From positions 2,197,001-2,261,000 of the forward strand of contig NZ_CP030126.1 in NCBI RefSeq assembly GCF_003568845.1: a stretch of DNA of 64,000 bases. Direction: 5' to 3'. Positions 1 to 64,000 of this stretch are shown here, one piece after another. Under the pieces are notes generated by a model that was not told where the DNA came from, made no database searches, and was given only the letters and a program-made list of their open reading frames with translations. Made by a program: the position numbers and the translations under genes. The stretch comes from Indioceanicola profundi. GTDB taxonomy: Bacteria > Pseudomonadota > Alphaproteobacteria > Azospirillales > Azospirillaceae. Position 1 is the stretch's first letter. Each line of letters starts with the position of its first letter.

Positions 1-1149
1 CGGGTTCTCTCCCGGCCTGACCTGGGCGCGGTGGAACAGCCATGCGCACAGGATGCTGAACAGGACGAAGGGCACCCAGATGCCCAGTGCAGGCGGAATG
101 CGCCCCACATCGCCCAGACTCTCACCGAACTGGAGGGAGTGGTTGTAGAGCACCAGGATCACCGCCGCCACGGCGATGCCGACACCCCGCCGGGCGCGCT
201 TCGCTGCCATGCCCATCGGCACGGCCAGCAGCGGCAAGAGCGGCAGGGTCAGGGCACGGGCCAGCCGCGCATTGAATTCCGCCTCCAGCTGGCTTTTCGG
301 GGTCAGGGAGAAGGGCGCATGTATCTCCCCCCACAGTTCCAGCAGCGTCAGCTCCCGCTCATTCCCGCCGCGGGCGCGGAAGGGAGGCGCTTCCAGCGAG
401 AAATCGCGGTCCAGGGTCAGCCTGCCGAAGCTCAGCACCTGCGGCTCCGCGTCCGAAGGGGTGCGGAGCTGCACCCCGTCCTCCAATGTCAGAAGGATGC
501 GGGTGCGTTCCTCGTTCGTGCCCAGAACGCCGCGGGCAGCCGTGGTCACCAGCTCGGCTCCCTCGCGGACCTGATGGACGAAGACCCGCTCCAGCTCCCG
601 CCCGGTGGGATCGACCATGTCGGCCGTGATGGTCAGCCCGTCGCCCGCGTCGACGAAGGCCGCCTGCGGCACGGTGGCGTCCCAGGCTGCATAGACCACG
701 CTGTGATAGATGGCCCCGTAGGCATAGCGGCTATAGGGCTGCACGAAGCCGAACAGCAGGATGGAGAAGACCATCAGCCCGGCCCCCATCCACAGGAACG
801 GCCGGGCGAAGCGCGCCACCGACAGGCCGGTGGACTGCAGAGCGTCCAGCTCGTTCTCCTCTCCGAACTTGGAGACGACGACGAAGATGCTGATGAAGAA
901 CGCCGCCGGCAGGGCCAGGCCGAGATAATGCGGGACCAGATTGGCCGCCATCCGCAGCACCAGGTCGAACGGCCCGCCATGGTTGGCCAGCAGGTCGAAC
1001 AGGCGCAGGATGCGCTCCATCAGCAGCGCGATCAGCACCACCGTGAGGGAGACCAGCAACGGCTTGGTCGTCTCCCGCATGATGTACCGGTCGAGCAGCC
1101 GGGTGCTGGACGGAAACCGTCCGCGCCGAGCAGACCGCGCCATTTCCAT
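1..1149 (-). CDS. lptF: LPS export permease LptF, C-terminus cut by window edge
   Basis: Inner-membrane permease of the LptB2FG ABC transporter, which lifts lipopolysaccharide from the inner membrane into the periplasmic bridge. The reading frame starts at 1149 (a second ATG lies two codons later) and is still open at base 1, so the last part of the protein is missing. It shows the YjgP/YjgQ pattern: an N-terminal segment with LDRYIMRET followed by hydrophobic helices, the motif SKFGEENEL in the cytoplasmic loop after the second helix, a long periplasmic beta-rich middle part (about residues 125-270), and C-terminal helices beginning around LTLPLLPLLAVPMG. It lies 17 bp downstream of the HIT gene on the same strand. 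LptG is not visible in the window. LptF is preferred over LptG because of the length and the N-terminal motif, but the two are paralogues. Confidence 0.9.
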   Translation of the reverse strand, partial: MEMARSARRGRFPSSTRLLDRYIMRETTKPLLVSLTVVLIALLMERILRLFDLLANHGGPFDLVLRMAANLVPHYLGLALPAAFFISIFVVVSKFGEENELDALQSTGLSVARFARPFLWMGAGLMVFSILLFGFVQPYSRYAYGAIYHSVVYAAWDATVPQAAFVDAGDGLTITADMVDPTGRELERVFVHQVREGAELVTTAARGVLGTNEERTRILLTLEDGVQLRTPSDAEPQVLSFGRLTLDRDFSLEAPPFRARGGNERELTLLELWGEIHAPFSLTPKSQLEAEFNARLARALTLPLLPLLAVPMGMAAKRARRGVGIAVAAVILVLYNHSLQFGESLGDVGRIPPALGIWVPFVLFSILCAWLFHRAQVRPGENP

Positions 1150-1166
1150 TGTCCCTGTTCCGTCCT

Positions 1167-1607
1167 TCAACGTACCGCCGCCCATAGGGCCTTCAACTCC
1201 GCCACCAGCGCGTTCCGCTGCCCGTCGGACAGCGCCACCGCCGGCGAAAGGGCCGGCGGGCCGGGCCAGCCCGTGTCGGGGAAGCTTACTCCCCCATGCT
1301 CCCGCGCCCCCTCATAGCGGGGAATGACATGGAAGTGTACGTCCGGGTCCACCATCATCAGCATCAGGTAATTGATCTTCTGGTATCCCACGAACCGCGA
1401 CAGCATCGATTCCGCTCCCGCCACCGCCTTCTGGAGATCCGCGAAGGCTTCCGGGCTTACCTGTCCGAAGGCGGTCGCCGGTTCCTTGCAGACCAGCACC
1501 AGCGCGCCCAGCGTCGGCTGCTGGGGGCGGAGCTGGACGGTCCAGTAGGTGGTTTCCGCAATCAGGCTCTGCGGATGGCCGAACTTGGCCATGGTGGGAT
1601 TGATCAT
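1167..1607 (-). CDS. HIT-domain nucleotide-binding hydrolase
   Basis: Histidine-triad family protein of 146 residues; such proteins hydrolyse or transfer nucleoside phosphates (AMP-lysine, Ap4A and similar). The triad appears as VHFHVIPRY near residue 100, preceded by the typical strand LMLMMVDPD. The open frame extends 50 codons further upstream, but that extension is arginine- and proline-rich and unlike the family, so the ATG at 1607 was chosen. The first histidine position of the classical HxHxH pattern is replaced (V-H-F-H-V), as in several divergent alphaproteobacterial HIT proteins. It probably shares a transcript with lptF, 17 bp downstream; no functional link is evident. Confidence 0.85.
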   Translation of the reverse strand: MINPTMAKFGHPQSLIAETTYWTVQLRPQQPTLGALVLVCKEPATAFGQVSPEAFADLQKAVAGAESMLSRFVGYQKINYLMLMMVDPDVHFHVIPRYEGAREHGGVSFPDTGWPGPPALSPAVALSDGQRNALVAELKALWAAVR

Positions 1608-1769
1608 CGAACCATTCCGGTCAGGATAGGATCGCCCCGTTACTCCGGGCTGTGACGCCCGGCACGGAACGGAGGTGAATCCGGCCAGTCTAGGGGCAAG
1701 CGCCGGCCTGCGCAAACAAGCGCGTCCGGCATCCGCCCATCGGAGGGAGGGCGGCACCGGACGCCCCGG

Positions 1770-2723
1770 TCACGCCGCAGCCGTGGGAGGGCCTGCCGCC
1801 GGCCCGGCCAGCAACAGGTCGAACCGACCCAGCGTCTCGAAACCCGCCTCGTCGGCCGTCAGCCCGCGAAGGGTCACCTCGGCCCGCCAGCCCTTCCCTT
1901 CCTCCCGGCGGACCCGAACCAGGGTCCAGCGGGCGGCATCGTGATGCTTGTGCCGCACGGCGGAGGCGGAGGGCACGGTCATGGATGGGATCGGCCCCAG
2001 GGGGCCCGGCAGGCTGCACATATGGGCATAGTGTGCATGGCCGTGCAGCAGCAACTCCGCCCCTGCACGCTTCAGCACGGCCCGCAGCTCCGCCCGGTCG
2101 GTCAGCGCCTTGCGCTGCTTCACCACGCCTTCGGCCACCGGGTGGTGGACCAGCAGGACGCGGAACAGGCCCTTGCCGCCCAGGTCGGACAGGACGCGCT
2201 CCGCCGTGGCGAGCTGCTCCGGCCCCAACGTGCCCTGGGCGCTGCCGAGCGGCGTCGGAATACCGGAATTCAGCCCGACAAAGGCGACCGGCCCGCGGAT
2301 GCGGAGCGCCGGGAACAGGCCCGACCCCTCCGCCGATGCCGGTGCGCCGTCGCCGGCCATCCAGTCCCGCCAGCGCGCCAACCCCTCCTCCCAGGCCGAC
2401 GGAACAAGGACGTCATGGTTGCCGGGGATCAAGGTCACCCGGTCCGGCGGCCCGACACGGCGCAGGAACGTCTCTCCAGCCTCGAATTCGGAAGGCAGGG
2501 CGATGTTGGCGAGGTCGCCCGTCACGACGCGGTGGTCGGGATCATGCGCGTCGATGTCTGCCAGCAGCAGGTCCATCACGCGCGGCTGGTGGATGCGGAA
2601 ACGCTTGCGTTGCCAGGATATGTAGCTGGGCAGCCGCTTGGACAGGAGTGCGCGGGTCAGCGGCCGTTCCGGGGCGAGCGGCAGATGCGGGTCGGACAAA
2701 TGCGCAAAACTGTAGGCGTCCAT
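1770..2723 (-). CDS. Calcineurin-like metallophosphoesterase
   Basis: Predicted binuclear-metal phosphoesterase of 317 residues. The metal-binding signatures are in the expected order: an N-terminal strand ending in SDPHLPL, a VTGDLAN motif, PGNHDV, then LVHHPV and finally LLLHGHAHYAH. Together these define the Metallophos fold (D-x-H, GD, GNHD, H, GHxH). No signal peptide is visible, so it is probably cytoplasmic. The start at 2723 was preferred to an upstream in-frame ATG because the conserved first strand begins immediately after it. Family members act on cyclic nucleotides, UDP-diacylglucosamine (LpxH/LpxI context) or phospholipids; the substrate cannot be told here. Its position next to a phospholipid-type operon makes a lipid substrate possible but unproven. 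Confidence 0.85.
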   Translation of the reverse strand: MDAYSFAHLSDPHLPLAPERPLTRALLSKRLPSYISWQRKRFRIHQPRVMDLLLADIDAHDPDHRVVTGDLANIALPSEFEAGETFLRRVGPPDRVTLIPGNHDVLVPSAWEEGLARWRDWMAGDGAPASAEGSGLFPALRIRGPVAFVGLNSGIPTPLGSAQGTLGPEQLATAERVLSDLGGKGLFRVLLVHHPVAEGVVKQRKALTDRAELRAVLKRAGAELLLHGHAHYAHMCSLPGPLGPIPSMTVPSASAVRHKHHDAARWTLVRVRREEGKGWRAEVTLRGLTADEAGFETLGRFDLLLAGPAAGPPTAAA

Positions 2724-2854
2724 GCAACATCCCGGGAAGAAATGCAGGGCGGGGCCGCCCATCTACCACGTCGGCGCGCAAATCGCGCGCCGAATGGTGG
2801 GAAAACCTCGACGGCGAGGGTATGTAGACCGCCATCCGGACAATAGAACCACAG

Positions 2855-4045
2855 ATGGCCGCCGTGCATACCGTGAGCGATTCCCGCAATGACAGCAGCG
2901 TGACCACCTCCGCCGCGGCCCCGGCCGCGCCGGTGGGCGTGGTCGTGGGCAGCAGCCCGGTGCGCCTGTGGGGCATGTCCTCGACGGAGCGGCTGCACCG
3001 CATCTTCCGCCGTTCAGGGCTGGAGATCGCGGAGGGTGCCGCACCGGCCGGCCGGGCGCAGGTGCTGTTCCGGGCCGATTATGTGTTCGACGAGCCCCTG
3101 GCCAAGGACCTGATCAAACAGCCCGGCACGGTGTTGACCGATGCGGAGACCGGACAGGCCGTGGCCGCCCATGTGCCACCGGACCTCGCCGGAGAAGTCG
3201 TCGCCATGCTGAACGCGGGCGGGGCCGTACCTGAATCGTTGGCGGCCCGGCTGCGCGTCGGCACGCCGGGGGAGATTTCCTCCTCCTACAACAACCAGCT
3301 CCGCAAGAAGGAGACGCCCTATCTGCTGCGGCTGACGGCGGAAACGCTGCCCGCGATCGAGAAGCGCATGTTCTCCGGCAGCTACAAGGGCGTCACCGAT
3401 CTGGTCACGAAGTATGTGTGGCCCACCCCGGCGCGGCACGTCACCAAATGGTGCGCCATCGCCGGGCTGACGCCGAACTTCGTCACCACGGTCAGCGCGC
3501 TCTGCGTCGCCGCGGCCTTCTACCTGTTCTGGACGGGCCACTTCCTGCCGGGCCTGTTCTTCGCCTGGATGATGACCTTCCTGGACACGGTGGACGGCAA
3601 GCTGGCGCGGGTCACCCTGACCTCCAGCCCGTGGGGCAATGTGTTCGATCACGGCATCGACCTGGTCCACCCGCCCTTCTGGTACTGGGCCTGGATCGTG
3701 GGGTTGGCCGCGGTGGGGATGAGCCTGGAGAACACGGCGCTGATCCTGTCCATCGTCGTGATCGGCTATGTGGCCCAGCGCATCCAGGAGGGCATCTTCC
3801 TTGCCCTGTTCAAGATCGAGATCCATATCTGGCGGCCCTTCGACAGCTTCTTCCGCCTGATCACCGCCCGCCGCAACCCGAACCTGCTGCTGCTGACCGG
3901 CTTTTCCCTGGTGGGCCGGCCGGACCTGGGCATGGTGGCGGTGGCGTGGTGGACGGTGCTGTCCTTCCTGATCCATTGCGTGCAGATCGTCCAGGCGCTG
4001 GCCGCCAAGCGGCGCGGCCCCATCACCTCCTGGCTGTCTGCCTGA
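2855..4045 (+). CDS. CDP-alcohol phosphatidyltransferase family membrane protein
   Basis: Integral membrane enzyme that exchanges the CMP of a CDP-linked lipid or alcohol for another alcohol. The diagnostic DG-x2-AR-x8-G-x3-D-x3-D signature is complete (DGKLAR, then GNVFDHGID) around residues 249-271 and is followed by several hydrophobic helices. About 150 N-terminal residues precede it and look like a decayed nucleotidyltransferase-like domain (RLWGMSSTERL). It is the first gene of a tight three-gene operon with a lipid kinase and a nucleotidyltransferase-like protein, opposite the sphingolipid genes. From memory, Caulobacter carries a comparable three-gene block beside spt that builds ceramide phosphoglycerate. 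I infer that this enzyme attaches or exchanges a phospho-alcohol headgroup on ceramide or a related lipid; the substrate is not shown by the sequence. Confidence 0.85.
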   Translation: MAAVHTVSDSRNDSSVTTSAAAPAAPVGVVVGSSPVRLWGMSSTERLHRIFRRSGLEIAEGAAPAGRAQVLFRADYVFDEPLAKDLIKQPGTVLTDAETGQAVAAHVPPDLAGEVVAMLNAGGAVPESLAARLRVGTPGEISSSYNNQLRKKETPYLLRLTAETLPAIEKRMFSGSYKGVTDLVTKYVWPTPARHVTKWCAIAGLTPNFVTTVSALCVAAAFYLFWTGHFLPGLFFAWMMTFLDTVDGKLARVTLTSSPWGNVFDHGIDLVHPPFWYWAWIVGLAAVGMSLENTALILSIVVIGYVAQRIQEGIFLALFKIEIHIWRPFDSFFRLITARRNPNLLLLTGFSLVGRPDLGMVAVAWWTVLSFLIHCVQIVQALAAKRRGPITSWLSA

Positions 4046-4055
4046 GTCCATATCC

Positions 4056-5021
4056 ATGATCCGTCTAGGCCTTATCCGGAATCCGAAAAGCACCCGCAAC
4101 AAGGGCGGGGCCGGGGGCGACCTGCGGGAGCAGGCGGCGCACCTGCTGGGATTCTATTTCGCAGAACCCGCAACGCCGGAGGAGCTGGCCGAAACGCTGG
4201 CCGACTTCGCCCGGAACGAGGTCGGCATCGTCGTCGTCGATGGCGGCGACGGCACTGTGCGGGAGGTACTGACCGCCCTGCCCAAGGCCTATGGCGACGA
4301 GAACCTGCCCGCCGTCAGCATTCTGGCATCCGGCAAGACCAACCTGATCGCAGCCGATGTCGGCACCAGCGGGCACGGCATGAAGGGGTTCAGCCGGCTG
4401 ATGGAGAATGCCCGCAACGGCACGCTGGGCAGCCATATCCAGCGCCGGCCGGTGCTGGAGGCGCGCTGGGATGACGACAGCCACGCTCCCGTGCGCGGCA
4501 CCTTCCTGGGCGCGGCTGCCTTCACCAAGGCTACGGCATTGGCGCAGGAGAAGGTGCATGCCAAGGGCTTCAACAACAATGCCGCCGTGGCGTTGACCCT
4601 GGCCGGCACGCTGTATCGCACCCTTTTCGGCAACGATCCCGACCGCCTGCTGGACGGGGAGCCGATGACGGTGGTGCCGGACGGCTCCAACAGCCCGCAG
4701 GGCAACCGCTTCCTGTTCCTGGCGACCACCCTGCACCGTCTGGTCATGGGCCTCTGGCCCTTCTGGGGCAATGGGGAGAAGCCGATCCGCTATCTCGACA
4801 TCTCCGCCCATCCAGAGCGGCTGTCCCGCGCCGTGCTGCCGCTGATGAAGGGCAAGCCCACCGACTGGATGCTGGCCGACGGTTATCGTAGCGGCATGGC
4901 CAGCGAGATCAGAATGGAGCTGACGCGGCCCTTCATCATGGATGGCGAGCTGTTCGAGCCCGGACCCGGCGGCGTGGTGCGGCTGTCCACCCCCGCCGTG
5001 ATCGACTACGTCGTGCCGTGA
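4056..5021 (+). CDS. Diacylglycerol/ceramide kinase-like lipid kinase
   Basis: Protein of 321 residues of the diacylglycerol kinase catalytic superfamily, which phosphorylates lipid hydroxyls using ATP. The N-terminus has the strand and glycine turn RLGLIRNPKS, and the nucleotide-binding motif VVVDGGDGTVREVL is intact near residue 65. The C-terminal half ends in a beta-rich MDGELF segment typical of the family. It starts 10 bp after the phosphatidyltransferase and overlaps the next gene by 4 bp, so the three are very probably cotranscribed and coupled. Next to spt, acpR, cerR and aasR, ceramide is a plausible substrate; a bacterial ceramide kinase has been described in the equivalent Caulobacter locus (recalled, not checked). 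Ordinary DgkB/YegS-type diacylglycerol kinase remains an alternative. Confidence 0.85.
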   Translation: MIRLGLIRNPKSTRNKGGAGGDLREQAAHLLGFYFAEPATPEELAETLADFARNEVGIVVVDGGDGTVREVLTALPKAYGDENLPAVSILASGKTNLIAADVGTSGHGMKGFSRLMENARNGTLGSHIQRRPVLEARWDDDSHAPVRGTFLGAAAFTKATALAQEKVHAKGFNNNAAVALTLAGTLYRTLFGNDPDRLLDGEPMTVVPDGSNSPQGNRFLFLATTLHRLVMGLWPFWGNGEKPIRYLDISAHPERLSRAVLPLMKGKPTDWMLADGYRSGMASEIRMELTRPFIMDGELFEPGPGGVVRLSTPAVIDYVVP

Positions 5022-5962
5022 GCGCGGACTCGCCTTCGCTGACCGGGCTAATCGCCGCGGAACTGGTGGAGCCTGTGGTGCCGGCCGCCACCGCGATGGC
5101 GGATCATCTGGCAGCTAGAGGCGGCGGAACCGTGGCCGCGGTACTGTTCTATGGCAGCGTGCTGCGCACCGGCGACCTGGACGGCATCCTGGACTTCTAT
5201 GTGCTGGTGGACCGGCTGACCGACTGGCATGCCCGCCCGGCGCACGCCTTCCTGAATGGCCGCCTTCCGCCCAATGTGGAGTACTGGGAGCTGCCCTGGC
5301 AGGGGCGCATCGTGCGGGCGAAGGTAGCAATCATGAGCCGCGCCCAGTTCGCCCGCGCCGTCCGGCCCGACAGCCTGGATACCACCATCTGGGCCCGCTT
5401 CTGCCAGCCGGCCCGGCTGATCTACGCGCGTGAGGCGGCTATGTGGGACTGGGCCGCCGAGGCGGTGGCGCAGGCCGTAACGACCGCCGCCGGCTGGGCC
5501 GTGCGGCTGGGACCGGCCGAGGGCACGGCGCGCGACTACTGGGACGCCCTGTTCCGCCACACCTATGCCGCCGAACTGCGTGTCGAGAAGGGTGAACGGG
5601 CCGGTCATATCGTGGACAGCTTCCCCGGCCGCTACGAACGCCTGCTCCGCCCCTCCCTTACCAAGGGAGGGGTCGATATTGTTGAGCTGGAGGATGGCAG
5701 AATCCGGCCTGGGATCGATCCTACCGAGCGTGACCGCGCCCGCCGCGCCTGGGGCCGTCGCCGGATGGCGGGCAAGCCGTTGAACATCGCCCGACTGGTC
5801 AAGGCAGCCTTCACCTTCACCGGCGGGGTGGATTATCTGGCCTGGAAGGTGGAGCGGCATTCGGGCGTGCGGGTGGAACTCTCGCCCTGGCAGCGCCGCC
5901 ACCCCATCCTGGCCTCCCCTGTCGTGCTGTGGCGGCTGTGGCGCAAGGGGGCGATACGGTAG
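5018..5962 (+). CDS. Nucleotidyltransferase-like protein of the lipid operon
   Basis: Protein of 314 residues, function unknown. The N-terminal third has the strand-turn-helix of a nucleotidyltransferase fold: LFYGSVLRTGDLDG followed by DFYVLVD, resembling the GS-x-R-x(n)-D-x-D core of the polymerase-beta superfamily, with one acidic position less certain. It starts with GTG inside the stop codon of the kinase gene (GTGA overlap), so it is translationally coupled. Context suggests a role in building or activating a lipid headgroup. A 23-bp perfect palindrome lies in the coding sequence around residue 215 (positions 5650-5672) and may be an in-frame insertion. The C-terminus (AAFTFTGGVDYLAWKVERHSG) looks conserved rather than random. 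No transmembrane segment is obvious. Confidence 0.75.
   Translation: MSADSPSLTGLIAAELVEPVVPAATAMADHLAARGGGTVAAVLFYGSVLRTGDLDGILDFYVLVDRLTDWHARPAHAFLNGRLPPNVEYWELPWQGRIVRAKVAIMSRAQFARAVRPDSLDTTIWARFCQPARLIYAREAAMWDWAAEAVAQAVTTAAGWAVRLGPAEGTARDYWDALFRHTYAAELRVEKGERAGHIVDSFPGRYERLLRPSLTKGGVDIVELEDGRIRPGIDPTERDRARRAWGRRRMAGKPLNIARLVKAAFTFTGGVDYLAWKVERHSGVRVELSPWQRRHPILASPVVLWRLWRKGAIR
5650..5672. repeat. Perfect palindrome inside a coding sequence
   Basis: CCCCTCCCTT, a 3-base loop ACC, then AAGGGAGGGG: a perfect 10-bp stem within the nucleotidyltransferase-like gene. It is read in frame as part of RPSLTKGGV. Palindromes of this kind are usually intergenic, so this may be a small mobile palindrome captured in frame. 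The flanking protein sequence stays open on both sides. Confidence 0.7.
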
Positions 5963-5966
5963 TCGC

Positions 5967-6053
5967 GTAGGTCGCATGGAGCGGAGCGGAATACGACGGC
6001 TTCCCGACTGACGGAATGATGTCGCAATCCGGCTCCGCCTCCTCGCGACCTAC
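5967..6053. repeat. REP-like palindromic element, copy A
   Basis: 87-bp element bounded by GTAGGTCGC and its exact complement GCGACCTAC, four bases after the stop of the nucleotidyltransferase-like gene. The interior shares blocks with the copy at 41144-41226 (the GCGGAGCGGA-like stretch, CGACGG, GTCGCAATCC, GGCTCCTCGCGACC-like end). It probably folds into one long hairpin and may act as a transcript-end structure. It fills most of the gap before the methyltransferase gene. Confidence 0.75.
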
Positions 6054-6077
6054 GGGCTGCGGAGAGGTTACGTCTCC

Positions 6078-6671
6078 ATGGCCCTGCCCTGCTCCCTGCC
6101 CCACTACGCCGCCCATGCGGATGATTATATCGCCGCCCTGCTGTCCCACGACACGGGAGATGCCCGCGAACGGTTCCTGGCGGCGCTGACGTCCGGGGCG
6201 GAAATCCTGGATCTGGGGTGCGGTCCGGGGCGGGACCTGAAGGCGTTCGTGGATGCCGGCTATCGCGCCGTCGGGCTGGAAGGCTGCCCGGCCCTGGCCG
6301 AAGCGGCCCGCCGCCATGCCGGGGCGGAGCTGTGGGAGCGGGACCTGTTCGCCCCGGCCCTGCCGCCGGCCCGGTTCGATGGAGTCTGGGCGCAGGCGGT
6401 GCTGTTCCATGTTCCCACGGGCGCGCTGGCCAGCGTTCTGTCGGATATCCGGGACACGCTGAAACCCGACGGCATTCTCTATGCCTGCGATCCCACGGGT
6501 GCGGACCAGGAAGGCTGGGCGGAAGACCGGTATCTGGCTTTCCGCCGGCCGCAGACGCTCAAGAAAAAAGCCCGCATGGCGGGCTTTGATCTGATCGGGG
6601 AATGGCGTCGGCCGCCGGGGCTGCCCCGACGCCAGCAGACATGGCTTGCCACGCTCTGGCGTCGGGTCTGA
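6078..6671 (+). CDS. SAM-dependent class I methyltransferase
   Basis: Protein of 197 residues with a Rossmann-type methyltransferase domain. Motif I is ILDLGCGPGRDL near residue 40, followed by the acidic end of strand 2 (VGLEGCP), then VWAQAVLFHVP (motif IV region) and a post-IV KPDGILYACDP strand. The substrate is unknown. It lies between the lipid operon and the leftward sphingolipid operon, so a lipid or quinone-like substrate is possible but not shown. Its last part (KKKARMAGFD) is encoded by a sequence that doubles as the transcription terminator of the convergent spt operon. Its stop is 8 bp from the spt stop. Confidence 0.85.
   Translation: MALPCSLPHYAAHADDYIAALLSHDTGDARERFLAALTSGAEILDLGCGPGRDLKAFVDAGYRAVGLEGCPALAEAARRHAGAELWERDLFAPALPPARFDGVWAQAVLFHVPTGALASVLSDIRDTLKPDGILYACDPTGADQEGWAEDRYLAFRRPQTLKKKARMAGFDLIGEWRRPPGLPRRQQTWLATLWRRV
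6561..6587 (-). terminator. Rho-independent terminator of the spt operon, inside the methyltransferase gene
   Basis: Read leftward, AAAGCCCGC, a 3-base loop and GCGGGCTTT form a perfect 9-bp stem that runs into a TTTTTT tract. It lies about 90 bases after the spt stop codon, so it fits as the spt terminator, although it is embedded in the coding sequence of the convergent methyltransferase. On the plus strand there is no useful T-tract after the stem (TTTGAT only). Confidence 0.8.
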
Positions 6672-6679
6672 GGAGACTG

Positions 6680-7909
6680 TTACTCGGCCGCGGCAGCGAC
6701 TCGCAGACCGCCATCGGCCGGGAGCACGCCCAGCTTGCGGCCAACCTGGGTGAACAGGGAGATGGCCTGATCGATCTGCGCCGTGCTGTGGGCAGCGCTG
6801 ACGCTGGAGCGCAGCAGGGCCAGATTGTTCGGCGTTGCCGGCGGCAGCGCCAGGTTCAGGTACAGGCCCGCATCCAGCAGCGCGTTCCAGAAGGCGATCG
6901 CCAGTTCCCGCGAGGGCATGGCAATGGCGACGATCGGGTTCGCCTCCGGACCGACCTGGAAACCCTGGGCCTTAAGCCCGTCATACAGACGGCGGGCATT
7001 GGACATGAGCTTCAGGCGCAGACCCGGCTCCTCCTGCACGCGCTTCAGCGCCTGCAGCGTGGTCGCGATGACCGACGGCGGCAGGGAAGCCGTGAACATA
7101 TAGGGCCGGCAGGCCACGCGCAGGATGTCGAAGTCCGGAAGATCGGAGACGCAGAAGCCGCCGACAGCGCCCAGGCTCTTGGAGAAGGTGCCGACGACGA
7201 AGTCGACGTCCTTTTCAACCCCGTCCTGCTCGGCCAGACCGCGGCCATGGTCGCCGAGGACGCCCATGGAGTGCGCCTCGTCCACCAGCAGGAACGCGCC
7301 GGTCTCCCGCTTCACCTGGGCGATCTCCTTCAGCGGGGCGGTGTCGCCCAGCATGGAGTAGATGCCCTCCACCACCACCAGCTTGTTGCCGGGATGGTCG
7401 GCCAGACGGCGCAGGCGCTTGTAGAGGTCGTCCGGGTCGTTGTGGCGGAAGCGCACGACCTGGCCGGTGGTCATCTTGGCGGCGTCGTAGATGCTGGCAT
7501 GGCTATCGCCATCGATCACCAGCACGTCGTCCTTGCCCACCAGGGTGGACAGGATGCCGAGATTGGCCTGATAGCCGGTTGTAAACACCATGCAGTGCTC
7601 ACGGCCGTAGAACTTCGCCAGCGCCTTTTCCAGGTCGCGGTGGCCGGCATAGGAACCGTTCGCGATGCGCGAACCGGTCGTGCCCGTGCCCTGTTCCACC
7701 AGCGCTTCGACGCCCTTGTCGATGCTGCTCTGGTCGAAGGTCAGGCCCAGATAGTTGTTCGTTCCGAGCAGGATCGTCCGCTGGCCCCGGAGCATTCCCT
7801 CCGTCGGCGACAGGATCTGCTCAAACTGCACGGAGAACGGATCGTGCCCGAACGATGCCAGTCTCTCGTAGGCCTCGCGGAGCGGGGCGAATTTGGCAAG
7901 GATCGTCAT
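6680..7909 (-). CDS. spt: Serine palmitoyltransferase
   Basis: PLP-dependent alpha-oxoamine synthase of 409 residues that condenses serine with an acyl thioester to give 3-ketosphinganine, the first step of sphingolipid synthesis. Family features: GTNNYLGL near the N-terminus, GTGTTGSRIANGSYAGHRDLE, the cofactor-binding VDEAHSMGVLG, and the Schiff-base lysine in GTFSKSLGAVGGF. Bacterial paralogues include KBL, BioF and HemA. The call of Spt rests on the dedicated acyl carrier protein gene 3 bp upstream and the cerR-aasR genes beyond it, the same set as in Caulobacter. The enzyme probably uses acyl-ACP made by AasR on AcpR. It is the last gene of its operon and ends at a strong terminator within the neighbouring methyltransferase gene. 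Confidence 0.93.
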   Translation of the reverse strand: MTILAKFAPLREAYERLASFGHDPFSVQFEQILSPTEGMLRGQRTILLGTNNYLGLTFDQSSIDKGVEALVEQGTGTTGSRIANGSYAGHRDLEKALAKFYGREHCMVFTTGYQANLGILSTLVGKDDVLVIDGDSHASIYDAAKMTTGQVVRFRHNDPDDLYKRLRRLADHPGNKLVVVEGIYSMLGDTAPLKEIAQVKRETGAFLLVDEAHSMGVLGDHGRGLAEQDGVEKDVDFVVGTFSKSLGAVGGFCVSDLPDFDILRVACRPYMFTASLPPSVIATTLQALKRVQEEPGLRLKLMSNARRLYDGLKAQGFQVGPEANPIVAIAMPSRELAIAFWNALLDAGLYLNLALPPATPNNLALLRSSVSAAHSTAQIDQAISLFTQVGRKLGVLPADGGLRVAAAAE

Positions 7910-7912
7910 TGT

Positions 7913-8164
7913 TCAGGAATTGCCCCGAAGATCATGGATAGTGTTGGCCAAGTCACCCACCGTCTCGACTTCGGCGATACGGTCGAGGGGAATTGACACG
8001 TCGAACTTGTCTTCCAGCACCATCACGAAATTCATGACGGCGAGGCTGTCCAGTCCAAGATCGCGCGTGATGTTGGTATCCGGCGTGATAGTGACTGGCG
8101 CGTGAAGGTTCGGCCCGAGGGCGCGGATAATTTCCTCGATTATGTCGTCGTGTTGAGAAGCCAT
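7913..8164 (-). CDS. acpR: Dedicated acyl carrier protein for sphingolipid synthesis
   Basis: Acidic 83-residue carrier protein. The phosphopantetheine attachment site is the serine of LGLDSLAVMNF near residue 40, with the usual following helix VLEDKFDVSIP. It is separated from spt by only 3 bp and is clearly not the housekeeping AcpP (which sits with fab genes). By analogy with the AcpR of Caulobacter-type clusters it is loaded by the adjacent acyl-ACP synthetase and presents the fatty acid to Spt. A candidate promoter lies about 80 bases upstream. Symbol given by analogy of gene order; moderately sure. Confidence 0.9.
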   Translation of the reverse strand: MASQHDDIIEEIIRALGPNLHAPVTITPDTNITRDLGLDSLAVMNFVMVLEDKFDVSIPLDRIAEVETVGDLANTIHDLRGNS

Positions 8165-8244
8165 TCAACGACCCGAACTGGATTGGTGTAGAACTGGACA
8201 CGACACGATGTGTCCGCGAGATCAGGGAACCGTCACGGCCCCGT

Positions 8245-8272
8245 AAGGTAAATGCAATAGAAACCCGTTCAA
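8245..8272 (-). promoter_or_regulatory. Candidate sigma-70 promoter for acpR-spt
   Basis: Reading leftward: TTGAAC, 16 bases, TACCTT, in a comparatively AT-rich part of the 184-bp gap between cerR and acpR. The distance to the acpR start is about 80 bases. It suggests that acpR-spt can be transcribed apart from aasR-cerR. Confidence 0.4.
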
Positions 8273-8348
8273 GGGAAAACCACCGCAACACATTGTTGCC
8301 ATGCGTTGATCGGCTCTAACCCTTGTAAATCCGCAACACCCGTATCGA

Positions 8349-9329
8349 TCAGGAAAGCCACCCGGCCGATCTGTACCATTCCGCTACCGAGCGGAAACCA
8401 TTATCCAGACCAATCGTCGGCTGCCAGAGGTCTGGCGGCGGAAGTTTATCCGGCCGCGCAGACCAATCCAAATGAAGCATTTCGCGGACTTTGCCTGTGT
8501 TCAGCATCACAGGCTCTCCCGTCAGCCGGGCGCGCAGACCGCCAATGGCGCCGACGAGACGCAATGCCGCAGCTGGCACCGGCACACGCCGAGGCGACGT
8601 GCCGAGGGCCGCCGCCGCTGCATCCAGCAACTCGCCCCAGGCGTATCCCCCTGGGTTCTGGTCCGACAACTCATATACCCGTCCGGGAGTTCCACGGGCC
8701 GCCAGCACCGCGATGGCCGCAGCGCAGTCCTGCGCATGGATCAGGGCGATCCGCGCCCCCGGACCGCCGAGCACGGGAACCACCGGCCCCTGCGCCGCCT
8801 TGAACACGGCGAGCGTCTCCCGGTCCCAGGGGCCGTATATGGCCGGCGGGCGTACGATCAGCGCACGGTCGTGCCCGAAGGCGGCCAGCGCAGCCTCTTC
8901 CCCTGCCCACTTGCTGCCGGCGTAATCGGACAGCTCCGGCTCCCGCGCCGCCATGCTGGAAACGACCACCAGTCGCGCATCCGGCGCCCGGCCGGCCATC
9001 GCCTCCGCCACGGCACGACTTCCATCGCGATTGACCGCCATGAAGCCGGCCCGGTCCCGCGCCTTGATCAGCCCGGCCCCATGCACCAGCACGGCAACGC
9101 CCTCCGCCAGCCGGGCCAGTGCTTCGGGATTGTTCAGGTCGCCGGGCACGATCTCCAGCCGCAGGTCCTGGAATTGCGGATGCATCGGGTCGCCGCGCAC
9201 CAGCAGACGGACACGATAGCCCGCCGCATCCAGCGCCCGCACGATGAAGCGGCCCAGGAAGCCGGTGCCGCCGGTGACCGACGCTACCGGACGCGCCAGG
9301 AAGGCATCGTCCGCCTCGACCCCGGTCAT
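8349..9329 (-). CDS. cerR: Extended SDR, ceramide/3-ketosphinganine reductase-like (CerR)
   Basis: NAD(P)-dependent epimerase/dehydratase family protein of 326 residues. It has the extended-SDR dinucleotide motif VTGGTGFLGRF at the N-terminus, a conserved VVVSSMAA strand, and the catalytic pair in DYAGSKWAGE (Y-x3-K). In Caulobacter the enzyme at this position reduces the 3-keto group of the sphingoid backbone; the same order here (spt, acp, SDR, acyl-ligase) supports that role. A good ribosome site (GGGAGG) precedes the ATG. It starts 15 bp after aasR ends. An ordinary sugar-nucleotide epimerase would be the alternative if the context were ignored. Confidence 0.85.
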   Translation of the reverse strand: MTGVEADDAFLARPVASVTGGTGFLGRFIVRALDAAGYRVRLLVRGDPMHPQFQDLRLEIVPGDLNNPEALARLAEGVAVLVHGAGLIKARDRAGFMAVNRDGSRAVAEAMAGRAPDARLVVVSSMAAREPELSDYAGSKWAGEEAALAAFGHDRALIVRPPAIYGPWDRETLAVFKAAQGPVVPVLGGPGARIALIHAQDCAAAIAVLAARGTPGRVYELSDQNPGGYAWGELLDAAAAALGTSPRRVPVPAAALRLVGAIGGLRARLTGEPVMLNTGKVREMLHLDWSARPDKLPPPDLWQPTIGLDNGFRSVAEWYRSAGWLS

Positions 9330-9344
9330 GTCAGCCTGCCTCCC

Positions 9345-11081
9345 TCAACCGGCCGCGGAGGAACCGGCGGGGAAGTCGCCGCGCTGGAACATCTGCTTGG
9401 CGCGGGAGCGGGACAGCTTGCCCGATGAGGTCTGGGGCAACGAGTGCGGCGGCACCAGCACGACCTGAACCTCCACCCCGTGGCCCGTGCGCAGCACGCC
9501 CGCCACCTCCTGCCGCAACGCTTCCCGCACCTCCGGCTGGGTGGGGCGGCACTGCACCAGCACGGTCACCTGCTCTGTCCCGCCATTGTCGATGGAGAAG
9601 GCGGCGACATCGCCGCTGCGCAGGCTCTCGATCTGGCTTTCCGCCGACCATTCCAGGTCCTGTGGCCAGATGTTGCGGCCATTCACCAGGATCAGGTCCT
9701 TGGCCCGCCCGGTGATCACGATCTCCCCGCGCGCGAAATAGCCGAGATCGCCGGTATCCAGCCAGCCGTCGGGGGAGAGGCAGTTCGCCGTCTCCTCCGG
9801 ATGGCCGTAATATTCCTTCATCAGGGAGGGGCCGCGGGCGAAGACCCGGCCCAGCCGCCGCTCCGGAAGAGGATCGCCGGTCTCGTCCCGCACCACGATC
9901 TCATGTTCCGGCAGCGGCGGGCCGCAGAGGACGAAGTCTCGCTCCCGCTTCGTGTCGGGACCCGGCGCCTCCGCCACATGGCCGTCCTCCAGCCGGTCCA
10001 GATCGACGGTGTCGGTCTGGATGCCGGTGTCCAGCGGGGCGAAGCTGAGAGCCAGCGTCGCTTCCGCCATGCCGTAGCTGGCGACGAACGCCTCCTTCCG
10101 GAAACCGCGCCCGGCGAAGCTGTCGGCGAACTTGGCCATGACCTTGGGGCGCACCATGTCGCCGCCGATGCCAGCCACCCGCCAGCGGGTCAGGTCCAGA
10201 TCATCGGTGCTCGCCGTTTCGGCCCGGCGGGCCGCCAGCTCATAGCCGAAGGTGGGGCTGTAGGACAGGGTGCCGCCATTGCGGGTCAGGAGCTGCAGCC
10301 AGAGCAGCGGCCGGCGCGCGAATTCCCGCGTCGCCAGGAAGTCCACGGTGAGCTGGCTGGTGATGGGGGCCAGGGTGAAGCCCACCAACCCCATGTCGTG
10401 ATAGAGCGGCAACCAGGAGACGCAGCGGTCGCCGCCACGCACCTGCAGGCCATGACGGGTGATCGCCCGGCAATTCGCCATCAGAGCCGACTGGGTGACC
10501 GCCACGCCGAGCGGGAACCGCGTACTGCCGGAGGAGAACTGGAGGTAGGCGAGATCGCCCTCTCCGACCCTGGGCAGGTCCACGCCGCTGGCCGGCACCT
10601 CGTTGAACAGGGAAAGCGTGCCCACCGCCTTGAGGTTCAGCCCGTCGGCAGCGGCCGTCACCCATTCCGCCAGGAAGGCGGGGCTGAGCGCGGCGACCGC
10701 TCCAGCGCCCTGGATCATGCGGCGGATATGCTCGATATAGGCGTCCTTGCCGCCGAACGCGGCCGGCAGCGGTAGTGGGGCCGGGATCAGCCCGGCATAC
10801 TGGCAGGCATAGAAGGCGCGCAGGAAATCGCCGTCAGTCTCCGCGATCAGGGCCACCCGGTCGCCGCGGGTCAGGCCAGCGCGCAGCATGCGGCGGGCCA
10901 GATCGTGGGCTTGGTCGCGCAGGTCGCGGTAGGTCAGCGCCTCCGCCACCTCCCCCCGGCCGGTGTGGAAGTTCAGCCCGGTCTGCCCGCCGGCGGCGTA
11001 ATCAAGCGCCTCCGTCACGGTCGCGAAGTCGGCGAGTCGCAGGGAAGGAAGCAGGCTGTCGGTAGCGGTAGGGCTGTTCAT
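9345..11081 (-). CDS. aasR: Fatty acyl-AMP ligase / acyl-ACP synthetase (AasR-like)
   Basis: ANL-superfamily adenylating enzyme of 578 residues. The P-loop-like motif is LQFSSGSTRFPLGV, followed by the A5-type region VASYGMAEATLAL, DGWLDTGDLGYF, and the late motif GRAKDLILVNGRNIWPQDLE. The fatty-acyl-AMP-ligase subgroup (FAAL-like) is suggested by GRNIWPQDLE and by pairing with a dedicated acyl carrier protein. Predicted reaction: fatty acid plus ATP plus holo-AcpR gives acyl-AcpR for serine palmitoyltransferase. It is the first gene of the leftward sphingolipid run and diverges from the glycosyltransferase gene. The C-terminal Lys region (SSGKLSRSRAKQMF) is present. Confidence 0.88.
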   Translation of the reverse strand: MNSPTATDSLLPSLRLADFATVTEALDYAAGGQTGLNFHTGRGEVAEALTYRDLRDQAHDLARRMLRAGLTRGDRVALIAETDGDFLRAFYACQYAGLIPAPLPLPAAFGGKDAYIEHIRRMIQGAGAVAALSPAFLAEWVTAAADGLNLKAVGTLSLFNEVPASGVDLPRVGEGDLAYLQFSSGSTRFPLGVAVTQSALMANCRAITRHGLQVRGGDRCVSWLPLYHDMGLVGFTLAPITSQLTVDFLATREFARRPLLWLQLLTRNGGTLSYSPTFGYELAARRAETASTDDLDLTRWRVAGIGGDMVRPKVMAKFADSFAGRGFRKEAFVASYGMAEATLALSFAPLDTGIQTDTVDLDRLEDGHVAEAPGPDTKRERDFVLCGPPLPEHEIVVRDETGDPLPERRLGRVFARGPSLMKEYYGHPEETANCLSPDGWLDTGDLGYFARGEIVITGRAKDLILVNGRNIWPQDLEWSAESQIESLRSGDVAAFSIDNGGTEQVTVLVQCRPTQPEVREALRQEVAGVLRTGHGVEVQVVLVPPHSLPQTSSGKLSRSRAKQMFQRGDFPAGSSAAG

Positions 11082-11215
11082 GCGGGGATTTGACCTGGGA
11101 AACCGCGGGACGTCATCCGCGACCTTGGACCGGAGGGAGCAAATTGGTTAGCTCTGGTTAGCAAAGCATTGACGTGTCAGCAACGCTGCACGGCATCCAC
11201 CCATTCGATCGGCAC

Positions 11216-12400
11216 ATGACATCATCTCTAACCGATAGCGGGCCGCTACGGCACGTTGCCCTTTTCATGCACGGGTTCGAAGCGGGCGGGGCCCAACGCC
11301 GGACCCTGACGCTGGCCGGCGCGCTGGCTGCGCGGGGGCTGGAGGTGGACCTTGTCGTGGCGCATGGGCAGGGCCCGCTGCGCGCGGAGTTGCCTCCCGC
11401 CGTCCGGCTAGTGGAGGTCGGGGGACGGCCTGCGGCGCTGCCCGGCCTGCGGAGCAGCCGGGGCACACGGCTGGCGGCCGCTATTCCGGGGCTGGTCCGC
11501 TATATCCGCGGCACGGGGCCGCAGGTGCTGATGGCCGCCGCCAACCACGCCACACTGGCCGCCGTTCTGGCGCACCGGCGCGCGGACCGCCCCGGAACGG
11601 CCCTGGTCATCCGTGTCAGCAACGCCCTGATCGGCGGACGCAACCGGCCGCAGGACCGGCTGAGGCGCTGGACCATCCGGCGGTTCTACGGTCGCGCCGA
11701 TGGGGTCGTAGCCGTTTCCGCTGATCTGGCGCGGGAAATCACCGAATTGGTGCCCGACCTCGCCCCCTGCACGCGGGTCGTGCCGAATCCCGTGGTCGAT
11801 GAGAACCTGTCCAGCCGCGCGGCCCGGCCGCCCAGCCATCTTTGGCTGACCGATGGCGGAGCGCAGGTGGCGCTGGCGGTGGGGCGGATGGAAGCGCAGA
11901 AGGACTTCGCCACGCTGTTGCGCGCCATGGCGCTGGTCCGCCGGTCGCGGCCGGCGCGGCTGCTGATTCTGGGCGACGGGAGCGAGCGGCCGATGCTGAC
12001 CACGCTCGCCCAGGAGCTGGGGTTGGGGCCTGACGTGCTGGCCATGCCGGGCTTCGACCCGAATCCGTTTCCCGCCATGGCCCGGGCCGCCTGCTTCGTC
12101 CTCTCCTCCCGCTGGGAGGGCATGCCGGGGGCGTTGATCGAGGCCATGGCGCTGGGCTGTCCCGTGGTCAGCACGGATTGCCCCGGCGGCAGCCGGGAGG
12201 TCCTGCGGGACGGGGCGCTGGGGCCGCTGGTTCCGGTCGGGAATGCGGAGGCACTGGCCACGGCGGTCATAGAACTGCTGGAAACGCCGCCTGACCGTCC
12301 CGCCCTGATGGCCCGGGCACAGGATTTCACGGTCGCGGCCTCTGCCGCCGCCTATCACGCGGCACTGGAGGACGCCTGGATCAGGCGGCGGGCGGGGTGA
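11216..12400 (+). CDS. GT4-family glycosyltransferase
   Basis: GT-B fold glycosyltransferase of about 394 residues. The N-terminal domain opens with VALFMHGFEAGGAQRRTLTLA. The C-terminal domain has AVGRMEAQKDFATLL and the donor-binding motif SRWEGMPGALIEAMALGCPVV (E-x7-E). No transmembrane helix is seen; it probably works at the inner face of the inner membrane. It is transcribed away from aasR and overlaps the convergent flippase gene by 20 bp. The acceptor could be an LPS or capsule intermediate, or ceramide given the neighbours; this cannot be decided. The start is uncertain: an in-frame GTG at 11174 is possible, and neither has a strong ribosome site. Confidence 0.85.
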   Translation: MTSSLTDSGPLRHVALFMHGFEAGGAQRRTLTLAGALAARGLEVDLVVAHGQGPLRAELPPAVRLVEVGGRPAALPGLRSSRGTRLAAAIPGLVRYIRGTGPQVLMAAANHATLAAVLAHRRADRPGTALVIRVSNALIGGRNRPQDRLRRWTIRRFYGRADGVVAVSADLAREITELVPDLAPCTRVVPNPVVDENLSSRAARPPSHLWLTDGGAQVALAVGRMEAQKDFATLLRAMALVRRSRPARLLILGDGSERPMLTTLAQELGLGPDVLAMPGFDPNPFPAMARAACFVLSSRWEGMPGALIEAMALGCPVVSTDCPGGSREVLRDGALGPLVPVGNAEALATAVIELLETPPDRPALMARAQDFTVAASAAAYHAALEDAWIRRRAG

Positions 12401-13757
12401 GCCGGACGCGGAACCAGCGCACCACCGGCACAAGCAACGCCAGCAGGATGAACAGCGACGCCGCCAGGGCGGCAATTCCGGCTCCCAGCAGGCCCATCCT
12501 GTCCAGCAGCCAGAGCAGCAGCGGGACATAGAGCGCGGTGGACCAGACCCGCACCTTCAGGGCCGTGCCGGCGTGGCCGGTGGAGATCAGCAGCGGTTCC
12601 AGCGGAAAGGCCCAGATGCTGATGACCGAGCCCGCGACCAGCCAGATCATCACCGGATAGGCCGCCGTGAACTCCGGCCCCACGGTGAGGCGCAGCAGCG
12701 GCTCCCCCAGAAGCCAGACCAGCCCCAGCATGGCGGTGCCAAGCCCGCCGGCCAGCAGGGCGGAGCGCTGGATCAGGTTGCGCATGGTGCCGAACTCGTT
12801 CCCGGCAGCCAGCCGCGCCAGCTCCGGATAGATCGCCGGGATCAGGAGCTTGGCCGGCTTGGCGATGGCGTCGGCGAACTGCCGGGCGATACGGAACAGG
12901 GCGGCCTCCGCCGGTCCCAGAATCCAGCCCACGGCCAGCGTGCCCATATGGGTGAAGGCCAGTTCCAGCGTGGTGTTCAGGTTGGTGGTCCAGACGAAGC
13001 CCCAGATTCCGGGAAAGCCGGCCGTGAGCCCGCCGCCGCGCCATGCCCATTCGTCCAGATGGCCGCGCCGGCGCAGCTCCTGCCATCCGGCGCCGATCAG
13101 GTAGATGCCCGCCACCGCCGTACCGGCGTACCAGGCAACCAGGAACCATTCGAGCCCGCCGCCCAACGCCCAGACAAGCGCGCCGCCGGCCATGCGGATG
13201 AAGGCGCCGATGGTGCTCTGCCCCGCCAGCACGTCGAACCGATCCACCAGCCGCAGCACGCCGGTGGGCGTCGCGGTCACCATGAACAGGACGGAGGTGA
13301 CGTAGAGCATGGCCGCCGGCACCACCGCTTCCGGCCAGCCGAAATAGGAGGCCAGCGCCCAGGCCAGCACGACGGACAGCACCATGCCCAGCACGGCGCT
13401 GATTCCGTCCAGCATTACGGTGAAGCGGAGCAGGCGCTGGAAGTCGCCCCTGTTTCCGGACTGGAGCGCCGGCGTGCCATAGCGGATCACCGCTTGCCAG
13501 GACTGGAACTTCGCGATCTCCCCCACCGCCTGGGTGAAGGAGTGGATCAGCACCAGCACGCCGAAGGTCTCCACCCCCAGCGCACGGGCGCCGATGGCCA
13601 GCGCCGCCAGCCCGAACACCGCGTTCAGCGACTTGCCGCCCAGCAGCCAGGAGGCATTGCCGAACAGCCGGCGCAGCAGCCGGTCGGAAAACCAGCCGCG
13701 CGGCCCGTTGGGAGCGTCGGCACGCGAGTCGGAGGCGTTGGGCGGAATCTTGGGCAC
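12381..13757 (-). CDS. Polysaccharide/O-antigen flippase-like membrane protein
   Basis: Integral membrane protein of 458 residues with about 12 to 14 hydrophobic segments, of the Wzx/MATE-like oligosaccharidyl-lipid flippase superfamily. The N-terminal segment (GNASWLLGGKSLNAVFGL) and the loop ARALGVETFGVLVLIHSF are typical of polysaccharide biosynthesis flippases. It would move a lipid-linked saccharide, perhaps the product of the adjacent glycosyltransferase, across the inner membrane. Its 3' end overlaps that gene by 20 bp, tail to tail. A perfect CRP-type palindrome lies about 110 bp upstream of its start, shared with the divergent mlaA. Confidence 0.82.
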   Translation of the reverse strand: MPKIPPNASDSRADAPNGPRGWFSDRLLRRLFGNASWLLGGKSLNAVFGLAALAIGARALGVETFGVLVLIHSFTQAVGEIAKFQSWQAVIRYGTPALQSGNRGDFQRLLRFTVMLDGISAVLGMVLSVVLAWALASYFGWPEAVVPAAMLYVTSVLFMVTATPTGVLRLVDRFDVLAGQSTIGAFIRMAGGALVWALGGGLEWFLVAWYAGTAVAGIYLIGAGWQELRRRGHLDEWAWRGGGLTAGFPGIWGFVWTTNLNTTLELAFTHMGTLAVGWILGPAEAALFRIARQFADAIAKPAKLLIPAIYPELARLAAGNEFGTMRNLIQRSALLAGGLGTAMLGLVWLLGEPLLRLTVGPEFTAAYPVMIWLVAGSVISIWAFPLEPLLISTGHAGTALKVRVWSTALYVPLLLWLLDRMGLLGAGIAALAASLFILLALLVPVVRWFRVRLTPPAA

Positions 13758-13864
13758 GGGCAGAACTGACGAATGGGCCTGATGGCGCCCTGATTAGCAG
13801 GCGGGCGGGCTGGGAGCCATCCCGATTGCCCGACACCCGAACCCGCCGGGGGAACAGGGCTGGC

Positions 13865-13880
13865 TGTGACACGGGTCACA
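13865..13880. promoter_or_regulatory. CRP/FNR-family operator, perfect TGTGA-N6-TCACA
   Basis: TGTGAC, four bases, GTCACA: an exact palindrome matching the E. coli CRP consensus halves. It lies in the 253-bp divergent gap between the flippase and mlaA genes. It is about 108 bases from the flippase start and 130 from the mlaA start. The regulator is not encoded in the window. Confidence 0.55.
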
Positions 13881-14010
13881 TTTCGCGGGCTGGCGGAACG
13901 GATATGGGAATAGTCCGGCAGCTGGGATAGACATGCAGCCGCCGCGCCTGCCCGTTTCAGCGCACCGTCCGCTTTCTGGGAAAGTCGGCGATTTAAAGGA
14001 GCCTCCTGCC

Positions 14011-14769
14011 GTGATCCGATCGCCCCATCGCCGCCGTTCCACTGCCGCTTGCGCTTTGGCGCTGCTGATCGGCCTTGGCAGCGCCGGCCCGGCCCTGGCG
14101 CAGGACAATGTGAATGATCCGTTGGAGCCGGTGAACCGCGCCGTCTTCTGGTTCAATGAGGCTCTGGATGTGGTGCTGATCCGCCCGGCGGCGGAAATCT
14201 ACCGCGCGGTCGTGCCGGACCCGGCCCAGCGCGGCGTCCGCAACGTGCTTCAGAACCTGCGCAGCCCGCTGGACCTGACCAACCAGCTCCTGCAAGGAGA
14301 CTGGAAAGGGGCCGGCACGGTGACCAAGCGCTTCCTGATCAACACCACCGTGGGCATCGGCGGCATCTTCGACGTGGCCGGTCAGAACGGCCTGACCTAC
14401 GAGTATGAGAGCTTCGACCAGACGCTTGCCGTCTGGGGCGTGCCGGAGGGGCCCTATCTGGTGCTGCCGCTGATCGGCTCCTCCTCCCTGCGCGATGCCG
14501 CGGGATTCGGGGTGGAGTTCCTGGCCGATCCGGTTTCCAACTATGCCGCCAACACGGACCAGGACTGGATCACCTACACCCGCGCCGGACTGACCGTAGT
14601 GGACACCCGCGCCGGCTATATCGAGGCTATCGACGATCTGAAGCGCAACAGCTTCGACTATTACGCCGCCATGCGTTCCCTCTACCGCCAGCGGCGCGAC
14701 GGCTGGATTCGCGACGGCGCACCGGCACAGGACGCCTTCCCCGACATTCCGGATTACGACGAGGAATAG
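14011..14769 (+). CDS. mlaA: MlaA/VacJ-family outer-membrane phospholipid transport protein
   Basis: Predicted 252-residue MlaA protein of the Mla system, which removes misplaced phospholipid from the outer leaflet. After the signal peptide come the family motifs NDPLEPVNRAVFWFNE, LRSPLDLTNQLLQGD, VGIGGIFDVA and VWGVPEGPYLVLPLIG. The GTG start at 14011 was chosen because AAAGGAG lies about 11 bases upstream and the signal peptide begins right there. The export signal ends in PALAQD, which looks like a signal peptidase I site with no lipobox cysteine, unlike the E. coli lipoprotein. MlaBCDEF are not in the window. Confidence 0.93.
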   Translation: MIRSPHRRRSTAACALALLIGLGSAGPALAQDNVNDPLEPVNRAVFWFNEALDVVLIRPAAEIYRAVVPDPAQRGVRNVLQNLRSPLDLTNQLLQGDWKGAGTVTKRFLINTTVGIGGIFDVAGQNGLTYEYESFDQTLAVWGVPEGPYLVLPLIGSSSLRDAAGFGVEFLADPVSNYAANTDQDWITYTRAGLTVVDTRAGYIEAIDDLKRNSFDYYAAMRSLYRQRRDGWIRDGAPAQDAFPDIPDYDEE

Positions 14770-14825
14770 GCACGGAACTCCCTTCCCGTTCCGCCATTGG
14801 CAGCGGGAAACCGGGAGCCCGCGCC

Positions 14826-15425
14826 ATGACCGAAGCCAGTATGCCGCCCGACCTGCCCGACAGCCGCTTCCGCCCGCTGCTGACGCATGCGCTGGACGGC
14901 TGGCGCATGTCGGGCACCGGTCATTTCACCTGGCGAGATACCGGATCGGCGCCGGTTCTGGAAAGCGTCGGCGGGCCGGGGCTGCTCTGGTACGCGGCGG
15001 AGAGTTTTGCCGACTGCCTGCTTCGGGTGGATTGGCGAATCATGAACCTGACCGACAATTCCGGCGTCTTCCTGCGTTGTCCGCCCCTGGCCGACGATCC
15101 CTCGGTCGCCTATGCGCAGGCCTACGAAATCCAGATCGACGACCGCGGCGTGGATAATGAGGGTGGGCGGATGGACAGTCCGCTGCATCTGACCGGCGCC
15201 GTCTATCGCCTTTCGCCGGCATTGGAACGGGCCGGCAATCCGCCCGGCCAGTGGAACCGGTTCGACATCCTGGCGCAGGGCGGGGACCTGACCGTATGGC
15301 TGAACGGCCGGCGCGTCTGCCGGCTGGAGGGCGGCGACCGGCGGACCGAGGGGCATATCGCGCTCCAGAACCATCATGAAGGGTCGCAGGCGCAGTTCCG
15401 GATGCTGGCCGTCTGCCCGCTCTAG
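14826..15425 (+). CDS. DUF1080 (3-keto-disaccharide hydrolase-like) protein
   Basis: Protein of 199 residues whose whole length fits the DUF1080 concanavalin-like jelly-roll fold. Supporting segments are ESFADCLLRVDWRI, NSGVFLRCPP, YEIQIDDRG, QWNRFDILAQGGDLTVWLNG and EGHIALQNHHEG. Characterised relatives cleave 3-keto-glycosides, but many members have no known activity. No signal peptide is visible at this start. It follows mlaA by 56 bp. Substrate unknown. Confidence 0.85.
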   Translation: MTEASMPPDLPDSRFRPLLTHALDGWRMSGTGHFTWRDTGSAPVLESVGGPGLLWYAAESFADCLLRVDWRIMNLTDNSGVFLRCPPLADDPSVAYAQAYEIQIDDRGVDNEGGRMDSPLHLTGAVYRLSPALERAGNPPGQWNRFDILAQGGDLTVWLNGRRVCRLEGGDRRTEGHIALQNHHEGSQAQFRMLAVCPL

Positions 15426-15487
15426 CCCTTTGGCGGGACCGTTTGGGCGGATGGCTGTTGGCCTGGAAACGACAGCAGAGGTTCCCC

Positions 15488-15673
15488 ATGCCGCACCCAC
15501 AGCCCCTTCCCCCTGATTCCCCGCCGGTGCCGAACGAGGATATGCCCTCTCCCGGTCTGCCGCCCGGCGGCATTCCCGACCTGCCCGGACGCGACCTGCC
15601 GCCGGGCCCCGCCGATCCGCAGCCCTATCCCGGCCCGCTGAAGCCGCCGCCCGGCCCGATGGGGCTGGGCTGA
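15488..15673 (+). CDS. Small proline-rich protein upstream of an ion channel
   Basis: 61-residue protein, about 40 percent proline, mostly PP, GLPPGG and PGP blocks. It has no membrane segment or cysteine and is probably disordered. It ends 9 bp before the potassium-channel-like gene. A compositionally similar small protein sits just upstream of the second channel gene (25674-25886). An in-frame start 15 codons upstream exists, but the extension is basic and non-repetitive; the ATG at 15488 follows CAGAGG. Whether it is translated is not certain. Confidence 0.5.
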   Translation: MPHPQPLPPDSPPVPNEDMPSPGLPPGGIPDLPGRDLPPGPADPQPYPGPLKPPPGPMGLG

Positions 15674-15682
15674 CGCCGCGAC

Positions 15683-16714
15683 ATGCCGGATCTTGAATGG
15701 CGGCTCCTGCTGCTGCCCCTCGGGCTCGGCATCGTCCTGGCGGCGCTGCACGACCTGTTCGTAACCACACTGACGGTGCGTGGCGGCGGCACGCTCTCCG
15801 GCCGTTTCGCGCAGGGTGTTTCCCGCCTCGCCATGGTTCTGGGTCACGGGCGCTTTCCACTGGGTGCGATGTACTACAACGGCATGATCGTCCTGATCGG
15901 GATCATGCTGCTGTGGGTCGGGATGCTCTGGGCCGGATGGTCGCTGGCCTTCTCCGCGCAGGCGGACTCGGTGGTTCGCGCCAGCAACAATGTACCGGCC
16001 GGCACGGTCGACCGGGTCTATTTCGTCGGCTACACGCTGTTCACCCTGGGGCTTGGCGATTACCGGCCGGCAGGCGGACTCTGGCAGATATTGACCGTGC
16101 TGGTAGTGGCCAGCGGCCTGCTGGCGGTCACGCTGATCATCACCTATGCGCTCCAGGTCGTCACCGCCGCCTCAACCAAGCGGCAGGTGGCGGCGACCAT
16201 CGGCTGCCTGGGGCATACGCCCCGCGACATCCTCTGCCGCGCCTGGGATGGAAAGGGCTTTCCCGCTTTGGGCAACCAGCTGACCAGCCTGATCTCCCCG
16301 TTGGTGCAGGTCAGCCAGCAATATCTGATGTTCCCGGTCCTTCCCTATTTCCACGGACGCCAGCCGCAGCTTTCCCTGGGTCTGGCCGTTGCCGTACTGG
16401 ATGAGACCCTGCTGATGCTGGAGCAATGCACGTCACGGGAGCAGTCGCTGCCGCCGGCCGTCCTGGCTCCCTTGCGCCATGCCATCGGTCAATTGCTGGA
16501 CACGCTGGAGTCCGCCCATATCGACCCGGCCTCACATGCGCCGCCCCCGCCCGATGCCGCCCAGCTCTCCGGGATCGGCATGCCCGTGCCGCAGCAGGGC
16601 TGCCTGACAGCCCGTTGCCAGAAGGAGGAGAAGCGGCGGCGTCTGCTGCTGGGCTTTCTGCAGAGCGAAGGGTGGAGCTGGAACGATGTCCATGGCGGCC
16701 GTCCATCCGCCTGA
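15683..16714 (+). CDS. Two-helix potassium-channel-like protein with atypical filter
   Basis: Membrane protein of 343 residues. Hydrophobic segments lie at about 8-28, 66-91 and 132-158, with a pore loop ending in TLFTLGLGDYRP (residues 118-129), equivalent to the TVGYGD selectivity filter but reading TLGLGD. The last 190 residues are cytoplasmic and helical, with no TrkA or cyclic-nucleotide domain that I recognise. Channels of this group are found near stress genes in alphaproteobacteria. It follows the proline-rich gene by 9 bp. The replacement of the central Tyr by Leu may alter ion selectivity. Confidence 0.75.
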   Translation: MPDLEWRLLLLPLGLGIVLAALHDLFVTTLTVRGGGTLSGRFAQGVSRLAMVLGHGRFPLGAMYYNGMIVLIGIMLLWVGMLWAGWSLAFSAQADSVVRASNNVPAGTVDRVYFVGYTLFTLGLGDYRPAGGLWQILTVLVVASGLLAVTLIITYALQVVTAASTKRQVAATIGCLGHTPRDILCRAWDGKGFPALGNQLTSLISPLVQVSQQYLMFPVLPYFHGRQPQLSLGLAVAVLDETLLMLEQCTSREQSLPPAVLAPLRHAIGQLLDTLESAHIDPASHAPPPPDAAQLSGIGMPVPQQGCLTARCQKEEKRRRLLLGFLQSEGWSWNDVHGGRPSA

Positions 16715-16765
16715 CCCGCCCTGCGGCCTCGCCACCTGTTCTGCCGGGCGAATGGCCGCAGGGCC

Positions 16766-16790
16766 GGAACATGGCGGGACCGCTAGGGTT
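16766..16790 (+). promoter_or_regulatory. EcfG-type promoter candidate (GGAAC-N16-GGTT)
   Basis: GGAAC at 16766-16770, 16 bases, GGTT at 16787-16790. It sits 36 bases ahead of the di-haem cytochrome start. It differs from the GGAAC-N16/17-CGTT consensus at one base. Confidence 0.5.
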
Positions 16791-16825
16791 CCGCCAGCGT
16801 GTTTCAAGGCCCGAGAGGATTGTGG

Positions 16826-18778
16826 ATGCGGTTGATCGGCATTCTGGGCGGCGTGCTTGGCATCGCGGCGCTTGTCTATGCGGCAATGATGACGCTGGTG
16901 ACGGTGGAATACGCACCCTTCCCATCGGAAGCCGATCTGGAAAATCCGGGGCGCCGGCCCAGCGCCGCTGCCTATGATGTTCTGGGCACGAAGGTGATGC
17001 CCGCCCAGGCCGCCCAGATGCGCGCGACCACGCGCGGGCTGGACCATCTGTCACGCCGGAACGGAGCAATCGAGATAACGCCGGAGCTGGTCCGCATGGG
17101 CCGGGAGGCCTTCTACAAGGAGACCTTCGGGAATGAATGGTTCCTGACCGATGTGATGGGCCTGCTGGACGGGGCCATCACGCCCTGGGCCATGACCAAG
17201 GCGATCCTGGCGAACTTCGCCAATCCCACCACCGACCTGAAGGTCCGGCTGGCCAAGGACCTCCGCCTCGGCGACCAAGTATTGCCCGCGGGCACCCTTG
17301 TCTCCACGGGGCTGGACATCCCGGCCGGCCAGATCATGCCGATGGGAATCAAGATGGTGTGGGACAAGGGCGCGCTGCGCGCGGGCATCACCTGCGCCGC
17401 CTGCCACAGCACCGTGGACCCGGCAACGGGGCGGGTGGTGGAGGGAGCGCCGAACCCGGACTTCAATGTCGGCTTCATGCTGGCGGCCTCTTCCAACACC
17501 GCCGCCTACTTCACCCATGTGACGGTGGAGGACCCCGCCGCCTTCGTCGGTCCCGACGCCCCGCGCATCGCCACCGCGTCGGGCGGAACTGTCGCCGTGC
17601 CGGACAAGGAGCTGCTGGAGACGGCCGTGGACGCGCAGTTCGCCGCCTGGCCGCCCGGCAGCTTCGACAGCACCGTGGACATGGTCAGCAATCCGACCAG
17701 CATTCCCGACAGCTTCACGGCGGAGGCGCATCCCTTTGGCTGGTCGGGCTTCGCCCAGATCGGCCCGTTCCGCGGCTCCACCATGCTGTCCAACAACGTC
17801 CATGCTGTGAATGCCGACGCCACGACCGTAGCGGGAGCCGCCTCCGAGCTGCTGGGCATGGATACGGAGCTTTATCTGGCCACCATGCTTCAGGGCGCCC
17901 CGAACCCCGCCTTCCGTTGGGACCCTGGCAGCGGGAGAACCCCGTCAGAGGTGCTTGAACAGGCGAACCCCACGCCGATCAGCCCCTCCCTGGTCAGCGC
18001 CGCCGTGATGCCGAGTTGGCCCAATGTCACCTACATCTCCACCGACAGCCTCCAGCTCAGCACGCCCGGCCTGCCGGTGTGGGAGAAGGTGAACGCCATC
18101 AGCGCCTTCCAGGATACCCTCACCGCCCCGGTGCCGCGCCTGAACGCCTCCTCCGTCCGGCGGGGGCAGGGCGTATTCAGCCGCGCCGGCTGCGCCGACT
18201 GCCATGTGGGGCCGGCGCTGACCAACAATCGGGTCCTGCCGGTGGCCGAGGTCGGGACGCAGCCCAGCCGCGCCCGCGCCCTGGCGGCGACGGAGAAGGC
18301 GCTGGTGCCGTCTGTGATGATCGCCCCCTCCACCCCCTTCCCTCCGCCGGCGGAGCCGGACCTGATCAAGATCCAGATCCCGCCGGACCGCCTGGAGCAG
18401 CTTCAGCTCGGCTGGGCCCATGCGGGGACGGACGGCGGTTACAAGGTGAAGGGACTGGTCGGCCTCGCCGTCTCCGCCCCCTACCTGCATGATCATGGCG
18501 TAGCAGTGGGGCCGGATGCGGCGACGCAGGCGGGGTTGCCCGGCACGCTCTATGCCGGGGTGCTTCCGGACCCGGTGAACAGCCTGCGGGCCATGGTGGA
18601 CCGGAACCTGCGCGCCCGTGTCGTATCCGCCAATCGCGAAGATGCACGCGCTGCCATGAGCAACGTCAGCGGGGAGGGGCACGAATTCTGGGTGGATACC
18701 GAGGCCGGCTTCACCGCGCAGGATCAGGCCGACCTGATCTCCTTCCTGCTCTCCATCGAGCGGGCGGCAGGTCCGTAG
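16826..18778 (+). CDS. Large di-haem c-type cytochrome
   Basis: Exported protein of about 650 residues with an N-terminal signal or anchor helix (MRLIGILGGVLGIAALVYAA) and two haem c motifs, CAACH near residue 195 and CADCH near residue 465. The second half (GVFSRAGCADCHVGP and the final helix DQADLISFLLSIE) resembles di-haem cytochrome c peroxidase/MauG-like proteins, but it is nearly twice their usual length. The ATG at 16826 follows GAGAGG; an upstream GTG at 16799 has no ribosome site. It probably works in periplasmic electron transfer or peroxide handling; the redox partner is unknown. A stress-type promoter candidate lies just upstream. Confidence 0.8.
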   Translation: MRLIGILGGVLGIAALVYAAMMTLVTVEYAPFPSEADLENPGRRPSAAAYDVLGTKVMPAQAAQMRATTRGLDHLSRRNGAIEITPELVRMGREAFYKETFGNEWFLTDVMGLLDGAITPWAMTKAILANFANPTTDLKVRLAKDLRLGDQVLPAGTLVSTGLDIPAGQIMPMGIKMVWDKGALRAGITCAACHSTVDPATGRVVEGAPNPDFNVGFMLAASSNTAAYFTHVTVEDPAAFVGPDAPRIATASGGTVAVPDKELLETAVDAQFAAWPPGSFDSTVDMVSNPTSIPDSFTAEAHPFGWSGFAQIGPFRGSTMLSNNVHAVNADATTVAGAASELLGMDTELYLATMLQGAPNPAFRWDPGSGRTPSEVLEQANPTPISPSLVSAAVMPSWPNVTYISTDSLQLSTPGLPVWEKVNAISAFQDTLTAPVPRLNASSVRRGQGVFSRAGCADCHVGPALTNNRVLPVAEVGTQPSRARALAATEKALVPSVMIAPSTPFPPPAEPDLIKIQIPPDRLEQLQLGWAHAGTDGGYKVKGLVGLAVSAPYLHDHGVAVGPDAATQAGLPGTLYAGVLPDPVNSLRAMVDRNLRARVVSANREDARAAMSNVSGEGHEFWVDTEAGFTAQDQADLISFLLSIERAAGP

Positions 18779-18783
18779 CGGCG

Positions 18784-18803
18784 TGGGCGCGCTTATGCGC
18801 CCA
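18784..18803 (+). terminator. Hairpin after the di-haem cytochrome gene
   Basis: TGGGCGC, six bases, GCGCCCA, starting 5 bases after the stop codon. There is no strong T-tract, so it may be a transcript-stabilising stem rather than a full intrinsic terminator. Confidence 0.45.
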
Positions 18804-18862
18804 GCCTCCCCAAAAGGTCGCTTGGCAGGGAGCAAGCGGAATGGTCCGGTGTTCCCCTCTCC

Positions 18863-19858
18863 ATGATGACCGGTCCGATGCAGATTCCATCCACCCAGAC
18901 CAATCACCGCGCCGCCAGCACCGTCCGGGCAATGTTCTGCCTGCTGGGAGCGCTTCTGCTGTCCGCCTGCGCCAGCGCCTTTGCGGAGCCGCCGGAGCGG
19001 CTGGTGACCGTATACACCGTACAGCCGGAGGAGACGCTGCCGGAGATCGGGCGGCGGCACGGGTTGGGCTATGTGGAGGTGCTGGCGGCCAATCCAGGCG
19101 TCCATCCCTTCGTGCCGGACGTGGGCAGCCAGGTGGTGCTTCCCACCGTTCATCTGCCGCCGAACGCGCCGTCCGATGGCGTAGTCGTCAATGTCGCCGA
19201 CATGCGCCTGTACCAGTGGCAAGGCGAGGACGCGCCCCGGACCTATCCCATCGGCATCGGGCGGGAGGAGCTGACCACCCCCGCCGGCAAGACGAAGATC
19301 GTCAAGAAGGCCGCCAATCCCATCTGGTACCCGACGCCACGCATGCGCCGGGAGGACCCGACGCTGCCGCGCGCCGTCGGTCCGGGGCCGGACAACCCGC
19401 TGGGCACCCATGCGCTGTATCTGGACGTCGACCTGCTCCGGATCCACGGCACCAACCGTCCCTGGGGCGTCGGCGCCCGGACCAGCAGCGGCTGTGTCCG
19501 GCTGTATCCTGAAGACATCCCGGTCCTGTACGAGCGGCTGCCCGTGGGCACCCCGGTCTACATCGTGGATCAGGAGGTCAAGGCCGACTGGCACCAGGGT
19601 GGCCTGTATGTGGAAGTCCATCCCGCTCCGGATCAAGCGGACGCCATCGAGTTCTCCCGTCCCTTCGAGCCACGTCTGCCCAAGGATCTGGTCCGCATCG
19701 TCGCCGAAGCGGCGGGCGAAAACGCGACGGTGGACTGGGACAAGGTGAAGGAAGCCGGGTTGAAGCGCCTCGGCTATCCGGTACTGGTCGGCATCGGGAC
19801 GGAACCGGTGTCGGGCGCCGGGCAGCCGCCGAGGCTGATGGCCAGCGCGGCGTACTGA
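18863..19858 (+). CDS. L,D-transpeptidase lipoprotein (YkuD family)
   Basis: 331-residue periplasmic enzyme that cross-links peptidoglycan or attaches lipoproteins to it. A lipobox LLSAC places the lipidated cysteine near residue 36. A LysM-like segment (YTVQPEETLPEIGRRHGLGY) follows. The YkuD catalytic domain then spans about residues 105-235, with H195 in RIHGTNRPWGVG and the nucleophile C211 in SSGCVRLYPED. It is close to the ErfK/YbiS/YcfS/YnhG type that couples Braun lipoprotein to peptidoglycan. Notably, an Lpp-like alanine-zipper lipoprotein is encoded convergently just downstream. Several close ATGs exist; the first was kept. Confidence 0.92.
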   Translation: MMTGPMQIPSTQTNHRAASTVRAMFCLLGALLLSACASAFAEPPERLVTVYTVQPEETLPEIGRRHGLGYVEVLAANPGVHPFVPDVGSQVVLPTVHLPPNAPSDGVVVNVADMRLYQWQGEDAPRTYPIGIGREELTTPAGKTKIVKKAANPIWYPTPRMRREDPTLPRAVGPGPDNPLGTHALYLDVDLLRIHGTNRPWGVGARTSSGCVRLYPEDIPVLYERLPVGTPVYIVDQEVKADWHQGGLYVEVHPAPDQADAIEFSRPFEPRLPKDLVRIVAEAAGENATVDWDKVKEAGLKRLGYPVLVGIGTEPVSGAGQPPRLMASAAY

Positions 19859-19891
19859 GGTTCGCCCAGCCGCGGATCGCCGCCAATGAAA

Positions 19892-19917
19892 AAGGGCCGG
19901 TCGCTGGACCGGCCCTT
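19892..19917 (-). terminator. Strong terminator between L,D-transpeptidase and Lpp-like genes
   Basis: AAGGGCCGGTC, loop GCTG, GACCGGCCCTT: a perfect 11-bp stem. Read leftward it runs into TTTTT, so it is an intrinsic terminator for the Lpp-like gene. It probably also stops rightward transcripts of the transpeptidase. Confidence 0.85.
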
Positions 19918-19940
19918 CGTCGTCGGTATCCGACGCAGAC

Positions 19941-20198
19941 TTACTTGCGCTGGCCCTGGCGGTACAGTTCCTCGATCCGCTCGGCCGCCTGCTGGGCGCG
20001 CTCGGCAGCCTGCTGGGCGCGGTCAGCGGCCTGACGGGCATCCTGCACCTGCTGCTCCAGCGTCTGCACACGGGTGTTCACCGTCTGCAGGTCGGTGGAG
20101 GTCGCGTAGGCCACTTCGTCGTCCCGGCCGCTGCTGCACGCGGACAGGGCCACGAGCGCCAGGGCAGGCACGAGAAGGCGGACGGGTTTCAGGTTCAT
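19941..20198 (-). CDS. Alanine-zipper, Lpp-like outer-membrane lipoprotein
   Basis: 85-residue lipoprotein. A signal peptide with lipobox ALSACSS is followed by a heptad-rich coiled coil in which QQAAERA-type units repeat, ending in a basic GQRK tail. This is the build of the Lpp/OprI alanine-zipper family; the terminal lysine would be the attachment point to peptidoglycan. The convergent neighbour is an L,D-transpeptidase of the type that makes such links, an attractive enzyme-substrate pair. An AAGGAGG ribosome site precedes the ATG, and it ends at a strong terminator. Confidence 0.88.
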   Translation of the reverse strand: MNLKPVRLLVPALALVALSACSSGRDDEVAYATSTDLQTVNTRVQTLEQQVQDARQAADRAQQAAERAQQAAERIEELYRQGQRK

Positions 20199-20427
20199 CT
20201 GTTCCTCCTTACAGGACAGCTGTGGTTATTGGGCGGCCCCCATCGGGAGAGACGGCCGGCAGAAGGGGACGGTCCGGGCGGACGTTCCCATGTGCCCAAC
20301 GCTTCTGCCCTGGGCATGTTTCCTTCGAAAACGCATCCAGTTCGGCCGGAACGGCGGAAACGCTGCATGCGGCCTCTTCCTGCCCCTGATCGGTCACAGG
20401 GCGGAGCGCTCTGCCCGGATGGCATCC

Positions 20428-20453
20428 GGAACCGGTCCGGCCTTCCCGCGGTT
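20428..20453 (+). promoter_or_regulatory. EcfG-type promoter candidate (GGAAC-N17-GGTT)
   Basis: GGAAC at 20428-20432, 17 bases, GGTT at 20450-20453. It lies 39 bases before the SDR start codon. Confidence 0.5.
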
Positions 20454-20492
20454 GGTCGCAACAGCCGGAGCCAGAACAAGGAGGAGCCTGCC

Positions 20493-21569
20493 ATGCCCGT
20501 TCCCCGCACCGTGATCGTCACCGGGGGCACCGCCGGGGTGGGTCGCGCGGTGGTGGAGATGCTGGCCCGACGCGGGGACCGCATCGGCATCATCGCCCGC
20601 GGCCGGGAGGGGCTGGCGGCGACCAGGGCCGCGGTGGAGCGGTTGGGCGGCACCGCCCTGGAGCTTCCCTGCGACGTGGCGGACGCCTCGCAGGTCGAGG
20701 CCGCCGCGGACAAGATGGTGGAGGCGCACGGCCCCATCGACGTCTGGGTCAATGCCGCTATGGTCACCGTCTTCTCCAAGGTCCGGGACCTGACCCCGGA
20801 GGAGTTGCGGCGGGTCACGGAGGTGACCTACCTCGGCAATGTCTACGGCATCATGGCCGCCTACCGCCGCATGCGGGAGCAGGCGGACGGCACCATCGTG
20901 CAGATCGGCTCCTCCCTCGCCTACCGGGGCATTCCGCTTCAGGCGGCTTATTGCGGGGCGAAGCACGCCATCAAGGGGTTCCTGGACAGCCTGCATTCGG
21001 AGTTGATCCATGAGAACAGCCGGATCAAACTGACCACGGTGCATATCCCCGCCGTGAACACGCCCCAGTTCGACTGGGCGCGCACCCATACCGGCCTTCA
21101 GCCCCGCCCCGTCGCTCCCGTTTTCCAGCCGGAGGCCATCGCCCGCCATGTGATGGAGGCGATCGACAACCCGGCGCGGGAATACTGGGTGGGCGGCAGC
21201 ACGCCGATGGTCATCGCCGGCAGCTTCGTCGCCCCCGGCCTGATGGACATGTATCTGGCCCGCACCACCGTGACCGGTCAGGAACGGCCTGAATGGACCG
21301 ACCCCGACCGGCGCGACAACCTGTTCGAGCCGGTGGAGGGCAAGGGACTGCACCGCGCCCATGGCAGCTTCGACCGGGAGGCGAAATCCAGCACGCTTGG
21401 CATCGCGGCGGAGAGCTTCCGGGCGGTGGCAGCCGGGGCGATCCTGGCCGTGGCCGGCGGGCTGGCGCTGGGCGGGACGTTGCTGGACCGCGGCGGCGAC
21501 GGGTCGGAGCGCCGACGTCGCCAACGCGACATGGCGCGGCTGGGACCGGGGCCGCGCCGCGGCGCCTGA
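20493..21569 (+). CDS. Classical SDR oxidoreductase with C-terminal hydrophobic tail
   Basis: Short-chain dehydrogenase of 358 residues. The cofactor motif is TVIVTGGTAGVGRAVVE at the N-terminus, with NAA (VNAAMV), the catalytic serine in IGSSLAYRG, and Y-x3-K in YCGAKHAIKG. About 110 residues follow the SDR core and include a glycine- and alanine-rich hydrophobic segment (AAGAILAVAGGLALGGTLL) that may touch the membrane. GAGGAG lies before the ATG; the longer open frame upstream is not supported. Substrate unknown. It sits 108 bp upstream of actA with its own stress-type promoter candidate. SDRs of this kind commonly accompany stress islands. Confidence 0.88.
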   Translation: MPVPRTVIVTGGTAGVGRAVVEMLARRGDRIGIIARGREGLAATRAAVERLGGTALELPCDVADASQVEAAADKMVEAHGPIDVWVNAAMVTVFSKVRDLTPEELRRVTEVTYLGNVYGIMAAYRRMREQADGTIVQIGSSLAYRGIPLQAAYCGAKHAIKGFLDSLHSELIHENSRIKLTTVHIPAVNTPQFDWARTHTGLQPRPVAPVFQPEAIARHVMEAIDNPAREYWVGGSTPMVIAGSFVAPGLMDMYLARTTVTGQERPEWTDPDRRDNLFEPVEGKGLHRAHGSFDREAKSSTLGIAAESFRAVAAGAILAVAGGLALGGTLLDRGGDGSERRRRQRDMARLGPGPRRGA

Positions 21570-21582
21570 TGACGTATCCGCA

Positions 21583-21608
21583 GGAACGTTCGGACGGGCC
21601 CATGCGTT
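21583..21608 (+). promoter_or_regulatory. EcfG-type promoter upstream of actA (GGAAC-N17-CGTT)
   Basis: GGAAC at 21583-21587, 17 bases, CGTT at 21605-21608: a full match to the published general-stress sigma consensus. The expected transcript would have a leader of about 60 bases before actA. Confidence 0.65.
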
Positions 21609-21677
21609 GGCCCGAGAGACGTTCCCCAGGCTGCGCGCTGCCCGCGCGCCCCGACAGCCCATGATGCCGGAGGGCGG

Positions 21678-22298
21678 ATGGCCGCCTTGTTCACCCCACG
21701 CGCGGACAGAATTCTGCGCCGCCTGGCCGCGGCGGCGGTCGTAGCCGTGCTGGCCTTCCTGGTGGTGGCGACCGGCATCGTCGATCCGGGCTGGTTCCGC
21801 GGGGCCAGCGCCGCGCCGCCGCAGCCGGTGCCGTTCAGCCACAAGATCCATGTGGACGATGTCGGCGTGGATTGCCGCTACTGCCACACCAGCGTGGAGG
21901 TCGCGGCCGATGCCGGCATGCCGCAGATGAAGACCTGCATGTCCTGCCACCTGCCCTTGGACCCACAGCCGGACATGCCCTATTCCCTGGTGTGGCAGCG
22001 GGTACAGCCCCTTCCGGACCACGCCTATTTCCATCACGGCGCCCATATCAGCGCCGGCGTCGGCTGCTCCACCTGCCATGGCAACGTGGCCGCGCAGGCT
22101 GTTCCAGTCGCTCCGCAGCGCTATTCCATGAACTGGTGCCTGGACTGCCATCGCGATCCCGCGGACTCGCTGCGCGCGCCCGGTGAACTGCTTTACATGG
22201 ACTGGACACCGCCCGACGCGGCCGTTCAGGCGGAGCGCCTGCACCAGCGCGGCATTGTGCCGGCCAATCTCGATCACTGCTATGTCTGTCACAGGTAG
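21678..22298 (+). CDS. actA: ActA-like pentahaem cytochrome c
   Basis: 206-residue protein with an N-terminal membrane anchor (LAAAAVVAVLAFLVVATG) and five CxxCH haem sites: CRYCH, CMSCH, CSTCH, CLDCH and CYVCH. Number, spacing and the flanking segments (PFSHKIHVDDVGVDCRYCH, MKTCMSCH) fit ActA, the multihaem electron carrier of alternative complex III. In that complex it passes electrons from quinol to ActE and onward. Here it heads an operon that continues directly with actB and actE, but no quinol-binding membrane subunit follows. It is preceded by a full-match stress promoter. Confidence 0.9.
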   Translation: MAALFTPRADRILRRLAAAAVVAVLAFLVVATGIVDPGWFRGASAAPPQPVPFSHKIHVDDVGVDCRYCHTSVEVAADAGMPQMKTCMSCHLPLDPQPDMPYSLVWQRVQPLPDHAYFHHGAHISAGVGCSTCHGNVAAQAVPVAPQRYSMNWCLDCHRDPADSLRAPGELLYMDWTPPDAAVQAERLHQRGIVPANLDHCYVCHR

Positions 22299-22305
22299 GG
22301 GCCGG

Positions 22306-25149
22306 ATGAGCGGACGCCAGCATCCTCACCGCGATCCCGCCCCCCTTCTGGCCACTTTGCCGGAGGCGAGCCGGCGCGATGTCCTGCGCACCATGGCAGC
22401 CTCCCTGGCGCTGGCCGCCGCCGGCTGCGACGGACCCCCGCCGGAGGCAGCCGTCCCCTATGTGGAGCAGCCGGAGCATCTTGTGCCCGGTCGGCCCCTG
22501 TTCTACGCCACGGCGGTGACGCTGGAGGGCTTCGCCCGGCCGGTCCTGGCCGAGGTGCACGAGGGCCGGCCCACCCGGCTGGACGGCAATCCCCGACATC
22601 CTGCCGGTACCGGCGCATCCGATCCATTCATGCAGGCGGAGGTGCTGAACCTCTACGACCCGGATCGTCCGCGCGCCCCCCTGATCGAGGGGGAGGTCAT
22701 AAGCCAGGAAGTCCTGTGGGAGCGGCTGGCCGGTCTGGCGGACCGGCTGGCGGAGAGCGGCGGCGTCGGCTGCCGGGTGCTGTCCGGCCGCACCACCTCC
22801 CCCACCCTGCTGCGGCAGCGGGAGGAATTCCTGCGCCGCTATCCCCAGGCCGGATGGCATGTCTGGGACCCGCTGGAGATGCCGGAGCGGACGGAAGGCA
22901 TCCGCTTGGCCTTCGGCCGTGATCTGGCTTTGCATCCGCGGCTGGGCGGGGCTGCCGCCATCGTCAGCCTTGGCGCCGACCCGCTGGGTCCGGGCCCCAC
23001 CCAGGTGGAGAACGGGGCGGAGTGGGCTGTGCGCCGGGCCGGCATCCGCAGCGGCCAGCTTCCGCCCGCCCCGATGATGGTGGCGGAGGCGACGCCCAGC
23101 CTGACAGGACTTAAGGCGGATAGGCGCCTCGCGGCTGCGGAGTGGAAGCTGCCCCTGTTGCTGGCCGCCATCGCGCAGGAATTCGGCGAGGGCGGGGCGG
23201 AGGCGGTGGAGTTGACCCTGGCGGAGCGGGCCTGGACGGCGCGGGCGGCGCAGGCCCTGCGCCAGCATGCCGGGGCGTCGCTGCTGCTGGCCGGCCCGCA
23301 GCTTCCGGCGGCGGCACAGGCCCTGGCCCACCGGATCAATCACCGGCTTGGTAATCTTGGCCGCACCCTGCTGACGACCGAGCCTGTAAGCGGACCGGCG
23401 GATGCGCCGGGACTGGCCGAACTGGCGGAGGATATCGCCGCCGGTCGGGTCCGCACCCTGATCCTGCTGGAGAGCAACCCGCTCTATGCCGCCCCTGCGA
23501 ATGTGCGGTGGGCGGAGCTGCTGGCCAGGGTGCCGCTGACGATCCACGCCGGCCGGATGCGGGACGAAACAGGAATGGCCGCCGGCTGGCAGGTCCCTCT
23601 GACCCACCCGCTGGAGAGCTGGTCCGACGCACGGCATCCGGATGGAACGGCAAGCATCGTCCAGCCCACCATACGCCCGCTGTTCGGCGCGATGTCGGTA
23701 CACCAGTTCCTCGCCGCGCTGTCCGGCGACATCACCGACATGCGCGAACCGGTGCGGGAGACCTGGCGCGCCGTCTGGGGCGATGCCGGCTTCGAGGAGC
23801 GCTGGAACCGGGCGCTCCGCAGCGGTTACGTGGAAGGAACGGAAGCGCCGCAGGCGCAGGTCGCCGTCGGCCCGGCAACCTTCACGCCGGAGCTTCCTCC
23901 GTCGCCGGAGCTGGTGGAGCTGGTGATCCGCCCCGATCCCACCGTGTGGGACGGGAGCTTCGCCAACAATGCCTGGCTCCAGGAGCTGCCCAAGCCCCTG
24001 ACCAAGGTTTCCTGGACCAACGTCGTCGGTCTGTCGCCGGCCCTGGCCGGTCAGCTCGGCCTGCGGGAGGGCAATCTGGTGGAGGTGGAGGCGGTCGGGC
24101 GCACCGTCGTCGGCGCCGCCTATCCCCTGCCGGGCCAGTCGGAGCGGACGGTGACGCTCTGGCTGGGCTACGGCCGTGCGGCCGGCGGGCGGAACGGGAG
24201 CGGGCTCGGCTACAACGCCGCCCGGCTCCGCCCGGCGAATGGCGGATGGCGGGTCGATGCAGCGGCGCTGCGTCCGGCGGGCGCCGGCGCGGAACTGCCC
24301 CTCATGCAGAAGGAAGGCTGGATGAACGGGCTGGATCTGGCCCGTAAGGTACCGCTGAACGATCCGCGGGTGGAAATACCGGCCAGCGCCCCGCACCCGC
24401 CTTCGGTCCATCCGGACTGGGACTATCCCGGCCGGCGCTGGGCCATGGCGGTGGATGTGGACAACTGCATCGGCTGCAACGCCTGCATGGTCGCCTGCCA
24501 AGCCGAAAACAGCATTCCCACCGTGGGACCGGAGGAGGTGAAACGCGGGCGCGCCCTGCACTGGATCCGGGTCGAGCGATACTGGACCGCCGGGGATGAG
24601 GCCGGCGGCGGAGAGATCGGCGGGCGTTTCCTGCCCGTCCTGTGCATGCATTGCGAGAAGGCCCCCTGCGAGGTCGGCTGCCCGGTGAATGCCACCGTGC
24701 ACGGGCCGGAGGGGCTGAACCAGATGATCTACAACCGCTGCATCGGCACCCGCACCTGTGCTGCGTACTGCCCCTATGAGGTGCGGCGGTTCAACTACTT
24801 CGACTATGCCGCCCGCGATCTGGCCGCCGCCATACCGCAGCGAAATCCCGACGTGACGGTGCGCGCCCGCGGCGTGATGGAGAAATGCACCTACTGCGTC
24901 CAGCGCATCCGCGCGGCGGAGATCCAGGCCGGGGTCGAGGGGCGGGATGTCGGCAGGGATGAGATCACCACCGCCTGCGCGGCCGCCTGCCCCAGCAGCG
25001 CGCTGATCTTCGGCGACCTGAACGATCCGGATTCCCCCGTGGCCCGCCGGCATGCGGAAGAACGGGCCTACGACCTGCTGCGGGAACTGGGCACCCGCCC
25101 GCGAACCTTCTACCTGGCCGCCATCGGCCTGCCGGAGGATACGGCATGA
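22306..25149 (+). CDS. actB: ActB-like molybdopterin-fold/iron-sulfur protein
   Basis: 947-residue fusion. The N-terminal two thirds have the molybdopterin oxidoreductase fold without evident cofactor ligands, as in other ActB. The last 230 residues are a ferredoxin-like part with cysteine clusters CIGCNACMVAC, CMHCEKAPCEVGC, CIGTRTCAAYC and CTYC plus CAAACP, enough for several cubane clusters. The N-terminus carries a Tat-variant SRRDVLRTM followed by AAAGC, which looks like a lipobox, so the protein may be a lipid-anchored periplasmic subunit. The ATG at 22306 was chosen because it directly precedes this signal. It overlaps actE by 4 bp. Confidence 0.9.
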   Translation: MSGRQHPHRDPAPLLATLPEASRRDVLRTMAASLALAAAGCDGPPPEAAVPYVEQPEHLVPGRPLFYATAVTLEGFARPVLAEVHEGRPTRLDGNPRHPAGTGASDPFMQAEVLNLYDPDRPRAPLIEGEVISQEVLWERLAGLADRLAESGGVGCRVLSGRTTSPTLLRQREEFLRRYPQAGWHVWDPLEMPERTEGIRLAFGRDLALHPRLGGAAAIVSLGADPLGPGPTQVENGAEWAVRRAGIRSGQLPPAPMMVAEATPSLTGLKADRRLAAAEWKLPLLLAAIAQEFGEGGAEAVELTLAERAWTARAAQALRQHAGASLLLAGPQLPAAAQALAHRINHRLGNLGRTLLTTEPVSGPADAPGLAELAEDIAAGRVRTLILLESNPLYAAPANVRWAELLARVPLTIHAGRMRDETGMAAGWQVPLTHPLESWSDARHPDGTASIVQPTIRPLFGAMSVHQFLAALSGDITDMREPVRETWRAVWGDAGFEERWNRALRSGYVEGTEAPQAQVAVGPATFTPELPPSPELVELVIRPDPTVWDGSFANNAWLQELPKPLTKVSWTNVVGLSPALAGQLGLREGNLVEVEAVGRTVVGAAYPLPGQSERTVTLWLGYGRAAGGRNGSGLGYNAARLRPANGGWRVDAAALRPAGAGAELPLMQKEGWMNGLDLARKVPLNDPRVEIPASAPHPPSVHPDWDYPGRRWAMAVDVDNCIGCNACMVACQAENSIPTVGPEEVKRGRALHWIRVERYWTAGDEAGGGEIGGRFLPVLCMHCEKAPCEVGCPVNATVHGPEGLNQMIYNRCIGTRTCAAYCPYEVRRFNYFDYAARDLAAAIPQRNPDVTVRARGVMEKCTYCVQRIRAAEIQAGVEGRDVGRDEITTACAAACPSSALIFGDLNDPDSPVARRHAEERAYDLLRELGTRPRTFYLAAIGLPEDTA

Positions 25150-25667
25150 GCAGATGGTCCGGCCTGACCGCGGCGGCGCTGCTGATCCTGGGGCTGGCTG
25201 GCTGCGATGGCGGCGGCATGGACGATCAGGCGAAGATCGAGCCTTATGACGTGCCCCCGCCCCAATGGGGCGGCATCGTCGGCGCCCTGCCCCCGGTTCC
25301 GGGCACGGTACATCAGATGGAGGACGGTGAGGCAACACGCCCCCGGATCACGGCGGACCTGCTGGCGCGCGGCGGCGATCGGTACGCCATCTTCTGCGCC
25401 CCCTGCCACGGGCCGGGGGGACATGGAGACGGCGGGGCGGTAGGACGGGTGGTGCCGCAGCCGCCATCCCTCCTCTCCGCCCCGCTCCAGCGCGTGCCGG
25501 ACAGCCATCTGTTCCGGGTCATCAGCAACGGAAAGGGTCGGATGTACGGCTATGCCTCCAGAATTCCGGAGGCCGACCGCTGGGCCATCATCGCCTGGCT
25601 GCGCGATGTCCAGGCCCGCACCCCCGATCAACCTCCAGCGGGAACAGGCACGACCCCGCAGGGTTGA
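25146..25667 (+). CDS. actE: ActE-like monohaem cytochrome c lipoprotein
   Basis: 173-residue lipoprotein: the signal peptide ends in LGLAGC, followed by a short linker MDDQAKIEPYD typical of ActE and one haem site CAPCH near residue 85. A methionine-containing GRMYGYASRI loop could supply the sixth ligand. It starts inside the actB stop (ATGA). In standard alternative complex III operons actC (ten-helix NrfD-like) and actD stand between actB and actE, and actF follows; all are absent here. Confidence 0.88.
   Translation: MSRWSGLTAAALLILGLAGCDGGGMDDQAKIEPYDVPPPQWGGIVGALPPVPGTVHQMEDGEATRPRITADLLARGGDRYAIFCAPCHGPGGHGDGGAVGRVVPQPPSLLSAPLQRVPDSHLFRVISNGKGRMYGYASRIPEADRWAIIAWLRDVQARTPDQPPAGTGTTPQG
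25641..25665 (+). promoter_or_regulatory. EcfG-type promoter candidate inside the actE end (GGAAC-N16-GGTT)
   Basis: GGAAC at 25641-25645, 16 bases, GGTT at 25662-25665. It lies at the 3' end of actE and would drive the proline-rich gene and the second channel gene. Confidence 0.4.
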
Positions 25668-25673
25668 TTCCAC

Positions 25674-25886
25674 ATGTTCCAGCATCAGACCACGATCCAT
25701 CGCCGGCCCGCATGGCGCGCGACCCCGTACCCCCCGGTGCCGCCACCGCCGCCGGCGCCGCCGCCGCTCGATCCGGATGCGCCGCCGCCCATCCAGGAAC
25801 CGCCGGGGCCGATCCCGGTCCCGCCTGGAGAGCCGCCGCCGGTACCGGAACGGCTGTCGACGGCAGAATTCCGACGCTGCTCATGA
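25674..25886 (+). CDS. Small proline-rich protein upstream of the second channel gene
   Basis: 70 residues. After a short basic N-terminus come proline runs (PPVPPPPPAPPPLDPDAPPP), about 40 percent proline in all, with a final FRRCS. It starts 6 bp after actE and ends 19 bp before the TrkA-type channel gene. It mirrors the arrangement at 15488-15673. No clear ribosome site was found, so translation is not certain. Confidence 0.45.
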   Translation: MFQHQTTIHRRPAWRATPYPPVPPPPPAPPPLDPDAPPPIQEPPGPIPVPPGEPPPVPERLSTAEFRRCS

Positions 25887-25905
25887 CTGCCCGGAGGGGT
25901 GGTCC

Positions 25906-27000
25906 ATGAAATTCCTCGTGGCCATGAGCCGGCCCAGCCGGCGCGGCCATCTGCAGTCCACCACCCGCCTTATCCGCACCCTGCGGCGGACGGCGACGTG
26001 GATCGTCTGCGTGCTGGCGCTGCATATCCTGGCCATGATCATTTTCGAGGGGATGGTTCCCTTCGACGCACTCTGGCTCACGGCGACCACAGTGATGACG
26101 GTGGGCTATGGCGATCTCTCGGCCGCCACCGTGCCGGGCCGAATCTCCACCATGGTGCTGATGTACATGGGCGGCATCTACGTGCTGGCGAAAGCTGTCG
26201 GCGACTACACCGACTATCGCGCCCAGATGGCCAATGAGAAGGCGCGCGGAAGCTGGAGGTGGAACATGAGGGGGCATCTGCTGATCATCGGGCAGCCTGT
26301 GGGCAATGCGGAGCAGTACTTTATCCGGCTGACGGATCAGATCCGCGCCCATGAGAGCTGGATCGACATACCGATCCTGCTGTTGACGGAGGTGTTCCGC
26401 AACCGCCGCCTGCCCTCCAGCCTTGCCGACCGGGGCATCGCCCTTTGGACCGGCAATCCGACCGAAATCCAGTCGCTGGAGGCTGTAACGCCTGCCGATG
26501 CGCGGGCGGTCGTTGTCTTGGCCGAGAGCGGAACGGACAGCGCCGCCGACGCCGGCGTCTTCGACACTGTGGACCGCATCCGCGGCGCCGGCTTCGTCGG
26601 GCCGATCGTCGCGGAATGCGTCGACCAGCTCAACCGCAGCCGCCTGATGCGGGCTGGCGCCACCACCGTGATCCGCTCCGTCCATGGTTTTCCGGAGATG
26701 GCGGCCCGCGCCCTGGTAGCGCCCGGCGCGGAAAGGCTGGTGGAGAACCTGTTCACGGCGGAGGGCGACGAGTGCCGGCGTTACGAGTTGCCGGAGATCT
26801 GGCACGGCACCTGGACCGAGCTGACCCTTCGTCTCGTCACGGCGGAGATCGGCATCCCGCTCGGCTACGCGGACCCGGAAGGGTGCATCCATAGCAATCC
26901 GGTCGGCCGGGCCATCGAGGCGCGGGCGATCTTCGTGATCGTGCACGACCGGCATCAGGCATCCGCACAAGTGCAGATCGCGCGCCTCCTGCGCGGGTAG
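25906..27000 (+). CDS. Potassium channel with TrkA-N-like cytoplasmic domain
   Basis: 364-residue channel protein. A first helix lies at about residues 29-48, the filter TVGYGD at 65-70 is intact, and a second helix spans about 80-97. A cytoplasmic domain follows with a Rossmann-like start (HLLIIGQPVGNAEQ) and a VVVLAE strand, as in RCK/TrkA-N domains. The dinucleotide loop is degenerate (GQPVGN rather than GxGxxG). Ribosome site GGAGGGG precedes the ATG at 25906; the much longer upstream frame is not used. Predicted role is potassium efflux or sensing, perhaps during stress, given the promoter box upstream of its leader gene. Confidence 0.85.
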   Translation: MKFLVAMSRPSRRGHLQSTTRLIRTLRRTATWIVCVLALHILAMIIFEGMVPFDALWLTATTVMTVGYGDLSAATVPGRISTMVLMYMGGIYVLAKAVGDYTDYRAQMANEKARGSWRWNMRGHLLIIGQPVGNAEQYFIRLTDQIRAHESWIDIPILLLTEVFRNRRLPSSLADRGIALWTGNPTEIQSLEAVTPADARAVVVLAESGTDSAADAGVFDTVDRIRGAGFVGPIVAECVDQLNRSRLMRAGATTVIRSVHGFPEMAARALVAPGAERLVENLFTAEGDECRRYELPEIWHGTWTELTLRLVTAEIGIPLGYADPEGCIHSNPVGRAIEARAIFVIVHDRHQASAQVQIARLLRG

Positions 27001-27045
27001 TTCGCGGGCCGGCTGTGACCTCCCGTCCGGACGGGGAGATTCCGC

Positions 27046-27070
27046 GGAACACATCCCGCCCCCTCTGGTT
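27046..27070 (+). promoter_or_regulatory. EcfG-type promoter candidate for PRC-barrel genes (GGAAC-N16-GGTT)
   Basis: GGAAC at 27046-27050, 16 bases, GGTT at 27067-27070. The start codon follows 76 bases later. A perfect 14-bp palindrome CCCGTCCGGACGGG lies just upstream (27022-27035). Confidence 0.5.
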
Positions 27071-27146
27071 GGCTACGTGGGCATCGTGCATCCGGCAAAA
27101 TGGATGCTGCGAGCCTGCAACTTCAGGCTTAAGCGGAGGATCGTCG

Positions 27147-29072
27147 ATGCGAACGCACCTGTTCACGGCGGCCATTGCCCTGGCAGTGGCGGCCTTTCCG
27201 GCCGCGTCATGGGCGCAGGAGCAGCAACAGGATCAGCGGCAGCAGCAACCACCCGAGAACCAGCTCGCCCAAGCGCCGCCCGCAGCTCCGCCGGCTCCCG
27301 CCGGTCAGCAGGATCAACTCGCCCAGCATCTGCAAAGCGCCCAGGACCGTCTGCGTACGGCACAGCAGGAGCTTCAGGCAGCCCGGGATGCCCGGGACCC
27401 GCAGCGCGAGGAAGCGGCGCGACAGGCCGTGTCGGATGCATTGACCCGGTTGGGCGATGCCCTGTCCTCTGCGCAGCAGCAGGTAATGGCGGCGCTGGAC
27501 GCGTTCCGGACCGGCGGACCTGAGGGCGACAGCGCCGCCCAGCGCGTCGCGGGCCTCATGCAGATGCCGGCAGCCGATCCCACCGACGTGAATGTGCGCC
27601 AGCTCGCTCCGCAAGTGGCTGTGAACGCGGCCGCGCCGCAGGTGCAGGTGGAGCAGTTGCAGCCCCGCGTGGCAGTGAACCAGCAGAGCCCGAACGTGGT
27701 GGTGGAGCAGCCGCCGCCGCAGGTGCAGGTCCGACAGCCCGCCCCGCGCATCCGGGTGCGCCAGTTCCCGCCGGAGATCATCGTCCGCCAGTTCGAGCCC
27801 GAAGTGATCATCCGCCAGCGTGAGCCGGAGATCATCATCGAGCAGGCCGACCCGGAGATCACCGTCAACCAGGCGGAACCCCAGGTCGCCGTGAACATGC
27901 AGCAGCCCACGGTCGAGGTCCAGGCGATGGAGCCGCGCATCAGCGTCGCCCAGCCGGAGCCGAACGTGGATGTGTCGATGGCCCAGCCGCTGGTGAATGT
28001 GGACCCCGGCCGCCCGGCCGTGGCCGTCCAGCAGCCGGAGCCCGAGGTCCGGGTCGAGCAGCAGCGTCCGGAGGTCGCCGTCGATCCCGGCCGTCCGGTC
28101 GTGGACGTGCAGCAGCCCGCGCCGGAAGTCGAAGTGGAGACACAGCAGCCGGAAGTGGCCGTACGCCAGCCCGAACCCGAGGTGCAGGTGCGCCAGCCCG
28201 AACCGCAGGTCCAGCTTGACCCTGGTCAGCCGGAGGTGAATGTCGAGCAGGAGCGCCCCGAGGTGGCGGTGACGCAGCCTGAGCCGCAGGTGCAGGTCGA
28301 GCCCAGCCAGCCGCAGGTGGACGTCCAGGCTGCCCGGCCCGAGGTGAACGTGCGGCAGCCCGAGCCGGAAGTCGCGGTGAACCAGCCGGCGCCCGAGGTT
28401 CAGGTCCAGCAGCCCGAACCGCAGGTCCAGGTCGATCGTGGCCAGCCGCAAGTGAATGTGGAGCCCGCTCGTCCCGAAGTCGCGGTGCGCCAGCCCGAGC
28501 CCGAGGTGCAGATTCAGCAGCCCGAGCCGCAGGTCGAGGTTCAGCCTGGCCAGCCTGACGTGAATGTGCAGGCGGCCCGGCCGGAAGTCACGGTGCGTCA
28601 GCCCGAGCCGGAAGTCGCCGTTCGTCAGCCTGAGCCGCAGGTGAATATCGATCAGGCGCAGCCCGACGTGACTGTGCAGCAGGCCCAGCCCGATGTGGCG
28701 GTCAGGCAGCAGGGGCAAACAGACGTGCAGGTCGCGGATGCCGGGTCCGCCCAGGCGCCTGCGCCCGCCCAGCAGGGCAATGAGCGGATGAACCGTCTCA
28801 TCGGCGTGGCGGTCTATGGCTCCGACAATGAGGAGCTGGGCCAGGTCGAGGATCTGTTGCTCGCCCCGGAAGGCGGCGGCGTGCGGGACGTGGTGGTCCG
28901 TATCGACGAGGGTCTGCTAGGCGATGACCGGCTGATCCTGGTTCCTTACAGCCAAGTGCGGATGCGCGGCCAGGATCTGCTGATCCCGATGAACTCCGAT
29001 CAGGTCGAAGCCGCGCCAGAGTTCAATTACGAGGCCGATGCGAACGCCCTTCTAGGCCCGGATGCGCAATGA
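27147..29072 (+). CDS. Exported PRC-barrel protein with about 42 tandem nonapeptide repeats
   Basis: 641-residue secreted protein. Order: signal peptide ending SWAQE (about 1-24), Gln/Ala-rich helical part (25-150), a run of about 42 nine-residue units of pattern x-x-x-P-x-V-x-V-x (152-529), a linker, and a C-terminal PRC-barrel domain beginning MNRLIGVAVYG (about 547-625). Typical units read QPEPEVQVR, QPEPQVQVD and AARPEVNVR. The alternation of Val with polar residues and the fixed proline suggest an extended beta-solenoid or rod in the periplasm. AGCGGAGG precedes the ATG. It overlaps a smaller paralogue by 4 bp. Function unknown; similar repeat-PRC proteins occur in other alphaproteobacteria (recalled), usually linked to stress. 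Confidence 0.88.
   Translation: MRTHLFTAAIALAVAAFPAASWAQEQQQDQRQQQPPENQLAQAPPAAPPAPAGQQDQLAQHLQSAQDRLRTAQQELQAARDARDPQREEAARQAVSDALTRLGDALSSAQQQVMAALDAFRTGGPEGDSAAQRVAGLMQMPAADPTDVNVRQLAPQVAVNAAAPQVQVEQLQPRVAVNQQSPNVVVEQPPPQVQVRQPAPRIRVRQFPPEIIVRQFEPEVIIRQREPEIIIEQADPEITVNQAEPQVAVNMQQPTVEVQAMEPRISVAQPEPNVDVSMAQPLVNVDPGRPAVAVQQPEPEVRVEQQRPEVAVDPGRPVVDVQQPAPEVEVETQQPEVAVRQPEPEVQVRQPEPQVQLDPGQPEVNVEQERPEVAVTQPEPQVQVEPSQPQVDVQAARPEVNVRQPEPEVAVNQPAPEVQVQQPEPQVQVDRGQPQVNVEPARPEVAVRQPEPEVQIQQPEPQVEVQPGQPDVNVQAARPEVTVRQPEPEVAVRQPEPQVNIDQAQPDVTVQQAQPDVAVRQQGQTDVQVADAGSAQAPAPAQQGNERMNRLIGVAVYGSDNEELGQVEDLLLAPEGGGVRDVVVRIDEGLLGDDRLILVPYSQVRMRGQDLLIPMNSDQVEAAPEFNYEADANALLGPDAQ
27600..28733 (+). repeat. 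27-bp coding tandem repeat, about 42 units
   Basis: DNA counterpart of the nonapeptide array: period 27 bp over about 1.1 kb, with units diverged at third positions in the first third and more alike in the last two thirds. The later units also form a higher-order pattern of two to four units (for example PxxP..., QPEP..., QPEP...), which suggests recent segmental duplication there. Confidence 0.85.
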
Positions 29073-29914
29073 TGCCCGCCAGAGCCATGGAGAAGAAGAT
29101 GATGCGGACAACCCTTCCCTTCGCAGCCGCCCTGGCCCTTCTGCTTCCGGCCGCCGGCTGGGCGCAGGAGCCCGGCGGGCCGCAGCCGGCTCCGGACAAG
29201 CCGGTTGGCGCCGACATCACGGTGCAGCAGCCGACGCCGGATGTGACCGTGCGCCAGCAGAAGCCGGACGTCACGATCCAGCAGGCCCGGCCGGACGTGA
29301 ACCTGGATGTGGCGCGCCCGGTGGTCAATGTCGACACCCCGCCCCCGCAGGTGCAGATTCAGCCTACGGAGGGTCAGGTGCAGGCGCAGATCAACCGCGC
29401 CCAGCCCCAGGTCGATATCCGCCAGGCCAAGCCGGTGGTCAACATCCAGCAGGCTGAACCGGAAGTCATCGTGGAGCGGGCCGAAGGTCCTCCCCAGATT
29501 TCCATCCAGAAGCTGACGCGGGAGCAGGCCGAGCTGGCGGATATGGGCATCCAGCGTCGCGAAGACCTCGTCGGCATGACCGTGGTCGACCGCGAGGACC
29601 AGGAGATCGGCTCCGTCAGCGATCTGATGACCCAGAATGGCCGTATCCAATCGGCCGTCGTCCGGCAGGAAGGCGGCTTGTTGAGCGGCGACAAGATGGT
29701 CGCTGTCCCCTGGAGCGCGTTCCAGGTGGACCAGGAGAACAAGCGTCTGCGCGTTCAGATGAGCGAGGATGAACTCAGGGAAATGCCCGAGTTCAACTAC
29801 GACGAACAGACGCAGCAGCAGGCGTTGGTCGGCCCCGAAGGCCAGCAGCAGCAGCAGCAGCAGCAGCAGCCGCAACAACAGCAGCAGAACCCGGAACAGC
29901 AGAGCCAGCGCTGA
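29069..29914 (+). CDS. Second PRC-barrel protein with nonapeptide repeats and polyQ tail
   Basis: 281-residue exported paralogue of the preceding gene. Signal peptide ends AAGWAQE; about ten nine-residue units follow (such as QPTPDVTVR, QQKPDVTIQ, QAEPEVIVE, residues about 48-146); then a PRC-barrel domain (REDLVGMTVVDREDQEIGSVSDL, about 163-245) and a glutamine-rich tail with nine consecutive Gln. The ATG at 29069 overlaps the previous stop (ATGA). An internal ATG at 29099, preceded by GGAG, would also leave a good signal peptide and may be the true start. The operon ends at a strong hairpin. Confidence 0.87.
   Translation: MMPARAMEKKMMRTTLPFAAALALLLPAAGWAQEPGGPQPAPDKPVGADITVQQPTPDVTVRQQKPDVTIQQARPDVNLDVARPVVNVDTPPPQVQIQPTEGQVQAQINRAQPQVDIRQAKPVVNIQQAEPEVIVERAEGPPQISIQKLTREQAELADMGIQRREDLVGMTVVDREDQEIGSVSDLMTQNGRIQSAVVRQEGGLLSGDKMVAVPWSAFQVDQENKRLRVQMSEDELREMPEFNYDEQTQQQALVGPEGQQQQQQQQQPQQQQQNPEQQSQR
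29843..29869 (+). repeat. (CAG)9 microsatellite
   Basis: Nine perfect CAG codons in the polyglutamine tail of the second PRC-barrel protein. Length change by slippage would stay in frame and alter only the tail. Confidence 0.9.
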
Positions 29915-29937
29915 TCCGGTCCGGATTCGGAACGAAG

Positions 29938-29965
29938 AAAGGCCGCGGGGCAACCCGCGGCCTTT
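29938..29965 (+). terminator. Terminator of the PRC-barrel operon
   Basis: AAAGGCCGCGGG, loop GCAA, CCCGCGGCCTTT: a perfect 12-bp stem with a GNRA-type loop, 24 bases after the stop. Short T and A flanks occur on both sides, so it could serve both directions. Confidence 0.8.
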
Positions 29966-30049
29966 CCGATTCCGAGACTTGCGCGAGACCCCCTGCGGAA
30001 CAAGTCCCATCCTGAAGGATGCGGGACTGTCGACCGGGTTCCCGGCAGC

Positions 30050-30937
30050 CTACGCGCTTCGCAGACCGCCCAGCAGATTGGGGGTCAGCTTCTCGTTCTG
30101 GCCCTTGCCGCCGGTCTGGTCCTCCTGCCCATCCGGGTCCCCCGGCGGGGCGAGCTGGTTCAGCAGCATCACGGTGAAGGTGGAAAGCGGCTCCCGCCCG
30201 GAGGATGCGGAGCGGCCGGAACTCCAGACGTCGTTGTCGTCGCCCGCCCCGGCCACGACGCTTCCGAAGCGGCCCACGGCTGGTGTTCCCGTATCCTCTC
30301 CGAACTTGGCGGCAAACCGATCATAGATCTGGGACAGGGTGACCGGGCGGCCCTTGTCGTAGAACACGCCGCGGTTGGCGCGCGCCGCCTCGGGCAACAG
30401 CCTGTCCGCCGGCTGGGCCGGGTTGTCTTCCATCGCCTTCAGGAATTTGGTTGCCCCGGCTGCCCCCAGGAAATGGGCCAGGTACATCTCCGTCCGCCCG
30501 ACCGGCTGGCCGAGTTCCCCCTCGAGATGGCGGCGATTATCCTGGGCCAGTTCGCCGGCCAGCAGGGCCGAGAGACGGGGATCGTTGCGCAGCTCCAGGA
30601 TCTCCCTGCGCGCCATCGGGTCCTTAACCGCGGCGCGCCCGTCCGGCCGGCGCTCGATCAACTCCGCATAGGCGCCCAGCCCGTGCTTGGCCCCGTGGGT
30701 CTTCACCATGTCCAGCCAGGTGGAGTCGACGAACTGGAACAGGCCGGTGGCGCTGCTGGTGCCGGCCTTGGCATCAGTGCGGAAGCCGCTTTCCAGGGAA
30801 GCCTTTTCCATCAGGTAGGCAAAATCGACCCCGGTTGCGCGGCTGGCCTGGGCAACGGCGTTCCGCACCTGATGGGGAGCAGAACCCGATCCTGCCTGGA
30901 GATCGGCCCTGGGAATGGTGGAAAAGGCGCTGGTCAC
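30050..30937 (-). CDS. Soluble lytic transglycosylase-like protein
   Basis: 295-residue SLT-domain protein. The catalytic glutamate is in MEKASLESGFR near residue 48, followed by GLFQFVDSTWLDMV and later YLAHFLGAAGATKFL. This matches the flagellum-associated muramidase type common in alphaproteobacteria, which cuts peptidoglycan for envelope-spanning machines. No classical signal peptide is seen, as is usual for that subgroup. The C-terminal 70 residues are low-complexity. It is a single gene; no flagellar genes are near. Confidence 0.85.
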   Translation of the reverse strand: MTSAFSTIPRADLQAGSGSAPHQVRNAVAQASRATGVDFAYLMEKASLESGFRTDAKAGTSSATGLFQFVDSTWLDMVKTHGAKHGLGAYAELIERRPDGRAAVKDPMARREILELRNDPRLSALLAGELAQDNRRHLEGELGQPVGRTEMYLAHFLGAAGATKFLKAMEDNPAQPADRLLPEAARANRGVFYDKGRPVTLSQIYDRFAAKFGEDTGTPAVGRFGSVVAGAGDDNDVWSSGRSASSGREPLSTFTVMLLNQLAPPGDPDGQEDQTGGKGQNEKLTPNLLGGLRSA

Positions 30938-31116
30938 GGCTTGCCTCGTTCACGGAATGGCAGCCCGATCAAAGCAACCTCCATGCCAGTCACCGACGGG
31001 CTGCCGCGGCACTTGCCCCGAATCCTGGTTGCCGCCATCTTAGCCGCAACCGCAGGCACGGCCCCATACTGGCCGCCGCACCAGCCGTAGAAGCCCCCGG
31101 GAGGGAATTCAGGACC

Positions 31117-32913
31117 ATGATTCCGTACAACGCGCCCATCGACGATATGCGGTTCACGCTGAACCATGTGGTGGGACTGCCCGCCGTGGCGCAGCTTCCG
31201 GGGTATGAGGCGGCGGATGCCGATCTGGTCGATGCGGTGCTGGAGGAAGCCGGCAAGCTGGCCCGCGACGTGCTGGCCCCGATCAACTGGCAGGGCGACC
31301 GCGACGGCGCGGTGCTGGAGAACGGCGTGGTCCGCACCGCCCCCGGCTTCAAGGAGGCCTACAAGGCCTATGCGGAGGGCGGCTGGAACTCCGTTCCCTT
31401 CGATCCGGACCATGGCGGCCAGGGCCTGCCCTGGACCCTGGCCATGCCGATCCAGGAGATGTGGAACGCGGCCAACATGTCCTTCGCCCTCTGCCCCATG
31501 CTGAACCAGGGCGCGGTGGAACTGCTGTCCGAGCACGGGTCGGAGGAGCAGAAGGGCAAGTATCTGGAGAAGATGATCTCCGGCGAGTGGACGGGCACCA
31601 TGAACCTGACGGAGCCGCAGGCCGGTTCCGATGTCGGGGCCGTCCGCACCAGGGCGGTTCCGCAGGGCGATGGCACCTACAGGATCACCGGGCAGAAGAT
31701 CTTCATCACCTATGGCGAGCACGACCTGACGCCAAACATCATCCACATGGTGCTGGCCCGCACGCCGGACGCCCCGGCCGGGGTGAAGGGCATCAGCCTG
31801 TTCATCGTGCCGAAGTTCCTGGTCGACGAGGATGGCGGCATCGGGGAGCGCAACGACCTCCGCTGCGCCGGGCTGGAGCACAAGATGGGCATCCACGCCT
31901 CCCCCACCGCCGTGATGGCCTTCGGGGACAATGGCGGGGCCGTCGGCTTCCTGATCGGGGAGGAGAACCGCGGCCTGGAATACATGTTCACCATGATGAA
32001 CAACGCCCGCCTCGGCGTCGGCGTCCAGGGCGTCGGCATTGCCGAGCGCGCCTACCAGCAGGCGGTGGCCTATGCCAGGACCCGCACCCAGTCCCGCGCA
32101 TTGGACGGCCGCAATCCGGAGCCTGTCGCCATCATCAACCATCCGGATATCCGCCGGATGCTGATGACCGCCAAGAGCCAGATCGAGGCGGCGCGCGCCC
32201 TGACCTATACCACCGCCGCCGCCTTCGACCGCGCCAAGCGCAGCACCGATGCAGAGGAGCGAAAGCGCGCCCGTGCCCTGAACGACCTGCTGACCCCGAT
32301 CACCAAGGCCTGGTGCACCGACCTGGGCGTGGAGGTCGCCTCGCTCGGCGTGCAGGTGCATGGCGGCATGGGCTTCATCGAGGAGACGGGTGCGGCCCAG
32401 CATTACCGCGATGCCCGCATCGCCCCGATCTATGAGGGGACAAACGGCATCCAGGCCAACGACCTGGTCTTCCGCAAGGTGGTGCGCGATGGCGGCCAAT
32501 CGGCCTTCGCCCTGATGGCCGAGATGACGACCGTAGCCCTGGCGGCGAAGGAAGGGCCGGGCGACGATCTGGAGGTGATCGGCGCCAACCTGCACGATGC
32601 CCTGCATGTGCTGGAGCAGACCACCAACTGGCTGCTGGAGGCGGCGAAGACCGATGTTCGTGCGGCAGCGGCCGGAGCGGTGCCCTATCTGCGCATGTTC
32701 GGCATCACCGTTGGCGGCTGGCTGATGGCGAAGGCCGCCATGGCGGCGCAGGCCCAGATGGCCCAGCGCGGGGCCGACACCCGCTTCCTGGACGGCAAGC
32801 TGATCACGGCCCGCTTCTATGCCGACCAGATCCTGCCGCAGGTCCAGGGGCTGATGAAGCCCATCGTGGCCGGCCACCGGACCGTTATGGCGCTGGCAGA
32901 AGACCAGTTCTGA
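31117..32913 (+). CDS. Acyl-CoA dehydrogenase (FadE/DmdC-like)
   Basis: 598-residue FAD-dependent acyl-CoA dehydrogenase. The three domains are visible: an N-terminal helical part, the mid beta-domain with MNLTEPQAGSDVGAV and YRITGQKIFITYGEHDL, and a C-terminal helical domain with the active-site loop IYEGTNGIQANDL. An extra C-terminal region of about 130 residues makes it longer than the 380-residue short- and medium-chain enzymes and fits the 600-residue group that includes DmdC. The ATG at 31117 was chosen, preceded by GGGAGG a little upstream; the long open frame before it is not coding. Substrate chain unknown. It ends in an 11-bp GC hairpin. Confidence 0.92.
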   Translation: MIPYNAPIDDMRFTLNHVVGLPAVAQLPGYEAADADLVDAVLEEAGKLARDVLAPINWQGDRDGAVLENGVVRTAPGFKEAYKAYAEGGWNSVPFDPDHGGQGLPWTLAMPIQEMWNAANMSFALCPMLNQGAVELLSEHGSEEQKGKYLEKMISGEWTGTMNLTEPQAGSDVGAVRTRAVPQGDGTYRITGQKIFITYGEHDLTPNIIHMVLARTPDAPAGVKGISLFIVPKFLVDEDGGIGERNDLRCAGLEHKMGIHASPTAVMAFGDNGGAVGFLIGEENRGLEYMFTMMNNARLGVGVQGVGIAERAYQQAVAYARTRTQSRALDGRNPEPVAIINHPDIRRMLMTAKSQIEAARALTYTTAAAFDRAKRSTDAEERKRARALNDLLTPITKAWCTDLGVEVASLGVQVHGGMGFIEETGAAQHYRDARIAPIYEGTNGIQANDLVFRKVVRDGGQSAFALMAEMTTVALAAKEGPGDDLEVIGANLHDALHVLEQTTNWLLEAAKTDVRAAAAGAVPYLRMFGITVGGWLMAKAAMAAQAQMAQRGADTRFLDGKLITARFYADQILPQVQGLMKPIVAGHRTVMALAEDQF

Positions 32914-32920
32914 TGCCCGA

Positions 32921-32945
32921 AGCCCCCGCCGGGCCGGCGGGGGCT
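32921..32945 (+). terminator. GC hairpin after acyl-CoA dehydrogenase
   Basis: AGCCCCCGCCG, loop GGC, CGGCGGGGGCT: a perfect 11-bp stem 7 bases after the stop. The following sequence is only weakly T-rich. Confidence 0.65.
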
Positions 32946-33023
32946 GTCCGACGTGTGTTTCCTTTCGGTTTTATCAGTCCAGAGTTGAGCATGCGCATGC
33001 TGTTGTAGACACTCCGCCGTCAT

Positions 33024-34817
33024 ATGCGATTTGGCGGAGTGCTGCGGACCGTGCGTGGTGGCGTTTATTTCCTGCTGCTTTTTCTGCTGATGCCGGTCCC
33101 TGCGCTGGCACGGGATTTACAGGAGCCGACGCCGCTGCTGCATCCGACCGGCAGGCCCGATGCCGTCCTGCCGCCCGAGGGAAGCATCTGGATCGCAGCG
33201 GAAACCTTTGCGGCAGGCCCTTATTCCGGGGGCGGCGGCGCTACGGTCGGCGCCCGTCCGCTGCCCGGCCTGGTGCTCTCCCTGCATCAGACCTCTTTCG
33301 ATGATGGTTCAGCGGACGCGTTGCTGCGGCTGTGGCCGGAGGCAGACCGCCGCCCGGCCCTGTTCCTGGGGGCTGCCGGCCTCGGCGGAGTCGCGGAGGA
33401 TCGCAGCTTGTTTCTGGGCGCGGGGAGCCGCCTCGGCCCTTTTGAAGCGACCGCCGGCTTGTCCTGGCGCGGCAGCGACCGATCTGGTGTCGAAGACTGG
33501 CCGGACCCTTGGGGCAGCGTACGCTGGCAGGATGCCTACCGCCGCTTCGCCATCCAGGCGGAAGCCGGGCGCGTGGGTCGGCATCGCGAGCCGCGCCTGA
33601 CAGGCCAGTACCGCCTGCTCCCCTGGATGAGCATCGGTGCGGGGGCGGAGTGGCGACGCGGGATCTTCACCACCCTGACCCTCTCCGCCCCCATCGCGGA
33701 GCTGCCCGTCCGCACACGGCCACGAACCGGCGTCACCCATGTCGCCGGACGTGAAATATGGGTCCAGGCAGCACGGGAGCAGCCGCTGGCCGCGACCCTG
33801 GGCCGCGCTGCCCTGGACCTTGCCCCGCCCGACGGGGAGATCACCCTGCATGCGCATGAGGGCGGGCTGCCGGGCATCGCGGTGACTATGATGGCTGGCG
33901 ACCTTGCGCGCGCGGCGGCGCACAATGGCAGCCCGGAGGAGATTGCCGGCAACGCCCTGTTCCGCCCCGCCGACCCGCCCGGCGCGGGACCGCTTCTCTG
34001 GACACCAGAGGGCACGCTGCTGCTGGACCATGGACCGGGAGTCGAAAACAGCGGATGGGTCAGCCGGGCGATGCTGGATGCGGGCCTGGAGGTTGGCCAT
34101 CCATGGGGCTTCCGCGCCGGAGGGGCGTTGCGGCTGACCCTGGACAGCACGGCGGACCGGCTGCCCGTGCCGCAGCTGGAGGCGGCGGTGCGGTCCGATC
34201 TGGCGGACCATGCGGCGGCCGGGGTGGCGTTGGAGCGGCTGTACCTGATGTGGAACGGACGTCTTGCCCCCGGCCTGCTTGCCATGGTCGAGGCCGGACA
34301 TTTCGAGGAGATGTTCGGCGGTGCCGGCGGGGAACTGCGCTGGCAGTCTTTCGACAGCCGCCATAGCCTGAGTCTCGAGCTGCACCATGTCTGGAAGCGG
34401 GAATCCGGCCATATCGCCGTTTGGCGGGGTACCGGGCGCACCACCGGCCTGTTGACCGCCGGCTATGATCTGCCCGGCCGGGACGCCGCCGCGACCCTGT
34501 CCGCCGGGTGGTTCCTGGATGGAGACGCCGGTATCCAGGCCGGGCTGGAGCGCTGGTTCGACAATGGGGCTGGACTTGGCGGCACGGTGACCTGGTCGGA
34601 TGGCGTGGCCCTGGGCCTACGGCTGCGCGTCCCGCTGGACGTCAATCTGGGGCCGGTTCCATTGGCTCTGGAAATGCGCGCCCGCCCGCATGGGCGTGAT
34701 CGGGGACAGCGGCTGGAACGTCCGCACCAGCTGGAGGACCTTGCCCGGATGGTCGGGCTCGGCCGGCTTGCCCGGAGCTGGCCCGCGCTTCTCGACCGGG
34801 GCAATCCGCAGCCATGA
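33024..34817 (+). CDS. YjbH-like outer-membrane exopolysaccharide/capsule protein
   Basis: 597-residue exported protein with a signal peptide ending VPALARD and a long beta-rich body, typical of the YjbH family (outer-membrane lipoprotein-like barrels tied to exopolysaccharide export). Recognisable parts are GRPDAVLPPEGS near the start, repeated two-residue hydrophobic alternation in the barrel, and a late ERPHQLEDLARMVG segment. No other yjb genes adjoin it. The ATG at 33024 lies in the loop of a hairpin and has no clear ribosome site. A GTG at 33051 could be the start and would keep the whole signal peptide. Confidence 0.75.
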   Translation: MRFGGVLRTVRGGVYFLLLFLLMPVPALARDLQEPTPLLHPTGRPDAVLPPEGSIWIAAETFAAGPYSGGGGATVGARPLPGLVLSLHQTSFDDGSADALLRLWPEADRRPALFLGAAGLGGVAEDRSLFLGAGSRLGPFEATAGLSWRGSDRSGVEDWPDPWGSVRWQDAYRRFAIQAEAGRVGRHREPRLTGQYRLLPWMSIGAGAEWRRGIFTTLTLSAPIAELPVRTRPRTGVTHVAGREIWVQAAREQPLAATLGRAALDLAPPDGEITLHAHEGGLPGIAVTMMAGDLARAAAHNGSPEEIAGNALFRPADPPGAGPLLWTPEGTLLLDHGPGVENSGWVSRAMLDAGLEVGHPWGFRAGGALRLTLDSTADRLPVPQLEAAVRSDLADHAAAGVALERLYLMWNGRLAPGLLAMVEAGHFEEMFGGAGGELRWQSFDSRHSLSLELHHVWKRESGHIAVWRGTGRTTGLLTAGYDLPGRDAAATLSAGWFLDGDAGIQAGLERWFDNGAGLGGTVTWSDGVALGLRLRVPLDVNLGPVPLALEMRARPHGRDRGQRLERPHQLEDLARMVGLGRLARSWPALLDRGNPQP

Positions 34818-34918
34818 TCTGCGCGCTCGGTCTAAATCGGAATCGCCTGCCATGCTCCTCGCCCGCAGGGCATATCCTGGATGCGGCGGATTTGCCGGAT
34901 ATTCTACAGGAGGAACAC

Positions 34919-35125
34919 ATGGCGGCGGACGCGGCGCAGTTGCGGGAACTGGCGGTAAAGATTTCCGTCGCCTACCTGCGCGCCAACCCGGTCACGGCGG
35001 ACAAGGTCGGCAATATGGTCCGGGACACCTATGAGGCGCTGTCCGCCTGCGCGGCTCCCCGGACGGAGCCGGTTCCCCTTGCGGTACCGCCAGCCCGTCA
35101 GGGTAAACGGACCGCACGCGCCTGA
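34919..35125 (+). CDS. Solo MucR/Ros N-terminal domain without zinc finger
   Basis: 68-residue protein. Residues 7-43 ([20 protein letters not shown] then [10 protein letters not shown]) match the N-terminal oligomerisation domain of MucR/Ros regulators. The usual C-terminal C2H2 zinc finger is absent: the protein ends in a basic tail KRTARA, and no finger is seen in the next frames. A perfect AGGAGG ribosome site lies ahead of the ATG, so it is probably translated. It could act as a dominant-negative or a hetero-oligomer partner of full-length MucR. Several small MucR-like proteins exist in this order, so it may be a family member rather than a remnant. Confidence 0.7.
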
Positions 35126-35143
35126 GTCCAAAGGGACTTCAGC

Positions 35144-35169
35144 GGAACCTGGAAGTGGAGCGGATTGTT
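35144..35169 (+). promoter_or_regulatory. EcfG-type promoter candidate for DUF1328 gene (GGAAC-N17-TGTT)
   Basis: GGAAC at 35144-35148, 17 bases, TGTT at 35166-35169, 62 bases before the start codon. One mismatch to consensus. Confidence 0.45.
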
Positions 35170-35231
35170 TTCATCCAGTGAGCGCGCCTGACAGAACCGG
35201 GCGCGCACCCTGGAGGAAAGGACCGCCTCAA

Positions 35232-35396
35232 ATGCTCTACTGGGCGCTGATATTCTTCATTGTGGCAATTGTCGCCGGCATCTTCGGATTCGGCGGCGTT
35301 GCCTCTGCATCGGCCGGGATCGCGCAGATCCTGTTCTTCATTTTCCTGGTGGTATTCGTCGTCTCGCTCATCATGGGCCTGGTGCGGCGGCGCTGA
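35232..35396 (+). CDS. DUF1328 (YtjA-type) small membrane protein
   Basis: 54-residue protein made of two hydrophobic helices ([18 protein letters not shown] and [17 protein letters not shown]) and a basic end RRR. This is the complete DUF1328 signature, including the [15 protein letters not shown] turn. The family is widespread among stress-induced genes; the function is unknown. Its 3' end overlaps the convergent anti-sigma gene by 26 bp. Confidence 0.92.
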
Positions 35397-35862
35397 AGCC
35401 GGCGTCGCCGTCCCAGGACTGCGGAGCGAAATCCTGGATATCCAGGATAAGCCCGCCGGACACCACGGCCATCGCCACGGCCGCGGCGATTCCGGCCACG
35501 GCTGCCATACGGGTGCGGGTGCGCCGTACGCGCATCCGCTCCTGTTCCGAGCGCCGCCGGGACAGCACAGCCAGGAGCTGGGGCGGAATCGGCTCTTCCA
35601 GGACGGGATCGTAGAGGGCATGCAGCCCGTCCACCTGGGCCCGATAGGCCACGGCGCGCGCGGCCATCTGGGGATCGCGCGACAGGCATTGCCCCACGGC
35701 GGCTGCCATGCGGGCCGGCAGCTCCCCGTCTATCCAGGCGTGGACATCGTCCGGGTCGGCCAACGGCTTCGCCCTCGCCCCGGCGGACGGGCCGGCCGGA
35801 ACCAGGTAGAGGCGGTGCGCCTCGCGCCGGATGGGGCGCCCGTCAGGCAGTTTCCCGCTCAT
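35371..35862 (-). CDS. Transmembrane anti-sigma factor
   Basis: 163-residue partner of the upstream ECF sigma factor. An N-terminal cytoplasmic domain begins [19 protein letters not shown], the standard anti-sigma helix, followed by one transmembrane helix ([21 protein letters not shown], near residue 130) and a short periplasmic tail. No HxxxCxxC zinc motif is present. The start at 35862 overlaps the sigma gene by 20 bp; an in-frame ATG at 35898 also exists. The periplasmic end is too short to be a sensor domain. Confidence 0.85.
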
Positions 35863-36544
35863 GCGCCGGCTCGACCCCGTCATCTGCCGCTCCGCCATCC
35901 ATCAACAGGCGCAGGGCGCGCCGGCCGCGGGAGAGGCGGGATTTCACCGTGCCGATGGACACGTCCAGGATTTCCGCCGCTTCGGCGTAGCTGATGCCTT
36001 CCAGCCCGATCAGCAGGACGACTTCACGCTGCTCCTGCGGAACCTTGTCCAGGGCGCGCCGCAGATCGCGCAGTTCCAGGCGCACCACCTGGGAGCCATG
36101 GCTGCCGCCCAGCCCGGTCTGAACCTCGCCGTCGATATCAACGAAGGTCTGCTGACGGCGGATGCCGTTGATGTGCAGATTGCGCAGGATCGTGAACAGC
36201 CACGCACGAAGGTTCGTGCCGGGCTGCCATAGATGCAGACGGCTCAGCGCGCGTTCCAGGCATTCCTGCACCAGATCGTCGGCCAGGGCCGTATCCCGCA
36301 CCATGGCGCGGGCAAAGCGGCGCAGGCGGGGAATTTCCGCCTCGATCTGGGAAATCACCTCCGGGCTGTTCTCAGCCCCCCGGCGCGGCTCCTGTCCGGC
36401 CTCAGGCGCAACAACCGCCTGTGCCGCCGGCGCGCTGTCCTGCGGAGCGGCTGTCGACCTTGCCTCGGTCCTACGACCCGACGTGGCCGGGGTATCGCCG
36501 TCCATCATGTAACCCCACTGCTTAGGTTCGCTTGGTTCAGCCAT
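35843..36544 (-). CDS. ECF RNA polymerase sigma factor
   Basis: 233-residue ECF sigma factor. Region 2 is LRRFARAMVRDTALADDLVQE through LRAWLFTILRNLHINGIRR, and region 4 is VPQEQREVVLLIGLEGISYA with the helix-turn-helix AAEILDVSIGTVKSRLSRGR. About 65 disordered residues precede region 2, more than in most ECF factors. It is paired with a membrane anti-sigma factor. It is therefore not the PhyR/NepR-controlled EcfG itself, though GGAAC-type promoters are used by several related ECF groups. No GGAAC-type autoregulatory box was found upstream. Confidence 0.9.
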   Translation of the reverse strand: MAEPSEPKQWGYMMDGDTPATSGRRTEARSTAAPQDSAPAAQAVVAPEAGQEPRRGAENSPEVISQIEAEIPRLRRFARAMVRDTALADDLVQECLERALSRLHLWQPGTNLRAWLFTILRNLHINGIRRQQTFVDIDGEVQTGLGGSHGSQVVRLELRDLRRALDKVPQEQREVVLLIGLEGISYAEAAEILDVSIGTVKSRLSRGRRALRLLMDGGAADDGVEPAHERETA

Positions 36545-36873
36545 CTTAGGCCCGGTTCAAGTATTGTGTCGCAGGCGCAAAAGTACCACCCCCCTTTCCG
36601 ATAGCCATTGCGCGATATTGGTCAGCACAGGATCAGTTCCGTCCGACGTACTTGAACAATCAGCATAGTGGTTCGGTCTATGCCAATGGATATGCACCAC
36701 CCCGAAATCTCAGATGCCTTGGCGTGATAAAAACAAGACCTTGCAGACACCACCTAACGCAGATGTGCGGTGTCCCATTCTTTCGGATAAACCCTAGTCC
36801 GATTGGCCCGGTTGGCGGGACTACCCCGCTTCGTGTAGGTCGGTCTACCGGTCAACAAACCTCTCCGGTGGAC
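36545..36873. other. 329-bp divergent gap, AT-richer than the window
   Basis: Gap between the ECF sigma gene and the SEL1/transglycosylase gene. It is noticeably less GC-rich than its surroundings. I found no convincing ORF, hairpin with T-tract, or GGAAC-type box on the sigma side. It must hold promoters for both genes. Confidence 0.5.
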
Positions 36874-37845
36874 ATGCGAGCTCCGCACTTTTTCTTCACC
36901 GTGATTTGCCTTTCATTGGTCACGACTGTGTCAGCGTGGGCGGATGCTGATCTGTCCATCCGCGACCTGGCGAAGCGTGCAGCACTGGGGCAGATGGACG
37001 CCCGGTACGAACTCGGCAACCGCTTGAAGCGGGGCATCGACGTTCCGGCCGATCCACACGCGGCGGTGGAGCAATTCTGTGCAGCGGCGCGCAACGGGCA
37101 TGCCGATGCGGCCTATGTCATGGGCAATATGTTCCTGACCGGCGAGTTGGCCCTGCCCAGCGACCCGGCCCAGGCGGCAGCCTGGTTCGCTCTTGCGGCG
37201 GAAGCCGGGCACGCCAGCGCCAGGGCCGAGCTTGGCAAGCTGCCACGCCGCCGGGCCAAGGCTCCCGCCTGCAGCGGGCGGGAACTGATGGAGAGCGAAT
37301 TCAAGGTGCCAAGCCGGCTTGCGCGCATGGTCCGCCGCATGGCCCCGCGCTACGGGCTGGAGCCGGATTTCGTGCTGGCCGTGGTGGCGGTGGAGTCCGC
37401 CTTCCGGACCGATGCGGTCTCGCCCATGCAGGCGCGCGGCCTGATGCAGCTTACCGATGCCACTGCGAAGCGCTTCGGCGTCGAGGACCCTCTCGACGCG
37501 GAGCAGAACCTGCGCGGCGGGATGAGCTTCCTGGCCGACCTGATCGCCCAGTATGACGGCGACCTGCGGCTGGTGCTGGCCGCCTACAACGCCGGACCGG
37601 GCGCGGTTCAACGCTATGACGGCGTGCCGCCCTTCGCGGAAACCCGGGCCTACATCCAGAAGGTCCGCCGCTACTATCCTCGGGACCGCCACCCGCTGCA
37701 GGACAAGGGCATTGGCCGGCTGCCCGACACGCTGGTGGCCGCCCTTCCCGACGAAGGCAGCAGCGAAGCCTCGACCAGCATCGAGACGACGCCGGAAATC
37801 GGAATCTCGCCCGGCAGCCGCCAGATGGCCCGTCCGGCGGACTGA
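36874..37845 (+). CDS. Lytic transglycosylase with SEL1-like repeats
   Basis: 323-residue periplasmic protein. A signal peptide (ends SAWADA), then SEL1/TPR-like helical repeats (AALGQMDARYELGNRLKRG, GHADAAYVMGNMFLTGE, AAAWFALAAEAGHASA), then an SLT domain. The catalytic glutamate lies in VVAVESAFRTDAVSPMQARG, followed by GLMQLTDATAKRFGV and LAAYNAGPGAVQRY. The ATG at 36874 starts the signal peptide; the 74-codon upstream extension is unlikely. It probably remodels peptidoglycan, with the repeats binding partners. Confidence 0.9.
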   Translation: MRAPHFFFTVICLSLVTTVSAWADADLSIRDLAKRAALGQMDARYELGNRLKRGIDVPADPHAAVEQFCAAARNGHADAAYVMGNMFLTGELALPSDPAQAAAWFALAAEAGHASARAELGKLPRRRAKAPACSGRELMESEFKVPSRLARMVRRMAPRYGLEPDFVLAVVAVESAFRTDAVSPMQARGLMQLTDATAKRFGVEDPLDAEQNLRGGMSFLADLIAQYDGDLRLVLAAYNAGPGAVQRYDGVPPFAETRAYIQKVRRYYPRDRHPLQDKGIGRLPDTLVAALPDEGSSEASTSIETTPEIGISPGSRQMARPAD

Positions 37846-37920
37846 TGCGTCCGCCTTTTCCCTGGTCCCGTCTGCCGGCCTTTGCCAATCTCCCCACGGA
37901 TCGAAGCTGGGAGGACAGGC

Positions 37921-38763
37921 GTGAAGCTGCTGCGTTGGGGACTGAGGGGAGCGGAACAGCCAGGGCTGCTGGACAGCAATGGCGTTCTGCGCGATCTGAC
38001 CGGCCATGTGCCCGATATCGCGGGAGAAGTTCTGTCCCCTGCCGGGCTGGACCGGTTGCGTACGCTTGACCCCGACACGCTGCCCCTGGTGCCGGGCACA
38101 CCCCGGCTGGGTCCGCCAGTGGGCGGCACCGGCAAGTTCGTCGCTATCGGGCTGAACTATGCCGATCATGCGGCCGAGACCGGGGCCGCCGTGCCGCCGG
38201 AGCCAGTGGTATTCCTGAAGGCGACGAGCTGCATCGTCGGCCCGAACGATGATGTCGAGATCCCGCGCGGCTCGGTGAAGACCGACTGGGAGGTGGAGCT
38301 TGGCGTGGTGATCGGCTCCACCGCCAAATACGTGCCGCTGGAATCGGCGCTGGACCATGTGGCCGGGTACTGCGTGGTCAACGACGTGTCGGAGCGGGAC
38401 TTCCAGATGAACCGGTCCGGCACCTGGGACAAGGGCAAGGGTCACGACGGATTCGGTCCTGTCGGCCCCTGGCTGGTCACCCGGGACGAGGTGCCGGAGC
38501 CGCAGGACCTCCGCCTCTGGCTGGAGGTGGACGGGCGCCGCTACCAGGATGGCAGCACCCGCACCATGGTCTACGGCGTGGCCTTCCTGGTCCATTATCT
38601 CAGCCAGTTCATGACGCTGCATCCTGGCGACCTGATCTGCACCGGCACGCCGCCGGGCGTCGGGCTGGGCCAGAAGCCGCCCGTGTTCCTGAAGCCTGGA
38701 CAGACCATGCGCCTGTCGGTGGAGGGGTTGGGGGTGCAGACCCAGCGGACCGTCCAAGCCTGA
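37921..38763 (+). CDS. Fumarylacetoacetate hydrolase (FAH) family protein
   Basis: 280-residue FAH-fold enzyme. Motifs: KFVAIGLNYADHAAE, then metal ligands in DWEVELGVVIG and YCVVNDVSERDFQ, and GDLICTGTPPGVG. Characterised relatives split or decarboxylate beta-keto and 2-keto acids or act as ureidoglycolate lyases. The GTG start with GAGGAC upstream gives the family's usual N-terminus VKLLRWG. The substrate is not determinable. It is a monocistronic-looking gene. Confidence 0.88.
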   Translation: MKLLRWGLRGAEQPGLLDSNGVLRDLTGHVPDIAGEVLSPAGLDRLRTLDPDTLPLVPGTPRLGPPVGGTGKFVAIGLNYADHAAETGAAVPPEPVVFLKATSCIVGPNDDVEIPRGSVKTDWEVELGVVIGSTAKYVPLESALDHVAGYCVVNDVSERDFQMNRSGTWDKGKGHDGFGPVGPWLVTRDEVPEPQDLRLWLEVDGRRYQDGSTRTMVYGVAFLVHYLSQFMTLHPGDLICTGTPPGVGLGQKPPVFLKPGQTMRLSVEGLGVQTQRTVQA

Positions 38764-38870
38764 TCCGCCGTTCCGTATCAGCCGTCCGGTTAGGTTCGGG
38801 TACGCCCCCTCCCCCTTTCCCCTGAGCGCGCCCCATGGCTGGACCCGGCGCGGATCACCATATGGGGGAG

Positions 38871-39449
38871 ATGACAGCCCATCCGCCCCGCCCCGTGCGA
38901 ACCGCCTGTCTGCTGGCATTCGCACTGATGCTCCCCGCCCTTCCGGTGGGCGCGCAGGAGAACCCGCTGCTGCGTCCGTCGCCGTTGGCGCCGCAACGCC
39001 TTTCGCCCGCCCCCGGCCGGCTGGACGCGGTGGAGCAGGAGAAGGCGCGTGCCTACCGCGACTCGCTCCAGAGCGAGCTGTACGACCGGCAGCGGCTTGA
39101 CGCTTTCGACCGGCTGCCCCTGTCGGAGCGGCGTGACCTGTTCGAACTGCAGGGGGAAGCGGACCGGATTGGCCGGGTGCTGCGACGGCCCGGCGAATCG
39201 CCGGCCGGCGTGCCCAACCAGGGCACCGAGGTCGAGCGCATCCTCTCCGGCGAAGCCCCCCTGCCCGGGAGCGAGGCTCTGCCCCGGCTGGGACGGGGCG
39301 GGGCCACCCTCAAGCCCGGCCAGCGGGTCGTGCCGCCAGACCAGGCGCCAGACTCCGGGCAGACAGCCTCGGGTCCGCAGGAACTCGGCTCGCCGGGCGG
39401 GCGCATGGAATTCGGCTGGGGCGGACCCAGCCGTCCCGTGGGCCAGTGA
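38871..39449 (+). CDS. Secreted hypothetical protein, proline-rich C-terminus
   Basis: About 192 residues: signal peptide (LLAFALMLPALPVGAQE), a helical, charged middle (EQEKARAYRDSLQSELYDRQRLDAF to LFELQGEADRIGRV), then a glycine- and proline-rich tail. I recognise no family. In-frame ATGs at 38835 and 38862 are alternatives; the chosen one gives the most compact signal peptide. Confidence 0.6.
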   Translation: MTAHPPRPVRTACLLAFALMLPALPVGAQENPLLRPSPLAPQRLSPAPGRLDAVEQEKARAYRDSLQSELYDRQRLDAFDRLPLSERRDLFELQGEADRIGRVLRRPGESPAGVPNQGTEVERILSGEAPLPGSEALPRLGRGGATLKPGQRVVPPDQAPDSGQTASGPQELGSPGGRMEFGWGGPSRPVGQ

Positions 39450-39704
39450 CTCGGCCCAATCTTCCCCGCGGGCGGCAGAGGCTCGCAGCACGGAAATGCC
39501 GGGCATTGCCTGGACCTGCCAGCGGGTGATTGCGGCGCTGGCCGTCAATTCCATCGATCCTACGTACACGAACTTTCAACTCCGCCAGTGGACGGGCTTT
39601 GTCGCCGGAACTGGAAGGCAGGCGTCGGATATCTGTCCGGCATCTCCGGACAGAAACGGCGGCCAACGCGTTCTTGTTATGTTCTTACAATAGGGGCCAA
39701 TCAA
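39450..39704. other. Non-coding stretch upstream of the Pmp3 promoter
   Basis: Part of a 340-bp gap between the secreted protein and Pmp3. A small AT-rich patch (TTCTTGTTATGTTCTTACAA, near 39671-39690) lies just upstream of the EcfG-type box. No gene or clear hairpin was seen. Confidence 0.5.
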
Positions 39705-39730
39705 GGAACGTTCCGAAGCCGATCCCCGTT
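39705..39730 (+). promoter_or_regulatory. EcfG-type promoter for Pmp3-DUF4112 (GGAAC-N17-CGTT)
   Basis: GGAAC at 39705-39709, 17 bases, CGTT at 39727-39730: a full consensus match, 59 bases before the Pmp3 start. Confidence 0.68.
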
Positions 39731-39789
39731 AAAGGCGCCAAAGGGCCGAGCAGCCCGATCCGTCCGATACAGCCAAGGAGAAAGCGCAC

Positions 39790-39951
39790 ATGGACGTTCT
39801 TCGCATCCTCCTCGCCATCCTTCTGCCGCCCGTGGGCGTCTTTCTGCAGGTGGGACTTGGCCTGCACTTCTGGCTCAATATCCTGCTGACGATCCTGGGC
39901 TACATCCCCGGCATCATCCACGCGATCTACGTCATCATAAAATACAAGTGA
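39790..39951 (+). CDS. Pmp3/YqaE-family small membrane protein
   Basis: 53-residue protein with two hydrophobic helices and the family signature LLPPVGVFLQVGLGLHFWLN followed by LLTILGYIPGIIHAIYVI. These proteolipids are induced by salt, cold and membrane stress in bacteria, yeast and plants. It is too short to be noticed by size alone but complete, and a consensus EcfG promoter lies 59 bases upstream. Its stop overlaps the next gene's GTG start. Confidence 0.93.
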   Translation: MDVLRILLAILLPPVGVFLQVGLGLHFWLNILLTILGYIPGIIHAIYVIIKYK

Positions 39952-40346
39952 GCCCCGCCGTGCGTCGTCCTCCCAAGGCTCTCGACCCCGTGAAAGTGGC
40001 GGAGTTGCGCAATCTGGCCGACCTGCTGGACAGCCGGTGGCGCGTGCCCGGCACCGACTGGCGCTTTGGCGTGGACGGTGTGGCCAGCATCATCCCCGGC
40101 CTGGGCGACACGGCGACAGGCGTGGTCGGCGCCTACATCATCTGGCAGGCGGCCCGCATCGGCGTGCCGCGCAGCACGCTGGTCCGTATGGCGGCCAATG
40201 TCGGGGTCGACTGGGCCGTAGGCTCCATTCCCGTGCTTGGCACCATCTTCGACTTCGCCTTCAAGTCCAATCAGCGCAACATGCGCCTGCTGAACCAGCA
40301 TCTGGACACGTTCGAGAGCATGGAGGCGGAGCGGTACCGGAAATAG
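39948..40346 (+). CDS. DUF4112 membrane protein
   Basis: 132-residue protein. After a basic N-terminus, the segments LADLLDSRWRVPGTDWRFGVDG, IIPGLGDTATGVVGAYIIWQAAR and PVLGTIFDFAFKSNQRN define DUF4112, a two-helix membrane family of unknown function. The GTG at 39948 overlaps the Pmp3 stop by 4 bp, so the two form a coupled stress operon. A second GTG four codons later is a possible start. Confidence 0.85.
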   Translation: MSPAVRRPPKALDPVKVAELRNLADLLDSRWRVPGTDWRFGVDGVASIIPGLGDTATGVVGAYIIWQAARIGVPRSTLVRMAANVGVDWAVGSIPVLGTIFDFAFKSNQRNMRLLNQHLDTFESMEAERYRK

Positions 40347-40460
40347 GGCCGGGTCCCCGCCCCATCTTGGTCACAGCGCCTCCACCCCGAAATTAAGGTC
40401 CCATTCACCAAACCGCCCCACCCTTCGATCCGGTCTTCACGGCTGAAAGGGGGTGCGTCC

Positions 40461-41093
40461 ATGTTCAGGTCAGACAACAAGATCGGGTTCCGTTTCGGCC
40501 GTGAGCCGGAGGAGGCGGGCGACAATGCCGAGGACCGGCAATCCGCCCTGAAATCGGCCATGCAGGCCTCCACCCAGCGCTCCGGCCTGCCCGCCCCCCG
40601 CCCGGTGACGGGGGAGACCCTCCCGCCCGTCGCCGCGGCTCCGATCCCTGCCATTCCCGGTTTCCGTCCCCGCCCCTCCGAAACCCGTCCGACCGAGGAC
40701 AGCATGCTCCCGACCAGCACGATCCGCGCCGACGAGCGCGCCGCCCAGCCCGTGATCGCCCAGGCCCGCGCCATCATCGGCCAGGTGCAGAGCGACGAGG
40801 ACGCCCGCGCCCTGGAAACGGTGCTGAAGACCATCGACACCATCGCCGCCCGGCAGATGGATTTCGAGCGGGAACTGCGTCTGGCCCGCGACACCGCCGC
40901 CAAGGCCACCGCCGACCGCGCCCGCCTGCAGGAAGAGAACCAGCAGATGCGCGACCTGCTGTCCTCCCTGCTGAAGACCGTGGAGACCGAGCGCCGCCGC
41001 CGCTCCGACGCCGTCGGTCGCATCGGCGACCGCCTGAAGTCCCTGGCCGTCACGCTGGGCGAGCAGCCCGCCGAGAAGACCGAAGCCGCCTGA
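40461..41093 (+). CDS. Coiled-coil hypothetical protein
   Basis: 210 residues. The first half is proline-rich and disordered (about 40-85); the second half is a continuous charged helix (DEDARALETVLKTIDTIAAR, then REL, TADRARLQEENQQMRDLLSS) that should form a coiled coil. No signal peptide or membrane segment. A strong terminator follows. I do not recognise a family. Confidence 0.7.
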   Translation: MFRSDNKIGFRFGREPEEAGDNAEDRQSALKSAMQASTQRSGLPAPRPVTGETLPPVAAAPIPAIPGFRPRPSETRPTEDSMLPTSTIRADERAAQPVIAQARAIIGQVQSDEDARALETVLKTIDTIAARQMDFERELRLARDTAAKATADRARLQEENQQMRDLLSSLLKTVETERRRRSDAVGRIGDRLKSLAVTLGEQPAEKTEAA

Positions 41094-41099
41094 TCCGGA

Positions 41100-41127
41100 A
41101 CAGGCCGTCCCGCCCCGGACGGCCTGT
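41100..41127 (+). terminator. Hairpin after the coiled-coil gene
   Basis: ACAGGCCGTCC, loop CGCCCC, GGACGGCCTGT: a perfect 11-bp stem 6 bases after the stop codon, immediately before REP-like copy B. Confidence 0.75.
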
Positions 41128-41143
41128 ACTCGCTCCCGATCCC

Positions 41144-41226
41144 GTAGGTCGCAAGAAGCGCAGCGCATTGCGACGGCCAACGCCGCAAGCATCGTCGCAA
41201 TCCGCCTTCGGCTCCTCGCGACCTAC
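41144..41226. repeat. REP-like palindromic element, copy B
   Basis: 83 bp between GTAGGTCGC and GCGACCTAC. The interior matches copy A (5967-6053) in several blocks, especially the right arm (GTCGCAATCCG through CTCCTCGCGACCTAC). It lies after a terminator and before the polyamine leader region. Confidence 0.78.
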
Positions 41227-41275
41227 GCTGTTCCACCCATGCGCCCACCAATTTGCAGGCTACCGCGATAGAGGC

Positions 41276-41303
41276 TTGCATCCTGGGCGGAAATGCATAA
41301 TTA
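41276..41303 (+). promoter_or_regulatory. Candidate promoter of the ornithine decarboxylase leader
   Basis: TTGCAT, 16 bases, TAATTA, in an AT-rich island (ATGCATAATTAAAC) unusual for this window. It would start a leader of about 425 bases. Confidence 0.45.
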
Positions 41304-41309
41304 AACGTC

Positions 41310-41734
41310 CAGACGCACCCGCACGTGCCCCTGGCCCTTGGGTTGCCGCCGCCGATGTCCGGCGGATGTCCTGTACGGACACGGCCCCTTGGTGTTTACG
41401 CAACGACGTCAGGCGTCCTTTTTGGCCGAACCGGTCGACAGTGGGCCGGTCCCCGAGAGGGAAGTCGATATGAACGCCGTTACGCACTCCGGGGCGATGT
41501 TAGCCTGATCCCCGGCTGGTCACATATCTCGTCAGTTGACGCTTTGCGGCACCCCTGAATTCAGGCCAGGCCCGGCAATCACGGCGCGAGACCAGATCTC
41601 CCCAAACCTGATGTTCCGCACTTCCGGACGCGAGCCCCGCTGTCCGGACCTTCGAAACTCTCGTTGAGCCCTCGCCGGCGCCGATATGGCTGCCGCATGG
41701 GCCAGGGGTCCCCGCTTTGCGGGGAAAATGCGCC
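41310..41734 (+). promoter_or_regulatory. Long structured 5' leader of ornithine decarboxylase
   Basis: No gene of normal size fits here. The stretch holds a 12-codon ORF (41470-41508), a 7-bp hairpin TCCGGAC/GTCCGGA (41623-41648), and a final hairpin CCCCGC-TTT-GCGGGG (41710-41724) whose right arm contains the ribosome site of the decarboxylase. Rfam has a speF leader motif upstream of alphaproteobacterial ornithine decarboxylases; whether this is it cannot be judged by eye. Polyamine-responsive control is inferred. Confidence 0.5.
41470..41508 (+). CDS. Putative 12-residue leader peptide
   Basis: ATG to TGA encoding MNAVTHSGAMLA, with GAGAGGGA about 8 bases upstream, in the middle of the ornithine decarboxylase leader. 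A short ORF with a good ribosome site in a structured leader is typical of translational attenuation. Expression is unproven. Confidence 0.4.
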   Translation: MNAVTHSGAMLA

Positions 41735-43009
41735 ATGGGTCAGATCCGTTTCCGTTCCGCCGTCGCCCCGCTGCGCCGCAGCTTCCAGGCCAAGCCCGCC
41801 CAGCTTCCGTCCGTGGACAGCTTGGTGGCGGAGCTGCGCCCGGCGGAGCCGCTGCACTGCATCCGCCCGGCCACGTTGCGGGCCACGGCGCGCCGCTTCG
41901 TCGATGGCTTCGCCACGGCCATGGCCCCTGTCTCGGCCGGCGGCGACGTGCTCTATGCCGTCAAGTGCAACCCGGACCCGGCCTTCATCCGCCAGCTCTG
42001 GAAGGGCGGCGTGCGCCATTACGACTGCGCCAGCCCGGCGGAAATCCGCCTGATCCGGCAGATGTTCGGCGATGCCGCGCAGATCCACTACATGCACCCG
42101 GTGAAGAACCGGGCGGCCATCCGCGCCGCCTATCTGGAGCATGAGGTCCGCGACTTCTCCCTGGATTCGGTGGAGGAGCTGGCGAAGATCCTGGAGGAGA
42201 CGGCCTATGCCGGCGATCTGGGCCTGATGATCCGGCTGGCCCTGCCCAAGGGCAATGCCGCCATGGACCTGTCCGGCAAGTTCGGCGCCAGCCGCGAGAC
42301 CGCGGTGGAACTGCTGCGCCGCGCCCGTGTCGTGGGCGAGCGGGTCGGCGTCTGCTTCCATGTCGGCAGCCAGATGATGGAGCCGGCGGCCTATGAGCGG
42401 GCGCTGGAACTGGCGGGCAATATCATCCGGGAAGCGGGCGTTGAGATCGACGTGCTGGATGTGGGCGGTGGCTTCCCCGTCTCCTACCCCGACTTCACCC
42501 CGCCTCCGCTGGACGATTTCATGGCCGCTATCCGCCGCGGCGTGGAGAAGCTGGCCCTGCCCGCCCGCACCCGCGTCTGGTGCGAGCCGGGCCGGGCGCT
42601 GGTCGCCGCGGGCGGCAGCATCGTGGTGCAGGTGGAGCGGCGCCGGGGCGATGAGCTGTTCATTAATGACGGCGTCTACGGCTCCCTCTCGGATGCCGGC
42701 GTGCCGGCCTTCCGCTTCCCCTGCCGGCTGGTCCGGCCGGAGGGCAAGTCCGACGCCGAGCTCATGGCCTTCAGCTTCTGGGGCCCGACCTGCGACAGCG
42801 CTGACCGGATGAAGGGGCCGTTCCTGCTGCCCGCGGACATCCGCGAGGGCGACTGGATCGAAATCGGCCAGTTGGGCGCCTATGGCGCCACGTTGCGTAC
42901 CGCCTTCAACGGGTTCGACGTGGCGCGCATGGCGGAGGTCGCGGATGCGCCTCTGCTGGAAACTCCGGGTCATCGCGTCGCGGCACGGTTGCCAGAGGCC
43001 ACCCGGTAG
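41735..43009 (+). CDS. Ornithine (lysine/ornithine) decarboxylase, fold III PLP enzyme
   Basis: 424-residue decarboxylase that makes putrescine from ornithine. The Schiff-base lysine is in LYAVKCNPDP (K77). Next come HPVKNRAAIRAA, CFHVGSQ (His stacking on PLP), VLDVGGGFPV, CEPGRALVA, and the late catalytic-cysteine motif GPTCDSAD. This is the eukaryotic-type ODC group common in alphaproteobacteria; lysine may also be used. The ATG at 41735 is preferred over a TTG at 41717 because GCGGGGA lies 9 bases upstream. That site is in the arm of a stable hairpin. Homospermidine synthase follows, so the product goes into homospermidine. Confidence 0.93.
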   Translation: MGQIRFRSAVAPLRRSFQAKPAQLPSVDSLVAELRPAEPLHCIRPATLRATARRFVDGFATAMAPVSAGGDVLYAVKCNPDPAFIRQLWKGGVRHYDCASPAEIRLIRQMFGDAAQIHYMHPVKNRAAIRAAYLEHEVRDFSLDSVEELAKILEETAYAGDLGLMIRLALPKGNAAMDLSGKFGASRETAVELLRRARVVGERVGVCFHVGSQMMEPAAYERALELAGNIIREAGVEIDVLDVGGGFPVSYPDFTPPPLDDFMAAIRRGVEKLALPARTRVWCEPGRALVAAGGSIVVQVERRRGDELFINDGVYGSLSDAGVPAFRFPCRLVRPEGKSDAELMAFSFWGPTCDSADRMKGPFLLPADIREGDWIEIGQLGAYGATLRTAFNGFDVARMAEVADAPLLETPGHRVAARLPEATR

Positions 43010-43197
43010 TTCACTCTTCAACATAGGACAAGGAGGAGAACGGCCGTCGGACGGGCGGCCGGTCTCTTCCCTGTTGCCGTTCGCAATGGCTCTGCGGCCG
43101 GGGCGGGCGGCGGCGGATGCCATAACCCTCTTCCCGTCCAACCAGGTCGAAAGGACCTCCATCCGCACGCGGATCAACAGCTCGGAGCGCAAATGAA

Positions 43198-44619
43198 ATG
43201 ACGGACTATGTGAAGCACTGCAATTTCCCCGGCCGCCTTGTCATGGTCGGATTCGGCAGCATCGGTCAGGGGGTCTTGCCGCTGATCTTGCGTCACATGG
43301 ACATCAAGCCCGAGCAGATCACGATCGTCACCGCCGACGATCGCGGCCATGCCGAAGCCGATCATTTCGGCATCAAGTTCATTCGGGACCCGCTGACCAA
43401 GGACAATTACCAGCAGATGCTGCGCCCGCTGCTGGGCAAGGGCGATTTCCTGCTGAACCTGTCCGTGGACGTCTCCTCGGTAGCTCTGATCGAGCTCTGC
43501 GCCGAGGTGGGCGCGCTCTATCTCGACACCTGCATTGAGCCCTGGCCGGGCGGCTACACCGACGCGTCGGTGAGCCCGTCGTTGCGCTCCAACTACGCGC
43601 TGCGCGAGACCGCGCTGAAGCTGCGGGAGAAGTATCCGAACGGCCCGACGGCTGTGCTGACCCATGGCGCCAATCCGGGGCTGGTGTCGCACTTCGTCAA
43701 GCAGGCCATGCTGAACATCGCGGAGGACAGCGGCCGCGACGCCACCCCGCCGACCACGCGGGAGGGCTGGGCCAGGCTGGCGCAGGAGCTGAACGTCAAG
43801 GTCGTCCACATCGCCGAGCGGGACACCCAGATCGCCTCCATCCCGAAGCGCCGGGGGGAGTTCGTCAACACTTGGTCCATCGACGGCTTCATCTCCGAAG
43901 GCTGCCAGCCGGCGGAGCTGGGCTGGGGCAGCCATGAGAAGACCTTCCCGCCGGACGGCTCCCGCCACGAGTTCGGCGAAGGGGCGGCGATCTATCTGAA
44001 CCGTCCCGGCGTAACGCAGCGGGTGCGCACCTGGACGCCGATGGAGGGGCACTTCCACGGCTTCCTGATCACCCACAGCGAAAGCATCTCCATCCCGGAC
44101 TATCTGACGGTGAAGGACGATGCCGGCAACGTGGTCTACCGGCCGACGGCCCACTACGCCTACCACCCCTGCGATGACGCGGTGAAATCAATCCATGAGT
44201 TCGCCGGCAAAAACTTCGTCCAGCAGGAGACCCAGCGCCTTCTGATGGATGAGATCATTGAGGGCGTGGACGAGCTGGGCGTGCTGCTGGCCGGCCACGA
44301 GAAGGGCGCCTACTGGTACGGCTCCCAGCTCGACATCCACGAGGCCCGCGAGCTGGCGCCCTTCAACAGCGCCACCTCACTCCAGGTCTGCGTGGCGGCC
44401 CTGTCCGGCATGGTCTGGGCCCTGGAGAACCCGAACAAGGGCATCGTCGAGCCGGACGAGATGGATTACCAGCGCTGCCTGGACATCTGCATGCCCTATC
44501 TGGGCCCGGTGGTCGGCGCCTACACCGACTGGACCCCGCTGGAAGGCCGCAACAAGCTCTTCCCCGAGGACATCGATGAGAGCGACCCCTGGCAGTTCAA
44601 GAACATCCGGGTGGTGTGA
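43198..44619 (+). CDS. hss: Homospermidine synthase
   Basis: 473-residue NAD-dependent enzyme of the saccharopine-dehydrogenase-like family that joins two putrescines (or putrescine and spermidine) into sym-homospermidine. N-terminal Rossmann motif LVMVGFGSIGQGVLP, then TVDVSS-type strand (NLSVDVSSVALIELC), LDTCIEPWPGGYTD, and AVLTHGANPGLVSHFVKQA. Length and motifs agree with the alphaproteobacterial enzyme. It lies 188 bp after the decarboxylase; that gap contains a small hairpin but no terminator that I can identify, so cotranscription is possible. Confidence 0.94.
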   Translation: MTDYVKHCNFPGRLVMVGFGSIGQGVLPLILRHMDIKPEQITIVTADDRGHAEADHFGIKFIRDPLTKDNYQQMLRPLLGKGDFLLNLSVDVSSVALIELCAEVGALYLDTCIEPWPGGYTDASVSPSLRSNYALRETALKLREKYPNGPTAVLTHGANPGLVSHFVKQAMLNIAEDSGRDATPPTTREGWARLAQELNVKVVHIAERDTQIASIPKRRGEFVNTWSIDGFISEGCQPAELGWGSHEKTFPPDGSRHEFGEGAAIYLNRPGVTQRVRTWTPMEGHFHGFLITHSESISIPDYLTVKDDAGNVVYRPTAHYAYHPCDDAVKSIHEFAGKNFVQQETQRLLMDEIIEGVDELGVLLAGHEKGAYWYGSQLDIHEARELAPFNSATSLQVCVAALSGMVWALENPNKGIVEPDEMDYQRCLDICMPYLGPVVGAYTDWTPLEGRNKLFPEDIDESDPWQFKNIRVV

Positions 44620-44687
44620 GGCGGACGGGGCGGTGCTGGAAGGCGCTGCCCCTTCTCGTTACAGAGGCTTGCCAGCAGCAAATGGCT

Positions 44688-44705
44688 GTACCAACCTATA
44701 GGTAC
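44688..44705. promoter_or_regulatory. Palindrome upstream of vapB, probable operator
   Basis: GTACC-N8-GGTAC with a nested perfect 10-bp palindrome ACCTATAGGT (44694-44703), 22 bases before the vapB start. VapB antitoxins usually repress their own operon through such sites. Confidence 0.5.
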
Positions 44706-44726
44706 TTGGCAAGTGAGGGCCGTGCC

Positions 44727-45005
44727 ATGGGCACCATGATCACCACCACGGAAATCGACCGCCTGTTGAGCACATTGACCGCTGCAACCGGTGAGACGCC
44801 CGAACAGGCCCTGGCCCGCGCTCTTGAGGAGCGGATTGACAGGATCGGCAATCCCCTTCGCTCCCACCCCCTGACGGAAGCCGAGCGCCAGGCTCGGCTG
44901 GAGCGGCTGCGCGCGATTTCGAGGGAGGCGTCTAAGCTTCCCGTTCTGGACCCACGCAGCGATGACGAGATCCTGGGCTATAACGATATCGGGACATTCG
45001 ATTGA
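44727..45005 (+). CDS. vapB: VapB-type antitoxin (PSK/Rv0623-like)
   Basis: 92-residue antitoxin. The segment ITTTEIDRLLSTLTAATGETPEQALARALEERID matches the short transcription-factor-like antitoxin family, with a charged helical C-terminus that would embrace the toxin. Overlap of 4 bases with vapC and a palindrome upstream fit an autoregulated operon. The ATG at 44727 was chosen; 37 further upstream codons do not fit the family. Confidence 0.85.
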   Translation: MGTMITTTEIDRLLSTLTAATGETPEQALARALEERIDRIGNPLRSHPLTEAERQARLERLRAISREASKLPVLDPRSDDEILGYNDIGTFD

Positions 45006-45400
45006 TCGTCCTCGACACCTCGATCCTCGTCGCCATTCTGTTGGACGAACCTGAAGCAGAGCGGTTACGCATCATTCTGAACGACGCGCCGGCAACCATC
45101 CTGTCGGCCGTCAATCATTTCGAAGCCCGGATGCTGCTGCGCGGAAGGTATGGCGTCCCGATGCTGGAAAAGCTGGATGCGCTTCTGGCCGATCTGGGAA
45201 CCGAAATCATCGCGTTCGACCGTCGGCAATCGGAAGCATCTCTGCAAGCCTTCAACCGCTTCGGCAAAGGTCAGGGCCATCCGGCGCAGTTGAACCTGGC
45301 TGACTGCTGCGCCTATGCGCTGGCGAAGACGCGCGGGCTGCCGCTGCTGTTCAAGGGCGGAGATTTCTCCCAAACGGATATCCAGGCCGCCGCCTATTGA
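45002..45400 (+). CDS. vapC: VapC-type PIN-domain toxin
   Basis: 132-residue ribonuclease toxin. The acidic metal ligands are in place: D5 in VLDTSILV, E41 in NHFEAR, D101 in NLADCCAYA and D121 in GGDFSQTD. It starts with TTG overlapping the vapB stop. In this class the substrate is often initiator tRNA or 23S rRNA; not predictable here. No other toxin-antitoxin pair was seen. Confidence 0.9.
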   Translation: MIVLDTSILVAILLDEPEAERLRIILNDAPATILSAVNHFEARMLLRGRYGVPMLEKLDALLADLGTEIIAFDRRQSEASLQAFNRFGKGQGHPAQLNLADCCAYALAKTRGLPLLFKGGDFSQTDIQAAAY

Positions 45401-45531
45401 GCCGCGGCATCCCTGCCCTGCCCCGCTGCCCCCCCTTTCCGTTTGCATGGACCGGCGGGAGGGTTTACCAAACCTCACTTGGTGCGGGGCGCTTGCCCCC
45501 GCGCGCATCTTCCGCCCGCGCCGAGTGAGCC

Positions 45532-46686
45532 ATGAGCGACGCCGCCAACCTTGCCCAGAAAGCCCTGCTGCCCGCGGGCCTGCGCGACCTGCTGCCGCCC
45601 GATGCGGAGCATGAGGCCGGCATTGTCGGCCGGGTGATGGCGGAGTTCGCCGCCCACGGCTATGAGCGCGTGAAGCCGCCCCTGATCGAGTTCGAGGAGG
45701 CGCTGCTGTCCGGCCCCGGCGCCGCGCTGGCGCAGCAGACCTTCCGCATCATGGACCCGGTCAGCCAGCGCATGATGGGCGTCCGCTCCGACATGACAAC
45801 CCAGGTGGCCCGCATCGCCGCCTCCCGTCTTGGCAACGCGCCTCGGCCGCTGCGCCTGTCCTATGCCGGGCAGGTGCTGCGGGTGAAGGGTTCCCAGCTC
45901 CGGCCTGAGCGGCAGTTCGGGCAGGTGGGGGCCGAACTGATCGGCGCCGATGTGGTGGAGGCGGATGCGGAGATCGTGCTGCTGGCCGCCAGCGCCCTGG
46001 CCGCCGTGGGCGTTGCCGGAATCACCATCGACCTGACCGTTCCCACCCTGGTCCCCATCATCTGCCGCGACCTCGGCCTGTCGGAGCGCGCCATCGCAGG
46101 CGTGCGCGCCGCCCTGGACCGGCGCGATCCGGTGGAGCTGGCGGCCTCCGCCGGCCCGGCCGCCCAGGCGCTGACATCCATGATGGCGGCATCCGGACCG
46201 GCCCGCACGGCGCTGGAGAAGCTGAACGCGCTGGCCCTGCCCCCGGCGGCGGCGGCGGAGCGTGCGCGGCTGGCCAGGGCGGTGGAGCTGATCACCGCGG
46301 CAGCCCCCGACCTGATCGTCACCATCGATCCGGTGGAGCTGCGCGGCTTCGAGTATCAGACCGGCCTCAGCTTCACCGTTTTCGCGCGGGGCGTGTCCGG
46401 CGAATTGGGCCGCGGCGGACGTTATCTGAGCGGGGATGCCGAGGCGGCGGAACCCTCCACCGGCTTCACGCTCTATACCGATACGGTGCTGCGCGCGCTC
46501 CCCGGTCCCGAGCTGCCCCGCCGCGTGCTGCTGCCCCATGGCACGCCGCCGGCCGAGGGTGCCGCGTTGCGGGCGCAGGGGTGGCAGACCGTCTCGGCCC
46601 TGGCCCCGGTGCCGGACGCCGCGGCGGAGGCGAAGCGGCTGGGCTGCGGCCATGTCTTCCAGGACGGCCGGGCGGTTGAGGTGTGA
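45532..46686 (+). CDS. hisZ: ATP phosphoribosyltransferase regulatory subunit HisZ
   Basis: 384-residue class II tRNA-synthetase-like protein (HisRS paralogue) that, with short-form HisG, forms the first enzyme of histidine synthesis. HisZ features: LPAGLRDLLPPDAEHE at the start, MRSDMTTQVARIAASRL-like motif (GVRSDMTTQVARI), GQVGAELIGAD, and LGRGGRYLSG. It lacks the anticodon-binding domain of true HisRS. purA follows after a REP-like element, an adjacency common in Rhodospirillales. Confidence 0.92.
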   Translation: MSDAANLAQKALLPAGLRDLLPPDAEHEAGIVGRVMAEFAAHGYERVKPPLIEFEEALLSGPGAALAQQTFRIMDPVSQRMMGVRSDMTTQVARIAASRLGNAPRPLRLSYAGQVLRVKGSQLRPERQFGQVGAELIGADVVEADAEIVLLAASALAAVGVAGITIDLTVPTLVPIICRDLGLSERAIAGVRAALDRRDPVELAASAGPAAQALTSMMAASGPARTALEKLNALALPPAAAAERARLARAVELITAAAPDLIVTIDPVELRGFEYQTGLSFTVFARGVSGELGRGGRYLSGDAEAAEPSTGFTLYTDTVLRALPGPELPRRVLLPHGTPPAEGAALRAQGWQTVSALAPVPDAAAEAKRLGCGHVFQDGRAVEV

Positions 46687-46688
46687 TG

Positions 46689-46766
46689 GTAGGTCGGATT
46701 AGGGCGCAGCCCTTAATCCGACATTCATGCGGGGATTGTCGGATTACGCTTCGCTAATCCGACCTA
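46689..46766. repeat. REP-like palindromic element, copy C
   Basis: 78 bp bounded by a 13-base inverted repeat GTAGGTCGGATTA / TAATCCGACCTAC, starting 2 bases after the hisZ stop. The interior contains two further hairpins with GTCGGATTA/TAATCCGAC arms, so the unit is a double hairpin like a BIME. It shares GTAGGTCG ends with copies A and B but a different interior. Confidence 0.82.
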
Positions 46767-46790
46767 CGGAAAACCAAGGAGTTTCCTACC

Positions 46791-48083
46791 ATGGCGAATG
46801 TGGCGGTCGTCGGCTCCCAGTGGGGTGACGAGGGCAAGGGCAAGATCGTCGACTGGCTGTCCAGCCGGGCCGACGTGGTGGTGCGCTTCCAGGGCGGCCA
46901 CAATGCCGGCCACACCCTGGTGATCGGGGATGTGGAGTACAAGCTGTCCCTGCTGCCCTCCGGCGTGGTGCGGCCCGGCAAGCTGTCGGTGATCGGTAAC
47001 GGCGTCGTGGTCGATCCCTGGGCACTGCTGGCGGAGATCGAGAAGATCCGCGCCAAGGGCGTCGACATCACGCCCGAGACGCTGGTGATCGCTGAGAACT
47101 GCACCCTGATCCTGCCGCTGCACGGCGCGGTGGACCGGGCGCGGGAGGAGGCGCGGGGCACCGCCAAGATCGGCACCACCGGCCGCGGCATCGGCCCCGC
47201 CTATGAGGACAAGGTGGCCCGCCGCGCCATCCGCCTGTGCGATCTGGCCGATGCCCGCGTGCTGGAGGACAAGGTGGACCAGCTCCTGTTCCACCACAAC
47301 GCCCTGCTGCGCGGTCTCGGTGCCGCCGAGCTGGACCGGGAGGAGCTGCTGAATCAGCTTCGCGAGGTGGCCCCGAAGATCCTGCCCTATGCCGGCGTGG
47401 TCTGGCAGCGGCTGGACGAGCTGAAGCGCGCCGGCAAGCGCATCCTGTTCGAGGGCGCACAGGGCGCGCTGCTGGATGTGGACCACGGCACCTATCCCTT
47501 CGTCACCTCCTCCAACACCGTGGCCGGCCAGGCCTCGGCCGGGTCGGGCATGGGTCCGGGGGCGGTGGGCTATGTGCTGGGCATCACCAAGGCCTACACG
47601 ACCCGCGTCGGTTCCGGTCCCTTCCCCACCGAGCTTCTGGATGAGACCGGCGAGCAGCTCGGCGTCCGCGGACGGGAATTCGGCACGGTCACGGGGCGCA
47701 AGCGCCGCTGCGGCTGGTTCGACGCCGTGCTGGTGCGTCAGGCCATCAAGACCGGCGGCATCACCGGCATCGCGCTGACCAAGCTGGACGTGCTGGACGG
47801 CTTCAAGGAGATCAAGGTCTGCACCGGCTACCGCCTGAAGGGCGAGGTCGTGAACCATCTGCCGGCCGGCCAGACCGCCCAGGCGGAGGTGGAGCCGATC
47901 TACGAGACCTTCGAGGGCTGGTCCGAATCCACCCGCGGCGCACGGTCCTGGGCGCAGCTTCCCGCCACGGCGATCAAGTACATCCGCCGGATCGAGGAGC
48001 TGATCGAGGCCCCGGTGACCCTGCTGTCCACCAGCCCCGAGCGCGACGACACCATCCTGATGCACGATCCCTTCGAGGATTGA
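46791..48083 (+). CDS. purA: Adenylosuccinate synthetase
   Basis: 430-residue GTP-dependent enzyme that converts IMP and aspartate to adenylosuccinate in AMP synthesis. Hallmarks: [63 protein letters not shown] and [13 protein letters not shown]. An AAGGAG ribosome site precedes the ATG. Full length, no anomalies. A long-stem hairpin follows. Confidence 0.97.
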
Positions 48084-48095
48084 GCCTGAAACGAT

Positions 48096-48130
48096 CCGCG
48101 GGCCTAGCCCGAAAGGGAAAGCGCCCGCGG
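48096..48130 (+). terminator. Hairpin after purA
   Basis: CCGCGGGC and GCCCGCGG form a perfect 8-bp stem with a 19-base loop that itself can pair (GGGC/GCCC region). It lies 12 bases after the purA stop; T-tract weak. Confidence 0.55.
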
Positions 48131-48198
48131 GTTGTACTTACACTTTTGCTCTGCGATGATCCGGGCGCGCCCGCAAGGGGCCGCTTGTCCGGAACTCC

Positions 48199-50238
48199 AT
48201 GAGCATGGCCGCCACCGCCGAATTCGCCAGCGCCCCCGACGCGCCTGCCGCCGCCCCGGTGGATCTGGGCGGGCGATGCGACATCATGCCGGGATCGCCC
48301 CTGCCCGACCTGGACAGCCCCGGCGGCGAGGCCTTCGTCGCGCGGGTTCGGCGGGACAGGAAATCCGACCAGTTCGCCATCATCGTGGATGGCCGGGTGC
48401 CGGCCAGGATCGAGGCGCTTCCGGCCTTCCGCGGCATGGAGCACCCGAACGTGCTGCGGGTGCTGGACTGGGGCACGGTGGATTGGCCGCTGGAGGATCG
48501 CCGCCGCTTCGCCATCGTGTTCGAGCGGCCGGCCGGACGGCGGTTGATGGAGAGCCTGGACGATGTGCGGGAGCCGCTGCCCGACGATGTGATCGTGCGC
48601 GGTCTTCTGCCCGCCATGCTGTCCGTGCTTCGCGACATGAACATGCGCGGGGTGACGTCCGGCGCGCTACGCCCCACAAACCTGTTCTTCAGGGACCCGG
48701 CCAGCGGAGGCATCGTACTGGGCGACTGCGTCAGCAGCCCGGCCGGCTATGGTCAGCCGCTGCTGCTTGAGACCATCGAGCGGGGCATGGCCCAGCCGTC
48801 CGGCCGCGGGCCAGGGCTCATCTCCGACGACCTCTATGCGTTGGGCGTGACCCTGCTGATCCTGTCGCTGGGCCGCAATCCCCTGCGCGGCATGGAGGAA
48901 GATGCCGCCCTGCGCGCCAAGATGGACAAGGGCACCTATCCGGCCCTGACCGCCGGCGTGCGTGTTCCGCAGTCGCTGATCGAGCCCCTGCGCGGCCTGA
49001 TGGCCGACGACGGCAAGCAGCGCTGGTCCCTATCCGATCTGGAGATGTGGCTGCAGGGCCGCCGCCTGTCCCCGAAACAGCCGCAGGTGCCCCGCCGCGG
49101 CGCCCGTCCCTTCGAGTTCGGAGGCGATGAGCACTGGCATTGCCGGGCCCTTGCCCGCGGCATGGCCGCGAACCCCGCCGCCGCCGCACCGGTGATCGAG
49201 CGGGGCGACCTGGACAAGTGGCTGCGCCGGAGCCTGGGCGACGAGGCGCGGGCGGACCTCGTCCAGAACGCCATCGACAGCGCCTCCATCGGGGGACGCG
49301 GCTCGAACCAGGAGGACCGGACAGTGGCCCGCGTGGTCACCGCCCTGGACCCGCCCGCCCCCCTGCGCTACCGCGGCATTGCCGTGATGCCGGACGGGGT
49401 CGGCACGGCGCTGGCTGAGGCGGTCTGCACCGGCGCCAGCGTCCAGCCCCTGGCTGAACTGATCCTGGCGCAGCTTCCCATGTTCTGGGTGAGCTGCCAG
49501 ACCGATTTCCGGGCGGAGCATGTGCCGCTGGTGCAGCTCTTCGATTTGCAACGCACCCTGCTGGAGCACACCGGCCCCGGCTTCGGGATCGAGCGCCTTC
49601 TGTACGAACTGAATCCCGCCTGCCCCTGCCAGAGCCCGCTGGTCCGCGACCAGCATGTTCTGACCATGGCGGAGCTGATGGCTGCGCTGAACACCGTGGC
49701 GGCGCGTCCGGCGCGCGGGCGCGATCCGATGGACCGGCATATCGCCGCCTTCATCGCCGCGCAGCACAAGAAGATCAACGACCAGTTCTTCACCGCCCTG
49801 ACCAGCGCCGACCCGGCCCGGCGCATGACCGCCACCCTGCGCATCCTGGCCGAGGTGCAGAACCGTTTCGGCCCGGCCAACCTGCCGCAGCTCTGCGACT
49901 GGCTGGTGTCCATGATGGAGCCCGCCTTCAAGCGCTTCAAGCACCGCCCGACGCGGGAGAAGTTGAAGGAGGAAGCCAGGCTCCTGGCCCGCGAGGGCGT
50001 GATCGAAAAGCTGGTGCGGCTGGTGGACAATCCCGACGCGATCCGGCACGACGACAAGGGCTTCCTGATGGCCATTCGCCAGCATGAGGCGCTGACCAAG
50101 GAAATCCACAGGCTGGAGGCGCGGATCAGAACCGGCGGCAGTGCTGCGGAGGGAACCGGCCGGCGGGTCGCCGCCGTCATTTCCAACCTGCTGGCCATGG
50201 GCGGCCTGATCCTTACCGTGGTGATGATGGCGGGATGA
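48199..50238 (+). CDS. Membrane-anchored Ser/Thr pseudokinase
   Basis: 679-residue protein. Residues about 60-290 have a protein-kinase outline: HPNVLRVLDWG, IVFERPAGRRL, and LISDDLYALGVTLLILSLGRNPL at the C-lobe. The key catalytic elements are replaced: the HRDLKPxN loop reads GVTSGALRPTN, DFG reads GDC, and no glycine loop or VAIK lysine is clear. It is therefore probably catalytically dead. The remaining 350 residues are of unknown fold, mostly helical, ending in a single transmembrane helix (ISNLLAMGGLILTVVMMAG). It overlaps a small membrane-protein gene by 4 bp, its likely partner. Confidence 0.78.
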   Translation: MSMAATAEFASAPDAPAAAPVDLGGRCDIMPGSPLPDLDSPGGEAFVARVRRDRKSDQFAIIVDGRVPARIEALPAFRGMEHPNVLRVLDWGTVDWPLEDRRRFAIVFERPAGRRLMESLDDVREPLPDDVIVRGLLPAMLSVLRDMNMRGVTSGALRPTNLFFRDPASGGIVLGDCVSSPAGYGQPLLLETIERGMAQPSGRGPGLISDDLYALGVTLLILSLGRNPLRGMEEDAALRAKMDKGTYPALTAGVRVPQSLIEPLRGLMADDGKQRWSLSDLEMWLQGRRLSPKQPQVPRRGARPFEFGGDEHWHCRALARGMAANPAAAAPVIERGDLDKWLRRSLGDEARADLVQNAIDSASIGGRGSNQEDRTVARVVTALDPPAPLRYRGIAVMPDGVGTALAEAVCTGASVQPLAELILAQLPMFWVSCQTDFRAEHVPLVQLFDLQRTLLEHTGPGFGIERLLYELNPACPCQSPLVRDQHVLTMAELMAALNTVAARPARGRDPMDRHIAAFIAAQHKKINDQFFTALTSADPARRMTATLRILAEVQNRFGPANLPQLCDWLVSMMEPAFKRFKHRPTREKLKEEARLLAREGVIEKLVRLVDNPDAIRHDDKGFLMAIRQHEALTKEIHRLEARIRTGGSAAEGTGRRVAAVISNLLAMGGLILTVVMMAG

Positions 50239-50774
50239 GCATGCGCGGCGATTCCACGGGATACGGACAGGCGGCTGGCCGCCGGGCGGGCGGGCTGCTG
50301 CTGATCCTCGCCCTGCTGCTGCCCTTCGGGCTGCTGGTGCTGCCCACGACGCTTCTGCTGCTCGCGGGAATGATCCCTACCCTGGTGGCGCTGGTGGTGG
50401 ACCGGGACCCGGACAAGTCGGCGACGTTGACCGTCGGAGCCCTGAATTTCTGTGGGATCATGCCGTTCTGCATCCGGCTCTGGCAGGATGGGCACACGGC
50501 GGAGCTTTCGTTCCGGATGTTGGCGAACCCGACCACCTGGCTCCTCGCCTACAGCGCGGCGGCCGCTGGCTGGCTGATCTATTTCATGGTGCCGCGCGTC
50601 GTGGCAGGCTTCAGCATCTCCCGTGATCAGGCCCGCATCCGCGATCTGGAAGCCGCCCGCACCGACCTGGTCCGGGACTGGGGGCCGGACGTCGCCGGCC
50701 AGCCGAAGGAGGCCGGCGGCGAAGCGCCCGCCTCCGCACCTTCCCTCATAGCCCCCGTCCGGGGCGAGCCCTAA
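50235..50774 (+). CDS. Integral membrane protein, partner of the pseudokinase
   Basis: 179 residues with about four transmembrane helices (LLLILALLLPFGLLVLPTTLLLLAGMI as two short ones, a middle one near LNFCGIMPF, and one at WLLAYSAAAAGWLIYFMV), then a charged cytoplasmic tail. The start overlaps the pseudokinase stop (ATGA). No family recognised. Its end overlaps the convergent AsmA-like gene by 4 bp. Confidence 0.75.
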   Translation: MSMRGDSTGYGQAAGRRAGGLLLILALLLPFGLLVLPTTLLLLAGMIPTLVALVVDRDPDKSATLTVGALNFCGIMPFCIRLWQDGHTAELSFRMLANPTTWLLAYSAAAAGWLIYFMVPRVVAGFSISRDQARIRDLEAARTDLVRDWGPDVAGQPKEAGGEAPASAPSLIAPVRGEP

Positions 50775-53700
50775 CCCGGCGCCGCGCCGGACGCCTGCCC
50801 TGCGCCGGGAGACGGCTCCACCGGCGTAGGCGTCACCGGAATCGGTTCCAGCGGCGCCGGTTCCACGGCGGCAGGCCCCGTGCTGCGGCCCGGGTCCGTC
50901 GGGAGGATGGGCATCGTCGTGTTGTCCTGTCCGGGGACCGGCTGATCCTTCGGCACACGCCCCGCCTCTCCGGCCGGCTGCCCCATGAAGAACAGGTTGC
51001 GCAGGAAGCCCGGCGTCAGCATCGCCAGCGGGTTGACCCCGATCTGGAGATCGCCCAACGGTCCGCGGACATTGTAGGTAGCGGCGAACAGCCCCTGCCC
51101 TTCCCCTCCCACCAGCAGATCGCCCACGAGCGGTATGGCGCCCAGGAGCTTGTTGACGGTAGAGAACGGAACCACCGTGCCCTGCAGGTCGGCACGGCCT
51201 TCATCCACATTCACCTCGCCCTCCAGCGTCAGGCCGACGGCGTTGCCGGAGGTACGGACATCCCGGAAGGTGATGCCGCGATCATGCCAGAAGAACTCCC
51301 CCGCCAGACGGGAGAAGGACAGCGGAGAGCCGGAAAGGAACTCGGCGAAGCCCTGCGGGCTGGCGGCGGAGAGCAGACGGGCCAGAACCGGCGCATCCTG
51401 GACCTGATAGTCGCGCATATCGATCTTTCCGGCCACGGTCCGGGCCGGGTCCGCCGGGTCGCTTCGCCCTGTCACCAGCAGCTTTCCGCCGCGGACATAG
51501 TTCAGCAGCCCCAGGTCGCGCAGGGTGGCGCCGGCATCGTCGCTTTCCAGGGTCAGCAGCAGGCTCTGCCCCTCCGGCCAGTAGCGCAGCTTCAGCGGCG
51601 CGCCTTCGCCGACGGTGGCGTTCAGAGTGGCATTCCGCCAGTGGCCGTCGATCCGGCTGGCCGTGCCCACCGCCGACCGGATCGTCTGCCCCTCATCGCC
51701 CGTCGTGACCCTGGCGATGTCGAAGGCGATGTCCAGCGGCAGCTCCGGCCCATCCTCCTCCGTTTCCGGCGGCGCTTCCTCGCGGTCCTTGCCACGACCA
51801 AGGAAAGGCCGTGCGTCGAAGTCGGAGCCGGTGACCGCCAGGGTCTTGGTGCCGTCCCGGGTGCTGGTCATCTCGAGCCGGGCGTTCGTCTCGGCGCCCA
51901 GCCGGAAACTGTCCAGCTCAAGTCGGGCGATCCGGAAATCCTCAGGCCAGAGCCGCATCCGCCCCATGGTCGTCAGTTCGCGGGTGACCACGCGGAACTC
52001 GGGCAGCAGCGTGGGCTTGCCGTCCACGAACTCCACCACCAGATCGGCGCGCCCGGGAATGCCGGGCGGCTTCTCCCAATCCATCAGGTCGATCCGCAGG
52101 GTGGAAGGTGCGATATCCACCTCCGCCTCGATCCGCTGCGGTTTGCCGCGCGGCCGCAGATAGGTCAGGTCCACCTTCGCCGGGCCGTTGAGCCAGTCCG
52201 GAAAGTCCAGCCTGAAGCGGCTCCGCTCCTCGTCGTCGAGTTCCGCCAGGACACGGACTTTCGTGCCGATGTCCGCGGTGTCGGAGAAAACCTCCGACCA
52301 CACCACGCGGGAGGGTACGCCGTTGAGCAGCGCGGTGCCGGACATGGCGAGCTCGTCGCCGGTGACCGACAGGTCCAGCGTACCCTCCGACGCATCGATG
52401 TCGGCGACGAGGTCGGGGATCGAAACGTCCGTGAGATGCGCGGTCGCGGCGATCCGCACATCCTCCATCCGCAGATCCTTGATCAGCGGAAAAGCGAAGC
52501 GCAGATCGGCCAGCGCCTGCCCGTCCACCGTCTCCGGCTTGAGGCCGATGCGGGCCGGATAGCCCAGCGGTTCGTGGTTCAGGACGGTCAGCGCATCGGC
52601 CAACGGACCCTGCAGTGGCACCTGGATGTCGATGGAATGGGAGGAGGTGTCCAGGCCCAGGATGCGGACCCGGCCGTCGCTGGCGCGCAGCCCGTACAGG
52701 CTACCCTGGCTGACGGCGATATCCAGCACCTTGCCGTCGAAGGTGGCGGTGCCCGCCACGTTCCGCAGGGGCGGCAGAGGCTTGCGGTAGTGCAGGGTGA
52801 ATCCGGACAGGCTGATGCGCCCATCCATCTTCGTGACGGACAGCTCCTGCGGCCGGTCCACCGGGGCTGTTCCCTCCAGCGCGAAGCTGGTGCGGTCGAA
52901 GCTGCCCCGCTCCATATTGCCGACCATCCAGGAGCGGACCCCCTCCGCCACGCCGGCCGGCCAGTAGCGCGGCAGCTCTTCCATGGGAAGGTCGGCGAGG
53001 TCCGCCGCCACTGCCACATTCAACTCCCGACCCTGCTGGCGCACGTCGCCCGTCACGGTCAGGAGCGGGCGGCCGAGGTCGAGCGCGAACTGCTCCAGCC
53101 GGAGATGCTGGCCGGCCTCGTCCAGGCGGCCTTGCAGCCGGACTCCTTCCAGCGCCACCGGTTCGGGCAGATGTTCCGGCAGGGACAGGGTGCCGGCCCC
53201 GCCGGCCAGGTCGATGGACAGACTCTGCGGCGCGAAACCGGCATCCAGGTCCAGGGTCACCGTCCCGGCGAAGGCGACGTCCAGCGCGCCAAGGGGCCCC
53301 AGAACCGGCGCCACCTCCCCGAAATCGGATGGCCGCACGTCCGCCAGCGCGGTGCGGAGCGAGAGCCCCCCATCGACGGCACGGTAGCTCACCTGCGCGG
53401 CCAAGCGGTTGACGCGCCCGCCGAGATCGATATCCGCCTCCGCCGTGCCGCGGATGCCCTGCCCGTCCCGCAGCAGGATCAGCGACACGTCGGGCGCGGT
53501 CCAGAGCGCACCGGTCTGGCGGTTCTCCACCCACAGGCTGGCGCGCGTGATGCGCAGTTCCGTCAGCGCGCCGAGCGGTTCCGTCGGGTCGGGCGGGGAC
53601 CGCAGGGCGGTCAGCAGGTCGTCCAGGATGCGGCTACCGGCCTGCGGGTCGGACGAGTCCTCATCCCCATCGCGGATGTCCAGCCGGAACTTGCCTTCCT

Positions 53701-54082
53701 CCGTGCGGATGGCCGCGATGGTCGGTTCCACCACCTCGATCCGGGTGGGCGCGACACGCGCCTGCAGCAGGGCCGGCAGGGAGAAGGCGATGCTGAGTTC
53801 GGGGATATTCGCTACCGGCTGGCCGGATTCGCCGAAAGCGGTCAGGTCGACCGCCCGGACGTTGATCGGCGCCCCGAATCCGCCCCAGCTCAGCACCGTG
53901 CTGCCGACATCGACCCGCATCGGGGCCTGCTGATTGATGGCCTGCTCGAGATAGGGGGTCAGCCAGCCCACTTCCAAGGGACCCTGCTGGAGCCGCCAGG
54001 CCAGTATCCCCCCGCCTACGGCCGCCATGCCAAGCACGCCGGCGGCTACTTCCAGGACGATCAGGGCACTGTGACGAAGCAT
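50771..54082 (-). CDS. AsmA-like giant envelope protein (DUF3971/YhdP type)
   Basis: About 1100 residues. An N-terminal transmembrane helix (ALIVLEVAAGVLGMAAVGGGILAW) is followed by a long periplasmic beta-rich body and an AsmA-type C-terminal region (PVLARLLSAASPQGFAEFLSG, GRADLQGTVVPFSTVNKLLGAIP, GLFAATYNVRGPLGDLQI). Relatives YhdP, TamB and AsmA are thought to be bridges that carry phospholipid to the outer membrane. The end is proline-rich. An in-frame ATG at 54220 would extend it by 46 disordered residues and would overlap the glnE start codon; 54082 was chosen because the membrane helix starts there. With LptF and MlaA it makes a third envelope-lipid transport gene in the window. Confidence 0.85.
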   Translation of the reverse strand: MLRHSALIVLEVAAGVLGMAAVGGGILAWRLQQGPLEVGWLTPYLEQAINQQAPMRVDVGSTVLSWGGFGAPINVRAVDLTAFGESGQPVANIPELSIAFSLPALLQARVAPTRIEVVEPTIAAIRTEEGKFRLDIRDGDEDSSDPQAGSRILDDLLTALRSPPDPTEPLGALTELRITRASLWVENRQTGALWTAPDVSLILLRDGQGIRGTAEADIDLGGRVNRLAAQVSYRAVDGGLSLRTALADVRPSDFGEVAPVLGPLGALDVAFAGTVTLDLDAGFAPQSLSIDLAGGAGTLSLPEHLPEPVALEGVRLQGRLDEAGQHLRLEQFALDLGRPLLTVTGDVRQQGRELNVAVAADLADLPMEELPRYWPAGVAEGVRSWMVGNMERGSFDRTSFALEGTAPVDRPQELSVTKMDGRISLSGFTLHYRKPLPPLRNVAGTATFDGKVLDIAVSQGSLYGLRASDGRVRILGLDTSSHSIDIQVPLQGPLADALTVLNHEPLGYPARIGLKPETVDGQALADLRFAFPLIKDLRMEDVRIAATAHLTDVSIPDLVADIDASEGTLDLSVTGDELAMSGTALLNGVPSRVVWSEVFSDTADIGTKVRVLAELDDEERSRFRLDFPDWLNGPAKVDLTYLRPRGKPQRIEAEVDIAPSTLRIDLMDWEKPPGIPGRADLVVEFVDGKPTLLPEFRVVTRELTTMGRMRLWPEDFRIARLELDSFRLGAETNARLEMTSTRDGTKTLAVTGSDFDARPFLGRGKDREEAPPETEEDGPELPLDIAFDIARVTTGDEGQTIRSAVGTASRIDGHWRNATLNATVGEGAPLKLRYWPEGQSLLLTLESDDAGATLRDLGLLNYVRGGKLLVTGRSDPADPARTVAGKIDMRDYQVQDAPVLARLLSAASPQGFAEFLSGSPLSFSRLAGEFFWHDRGITFRDVRTSGNAVGLTLEGEVNVDEGRADLQGTVVPFSTVNKLLGAIPLVGDLLVGGEGQGLFAATYNVRGPLGDLQIGVNPLAMLTPGFLRNLFFMGQPAGEAGRVPKDQPVPGQDNTTMPILPTDPGRSTGPAAVEPAPLEPIPVTPTPVEPSPGAGQASGAAPG

Positions 54083-54101
54083 TCGGTCTGTCTTGGAACG
54101 C

Positions 54102-54127
54102 GGAACGGGACCCGCCCCGGCCCGGTT
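54102..54127 (+). promoter_or_regulatory. EcfG-type promoter candidate for glnE (GGAAC-N17-GGTT)
   Basis: GGAAC at 54102-54106, 17 bases, GGTT at 54124-54127, 92 bases before the glnE start, in the divergent gap. The gene is not an expected stress target, so this may be a chance match. Confidence 0.3.
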
Positions 54128-54218
54128 GGGCGGGGATGTGGCAGGCTTGACCCCGGGTTCGGCGGGGGCGCAGTCTTCCTGCCCACCTTCATCGCTGGGA
54201 TAGCCGGGTCCGCCAGTC

Positions 54219-57188
54219 ATGTCCAATCGAGAAAATCCTCCGCTGGCAAGCGATCCGCAACTCCTCACAGTAGGGCTGGAGCGCTGGCTGGAGGCCGCCT
54301 CATCCGATCCGGAACTGGCCGCCTTCGCTACGGCCGCCCTGGAAGATGCCCGAACCCGCTCCCTGCTGAAAGCCATCCTTGGCAATAGCCCATATCTATC
54401 GCAGAGCCTGGTGCGGGAGCAGCCTTTCGTCCGCCATCTCCTGACCGTCGGCTATGACGCCGCCTTCGCACAGCTTCTGGCGGAGTTGCGCCAGGATTAT
54501 GGCGACGAGCGGGACACGGCGAAGCTGATGCGGGGATTGCGGCTGGCGAAGCGGCGGGCCGCCCTGCTGATCGCCATGGCCGATATCGCCGGCGCGTGGC
54601 CGCTGATGCAGGTGACGGGCGCGCTCAGCGACCTGGCGGAAGCCTGCCTGCAACTGGCCTGCGCCCACCTGCTGCGCAACGCGGCCCGGCCGGGTCGCCT
54701 GGAACTGGCCCATCCGGACGATCCCTGCCGCGACAGCGGCCTCATCGTCCTCGCCATGGGCAAGTTCGGCGCGCGTGAGCTGAACTACTCCTCCGACATC
54801 GATCTGATCGTTCTCTATGATGACGGCATCGTCCGGGTGCCGGAGGATGAGATGTCCCGCACCTTCGTCCGCATCGCGCGCGAGCTGGTGCGGATCATGG
54901 AGGAGCGGACGGGGGACGGATACGTGTTCCGCACCGATCTTCGCCTGCGCCCCGATCCCGGCGCCACCCCGCTGGCCGTCAGCGTCAGCGCTGCGGAGGC
55001 CTATTACGGCTCCCTGGGCCAGAACTGGGAGCGGGCGGCGATGATCAAGGCCCGACCGGTGGCCGGCGATCTGAAGGCCGGGGACGGCTTCATGCAGATC
55101 ATCCGGTACTTCGTCTGGCGCTCCAGCCTGGATTTCGCGGCCATCCAGGACATCCATTCCATCAAGCGGCAGATCGGCACCCACAAGGGCCACCGGGAGA
55201 AGACCGTCAACGGGCACAACATCAAGATCGGCCGCGGCGGCATCCGGGAGATCGAGTTCTTCGCCCAGACCCAGCAGTTGATCTATGGCGGCCGGGAATT
55301 TCCCCTGCGGGCGCCCGCCACGCTGGATGCACTGGACGCGCTGGTGGAAGCCGGCCGGGTGGAACGGCGCGTCGCCGATGAGCTTGGGGAGTGCTACCGC
55401 TTCCTGCGCACGGTGGAGCACCGTCTTCAGATGGTGGACGACCACCAGACGCATGAACTGCCGAAGACCGATGAGGGTGTCGCGAAGATCGCCGCTTTCC
55501 TCGGCTATGCCGACCCGCAGGCCTTCCGCGACGATCTCTACGGCACGCTGACCAGGGTGGAGGATCACTATGCCCGCCTGTTCGAGGAGGCGCCGCCCCT
55601 CTCCGGCCCTGGCAACCTGGTCTTCACCGGCACCGAGAACGATCCGGAGACGCTGGAGACCCTGCGCTCGCTCGGCTTCCAGAACCCCGCCGTCATCGCC
55701 GGGCAGATCCGCGGCTGGCACCATGGCCGCTACCGCGCCACCCGCAGCACGCGGGCGCGGGAGCTGCTGACCGAGTTGACGCCCACGCTGCTGGAGACCA
55801 TCGGGCGGACCCCGAATCCGGATCAGGCCTTCCTCAAGTTCGACGAGTTCCTGGCCCGCCTGCCGGCCGGCGTGCAGCTTTTCAGCCTGTTCTACGCCAA
55901 CCCCAACCTGCTTGAGCTGGTGGCCGAGGTGATGGGCACGGCCCCCCGGCTGGCAGACATCCTGTCCAACCGCCCGGCGGAGCTGGACGCCGTGCTGACC
56001 CCCGGCTTCTTCGGCCCCCTGCCGGACCGGGAGGAGCTGGAGGCCAGCTTCGCCGAGCTGATCGGCACGGCCCAGGGGTTCGAAGAAACGCTGAATCTGG
56101 CGCGGCGCTGGACCAATGAGCGGCGGTTCCGCGCCGGGGTTCACATCCTGCGCAACATCACCGACGCCGACCGTTGCGGCCCCTTCCTGACCGAACTGGC
56201 GGAAGTGGCGCTGGCCGGCATGCAGGAGGCGGTGGAGGAGGAGTTCGCCAAGCGCCACGGCCGCTTCCCCGGCGCCGGCTTCGCCATTGTCGCCATGGGG
56301 CGGCTGGGCGCGCGGTCGCTGTCGCTCCGCTCCGACCTGGACATGATCACGGTCTATGAGGTGCCGGAGGGGCTGACCATGTCGGACGGGGACAGGCCGC
56401 TGTCGCCCAACGACTATTTCATCAAGCTGACCCAGCGTCTGATGAACGCCATCACCGCCCCCACGGCGGAGGGGTGCCTGTATGAGGTGGACATGCGCCT
56501 GCGCCCCAGCGGCAATGCCGGACCGCTGGCTGTCAGCTTCGAATCCTTCGGCAAGTACCAGCGGGAGAATGCCTGGACCTGGGAGCACATGGCGCTGACT
56601 CGCGCCCGGGTCATCACCGGTCCGATTGACCTGCGCTGGCGGCTGACGGAGACAATCACCGACGTCCTGACCGCACCGCGGGAACATGAACGCCTGCTGC
56701 GCGACGTGGCCAGCATGCGCCTGCGCATCGACCAGCAGCACCGCACCGCCGACGTCTGGGAGGTGAAGCATGTGCGCGGCGGCATGGTCGACATCCAGTT
56801 CATCGCCCAGTACCTGATGCTGCGCCATGCGGCGGAACGGCCGGAAATCCTGGAACAGAACACCACGGGCGCACTGGCCTGGCTGGGCGATACCGGCCTG
56901 TTGGAGTTGAACGTCGCGCGGGAGCTGATCGAGGCCATGAAGCTCTGGCGGCGCGTCCAGGGCTTCATCCGTCTGACGACAGAGGGGAAGTTCCGCGCCG
57001 CGGACGCGCCGGCCGCCCTGAAGGTCGGGCTGGTGCGGGCCTGCTTCCCGGAGGAGGCGGACAAGCTGTCCTTCGAGGCGTGCGAATCCCGCCTGCGCGC
57101 CATGGCCGCGGCCGTCTATGCCCGGTTCCAGGAGATCGTCGAACTGCCGGCGGCCGCCCTTCCGCCAGTTACGGGGATTGCCCACTAG
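54219..57188 (+). CDS. glnE: Glutamine synthetase adenylyl-removing/adenylyltransferase
   Basis: 989-residue bifunctional enzyme that adenylylates and de-adenylylates glutamine synthetase in answer to nitrogen status (through PII). Two nucleotidyltransferase domains are visible: the N-terminal one with LNYSSDIDLIVLYDD (about 190-204) and the C-terminal one with SLRSDLDMITVYEV (about 700-715). Between them, and after the second, are the helical GlnD-like PII-uridylyltransferase domains (for example KTVNGHNIKIGRGGIREIEFF and KHVRGGMVDIQFIAQYL). Complete. bcp follows 88 bp downstream. Confidence 0.96.
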   Translation: MSNRENPPLASDPQLLTVGLERWLEAASSDPELAAFATAALEDARTRSLLKAILGNSPYLSQSLVREQPFVRHLLTVGYDAAFAQLLAELRQDYGDERDTAKLMRGLRLAKRRAALLIAMADIAGAWPLMQVTGALSDLAEACLQLACAHLLRNAARPGRLELAHPDDPCRDSGLIVLAMGKFGARELNYSSDIDLIVLYDDGIVRVPEDEMSRTFVRIARELVRIMEERTGDGYVFRTDLRLRPDPGATPLAVSVSAAEAYYGSLGQNWERAAMIKARPVAGDLKAGDGFMQIIRYFVWRSSLDFAAIQDIHSIKRQIGTHKGHREKTVNGHNIKIGRGGIREIEFFAQTQQLIYGGREFPLRAPATLDALDALVEAGRVERRVADELGECYRFLRTVEHRLQMVDDHQTHELPKTDEGVAKIAAFLGYADPQAFRDDLYGTLTRVEDHYARLFEEAPPLSGPGNLVFTGTENDPETLETLRSLGFQNPAVIAGQIRGWHHGRYRATRSTRARELLTELTPTLLETIGRTPNPDQAFLKFDEFLARLPAGVQLFSLFYANPNLLELVAEVMGTAPRLADILSNRPAELDAVLTPGFFGPLPDREELEASFAELIGTAQGFEETLNLARRWTNERRFRAGVHILRNITDADRCGPFLTELAEVALAGMQEAVEEEFAKRHGRFPGAGFAIVAMGRLGARSLSLRSDLDMITVYEVPEGLTMSDGDRPLSPNDYFIKLTQRLMNAITAPTAEGCLYEVDMRLRPSGNAGPLAVSFESFGKYQRENAWTWEHMALTRARVITGPIDLRWRLTETITDVLTAPREHERLLRDVASMRLRIDQQHRTADVWEVKHVRGGMVDIQFIAQYLMLRHAAERPEILEQNTTGALAWLGDTGLLELNVARELIEAMKLWRRVQGFIRLTTEGKFRAADAPAALKVGLVRACFPEEADKLSFEACESRLRAMAAAVYARFQEIVELPAAALPPVTGIAH

Positions 57189-57276
57189 AAGCGGACGCTG
57201 CCGGGTCCGGCTTGACTCGGCAGCACTCCCCTTGAATTCTCGCCCGGCCTGTCACCACCAGAATCGAGAAGAGCGT

Positions 57277-57741
57277 ATGAGCGTCGAGATCGGCTCCCCC
57301 GCCCCGGACTTTACCCTGCCCACGGATGGCGGCGGCAGCGTCACGCTATCGGGCCTGAAGGGCAGGACGGTGATCGTCTATTTCTACCCGAAGGACGACA
57401 CTTCGGGCTGCACCAAGCAGGCCTGCACCTTCGGCGTGTCGTTGCCGGACTTCAGCGCTGCGGACGCCATTATCATCGGCATCAGCAAGGATTCGGTCGC
57501 CAGCCACGACAAGTTCAAGGCCAAGTACAACCTGCCCTTCACCCTCGCCTCCGACGCCGGATCGGACGTGACGGAGCGCTATGGCTCCTGGGTCGAGAAA
57601 TCCATGTACGGCCGCAAATACATGGGCATCGACCGCTCGACCTTCCTGATCGACAAGGATGGCGTCGTCCGCGGCGTCTGGCGCAAGGTCAAGGTGCCCG
57701 GCCATGTGGAAGAGGTGCTGAAGGCGGCGCAGGCATTGTAG
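57277..57741 (+). CDS. bcp: Thiol peroxidase of the Bcp/PrxQ family
   Basis: 154-residue peroxiredoxin that reduces peroxides with thioredoxin. Peroxidatic and resolving cysteines are C45 and C50 in DDTSGCTKQACTF, the spacing of atypical two-Cys Bcp. The usual SPAPDFTLP start and VIVYFYPKDDT strand are present. The ATG at 57277 is the first codon that gives the canonical N-terminus. It ends before a convergent pgi. Confidence 0.94.
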   Translation: MSVEIGSPAPDFTLPTDGGGSVTLSGLKGRTVIVYFYPKDDTSGCTKQACTFGVSLPDFSAADAIIIGISKDSVASHDKFKAKYNLPFTLASDAGSDVTERYGSWVEKSMYGRKYMGIDRSTFLIDKDGVVRGVWRKVKVPGHVEEVLKAAQAL

Positions 57742-57759
57742 TCGCGATCCGGACGAGGA

Positions 57760-57781
57760 TGCGCGCCGTCGTCGGCGCGCA
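57760..57781. terminator. Hairpin between convergent bcp and pgi
   Basis: TGCGCGCC, six bases, GGCGCGCA: a perfect 8-bp stem in the 58-bp tail-to-tail gap. No T-tract; may serve both strands weakly. Confidence 0.5.
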
Positions 57782-57799
57782 CCTCCAACCGGCCAGGAC

Positions 57800-59494
57800 T
57801 CACCCCACCTGCCCGGCCCGGATCGTCCGGATCAGCCCGGTGGTGGAGGCGTCGTGGGGCTTCGCCTCCCCACCTTCCAGCTCCGGCAGGATGGCCTTTG
57901 CGAGCTGCTTGCCCAGTTCCACGCCCCACTGGTCGAAGCTGTTGATGTTCCAGATCACGCCCTGGACGAACACCTTGTGCTCGTACAGCGCGATCAGCAT
58001 GCCGAGGCGGTAGGGGTCCACCTCATCCAGCAGGATGGTGTTGGTCGGGCGGCTGCCGGGGAAGATCTTGTGCGGCAGCAGCTCCTCCAGCGCCGGGCCG
58101 GACTTGCCCTCCTTCTCCAGCTCGGCCCGCACCTCCCCGCCCGTCTTGCCGGTCAGCAGCGCCTCGGTCTGGGCCAGGGCGTTGGACAGCAGGATGGGGT
58201 GGTGGCGGCCCAGCGGGTTCTGCGTCTTCACCGGCGCGATGAAGTCGCAGGGGATCAGGTGCGTGCCCTGGTGGATGAGCTGGTAGAAGGCGTGCTGGCC
58301 GTTGGTCCCCGGCTCCCCGAAGATGATGGGACCGGTGGCGTAGTCCACCGGCCGCCCCTCCCGGTCCACGCCCTTCCCGTTGCTCTCCATATCCAATTGC
58401 TGGAGATATGCGGGGAAGCGGGCCAGGTACTGGTCGTAAGGCAGCACGGCATGGGCCGTCGCCCCCCAGAAATTGACGTACCAGACGCCCAGCAGCCCGA
58501 GGATCACCGGCATGTTCCGGTCCAGCGGGGCTGTGCGGAAATGCTCGTCCATCGCATGGCCGCCGGCCAGGAATTCGGTGAAGCGGTCGGGGCCGATCAT
58601 CAGGGCGATGGGCAGGCCGATGGCGGACCACAGGCTGTAGCGTCCGCCGACCCAGTCCCAGAAGCCGAACATGTTGGCGGGGTCGATGCCGAACTTCCGC
58701 ACCTCCGCCTCGTTGGTGGAGACGGCGACGAAATGCTTCGCCACCTCCTGCTCCGGCCCGCCCTGCGCCAGGAACCAGTCGCGGGCGGAGTGGGCGTTGG
58801 TCAACGTTTCCTGCGTGGTGAAAGTCTTGGAGGCGACGATGAACAGGGTCGTCTCCGGATCGACGCGCTTCAGCACCTCCGCCAGATGGGTGCCGTCGAC
58901 GTTGGAGACGAAATGGGCGGTGAGGCGCGGATGCCCCCAAGGGGCCAGCGCCTGGGCCGCCATGGCGGGGCCGAGGTCGGAACCGCCGATGCCGATATTG
59001 ACGATGTCGGTGATGGGCTTGCCGGTCCAGCCTGTCCATTCGCCGGAGCGCACCCGCTCACAGAAGGCGAACATGCGGTCCAGCACGCCCTGCACCTCCG
59101 GCATCACATCCTTGCCGTCAACCAGCACCGGCCGGCCGGACCGGTTGCGGAGTGCCGTATGCAGGACGGCGCGGTCCTCCGTGCTGTTGATCCGCTCGCC
59201 CGCGAACATGGCGTCGCGCCAGCCCTCCAGCCCGCGGTCGCGGGCCAGATCGGTCAGCAGCCTCACCGTTTCCGCCGTGACCCGGTTCTTGGACCAGTCC
59301 AGCAGCATCCCGTCCAGGCGGATGGTGAAGGCGTCGAACCGCTGCGGATCGGCGGCGAACAGGTCGCGCAGGCTGGCGCCCTGCAATTCCTGCCGGTGAC
59401 GGGCAAGGGCGGCCCAGGCGGGGCTGGCGGTCAGCGACGACCCGCTTGCGTTCTGCACTGCACTTGTACTTGCGCCGGGCAACGGTTCAGACAT
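57800..59494 (-). CDS. pgi: Glucose-6-phosphate isomerase
   Basis: 564-residue isomerase of glucose 6-phosphate and fructose 6-phosphate. Signatures: [43 protein letters not shown], and the C-terminal family pattern [22 protein letters not shown] plus [19 protein letters not shown]. Complete, at the long-form length of E. coli Pgi. No neighbours of sugar metabolism. Confidence 0.96.
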
Positions 59495-59581
59495 CGGGCT
59501 CTATCCTCAAAAAACGGAATGCCCGATTGATACCATGCCCGGCGCACGTCACAACCCGCCCTGCCGTGAACCACGCGGGAG

Positions 59582-59962
59582 TTACCCCGCGCGGCGGAGA
59601 CGGCGCGGCGGCGGGACCAGCGAGCGGGACTTGTGGAACGCTGCCACAGGCTCCGCCGTCGGGAGAGCGGCAGCCGCGGGCCGGGCCGGTGCCGGTGTCA
59701 GCGACCCGACCAGATCCGTATGCTCCCGCACCATGTCCTGGAGCACCGCCCACTGGCGGCGGATACGGTCCTCCAGAATCCGCAGACGATGCTGCGTATC
59801 GCCAGGGGGCGCCGACACGGCGGCAAGAATTTCCCCGATGCTGGCGTCCTCGGGCGCCAGTCCGACCGATGGGAAACCGATGATGGTGTCATCGGTGAAC
59901 CCATCGCCCGGCCCGGCGCCGGCGTACTTCCCGACCCTTTTGGTCCGGCTGTATCCGCTCAT
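59582..59962 (-). CDS. Small hypothetical protein with central coiled coil
   Basis: 126 residues: a glycine-rich, hydrophilic N-terminus, a charged helix (DTQHRLRILEDRIRRQWAVLQDMVREH, about 55-80) and a proline/alanine-rich basic tail. GAGAGGAA about 9 bases before the ATG supports translation. No family recognised. It lies 87 bp upstream of pgi on the same strand and might be cotranscribed. Confidence 0.6.
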   Translation of the reverse strand: MSGYSRTKRVGKYAGAGPGDGFTDDTIIGFPSVGLAPEDASIGEILAAVSAPPGDTQHRLRILEDRIRRQWAVLQDMVREHTDLVGSLTPAPARPAAAALPTAEPVAAFHKSRSLVPPPRRLRRAG

Positions 59963-60048
59963 GAAAGCTTCCTCTCAGCATTTTTGCCGAGAAGAAGATA
60001 AGCAATGGCCGTGCCACGAAGGCGGCATCCGGACGCCTGCGAAAGAAA

Positions 60049-60078
60049 AACCCTCTCCGCCAGTGGGCGAAGAGGGTT
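60049..60078 (-). terminator. Terminator of the M16 protease operon
   Basis: Read leftward, AACCCTCT, a 14-base loop with inner CGCC/GGCG pairing, AGAGGGTT, then TTTTTC. It begins about 27 bases after the stop of the second M16 gene. Confidence 0.8.
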
Positions 60079-60105
60079 CTTGTGGTCCCGTCACAGGGGT
60101 GCGGA

Positions 60106-61458
60106 TCAGCTCCGGTCGTCGGCGGCGGCCTTGGTCGGCTCAACCCCGTCCGGCTGTCCGACGATGATGGTGGCGAGCTGCTTGGGCTCCAGCAGCCGCT
60201 TGGCCACCGCATTCACCTGCTCCAGCGTCACAGCCTCCACCAGCTCGTTGCGGCGGTTCAGGTAGTCGATGCCGAGATCATCCTCCTGAACCGTCAGCAG
60301 AATGCCGGCAATGGCCCCATTGTTGGTGAAGGTCAACGGGTACGAGCCGGTGAGATAGGTCTTGGCATCGTCCAGTTCCTGCTGGGTGATGCCCTGGGCG
60401 GCAGTGCGGCCCCAGATCTCCTGGATCAGCGCCGCCGCCTCCTTGGCCTTGTCGTTGGAGGTCGCGCCGCTGACCACCCACAGGGACGCATGGTCGAAGG
60501 GCTGGAGCGAGCTGGAGACGCCGTAGGTCAACCCGCGCTGCTCCCGCACCTCGTCCATCAGGCGGGAGGAGAAACCACCGCCGCCCAGCACATAGTTCAG
60601 CACGAGCGCCGGGAACCAGTCCGGATCGTTCCGCTTAACGCCCTTGTGGCCCATGATCATGATGGATTGCGGGATGGGCCGGCTCACCACCACCGTCTCC
60701 CCCGCCCCCTTGGGCTCGGTATCCGGAATGGTGAAGGGGGCAGTATCTGCCGGGAGGGCACCAAATACCTGGTCCAGCACTTTGGCCAGCTCCTCCGCCG
60801 TGATATCGCCGGAGACGCCGATCTTCAGCCGATCCCGGCCCAGCCGCGCCTTAGTGAAGCCCTTCAGATCGTCGGTGGTGATGTTGGAGATGGTCTCGAT
60901 CGTGCCGCGGCTCGGCTTTCCGTAGGGATGGTCCGGGAACACGGTGCTGGAGAAGGCGAGACCGGCCACGTAGTTCGGGCTGGATGTGGCGCGCTTCAGG
61001 CCTGCGATGAGCTGACTGCGGATGCGCTCCACCGCGTCCTTATCGAACCGCGGTTCCGTCAAAGCGAGGCGGAGCAGATCGAACGCCTCCCCCTTCGTCT
61101 CCACCAACGTGGTCAGGCTGCCATAGACCGCCTCGCGGTCGGCGCTGAAACCCAGGCTGATGGAATTGTCCTCCAGACGCTTCTGGAATGCCTGGCTGTC
61201 CAGCTCGCCAGCTCCCTCGTCCAGCAGGGAGGTCACCATGGTGGCGAGGCCGAGCTTGTCTTCCGGGTCGAGCGCCGATCCGCCCTCGATCCCGAACTGC
61301 ATGGCGATGATGGGATTCTTCGCATCCCGCACCAGCCAGGCCTCGATCCCGCCCGGGCTCACCACCCGCTCCACGTCGATGGCGTGGGCCGGCAGGGCGA
61401 AGAACAGCAGGAACAGGCCGGCGGAAGCGGCTTTCGCGATACGGGTCATCATGATCAT
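60106..61458 (-). CDS. M16-family peptidase subunit lacking the zinc motif
   Basis: 450-residue exported protein (signal peptide ending LPAHAID) with the two M16 halves. In the first half the HxxEH zinc motif is absent; the equivalent strand region reads LGLATMVTSLLDEG. The C-terminal half has the conserved arginine-tyrosine pair (LMDEVREQRGLTYGV). Such partners pair with an active subunit to form a heterodimer, as in mitochondrial processing peptidase. It overlaps the active subunit's gene by 4 bp. Confidence 0.92.
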   Translation of the reverse strand: MIMMTRIAKAASAGLFLLFFALPAHAIDVERVVSPGGIEAWLVRDAKNPIIAMQFGIEGGSALDPEDKLGLATMVTSLLDEGAGELDSQAFQKRLEDNSISLGFSADREAVYGSLTTLVETKGEAFDLLRLALTEPRFDKDAVERIRSQLIAGLKRATSSPNYVAGLAFSSTVFPDHPYGKPSRGTIETISNITTDDLKGFTKARLGRDRLKIGVSGDITAEELAKVLDQVFGALPADTAPFTIPDTEPKGAGETVVVSRPIPQSIMIMGHKGVKRNDPDWFPALVLNYVLGGGGFSSRLMDEVREQRGLTYGVSSSLQPFDHASLWVVSGATSNDKAKEAAALIQEIWGRTAAQGITQQELDDAKTYLTGSYPLTFTNNGAIAGILLTVQEDDLGIDYLNRRNELVEAVTLEQVNAVAKRLLEPKQLATIIVGQPDGVEPTKAAADDRS

Positions 61459-62861
61459 CGGGATTTCTCCCCGGCGGCGGGTGCGGCCGGCGCTTCAGCG
61501 GTCTGGACATCGGGCAACAGCACGCCGGTGACATGGCCGTTCTGGCTCAGCACGGCGCGGGCCGCTGCATTCACCTGCTCCACCGTCACCGCGGCAATGC
61601 GGTCGGGCCAGGCCTCAACATCCTCCACCGTCTGCCCGGTGGTCAGGCCCAGGCCGAAGATGTAGGCGGGACCCTGAAGGCTGTCGCGGGCGAAGATCGC
61701 CTCGCGCACCATGCGCTTCTTGGCGGTCTCCACCTCCTCGGCGGTGACGCCGTCGCGCAGCAGTTCGGCCAGCTCCGCCTCCACCGCCTTCTCCACCGTC
61801 TCCACATCGCCGCCGGGCAGCGGAGTGGCGGAGACGCCGAGGGTGCCGAGGTCGTAGGCGGAGGGGGAGTAGAACATGGACACGCCGGCGGCGGCCTTGT
61901 CCTCCACCACCAGATTCCGGTAGAGCCGCGCCGTGGCCCCGCCGCTCACCACCGTTTCCAAGACCTGCAGGGCATAGGCATGCTCCGTGGCGCCCTGATT
62001 GTAGCTGGGGGCCTTCCAGACGCGCTGCCAGCTCGGCTGCTGGACCTGGGGATCGCGCAGGATGATCCGGCGCTCCCCTTCCGTCGGCGGCTCCGTGGTC
62101 CGGACCCGCTCCGGCACCTTGCCAGCGGGAGTCTTGCCATAGGTGGACTCCGCCAGCGGCTTCAACTCGGCCGCGGTGACGTCGCCGGAGACGATCAGGA
62201 TGGCGTTGTTGGGCGCGTACCAGCTCTTGTAGAAATCCAGCGCGTCCTGCTGGTCCAGCGCCGCGATTTCATGCATCCAGCCGATGATCGGCGTGCCGTA
62301 GGGATGATGCACGAACAGCATGGCCCATAGCTGTTCCCGCAGGCGGGCGGCAGGGTCGTTCTCGGTGCGCTGGTTGCGCTCCTCCATCACCACCTTGATT
62401 TCGGGCGCGACGATCTCCGGCGTGAGCTGGAGGTCGGTCATGCGGTCCGACTCCATCTTCATCACCAGCTCCAGCCGGTCGCGGGCGATGTTCTGGTAAT
62501 AGCCGGTGTAGTCCCAGGAGGTGAAGGCGTTGTCCTGCCCTCCATTGCGGGCGATGGTGCGGGAGAACTCGCCGGGCTGGATCTCATCCGTGCCCTTGAA
62601 CATCAGATGTTCCAGGACGTGGGCGATGCCGGACTTGCCCGGCGGGTCGTCGGCAGAGCCGACCTTGTACCAGACCATGTGGCTCACGACCGGAGCCCGC
62701 TCGTTCGTGACCACCACCACCTTCATGCCGTTGGCCAGGGTGAAGGTTTCCGGATTGAAAATCTCGGCCCGTGCCGGCGTCGTCGCCAGCGCGGTGGCGG
62801 ACAGGAACGCGGCGGCCGCCAGGGCGGCCAGCCGGTTCCGGGATCTGGGGGAACGTCGCAT
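61455..62861 (-). CDS. M16-family zinc metallopeptidase, active subunit
   Basis: About 468-residue exported peptidase with a signal peptide ending TTPARAE. The zinc motif is intact: HVLEH in GIAHVLEHLMFKG (near residue 78), with the downstream glutamate about 75 residues later in the EERNQR region. It precedes the inactive subunit, so the two probably assemble as a periplasmic heterodimer for peptide degradation. ATG at 62861 is listed; a TTG two codons upstream (62867) lies 7 bases after GGAGG and may be the real start. Confidence 0.93.
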   Translation of the reverse strand: MRRSPRSRNRLAALAAAAFLSATALATTPARAEIFNPETFTLANGMKVVVVTNERAPVVSHMVWYKVGSADDPPGKSGIAHVLEHLMFKGTDEIQPGEFSRTIARNGGQDNAFTSWDYTGYYQNIARDRLELVMKMESDRMTDLQLTPEIVAPEIKVVMEERNQRTENDPAARLREQLWAMLFVHHPYGTPIIGWMHEIAALDQQDALDFYKSWYAPNNAILIVSGDVTAAELKPLAESTYGKTPAGKVPERVRTTEPPTEGERRIILRDPQVQQPSWQRVWKAPSYNQGATEHAYALQVLETVVSGGATARLYRNLVVEDKAAAGVSMFYSPSAYDLGTLGVSATPLPGGDVETVEKAVEAELAELLRDGVTAEEVETAKKRMVREAIFARDSLQGPAYIFGLGLTTGQTVEDVEAWPDRIAAVTVEQVNAAARAVLSQNGHVTGVLLPDVQTAEAPAAPAAGEKSR

Positions 62862-63028
62862 GGTCAAGGCCGGACCTCCGCATCTCGGGATATGCTGGGG
62901 CGGGACGGCGCGGTCCGCCCCGGATCAGGTCAACAGGATGTGGTCCGGAAGTCACGCCGCGCAACGCCGAACCGCGCACCTGTCGGATTTGTAATGCAGG
63001 CCGGCGGGGCCAAGATCCGGATACGAAA

Positions 63029-63052
63029 AAGGCCCGCACTGGGGCGGGCCTT
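63029..63052 (-). terminator. Terminator of the lspA-DUF3035 unit
   Basis: Read leftward, AAGGCCCGC, loop, GCGGGCCTT, then TTTTTCG. It separates the DUF3035 gene from the M16 operon, which must have its own promoter. Confidence 0.82.
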
Positions 63053-63077
63053 CGTCGAAGAGTGCGGCAGCGGCGCC

Positions 63078-63572
63078 TTACTGGGCCGCGCTGCCTGTGC
63101 GGGCGATGGTCGGCGGGGCGCCGGTATGGGAGCTGTCGTCCGGCACATCGCCGTCCTGCCAGAACAGCAACCGGTCCAACAGGGTGCGGTTGCCGACGAC
63201 CACGCCCGGATTCTCCCGATCCACGACGGCACGGATGCTGGGATCGGCCTGATCGGCCCCGGCCTCGACCAGCAGGGCGACTTCGCCCTGGCTCTGGTAT
63301 ACGCTGCCCTGCGGGGCGGCCGCGCCGTCCGTGCCGGCCGCACCGAACAGGGTGGCGGTGGCGCGGCTCTCCTGCGCCAGCTCCTGCGGACGCGGGCTGC
63401 CGGGCTGCGGCGGACGCAGGTTGAAGTCGGGCGGCATCTCCAGCGGCGCGCGGGAGACCACGCGGAACTCGTCCGGGGTGCTCTGGTCGAAAACACTGCA
63501 CCCGGACACCAGGGCCGCCGCCGCCAGTGCCACGACCGGAGCCGCGGCACGCATCATCCTCACCTTACGCAT
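63078..63572 (-). CDS. DUF3035 lipoprotein
   Basis: About 164 residues. A lipobox AALVSGCSVF near residue 26, then the domain core DEFRVVSRAPLEMPPDFNLRPPQPGSPRPQ, the conserved part of the DUF3035 family, found next to lspA in many Rhodospirillales. Function unknown. A GTG at 63644, overlapping the lspA stop by 4 bp, would extend it by 24 codons, but the signal peptide starts at 63572. Confidence 0.85.
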   Translation of the reverse strand: MRKVRMMRAAAPVVALAAAALVSGCSVFDQSTPDEFRVVSRAPLEMPPDFNLRPPQPGSPRPQELAQESRATATLFGAAGTDGAAAPQGSVYQSQGEVALLVEAGADQADPSIRAVVDRENPGVVVGNRTLLDRLLFWQDGDVPDDSSHTGAPPTIARTGSAAQ

Positions 63573-63640
63573 GGTCGCGATCCATACCTTTCCACTACGC
63601 GGTCCCGGGCCGTGGCCCCGGTCCTTGACCCAAAGTTCCG

Positions 63641-64000
63641 TCACTGCCGGTCACGACGGTCGAACAGCCCGTCCGCCACAAGCAGCAGCACGCCGACCAC
63701 GATGCAACTGTCCGCCACGTTGAAGGCCGGCCAGTGCCAGCCCGCCACATGGACGTCCAGGAAGTCGGCCACCGCGCCGAAGCGCAGCCGGTCGATCACG
63801 TTGCCCAGCGCCCCGCCGATGACAAGGCCGATGCACACCGCCTGGAACACCCGGTCGGTCCGACGAAGCCATACCACCAGAAAGGCCGTGATCGCCAGTG
63901 CTACCGCGATCAGCACATAAGGCATCAGATCGGCCTCATGCGCGAACATGCCGAAGCTGACGCCGCGGTTCCAGGCCATGACCAGATTGAAGAAGCCGGT
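63641..64000 (-). CDS. lspA: Lipoprotein signal peptidase, N-terminus cut by window edge
   Basis: Aspartyl protease of the inner membrane that removes signal peptides from lipoproteins. The frame is open to the window edge, so the N-terminus is missing. The visible 119 residues hold the conserved asparagine segment NRGVSFGMF, the catalytic aspartates in NVIDRLRFGAVADFLD and FNVADSCIVVG, and the last helices. A DUF3035 lipoprotein, itself a substrate type, follows. Confidence 0.95.
   Translation of the reverse strand, partial: TGFFNLVMAWNRGVSFGMFAHEADLMPYVLIAVALAITAFLVVWLRRTDRVFQAVCIGLVIGGALGNVIDRLRFGAVADFLDVHVAGWHWPAFNVADSCIVVGVLLLVADGLFDRRDRQ

Follow-up and report, generated by a model that had tools for sequence, protein, structure and literature searches.

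Genes that encode tandem nonapeptide arrays in alphaproteobacteria are often linked to an EcfG-type promoter. This link, read from upstream motifs, is a new result of the present analysis, and EcfG-type stress regulation of the array genes is well supported at the level of sequence. Alphaproteobacteria survive heat, salt and starvation by means of their general stress response. In Indioceanicola profundi, within the 64,000-nucleotide stretch of DNA analysed here (the window), two such genes, A and B, lie side by side (Table 1), and the stress-regulated, exported-looking A-B pair is the firmest part of our reading. We regard protein A as a probable structural component of the cell envelope that is made under stress and has so far gone uncharacterised. 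We give roughly even chances to the fuller proposal that the pair builds a scaffold of the envelope, beta-rich, variable in length and induced by stress, in which PRC-barrels and arrays may hold the two subunits together.

Table 1. Features of the A-B locus and its surroundings (window positions)
Feature	Positions	Strand	Basis
EcfG-type promoter GGAAC-N17-GTT, starting 101 nt before gene A	27046..27070	+	motif scan
GGAGG ribosome binding site of gene A, 7 nt before ATG	27135..27139	+	sequence reading
Gene A, array and PRC-barrel protein, 641 aa	27147..29072	+	ORF, Pfam, motif spacing
Signal-peptide-like segment of protein A, aa 1-23	27147..27215	+	sequence reading only
Predicted helical hairpin of protein A, aa 53-121	27303..27509	+	AlphaFold2, ten-residue mean pLDDT 68-95
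42-unit nonapeptide array of protein A, aa 143-520	27573..28706	+	motif spacing, register run
Best-kept array part of protein A, aa 197-241	27735..27869	+	13 aligned relatives
PRC-barrel of protein A, aa 547-614	28785..28988	+	Pfam, AlphaFold2, structure alignment
Gene B, array, PRC-barrel and Gln-rich tail (longest ORF from 29069)	29099..29914	+	ORF, Pfam, reading
First array block of protein B, 7 units	29201..29389	+	register run
Second array block of protein B, degenerate	29396..29509	+	motif spacing
PRC-barrel of protein B	29555..29773	+	Pfam
Perfect 12-bp inverted repeat after gene B, possible operon end	29938..29965	+	reading
Second EcfG-like site (N18), before DUF1328 gene 35232-35396	35144..35169	+	motif scan
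ECF sigma factor, ~6 kb from the pair	35843..36544	-	best of the genome's 11 Pfam PhyR_sigma2 matches

Both proteins begin with signal-peptide-like segments and appear to be exported. A C-terminal PRC-barrel, proposed for both in a preliminary description of this DNA, is found in each, with PF05239 matching protein A at 35.3 bits and protein B at 42.6 bits against a Pfam cut-off of 21.2. The PRC region of protein A (residues 551-630) is predicted by AlphaFold2 with ten-residue mean pLDDT values of 81-93, and residues 537-624 of this predicted model, from which alone the fold is judged, align with 3htr_B at Z 10.0 (rmsd 4.5, 83 residues aligned). A first sequence search among solved structures gave 3htr alone, at E 0.011 and over the PRC part. 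A B-type profile gave 12 rows, comprising 3htr, 1pm3 (MTH1895), PRC-barrel entries, reaction-centre H subunits and, besides these, two rows at E above 0.5. No NCBIfam model scored over its cut-off in either protein.

As the longest open reading frame, protein B has 281 residues. By reading, B more likely starts at 29099 or 29102, behind a GGAG at 29089-29092 and 26 or 29 nt past the stop codon of A. The two genes adjoin on the same strand, and a 4-nt overlap exists only in the longest open reading frame of B. The B gene comes next after A in all eight long-type loci read. The inverted repeat that follows gene B lacks a T run, and a terminator-like site is predicted there on the minus strand only.

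The array of protein A had been put at about 42 units and 378 residues, which agrees with the register run over residues 143-520: 42 units in one unbroken register, counting one looser first unit. The 41 strict P-x-[VIL]-x-[VIL] motifs in this protein are spaced at exactly 9 residues in 40 of 40 intervals, and identity at lag 9 is 0.45, compared with a mean of 0.13 and a maximum of 0.19 in 1000 shuffles. The estimate of about 10 units in protein B is a fair one, as nine strict motifs occur there at intervals of 9, 9, 9, 9, 20, 9, 9 and 11, giving seven units in one register plus degenerate ones. The unit can be written xxxPxVxVx, with Q commonest at position 1 and Gly never among the three commonest residues at any position. 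Pooling 378 units from 23 of 25 scanned proteins (two B genes with three units each were left out), we count 340 units with P at position 4, 375 with V or I at position 6, 353 with V or I at position 8 and 267 with Q at position 1. Part of this regularity comes from the run finder itself, which looked for such residues and tolerated no more than single misses; better evidence lies in the unbroken run of 42 units in A and in its free third codon positions.

The later units of A had been described as grouped in pairs and fours and as recently expanded. Tandem Repeats Finder (TRF) periods of 81, 108 and 216 nt, at 71-77% matches, correspond to blocks of three, four and eight units, so that the fours stand and the pairs do not. 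The expansion itself does not look recent: between 41 and 69% of unit pairs have different third codon positions, too much divergence for the whole array to have expanded very recently. Across all pairs of the 42 units, the first two codon positions differ at P4, V6 and V8 in 5, 21 and 22% of pairs, whereas the third positions differ in 49, 52 and 61%; at the other six unit positions the first two codon positions differ in 56-85% of pairs. The key residues thus stayed while third positions diverged. On this codon evidence the nonapeptide units of A are old and kept, and recent slippage as the sole cause of the array is ruled out. The same pattern weighs against an array that arose by chance or as the antisense frame of another repeat, or through functionless recent replication slippage. 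Frames of this kind do occur, since one opposite RTX repeats in genome G410 yields a P-x-V-x-V array that matches our profile (this hit was dropped), and an open frame of 503 residues lies opposite the array of gene A. However, the PRC domain and the start of A are in frame with the array and the protein has conserved relatives, and together with the nearly fixed first and second codon positions these features make such an origin highly improbable.

EcfG sites of Sphingomonas melonis are given in a published passage as GGAAC-N17-20-GTT (PMC6599016). Scanning 300 nt upstream of the start codon (280 in one gene), we found GGAAC-N17/18-GTT ahead of 18 of 25 alphaproteobacterial array genes, B genes apart; 17 of these sites have the N17 spacer, and the 18 start 72-139 nt before the start codon. 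By comparison, 11 of 417 other open frames from the same loci and two more carry such a site (Fisher P 3e-19). Four further array genes of the class have a site in three cases, N17 each, and N17 sites lie at -103 in G430, at -84 in G439 and at -116 for the second G030 gene. In total, an EcfG-type site precedes 21 of the 29 array genes of the class, B genes excluded; the genes are not independent, and counting alike Skermanella genes (three groups) and Paracoccus genes once gives 15 of 20. The eight genes without a site are A of G027, three A genes of the genus Skermanella, and those of Paracoccus marcusii, G170, G104 and G770, the last with an uncertain start codon position. No site was found before the B genes scanned, first four and then five (three of them shared), with that of G007 in the first scan only and those of G032 and G002 outside both; induction of B therefore rests on its following A. 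The array genes read outside the class showed no EcfG-type site upstream.

In 657436 bases, both strands added, 26 sites have a spacer of 17 and 22 a spacer of 18, versus 3-13 at any other length between 10 and 25, an excess that includes the array genes' own sites. In the I. profundi genome, a site stands before all three array genes other than B and, in the stretch examined, before two of 12 PRC frames without an array, which indicates, in small numbers, that a PRC domain does not by itself account for the promoter link. This genome also encodes PhyR with sigma-like and receiver domains, a NepR-like protein (27.3 over 25.7 bits) and several ECF sigma factors as candidates for EcfG.

PRC-barrel genes also figure in published stress lists (among PMC6599016, PMC6180224, PMC3989490 and PMC3616915). 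The examples are SMb20522 (RpoE2), #1478 (EcfG) and mll3685, the third row of heat-raised genes in M. loti, in passages that are silent on arrays. For SMb20522 of S. meliloti and #1478 of Sphingomonas melonis, EcfG/RpoE2-type sites are printed, and the likeness to A and B, whose PRC-barrel is C-terminal, lies in the PRC-barrel and the promoter; those passages say nothing of a nonapeptide array. Sinorhizobium is absent among the 23 plasmid records matched by our array search. In S. meliloti, 150 of 202 genes raised by rpoE2 overexpression are without predicted function (PMC3616915). A repeat family tied to an EcfG-type promoter would place a concrete structural candidate in a regulon mostly without predicted function, and an earlier guess of a role under salt or desiccation gains weight from these promoters.

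What the array folds into was approached by prediction. The AlphaFold2 model of full protein A, built from six sequences, has a pTM of 0.25, with the helical hairpin and the PRC-barrel confident; the array appears as EEEEE---- units over residues 161-270 (pLDDT 56-81), and most of its tail scores 28-45. Modelled by itself from a nine-row alignment, three rows of which are other array blocks of A and of one relative, the 126-residue core reaches pLDDT 84.3 (pTM 0.31) with a strand of four or five residues in 14 of 14 units. The prediction of an array fragment, as had been advised, hence yields a 14-unit core with a five-residue strand and a four-residue turn per unit, so that the core is predicted to be beta structure with one strand per nine residues. 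Of the beta-solenoid or rod first envisaged, one strand per unit is retained in the predicted core, and a solenoid is a possible arrangement of these strands; the pTM is low, and none of 123 Foldseek matches in the PDB at E<=10 reached E<=0.001, although the lack of such a match argues against no fold. The top PDB rows are a phage collar and tail entry and pore-forming toxins (TM ~0.2), and VIA-align of the core model gave a best Z of 4.1 at rmsd 9.6. An uncharacterised herpesvirus protein, the best match in a viral structure library (E 3.7e-3, probability 0.99, TM 0.29), was taken as a repeat-pattern match.

Val6 and Val8 would fall on one strand face, and a solenoid or two-layer stack would bury them. 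Several strands in the best-kept part are hydrophobic also at position 7, and Ile or Val at this position in several core units suggests a packing or nucleation site.

The main rival to a folded scaffold is a hydrophilin-like array, unfolded and hydrated, whose wealth of Pro, Gln and Glu would make it a spacer or protectant. Only the PRC-barrel and the helical hairpin would then fold and the unit number would drift, and A would still be a stress protein. Consistent with this, residues 272-546 of protein A are modelled at pLDDT under 50, the array is rich in Q, E and P, irregular runs of Pro, Gln and Ala follow the arrays of G002 and G032 over long stretches, and the unit number ranges from 42 to 14 among 13 relatives (in-register runs of 42, 31, 27, 27, 27, 20, 16 and 15, and five of 14; the run of A is the longest among the proteins examined). 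On the other hand, a 117-residue core of 13 units aligns in all 13 proteins without a gap, the core alone is modelled with high confidence, and the first two codon positions at P4, V6 and V8 are nearly fixed in A while the third varies. A fully disordered array with no conserved unit, the outcome named at the outset as adverse, is not what is seen as a whole, as the unit is kept in other genera and orders. We consider a disordered spacer a serious option, yet clearly less probable than a scaffold.

For the A-B scaffold, we infer export, induction, co-assembly and reinforcement of the envelope. A and B would form a small operon that an EcfG-type sigma factor activates within the general stress response of alphaproteobacteria, and both proteins would be exported. 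Each would contribute amphipathic beta strands in a run of variable length, one strand to every nine residues, in which Val6 and Val8 share a face, polar residues lie mostly opposite, and Pro4 and Gln1 sit at the turns. The arrays may stack or pair into a stiff beta-rich element, nucleated by the conserved core, with its length set by the number of units, and the PRC-barrels would join A to B or to other envelope proteins. Such an assembly could reinforce the envelope in osmotic, heat or drying stress. A bolder version holds that the array is an undescribed beta repeat fold of freely evolving length (14-42 units in close relatives) that makes stress-induced envelope rods, where two neighbouring PRC-barrel subunits assemble together, with the unit number as their ruler; we put this forward tentatively, as a minority view. 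If the rod reading is true, the large 'unknown function' part of the EcfG regulon gains a structural, envelope-spanning component. The array would also offer a simple case in nature of a beta-repeat whose length changes from relative to relative while its unit stays the same.

The genome neighbourhood raises another alternative: in place of a periplasmic rod, A-B would be a matrix protein, secreted or on the outer surface, with a role in binding exopolysaccharide or in connecting outer membrane and capsule. Upstream in the window, at a distance of 11-18 kb, are genes for a glycosyltransferase, a flippase-like protein, MlaA and a 3-keto-disaccharide hydrolase, and 3 kb downstream there is a YjbH gene. 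In G009, G032 and G002 MlaA is found within ~5 kb of the array pair, and an FkbM methyltransferase gene precedes the Pelagibacterium array gene. In G002, relatives of both MlaA and polysaccharide genes fall within some 7 kb of the pair. Against this, no relative of those window genes was found in the stretches from the genus Skermanella (limit 1e-15), the annotation of the short Paracoccus stretches, which extend 2 kb to each side, lists none, and Pfam and NCBIfam detect no cell-wall or polysaccharide-binding domain in A or B, which leaves a matrix protein unlikely. In the window, the MlaA and polysaccharide genes are at 9.3-15.4 kb, with ~12 kb in between that contain respiratory and ion-channel genes; the neighbours identified include an ion channel, a cytochrome c, an Fe-S respiratory subunit and an acyl-CoA dehydrogenase.

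Comparison with known systems places A and B apart from each. DUF6470 (PF20074) matches protein A at 49.1 bits over a 28.9 cut-off, in eight stretches, and stays below that cut-off in protein B (16.1 bits). We take this family to be that of Bacillus subtilis YviE, from a flagellar operon, whereas no flagellar genes are among the neighbours identified here, and the match to A may reflect a common repeat pattern and not descent. RTX beta-rolls share the nine-residue period and often have many units, but their unit, GGxGxDxUx, is absent from the A and B arrays. A precedent for pairing between different PRC proteins is the PRC heterodimer CdpB1/CdpB2 of Archaeoglobus fulgidus, which aligns with the PRC of A at Z 8.5 (8qzo; rmsd 3.5, 84 aligned) and 8.3 (8onw; rmsd 3.2, 76 aligned) and presumably has no array. 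Our literature search found no paper joining a PRC-barrel with a nonapeptide repeat, or with a tandem repeat and solenoid, and nothing on DUF6470 or on such an array.

Proteins with arrays, of the long type or related to it, occur in G009, G027, G032 and G002 and in five genomes that belong to one genus. A search with B matched 32 of 59 genomes (own included), many over the PRC part only, and the B proteins of G032 and G002 have only three units in register each. The gene is patchy in the family, as the core profile matched only 12 of 82 genomes (E<=1e-8). A wider profile matched 11 of 385 genomes of the class (E<=1e-4), with five matches borne out by reading the locus (G000, G007, G104, G128, G170), and 10 of 398 genomes of the phylum (E<=1e-5), with seven borne out (G000, G613, G770, G798, G818, G746, G716), four of them outside Alphaproteobacteria. 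Other profile hits were dropped as an acidic stretch of another protein (G181), the linker of a CheA-like protein (G489) and Pro-Leu-rich, probably antisense frames (G114, G676). G343, G378 and G711, whose loci gave no array frame, and G045 are counted neither as relatives nor among the dropped hits. Viral contigs gave eight pattern matches, none a relative, and neither contig C3 of the own genome nor, by tblastn, the array core matched plasmids. Plasmid records add array genes of Paracoccus and Pelagibacterium. Two of the supported matches combine the array with EF-hands: in G128 an EF-hand region lies ahead of the array, and in G798 an EF-hand protein with an array and without PRC adjoins an array protein whose end looks, by eye, like a PRC-barrel.

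Genes with tandem nonapeptide units are also found on plasmids. One such gene, which encodes a PRC domain and has an EcfG-type (general-stress promoter) site, is carried by a 13.5 kb Paracoccus liaowanqingii plasmid that is typed as mobilizable, and a very similar gene is present on a second plasmid of the same strain. EF-hand regions precede the array in two genomes (L100, L159), one alphaproteobacterial and the other from outside this class; the protein from the second of these lacks PRC. In another genome, G410, a near-perfect SLPSPPVTV nonapeptide array is found in the strand opposite long RTX repeats (L103, G410:C1:780000-793000); this frame is a trap for repeat profiles.

Protein B, encoded directly downstream of gene A, ends in a glutamine run whose CAG-type codons are a possible slippage site. 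The B protein of genome G009 likewise ends in a Gln run.

Features in the window and on the Paracoccus plasmid
Feature	Positions	Basis
Array and PRC gene with EcfG-type site, P. liaowanqingii plasmid	L126 1863-2849	
Ion-channel gene 1	15683-16714	Ion_trans_2 match
EcfG-like site, N17, upstream of 659-aa ORF (16799)	16766-16790	motif scan
EcfG-like site, N18, upstream of cytochrome c3/c7-type gene (21678)	21583-21608	motif scan
Ion-channel gene 2	25990-27000	Ion_trans_2 match
CAG-type run, 15 codons, end of B	29843-29887	TRF period 3, 90% matches

Two further EcfG-like sites lie in the window, one upstream of an ORF that has no Pfam match and the other upstream of a cytochrome gene that adjoins the respiratory genes. 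The respiratory genes are flanked on both sides by separate ion-channel genes, the second of which immediately precedes gene A. Elsewhere in the I. profundi genome, another PRC-domain gene is located about 1.5 kb from the gene for the general-stress regulator PhyR (L172 844-1683; L184).
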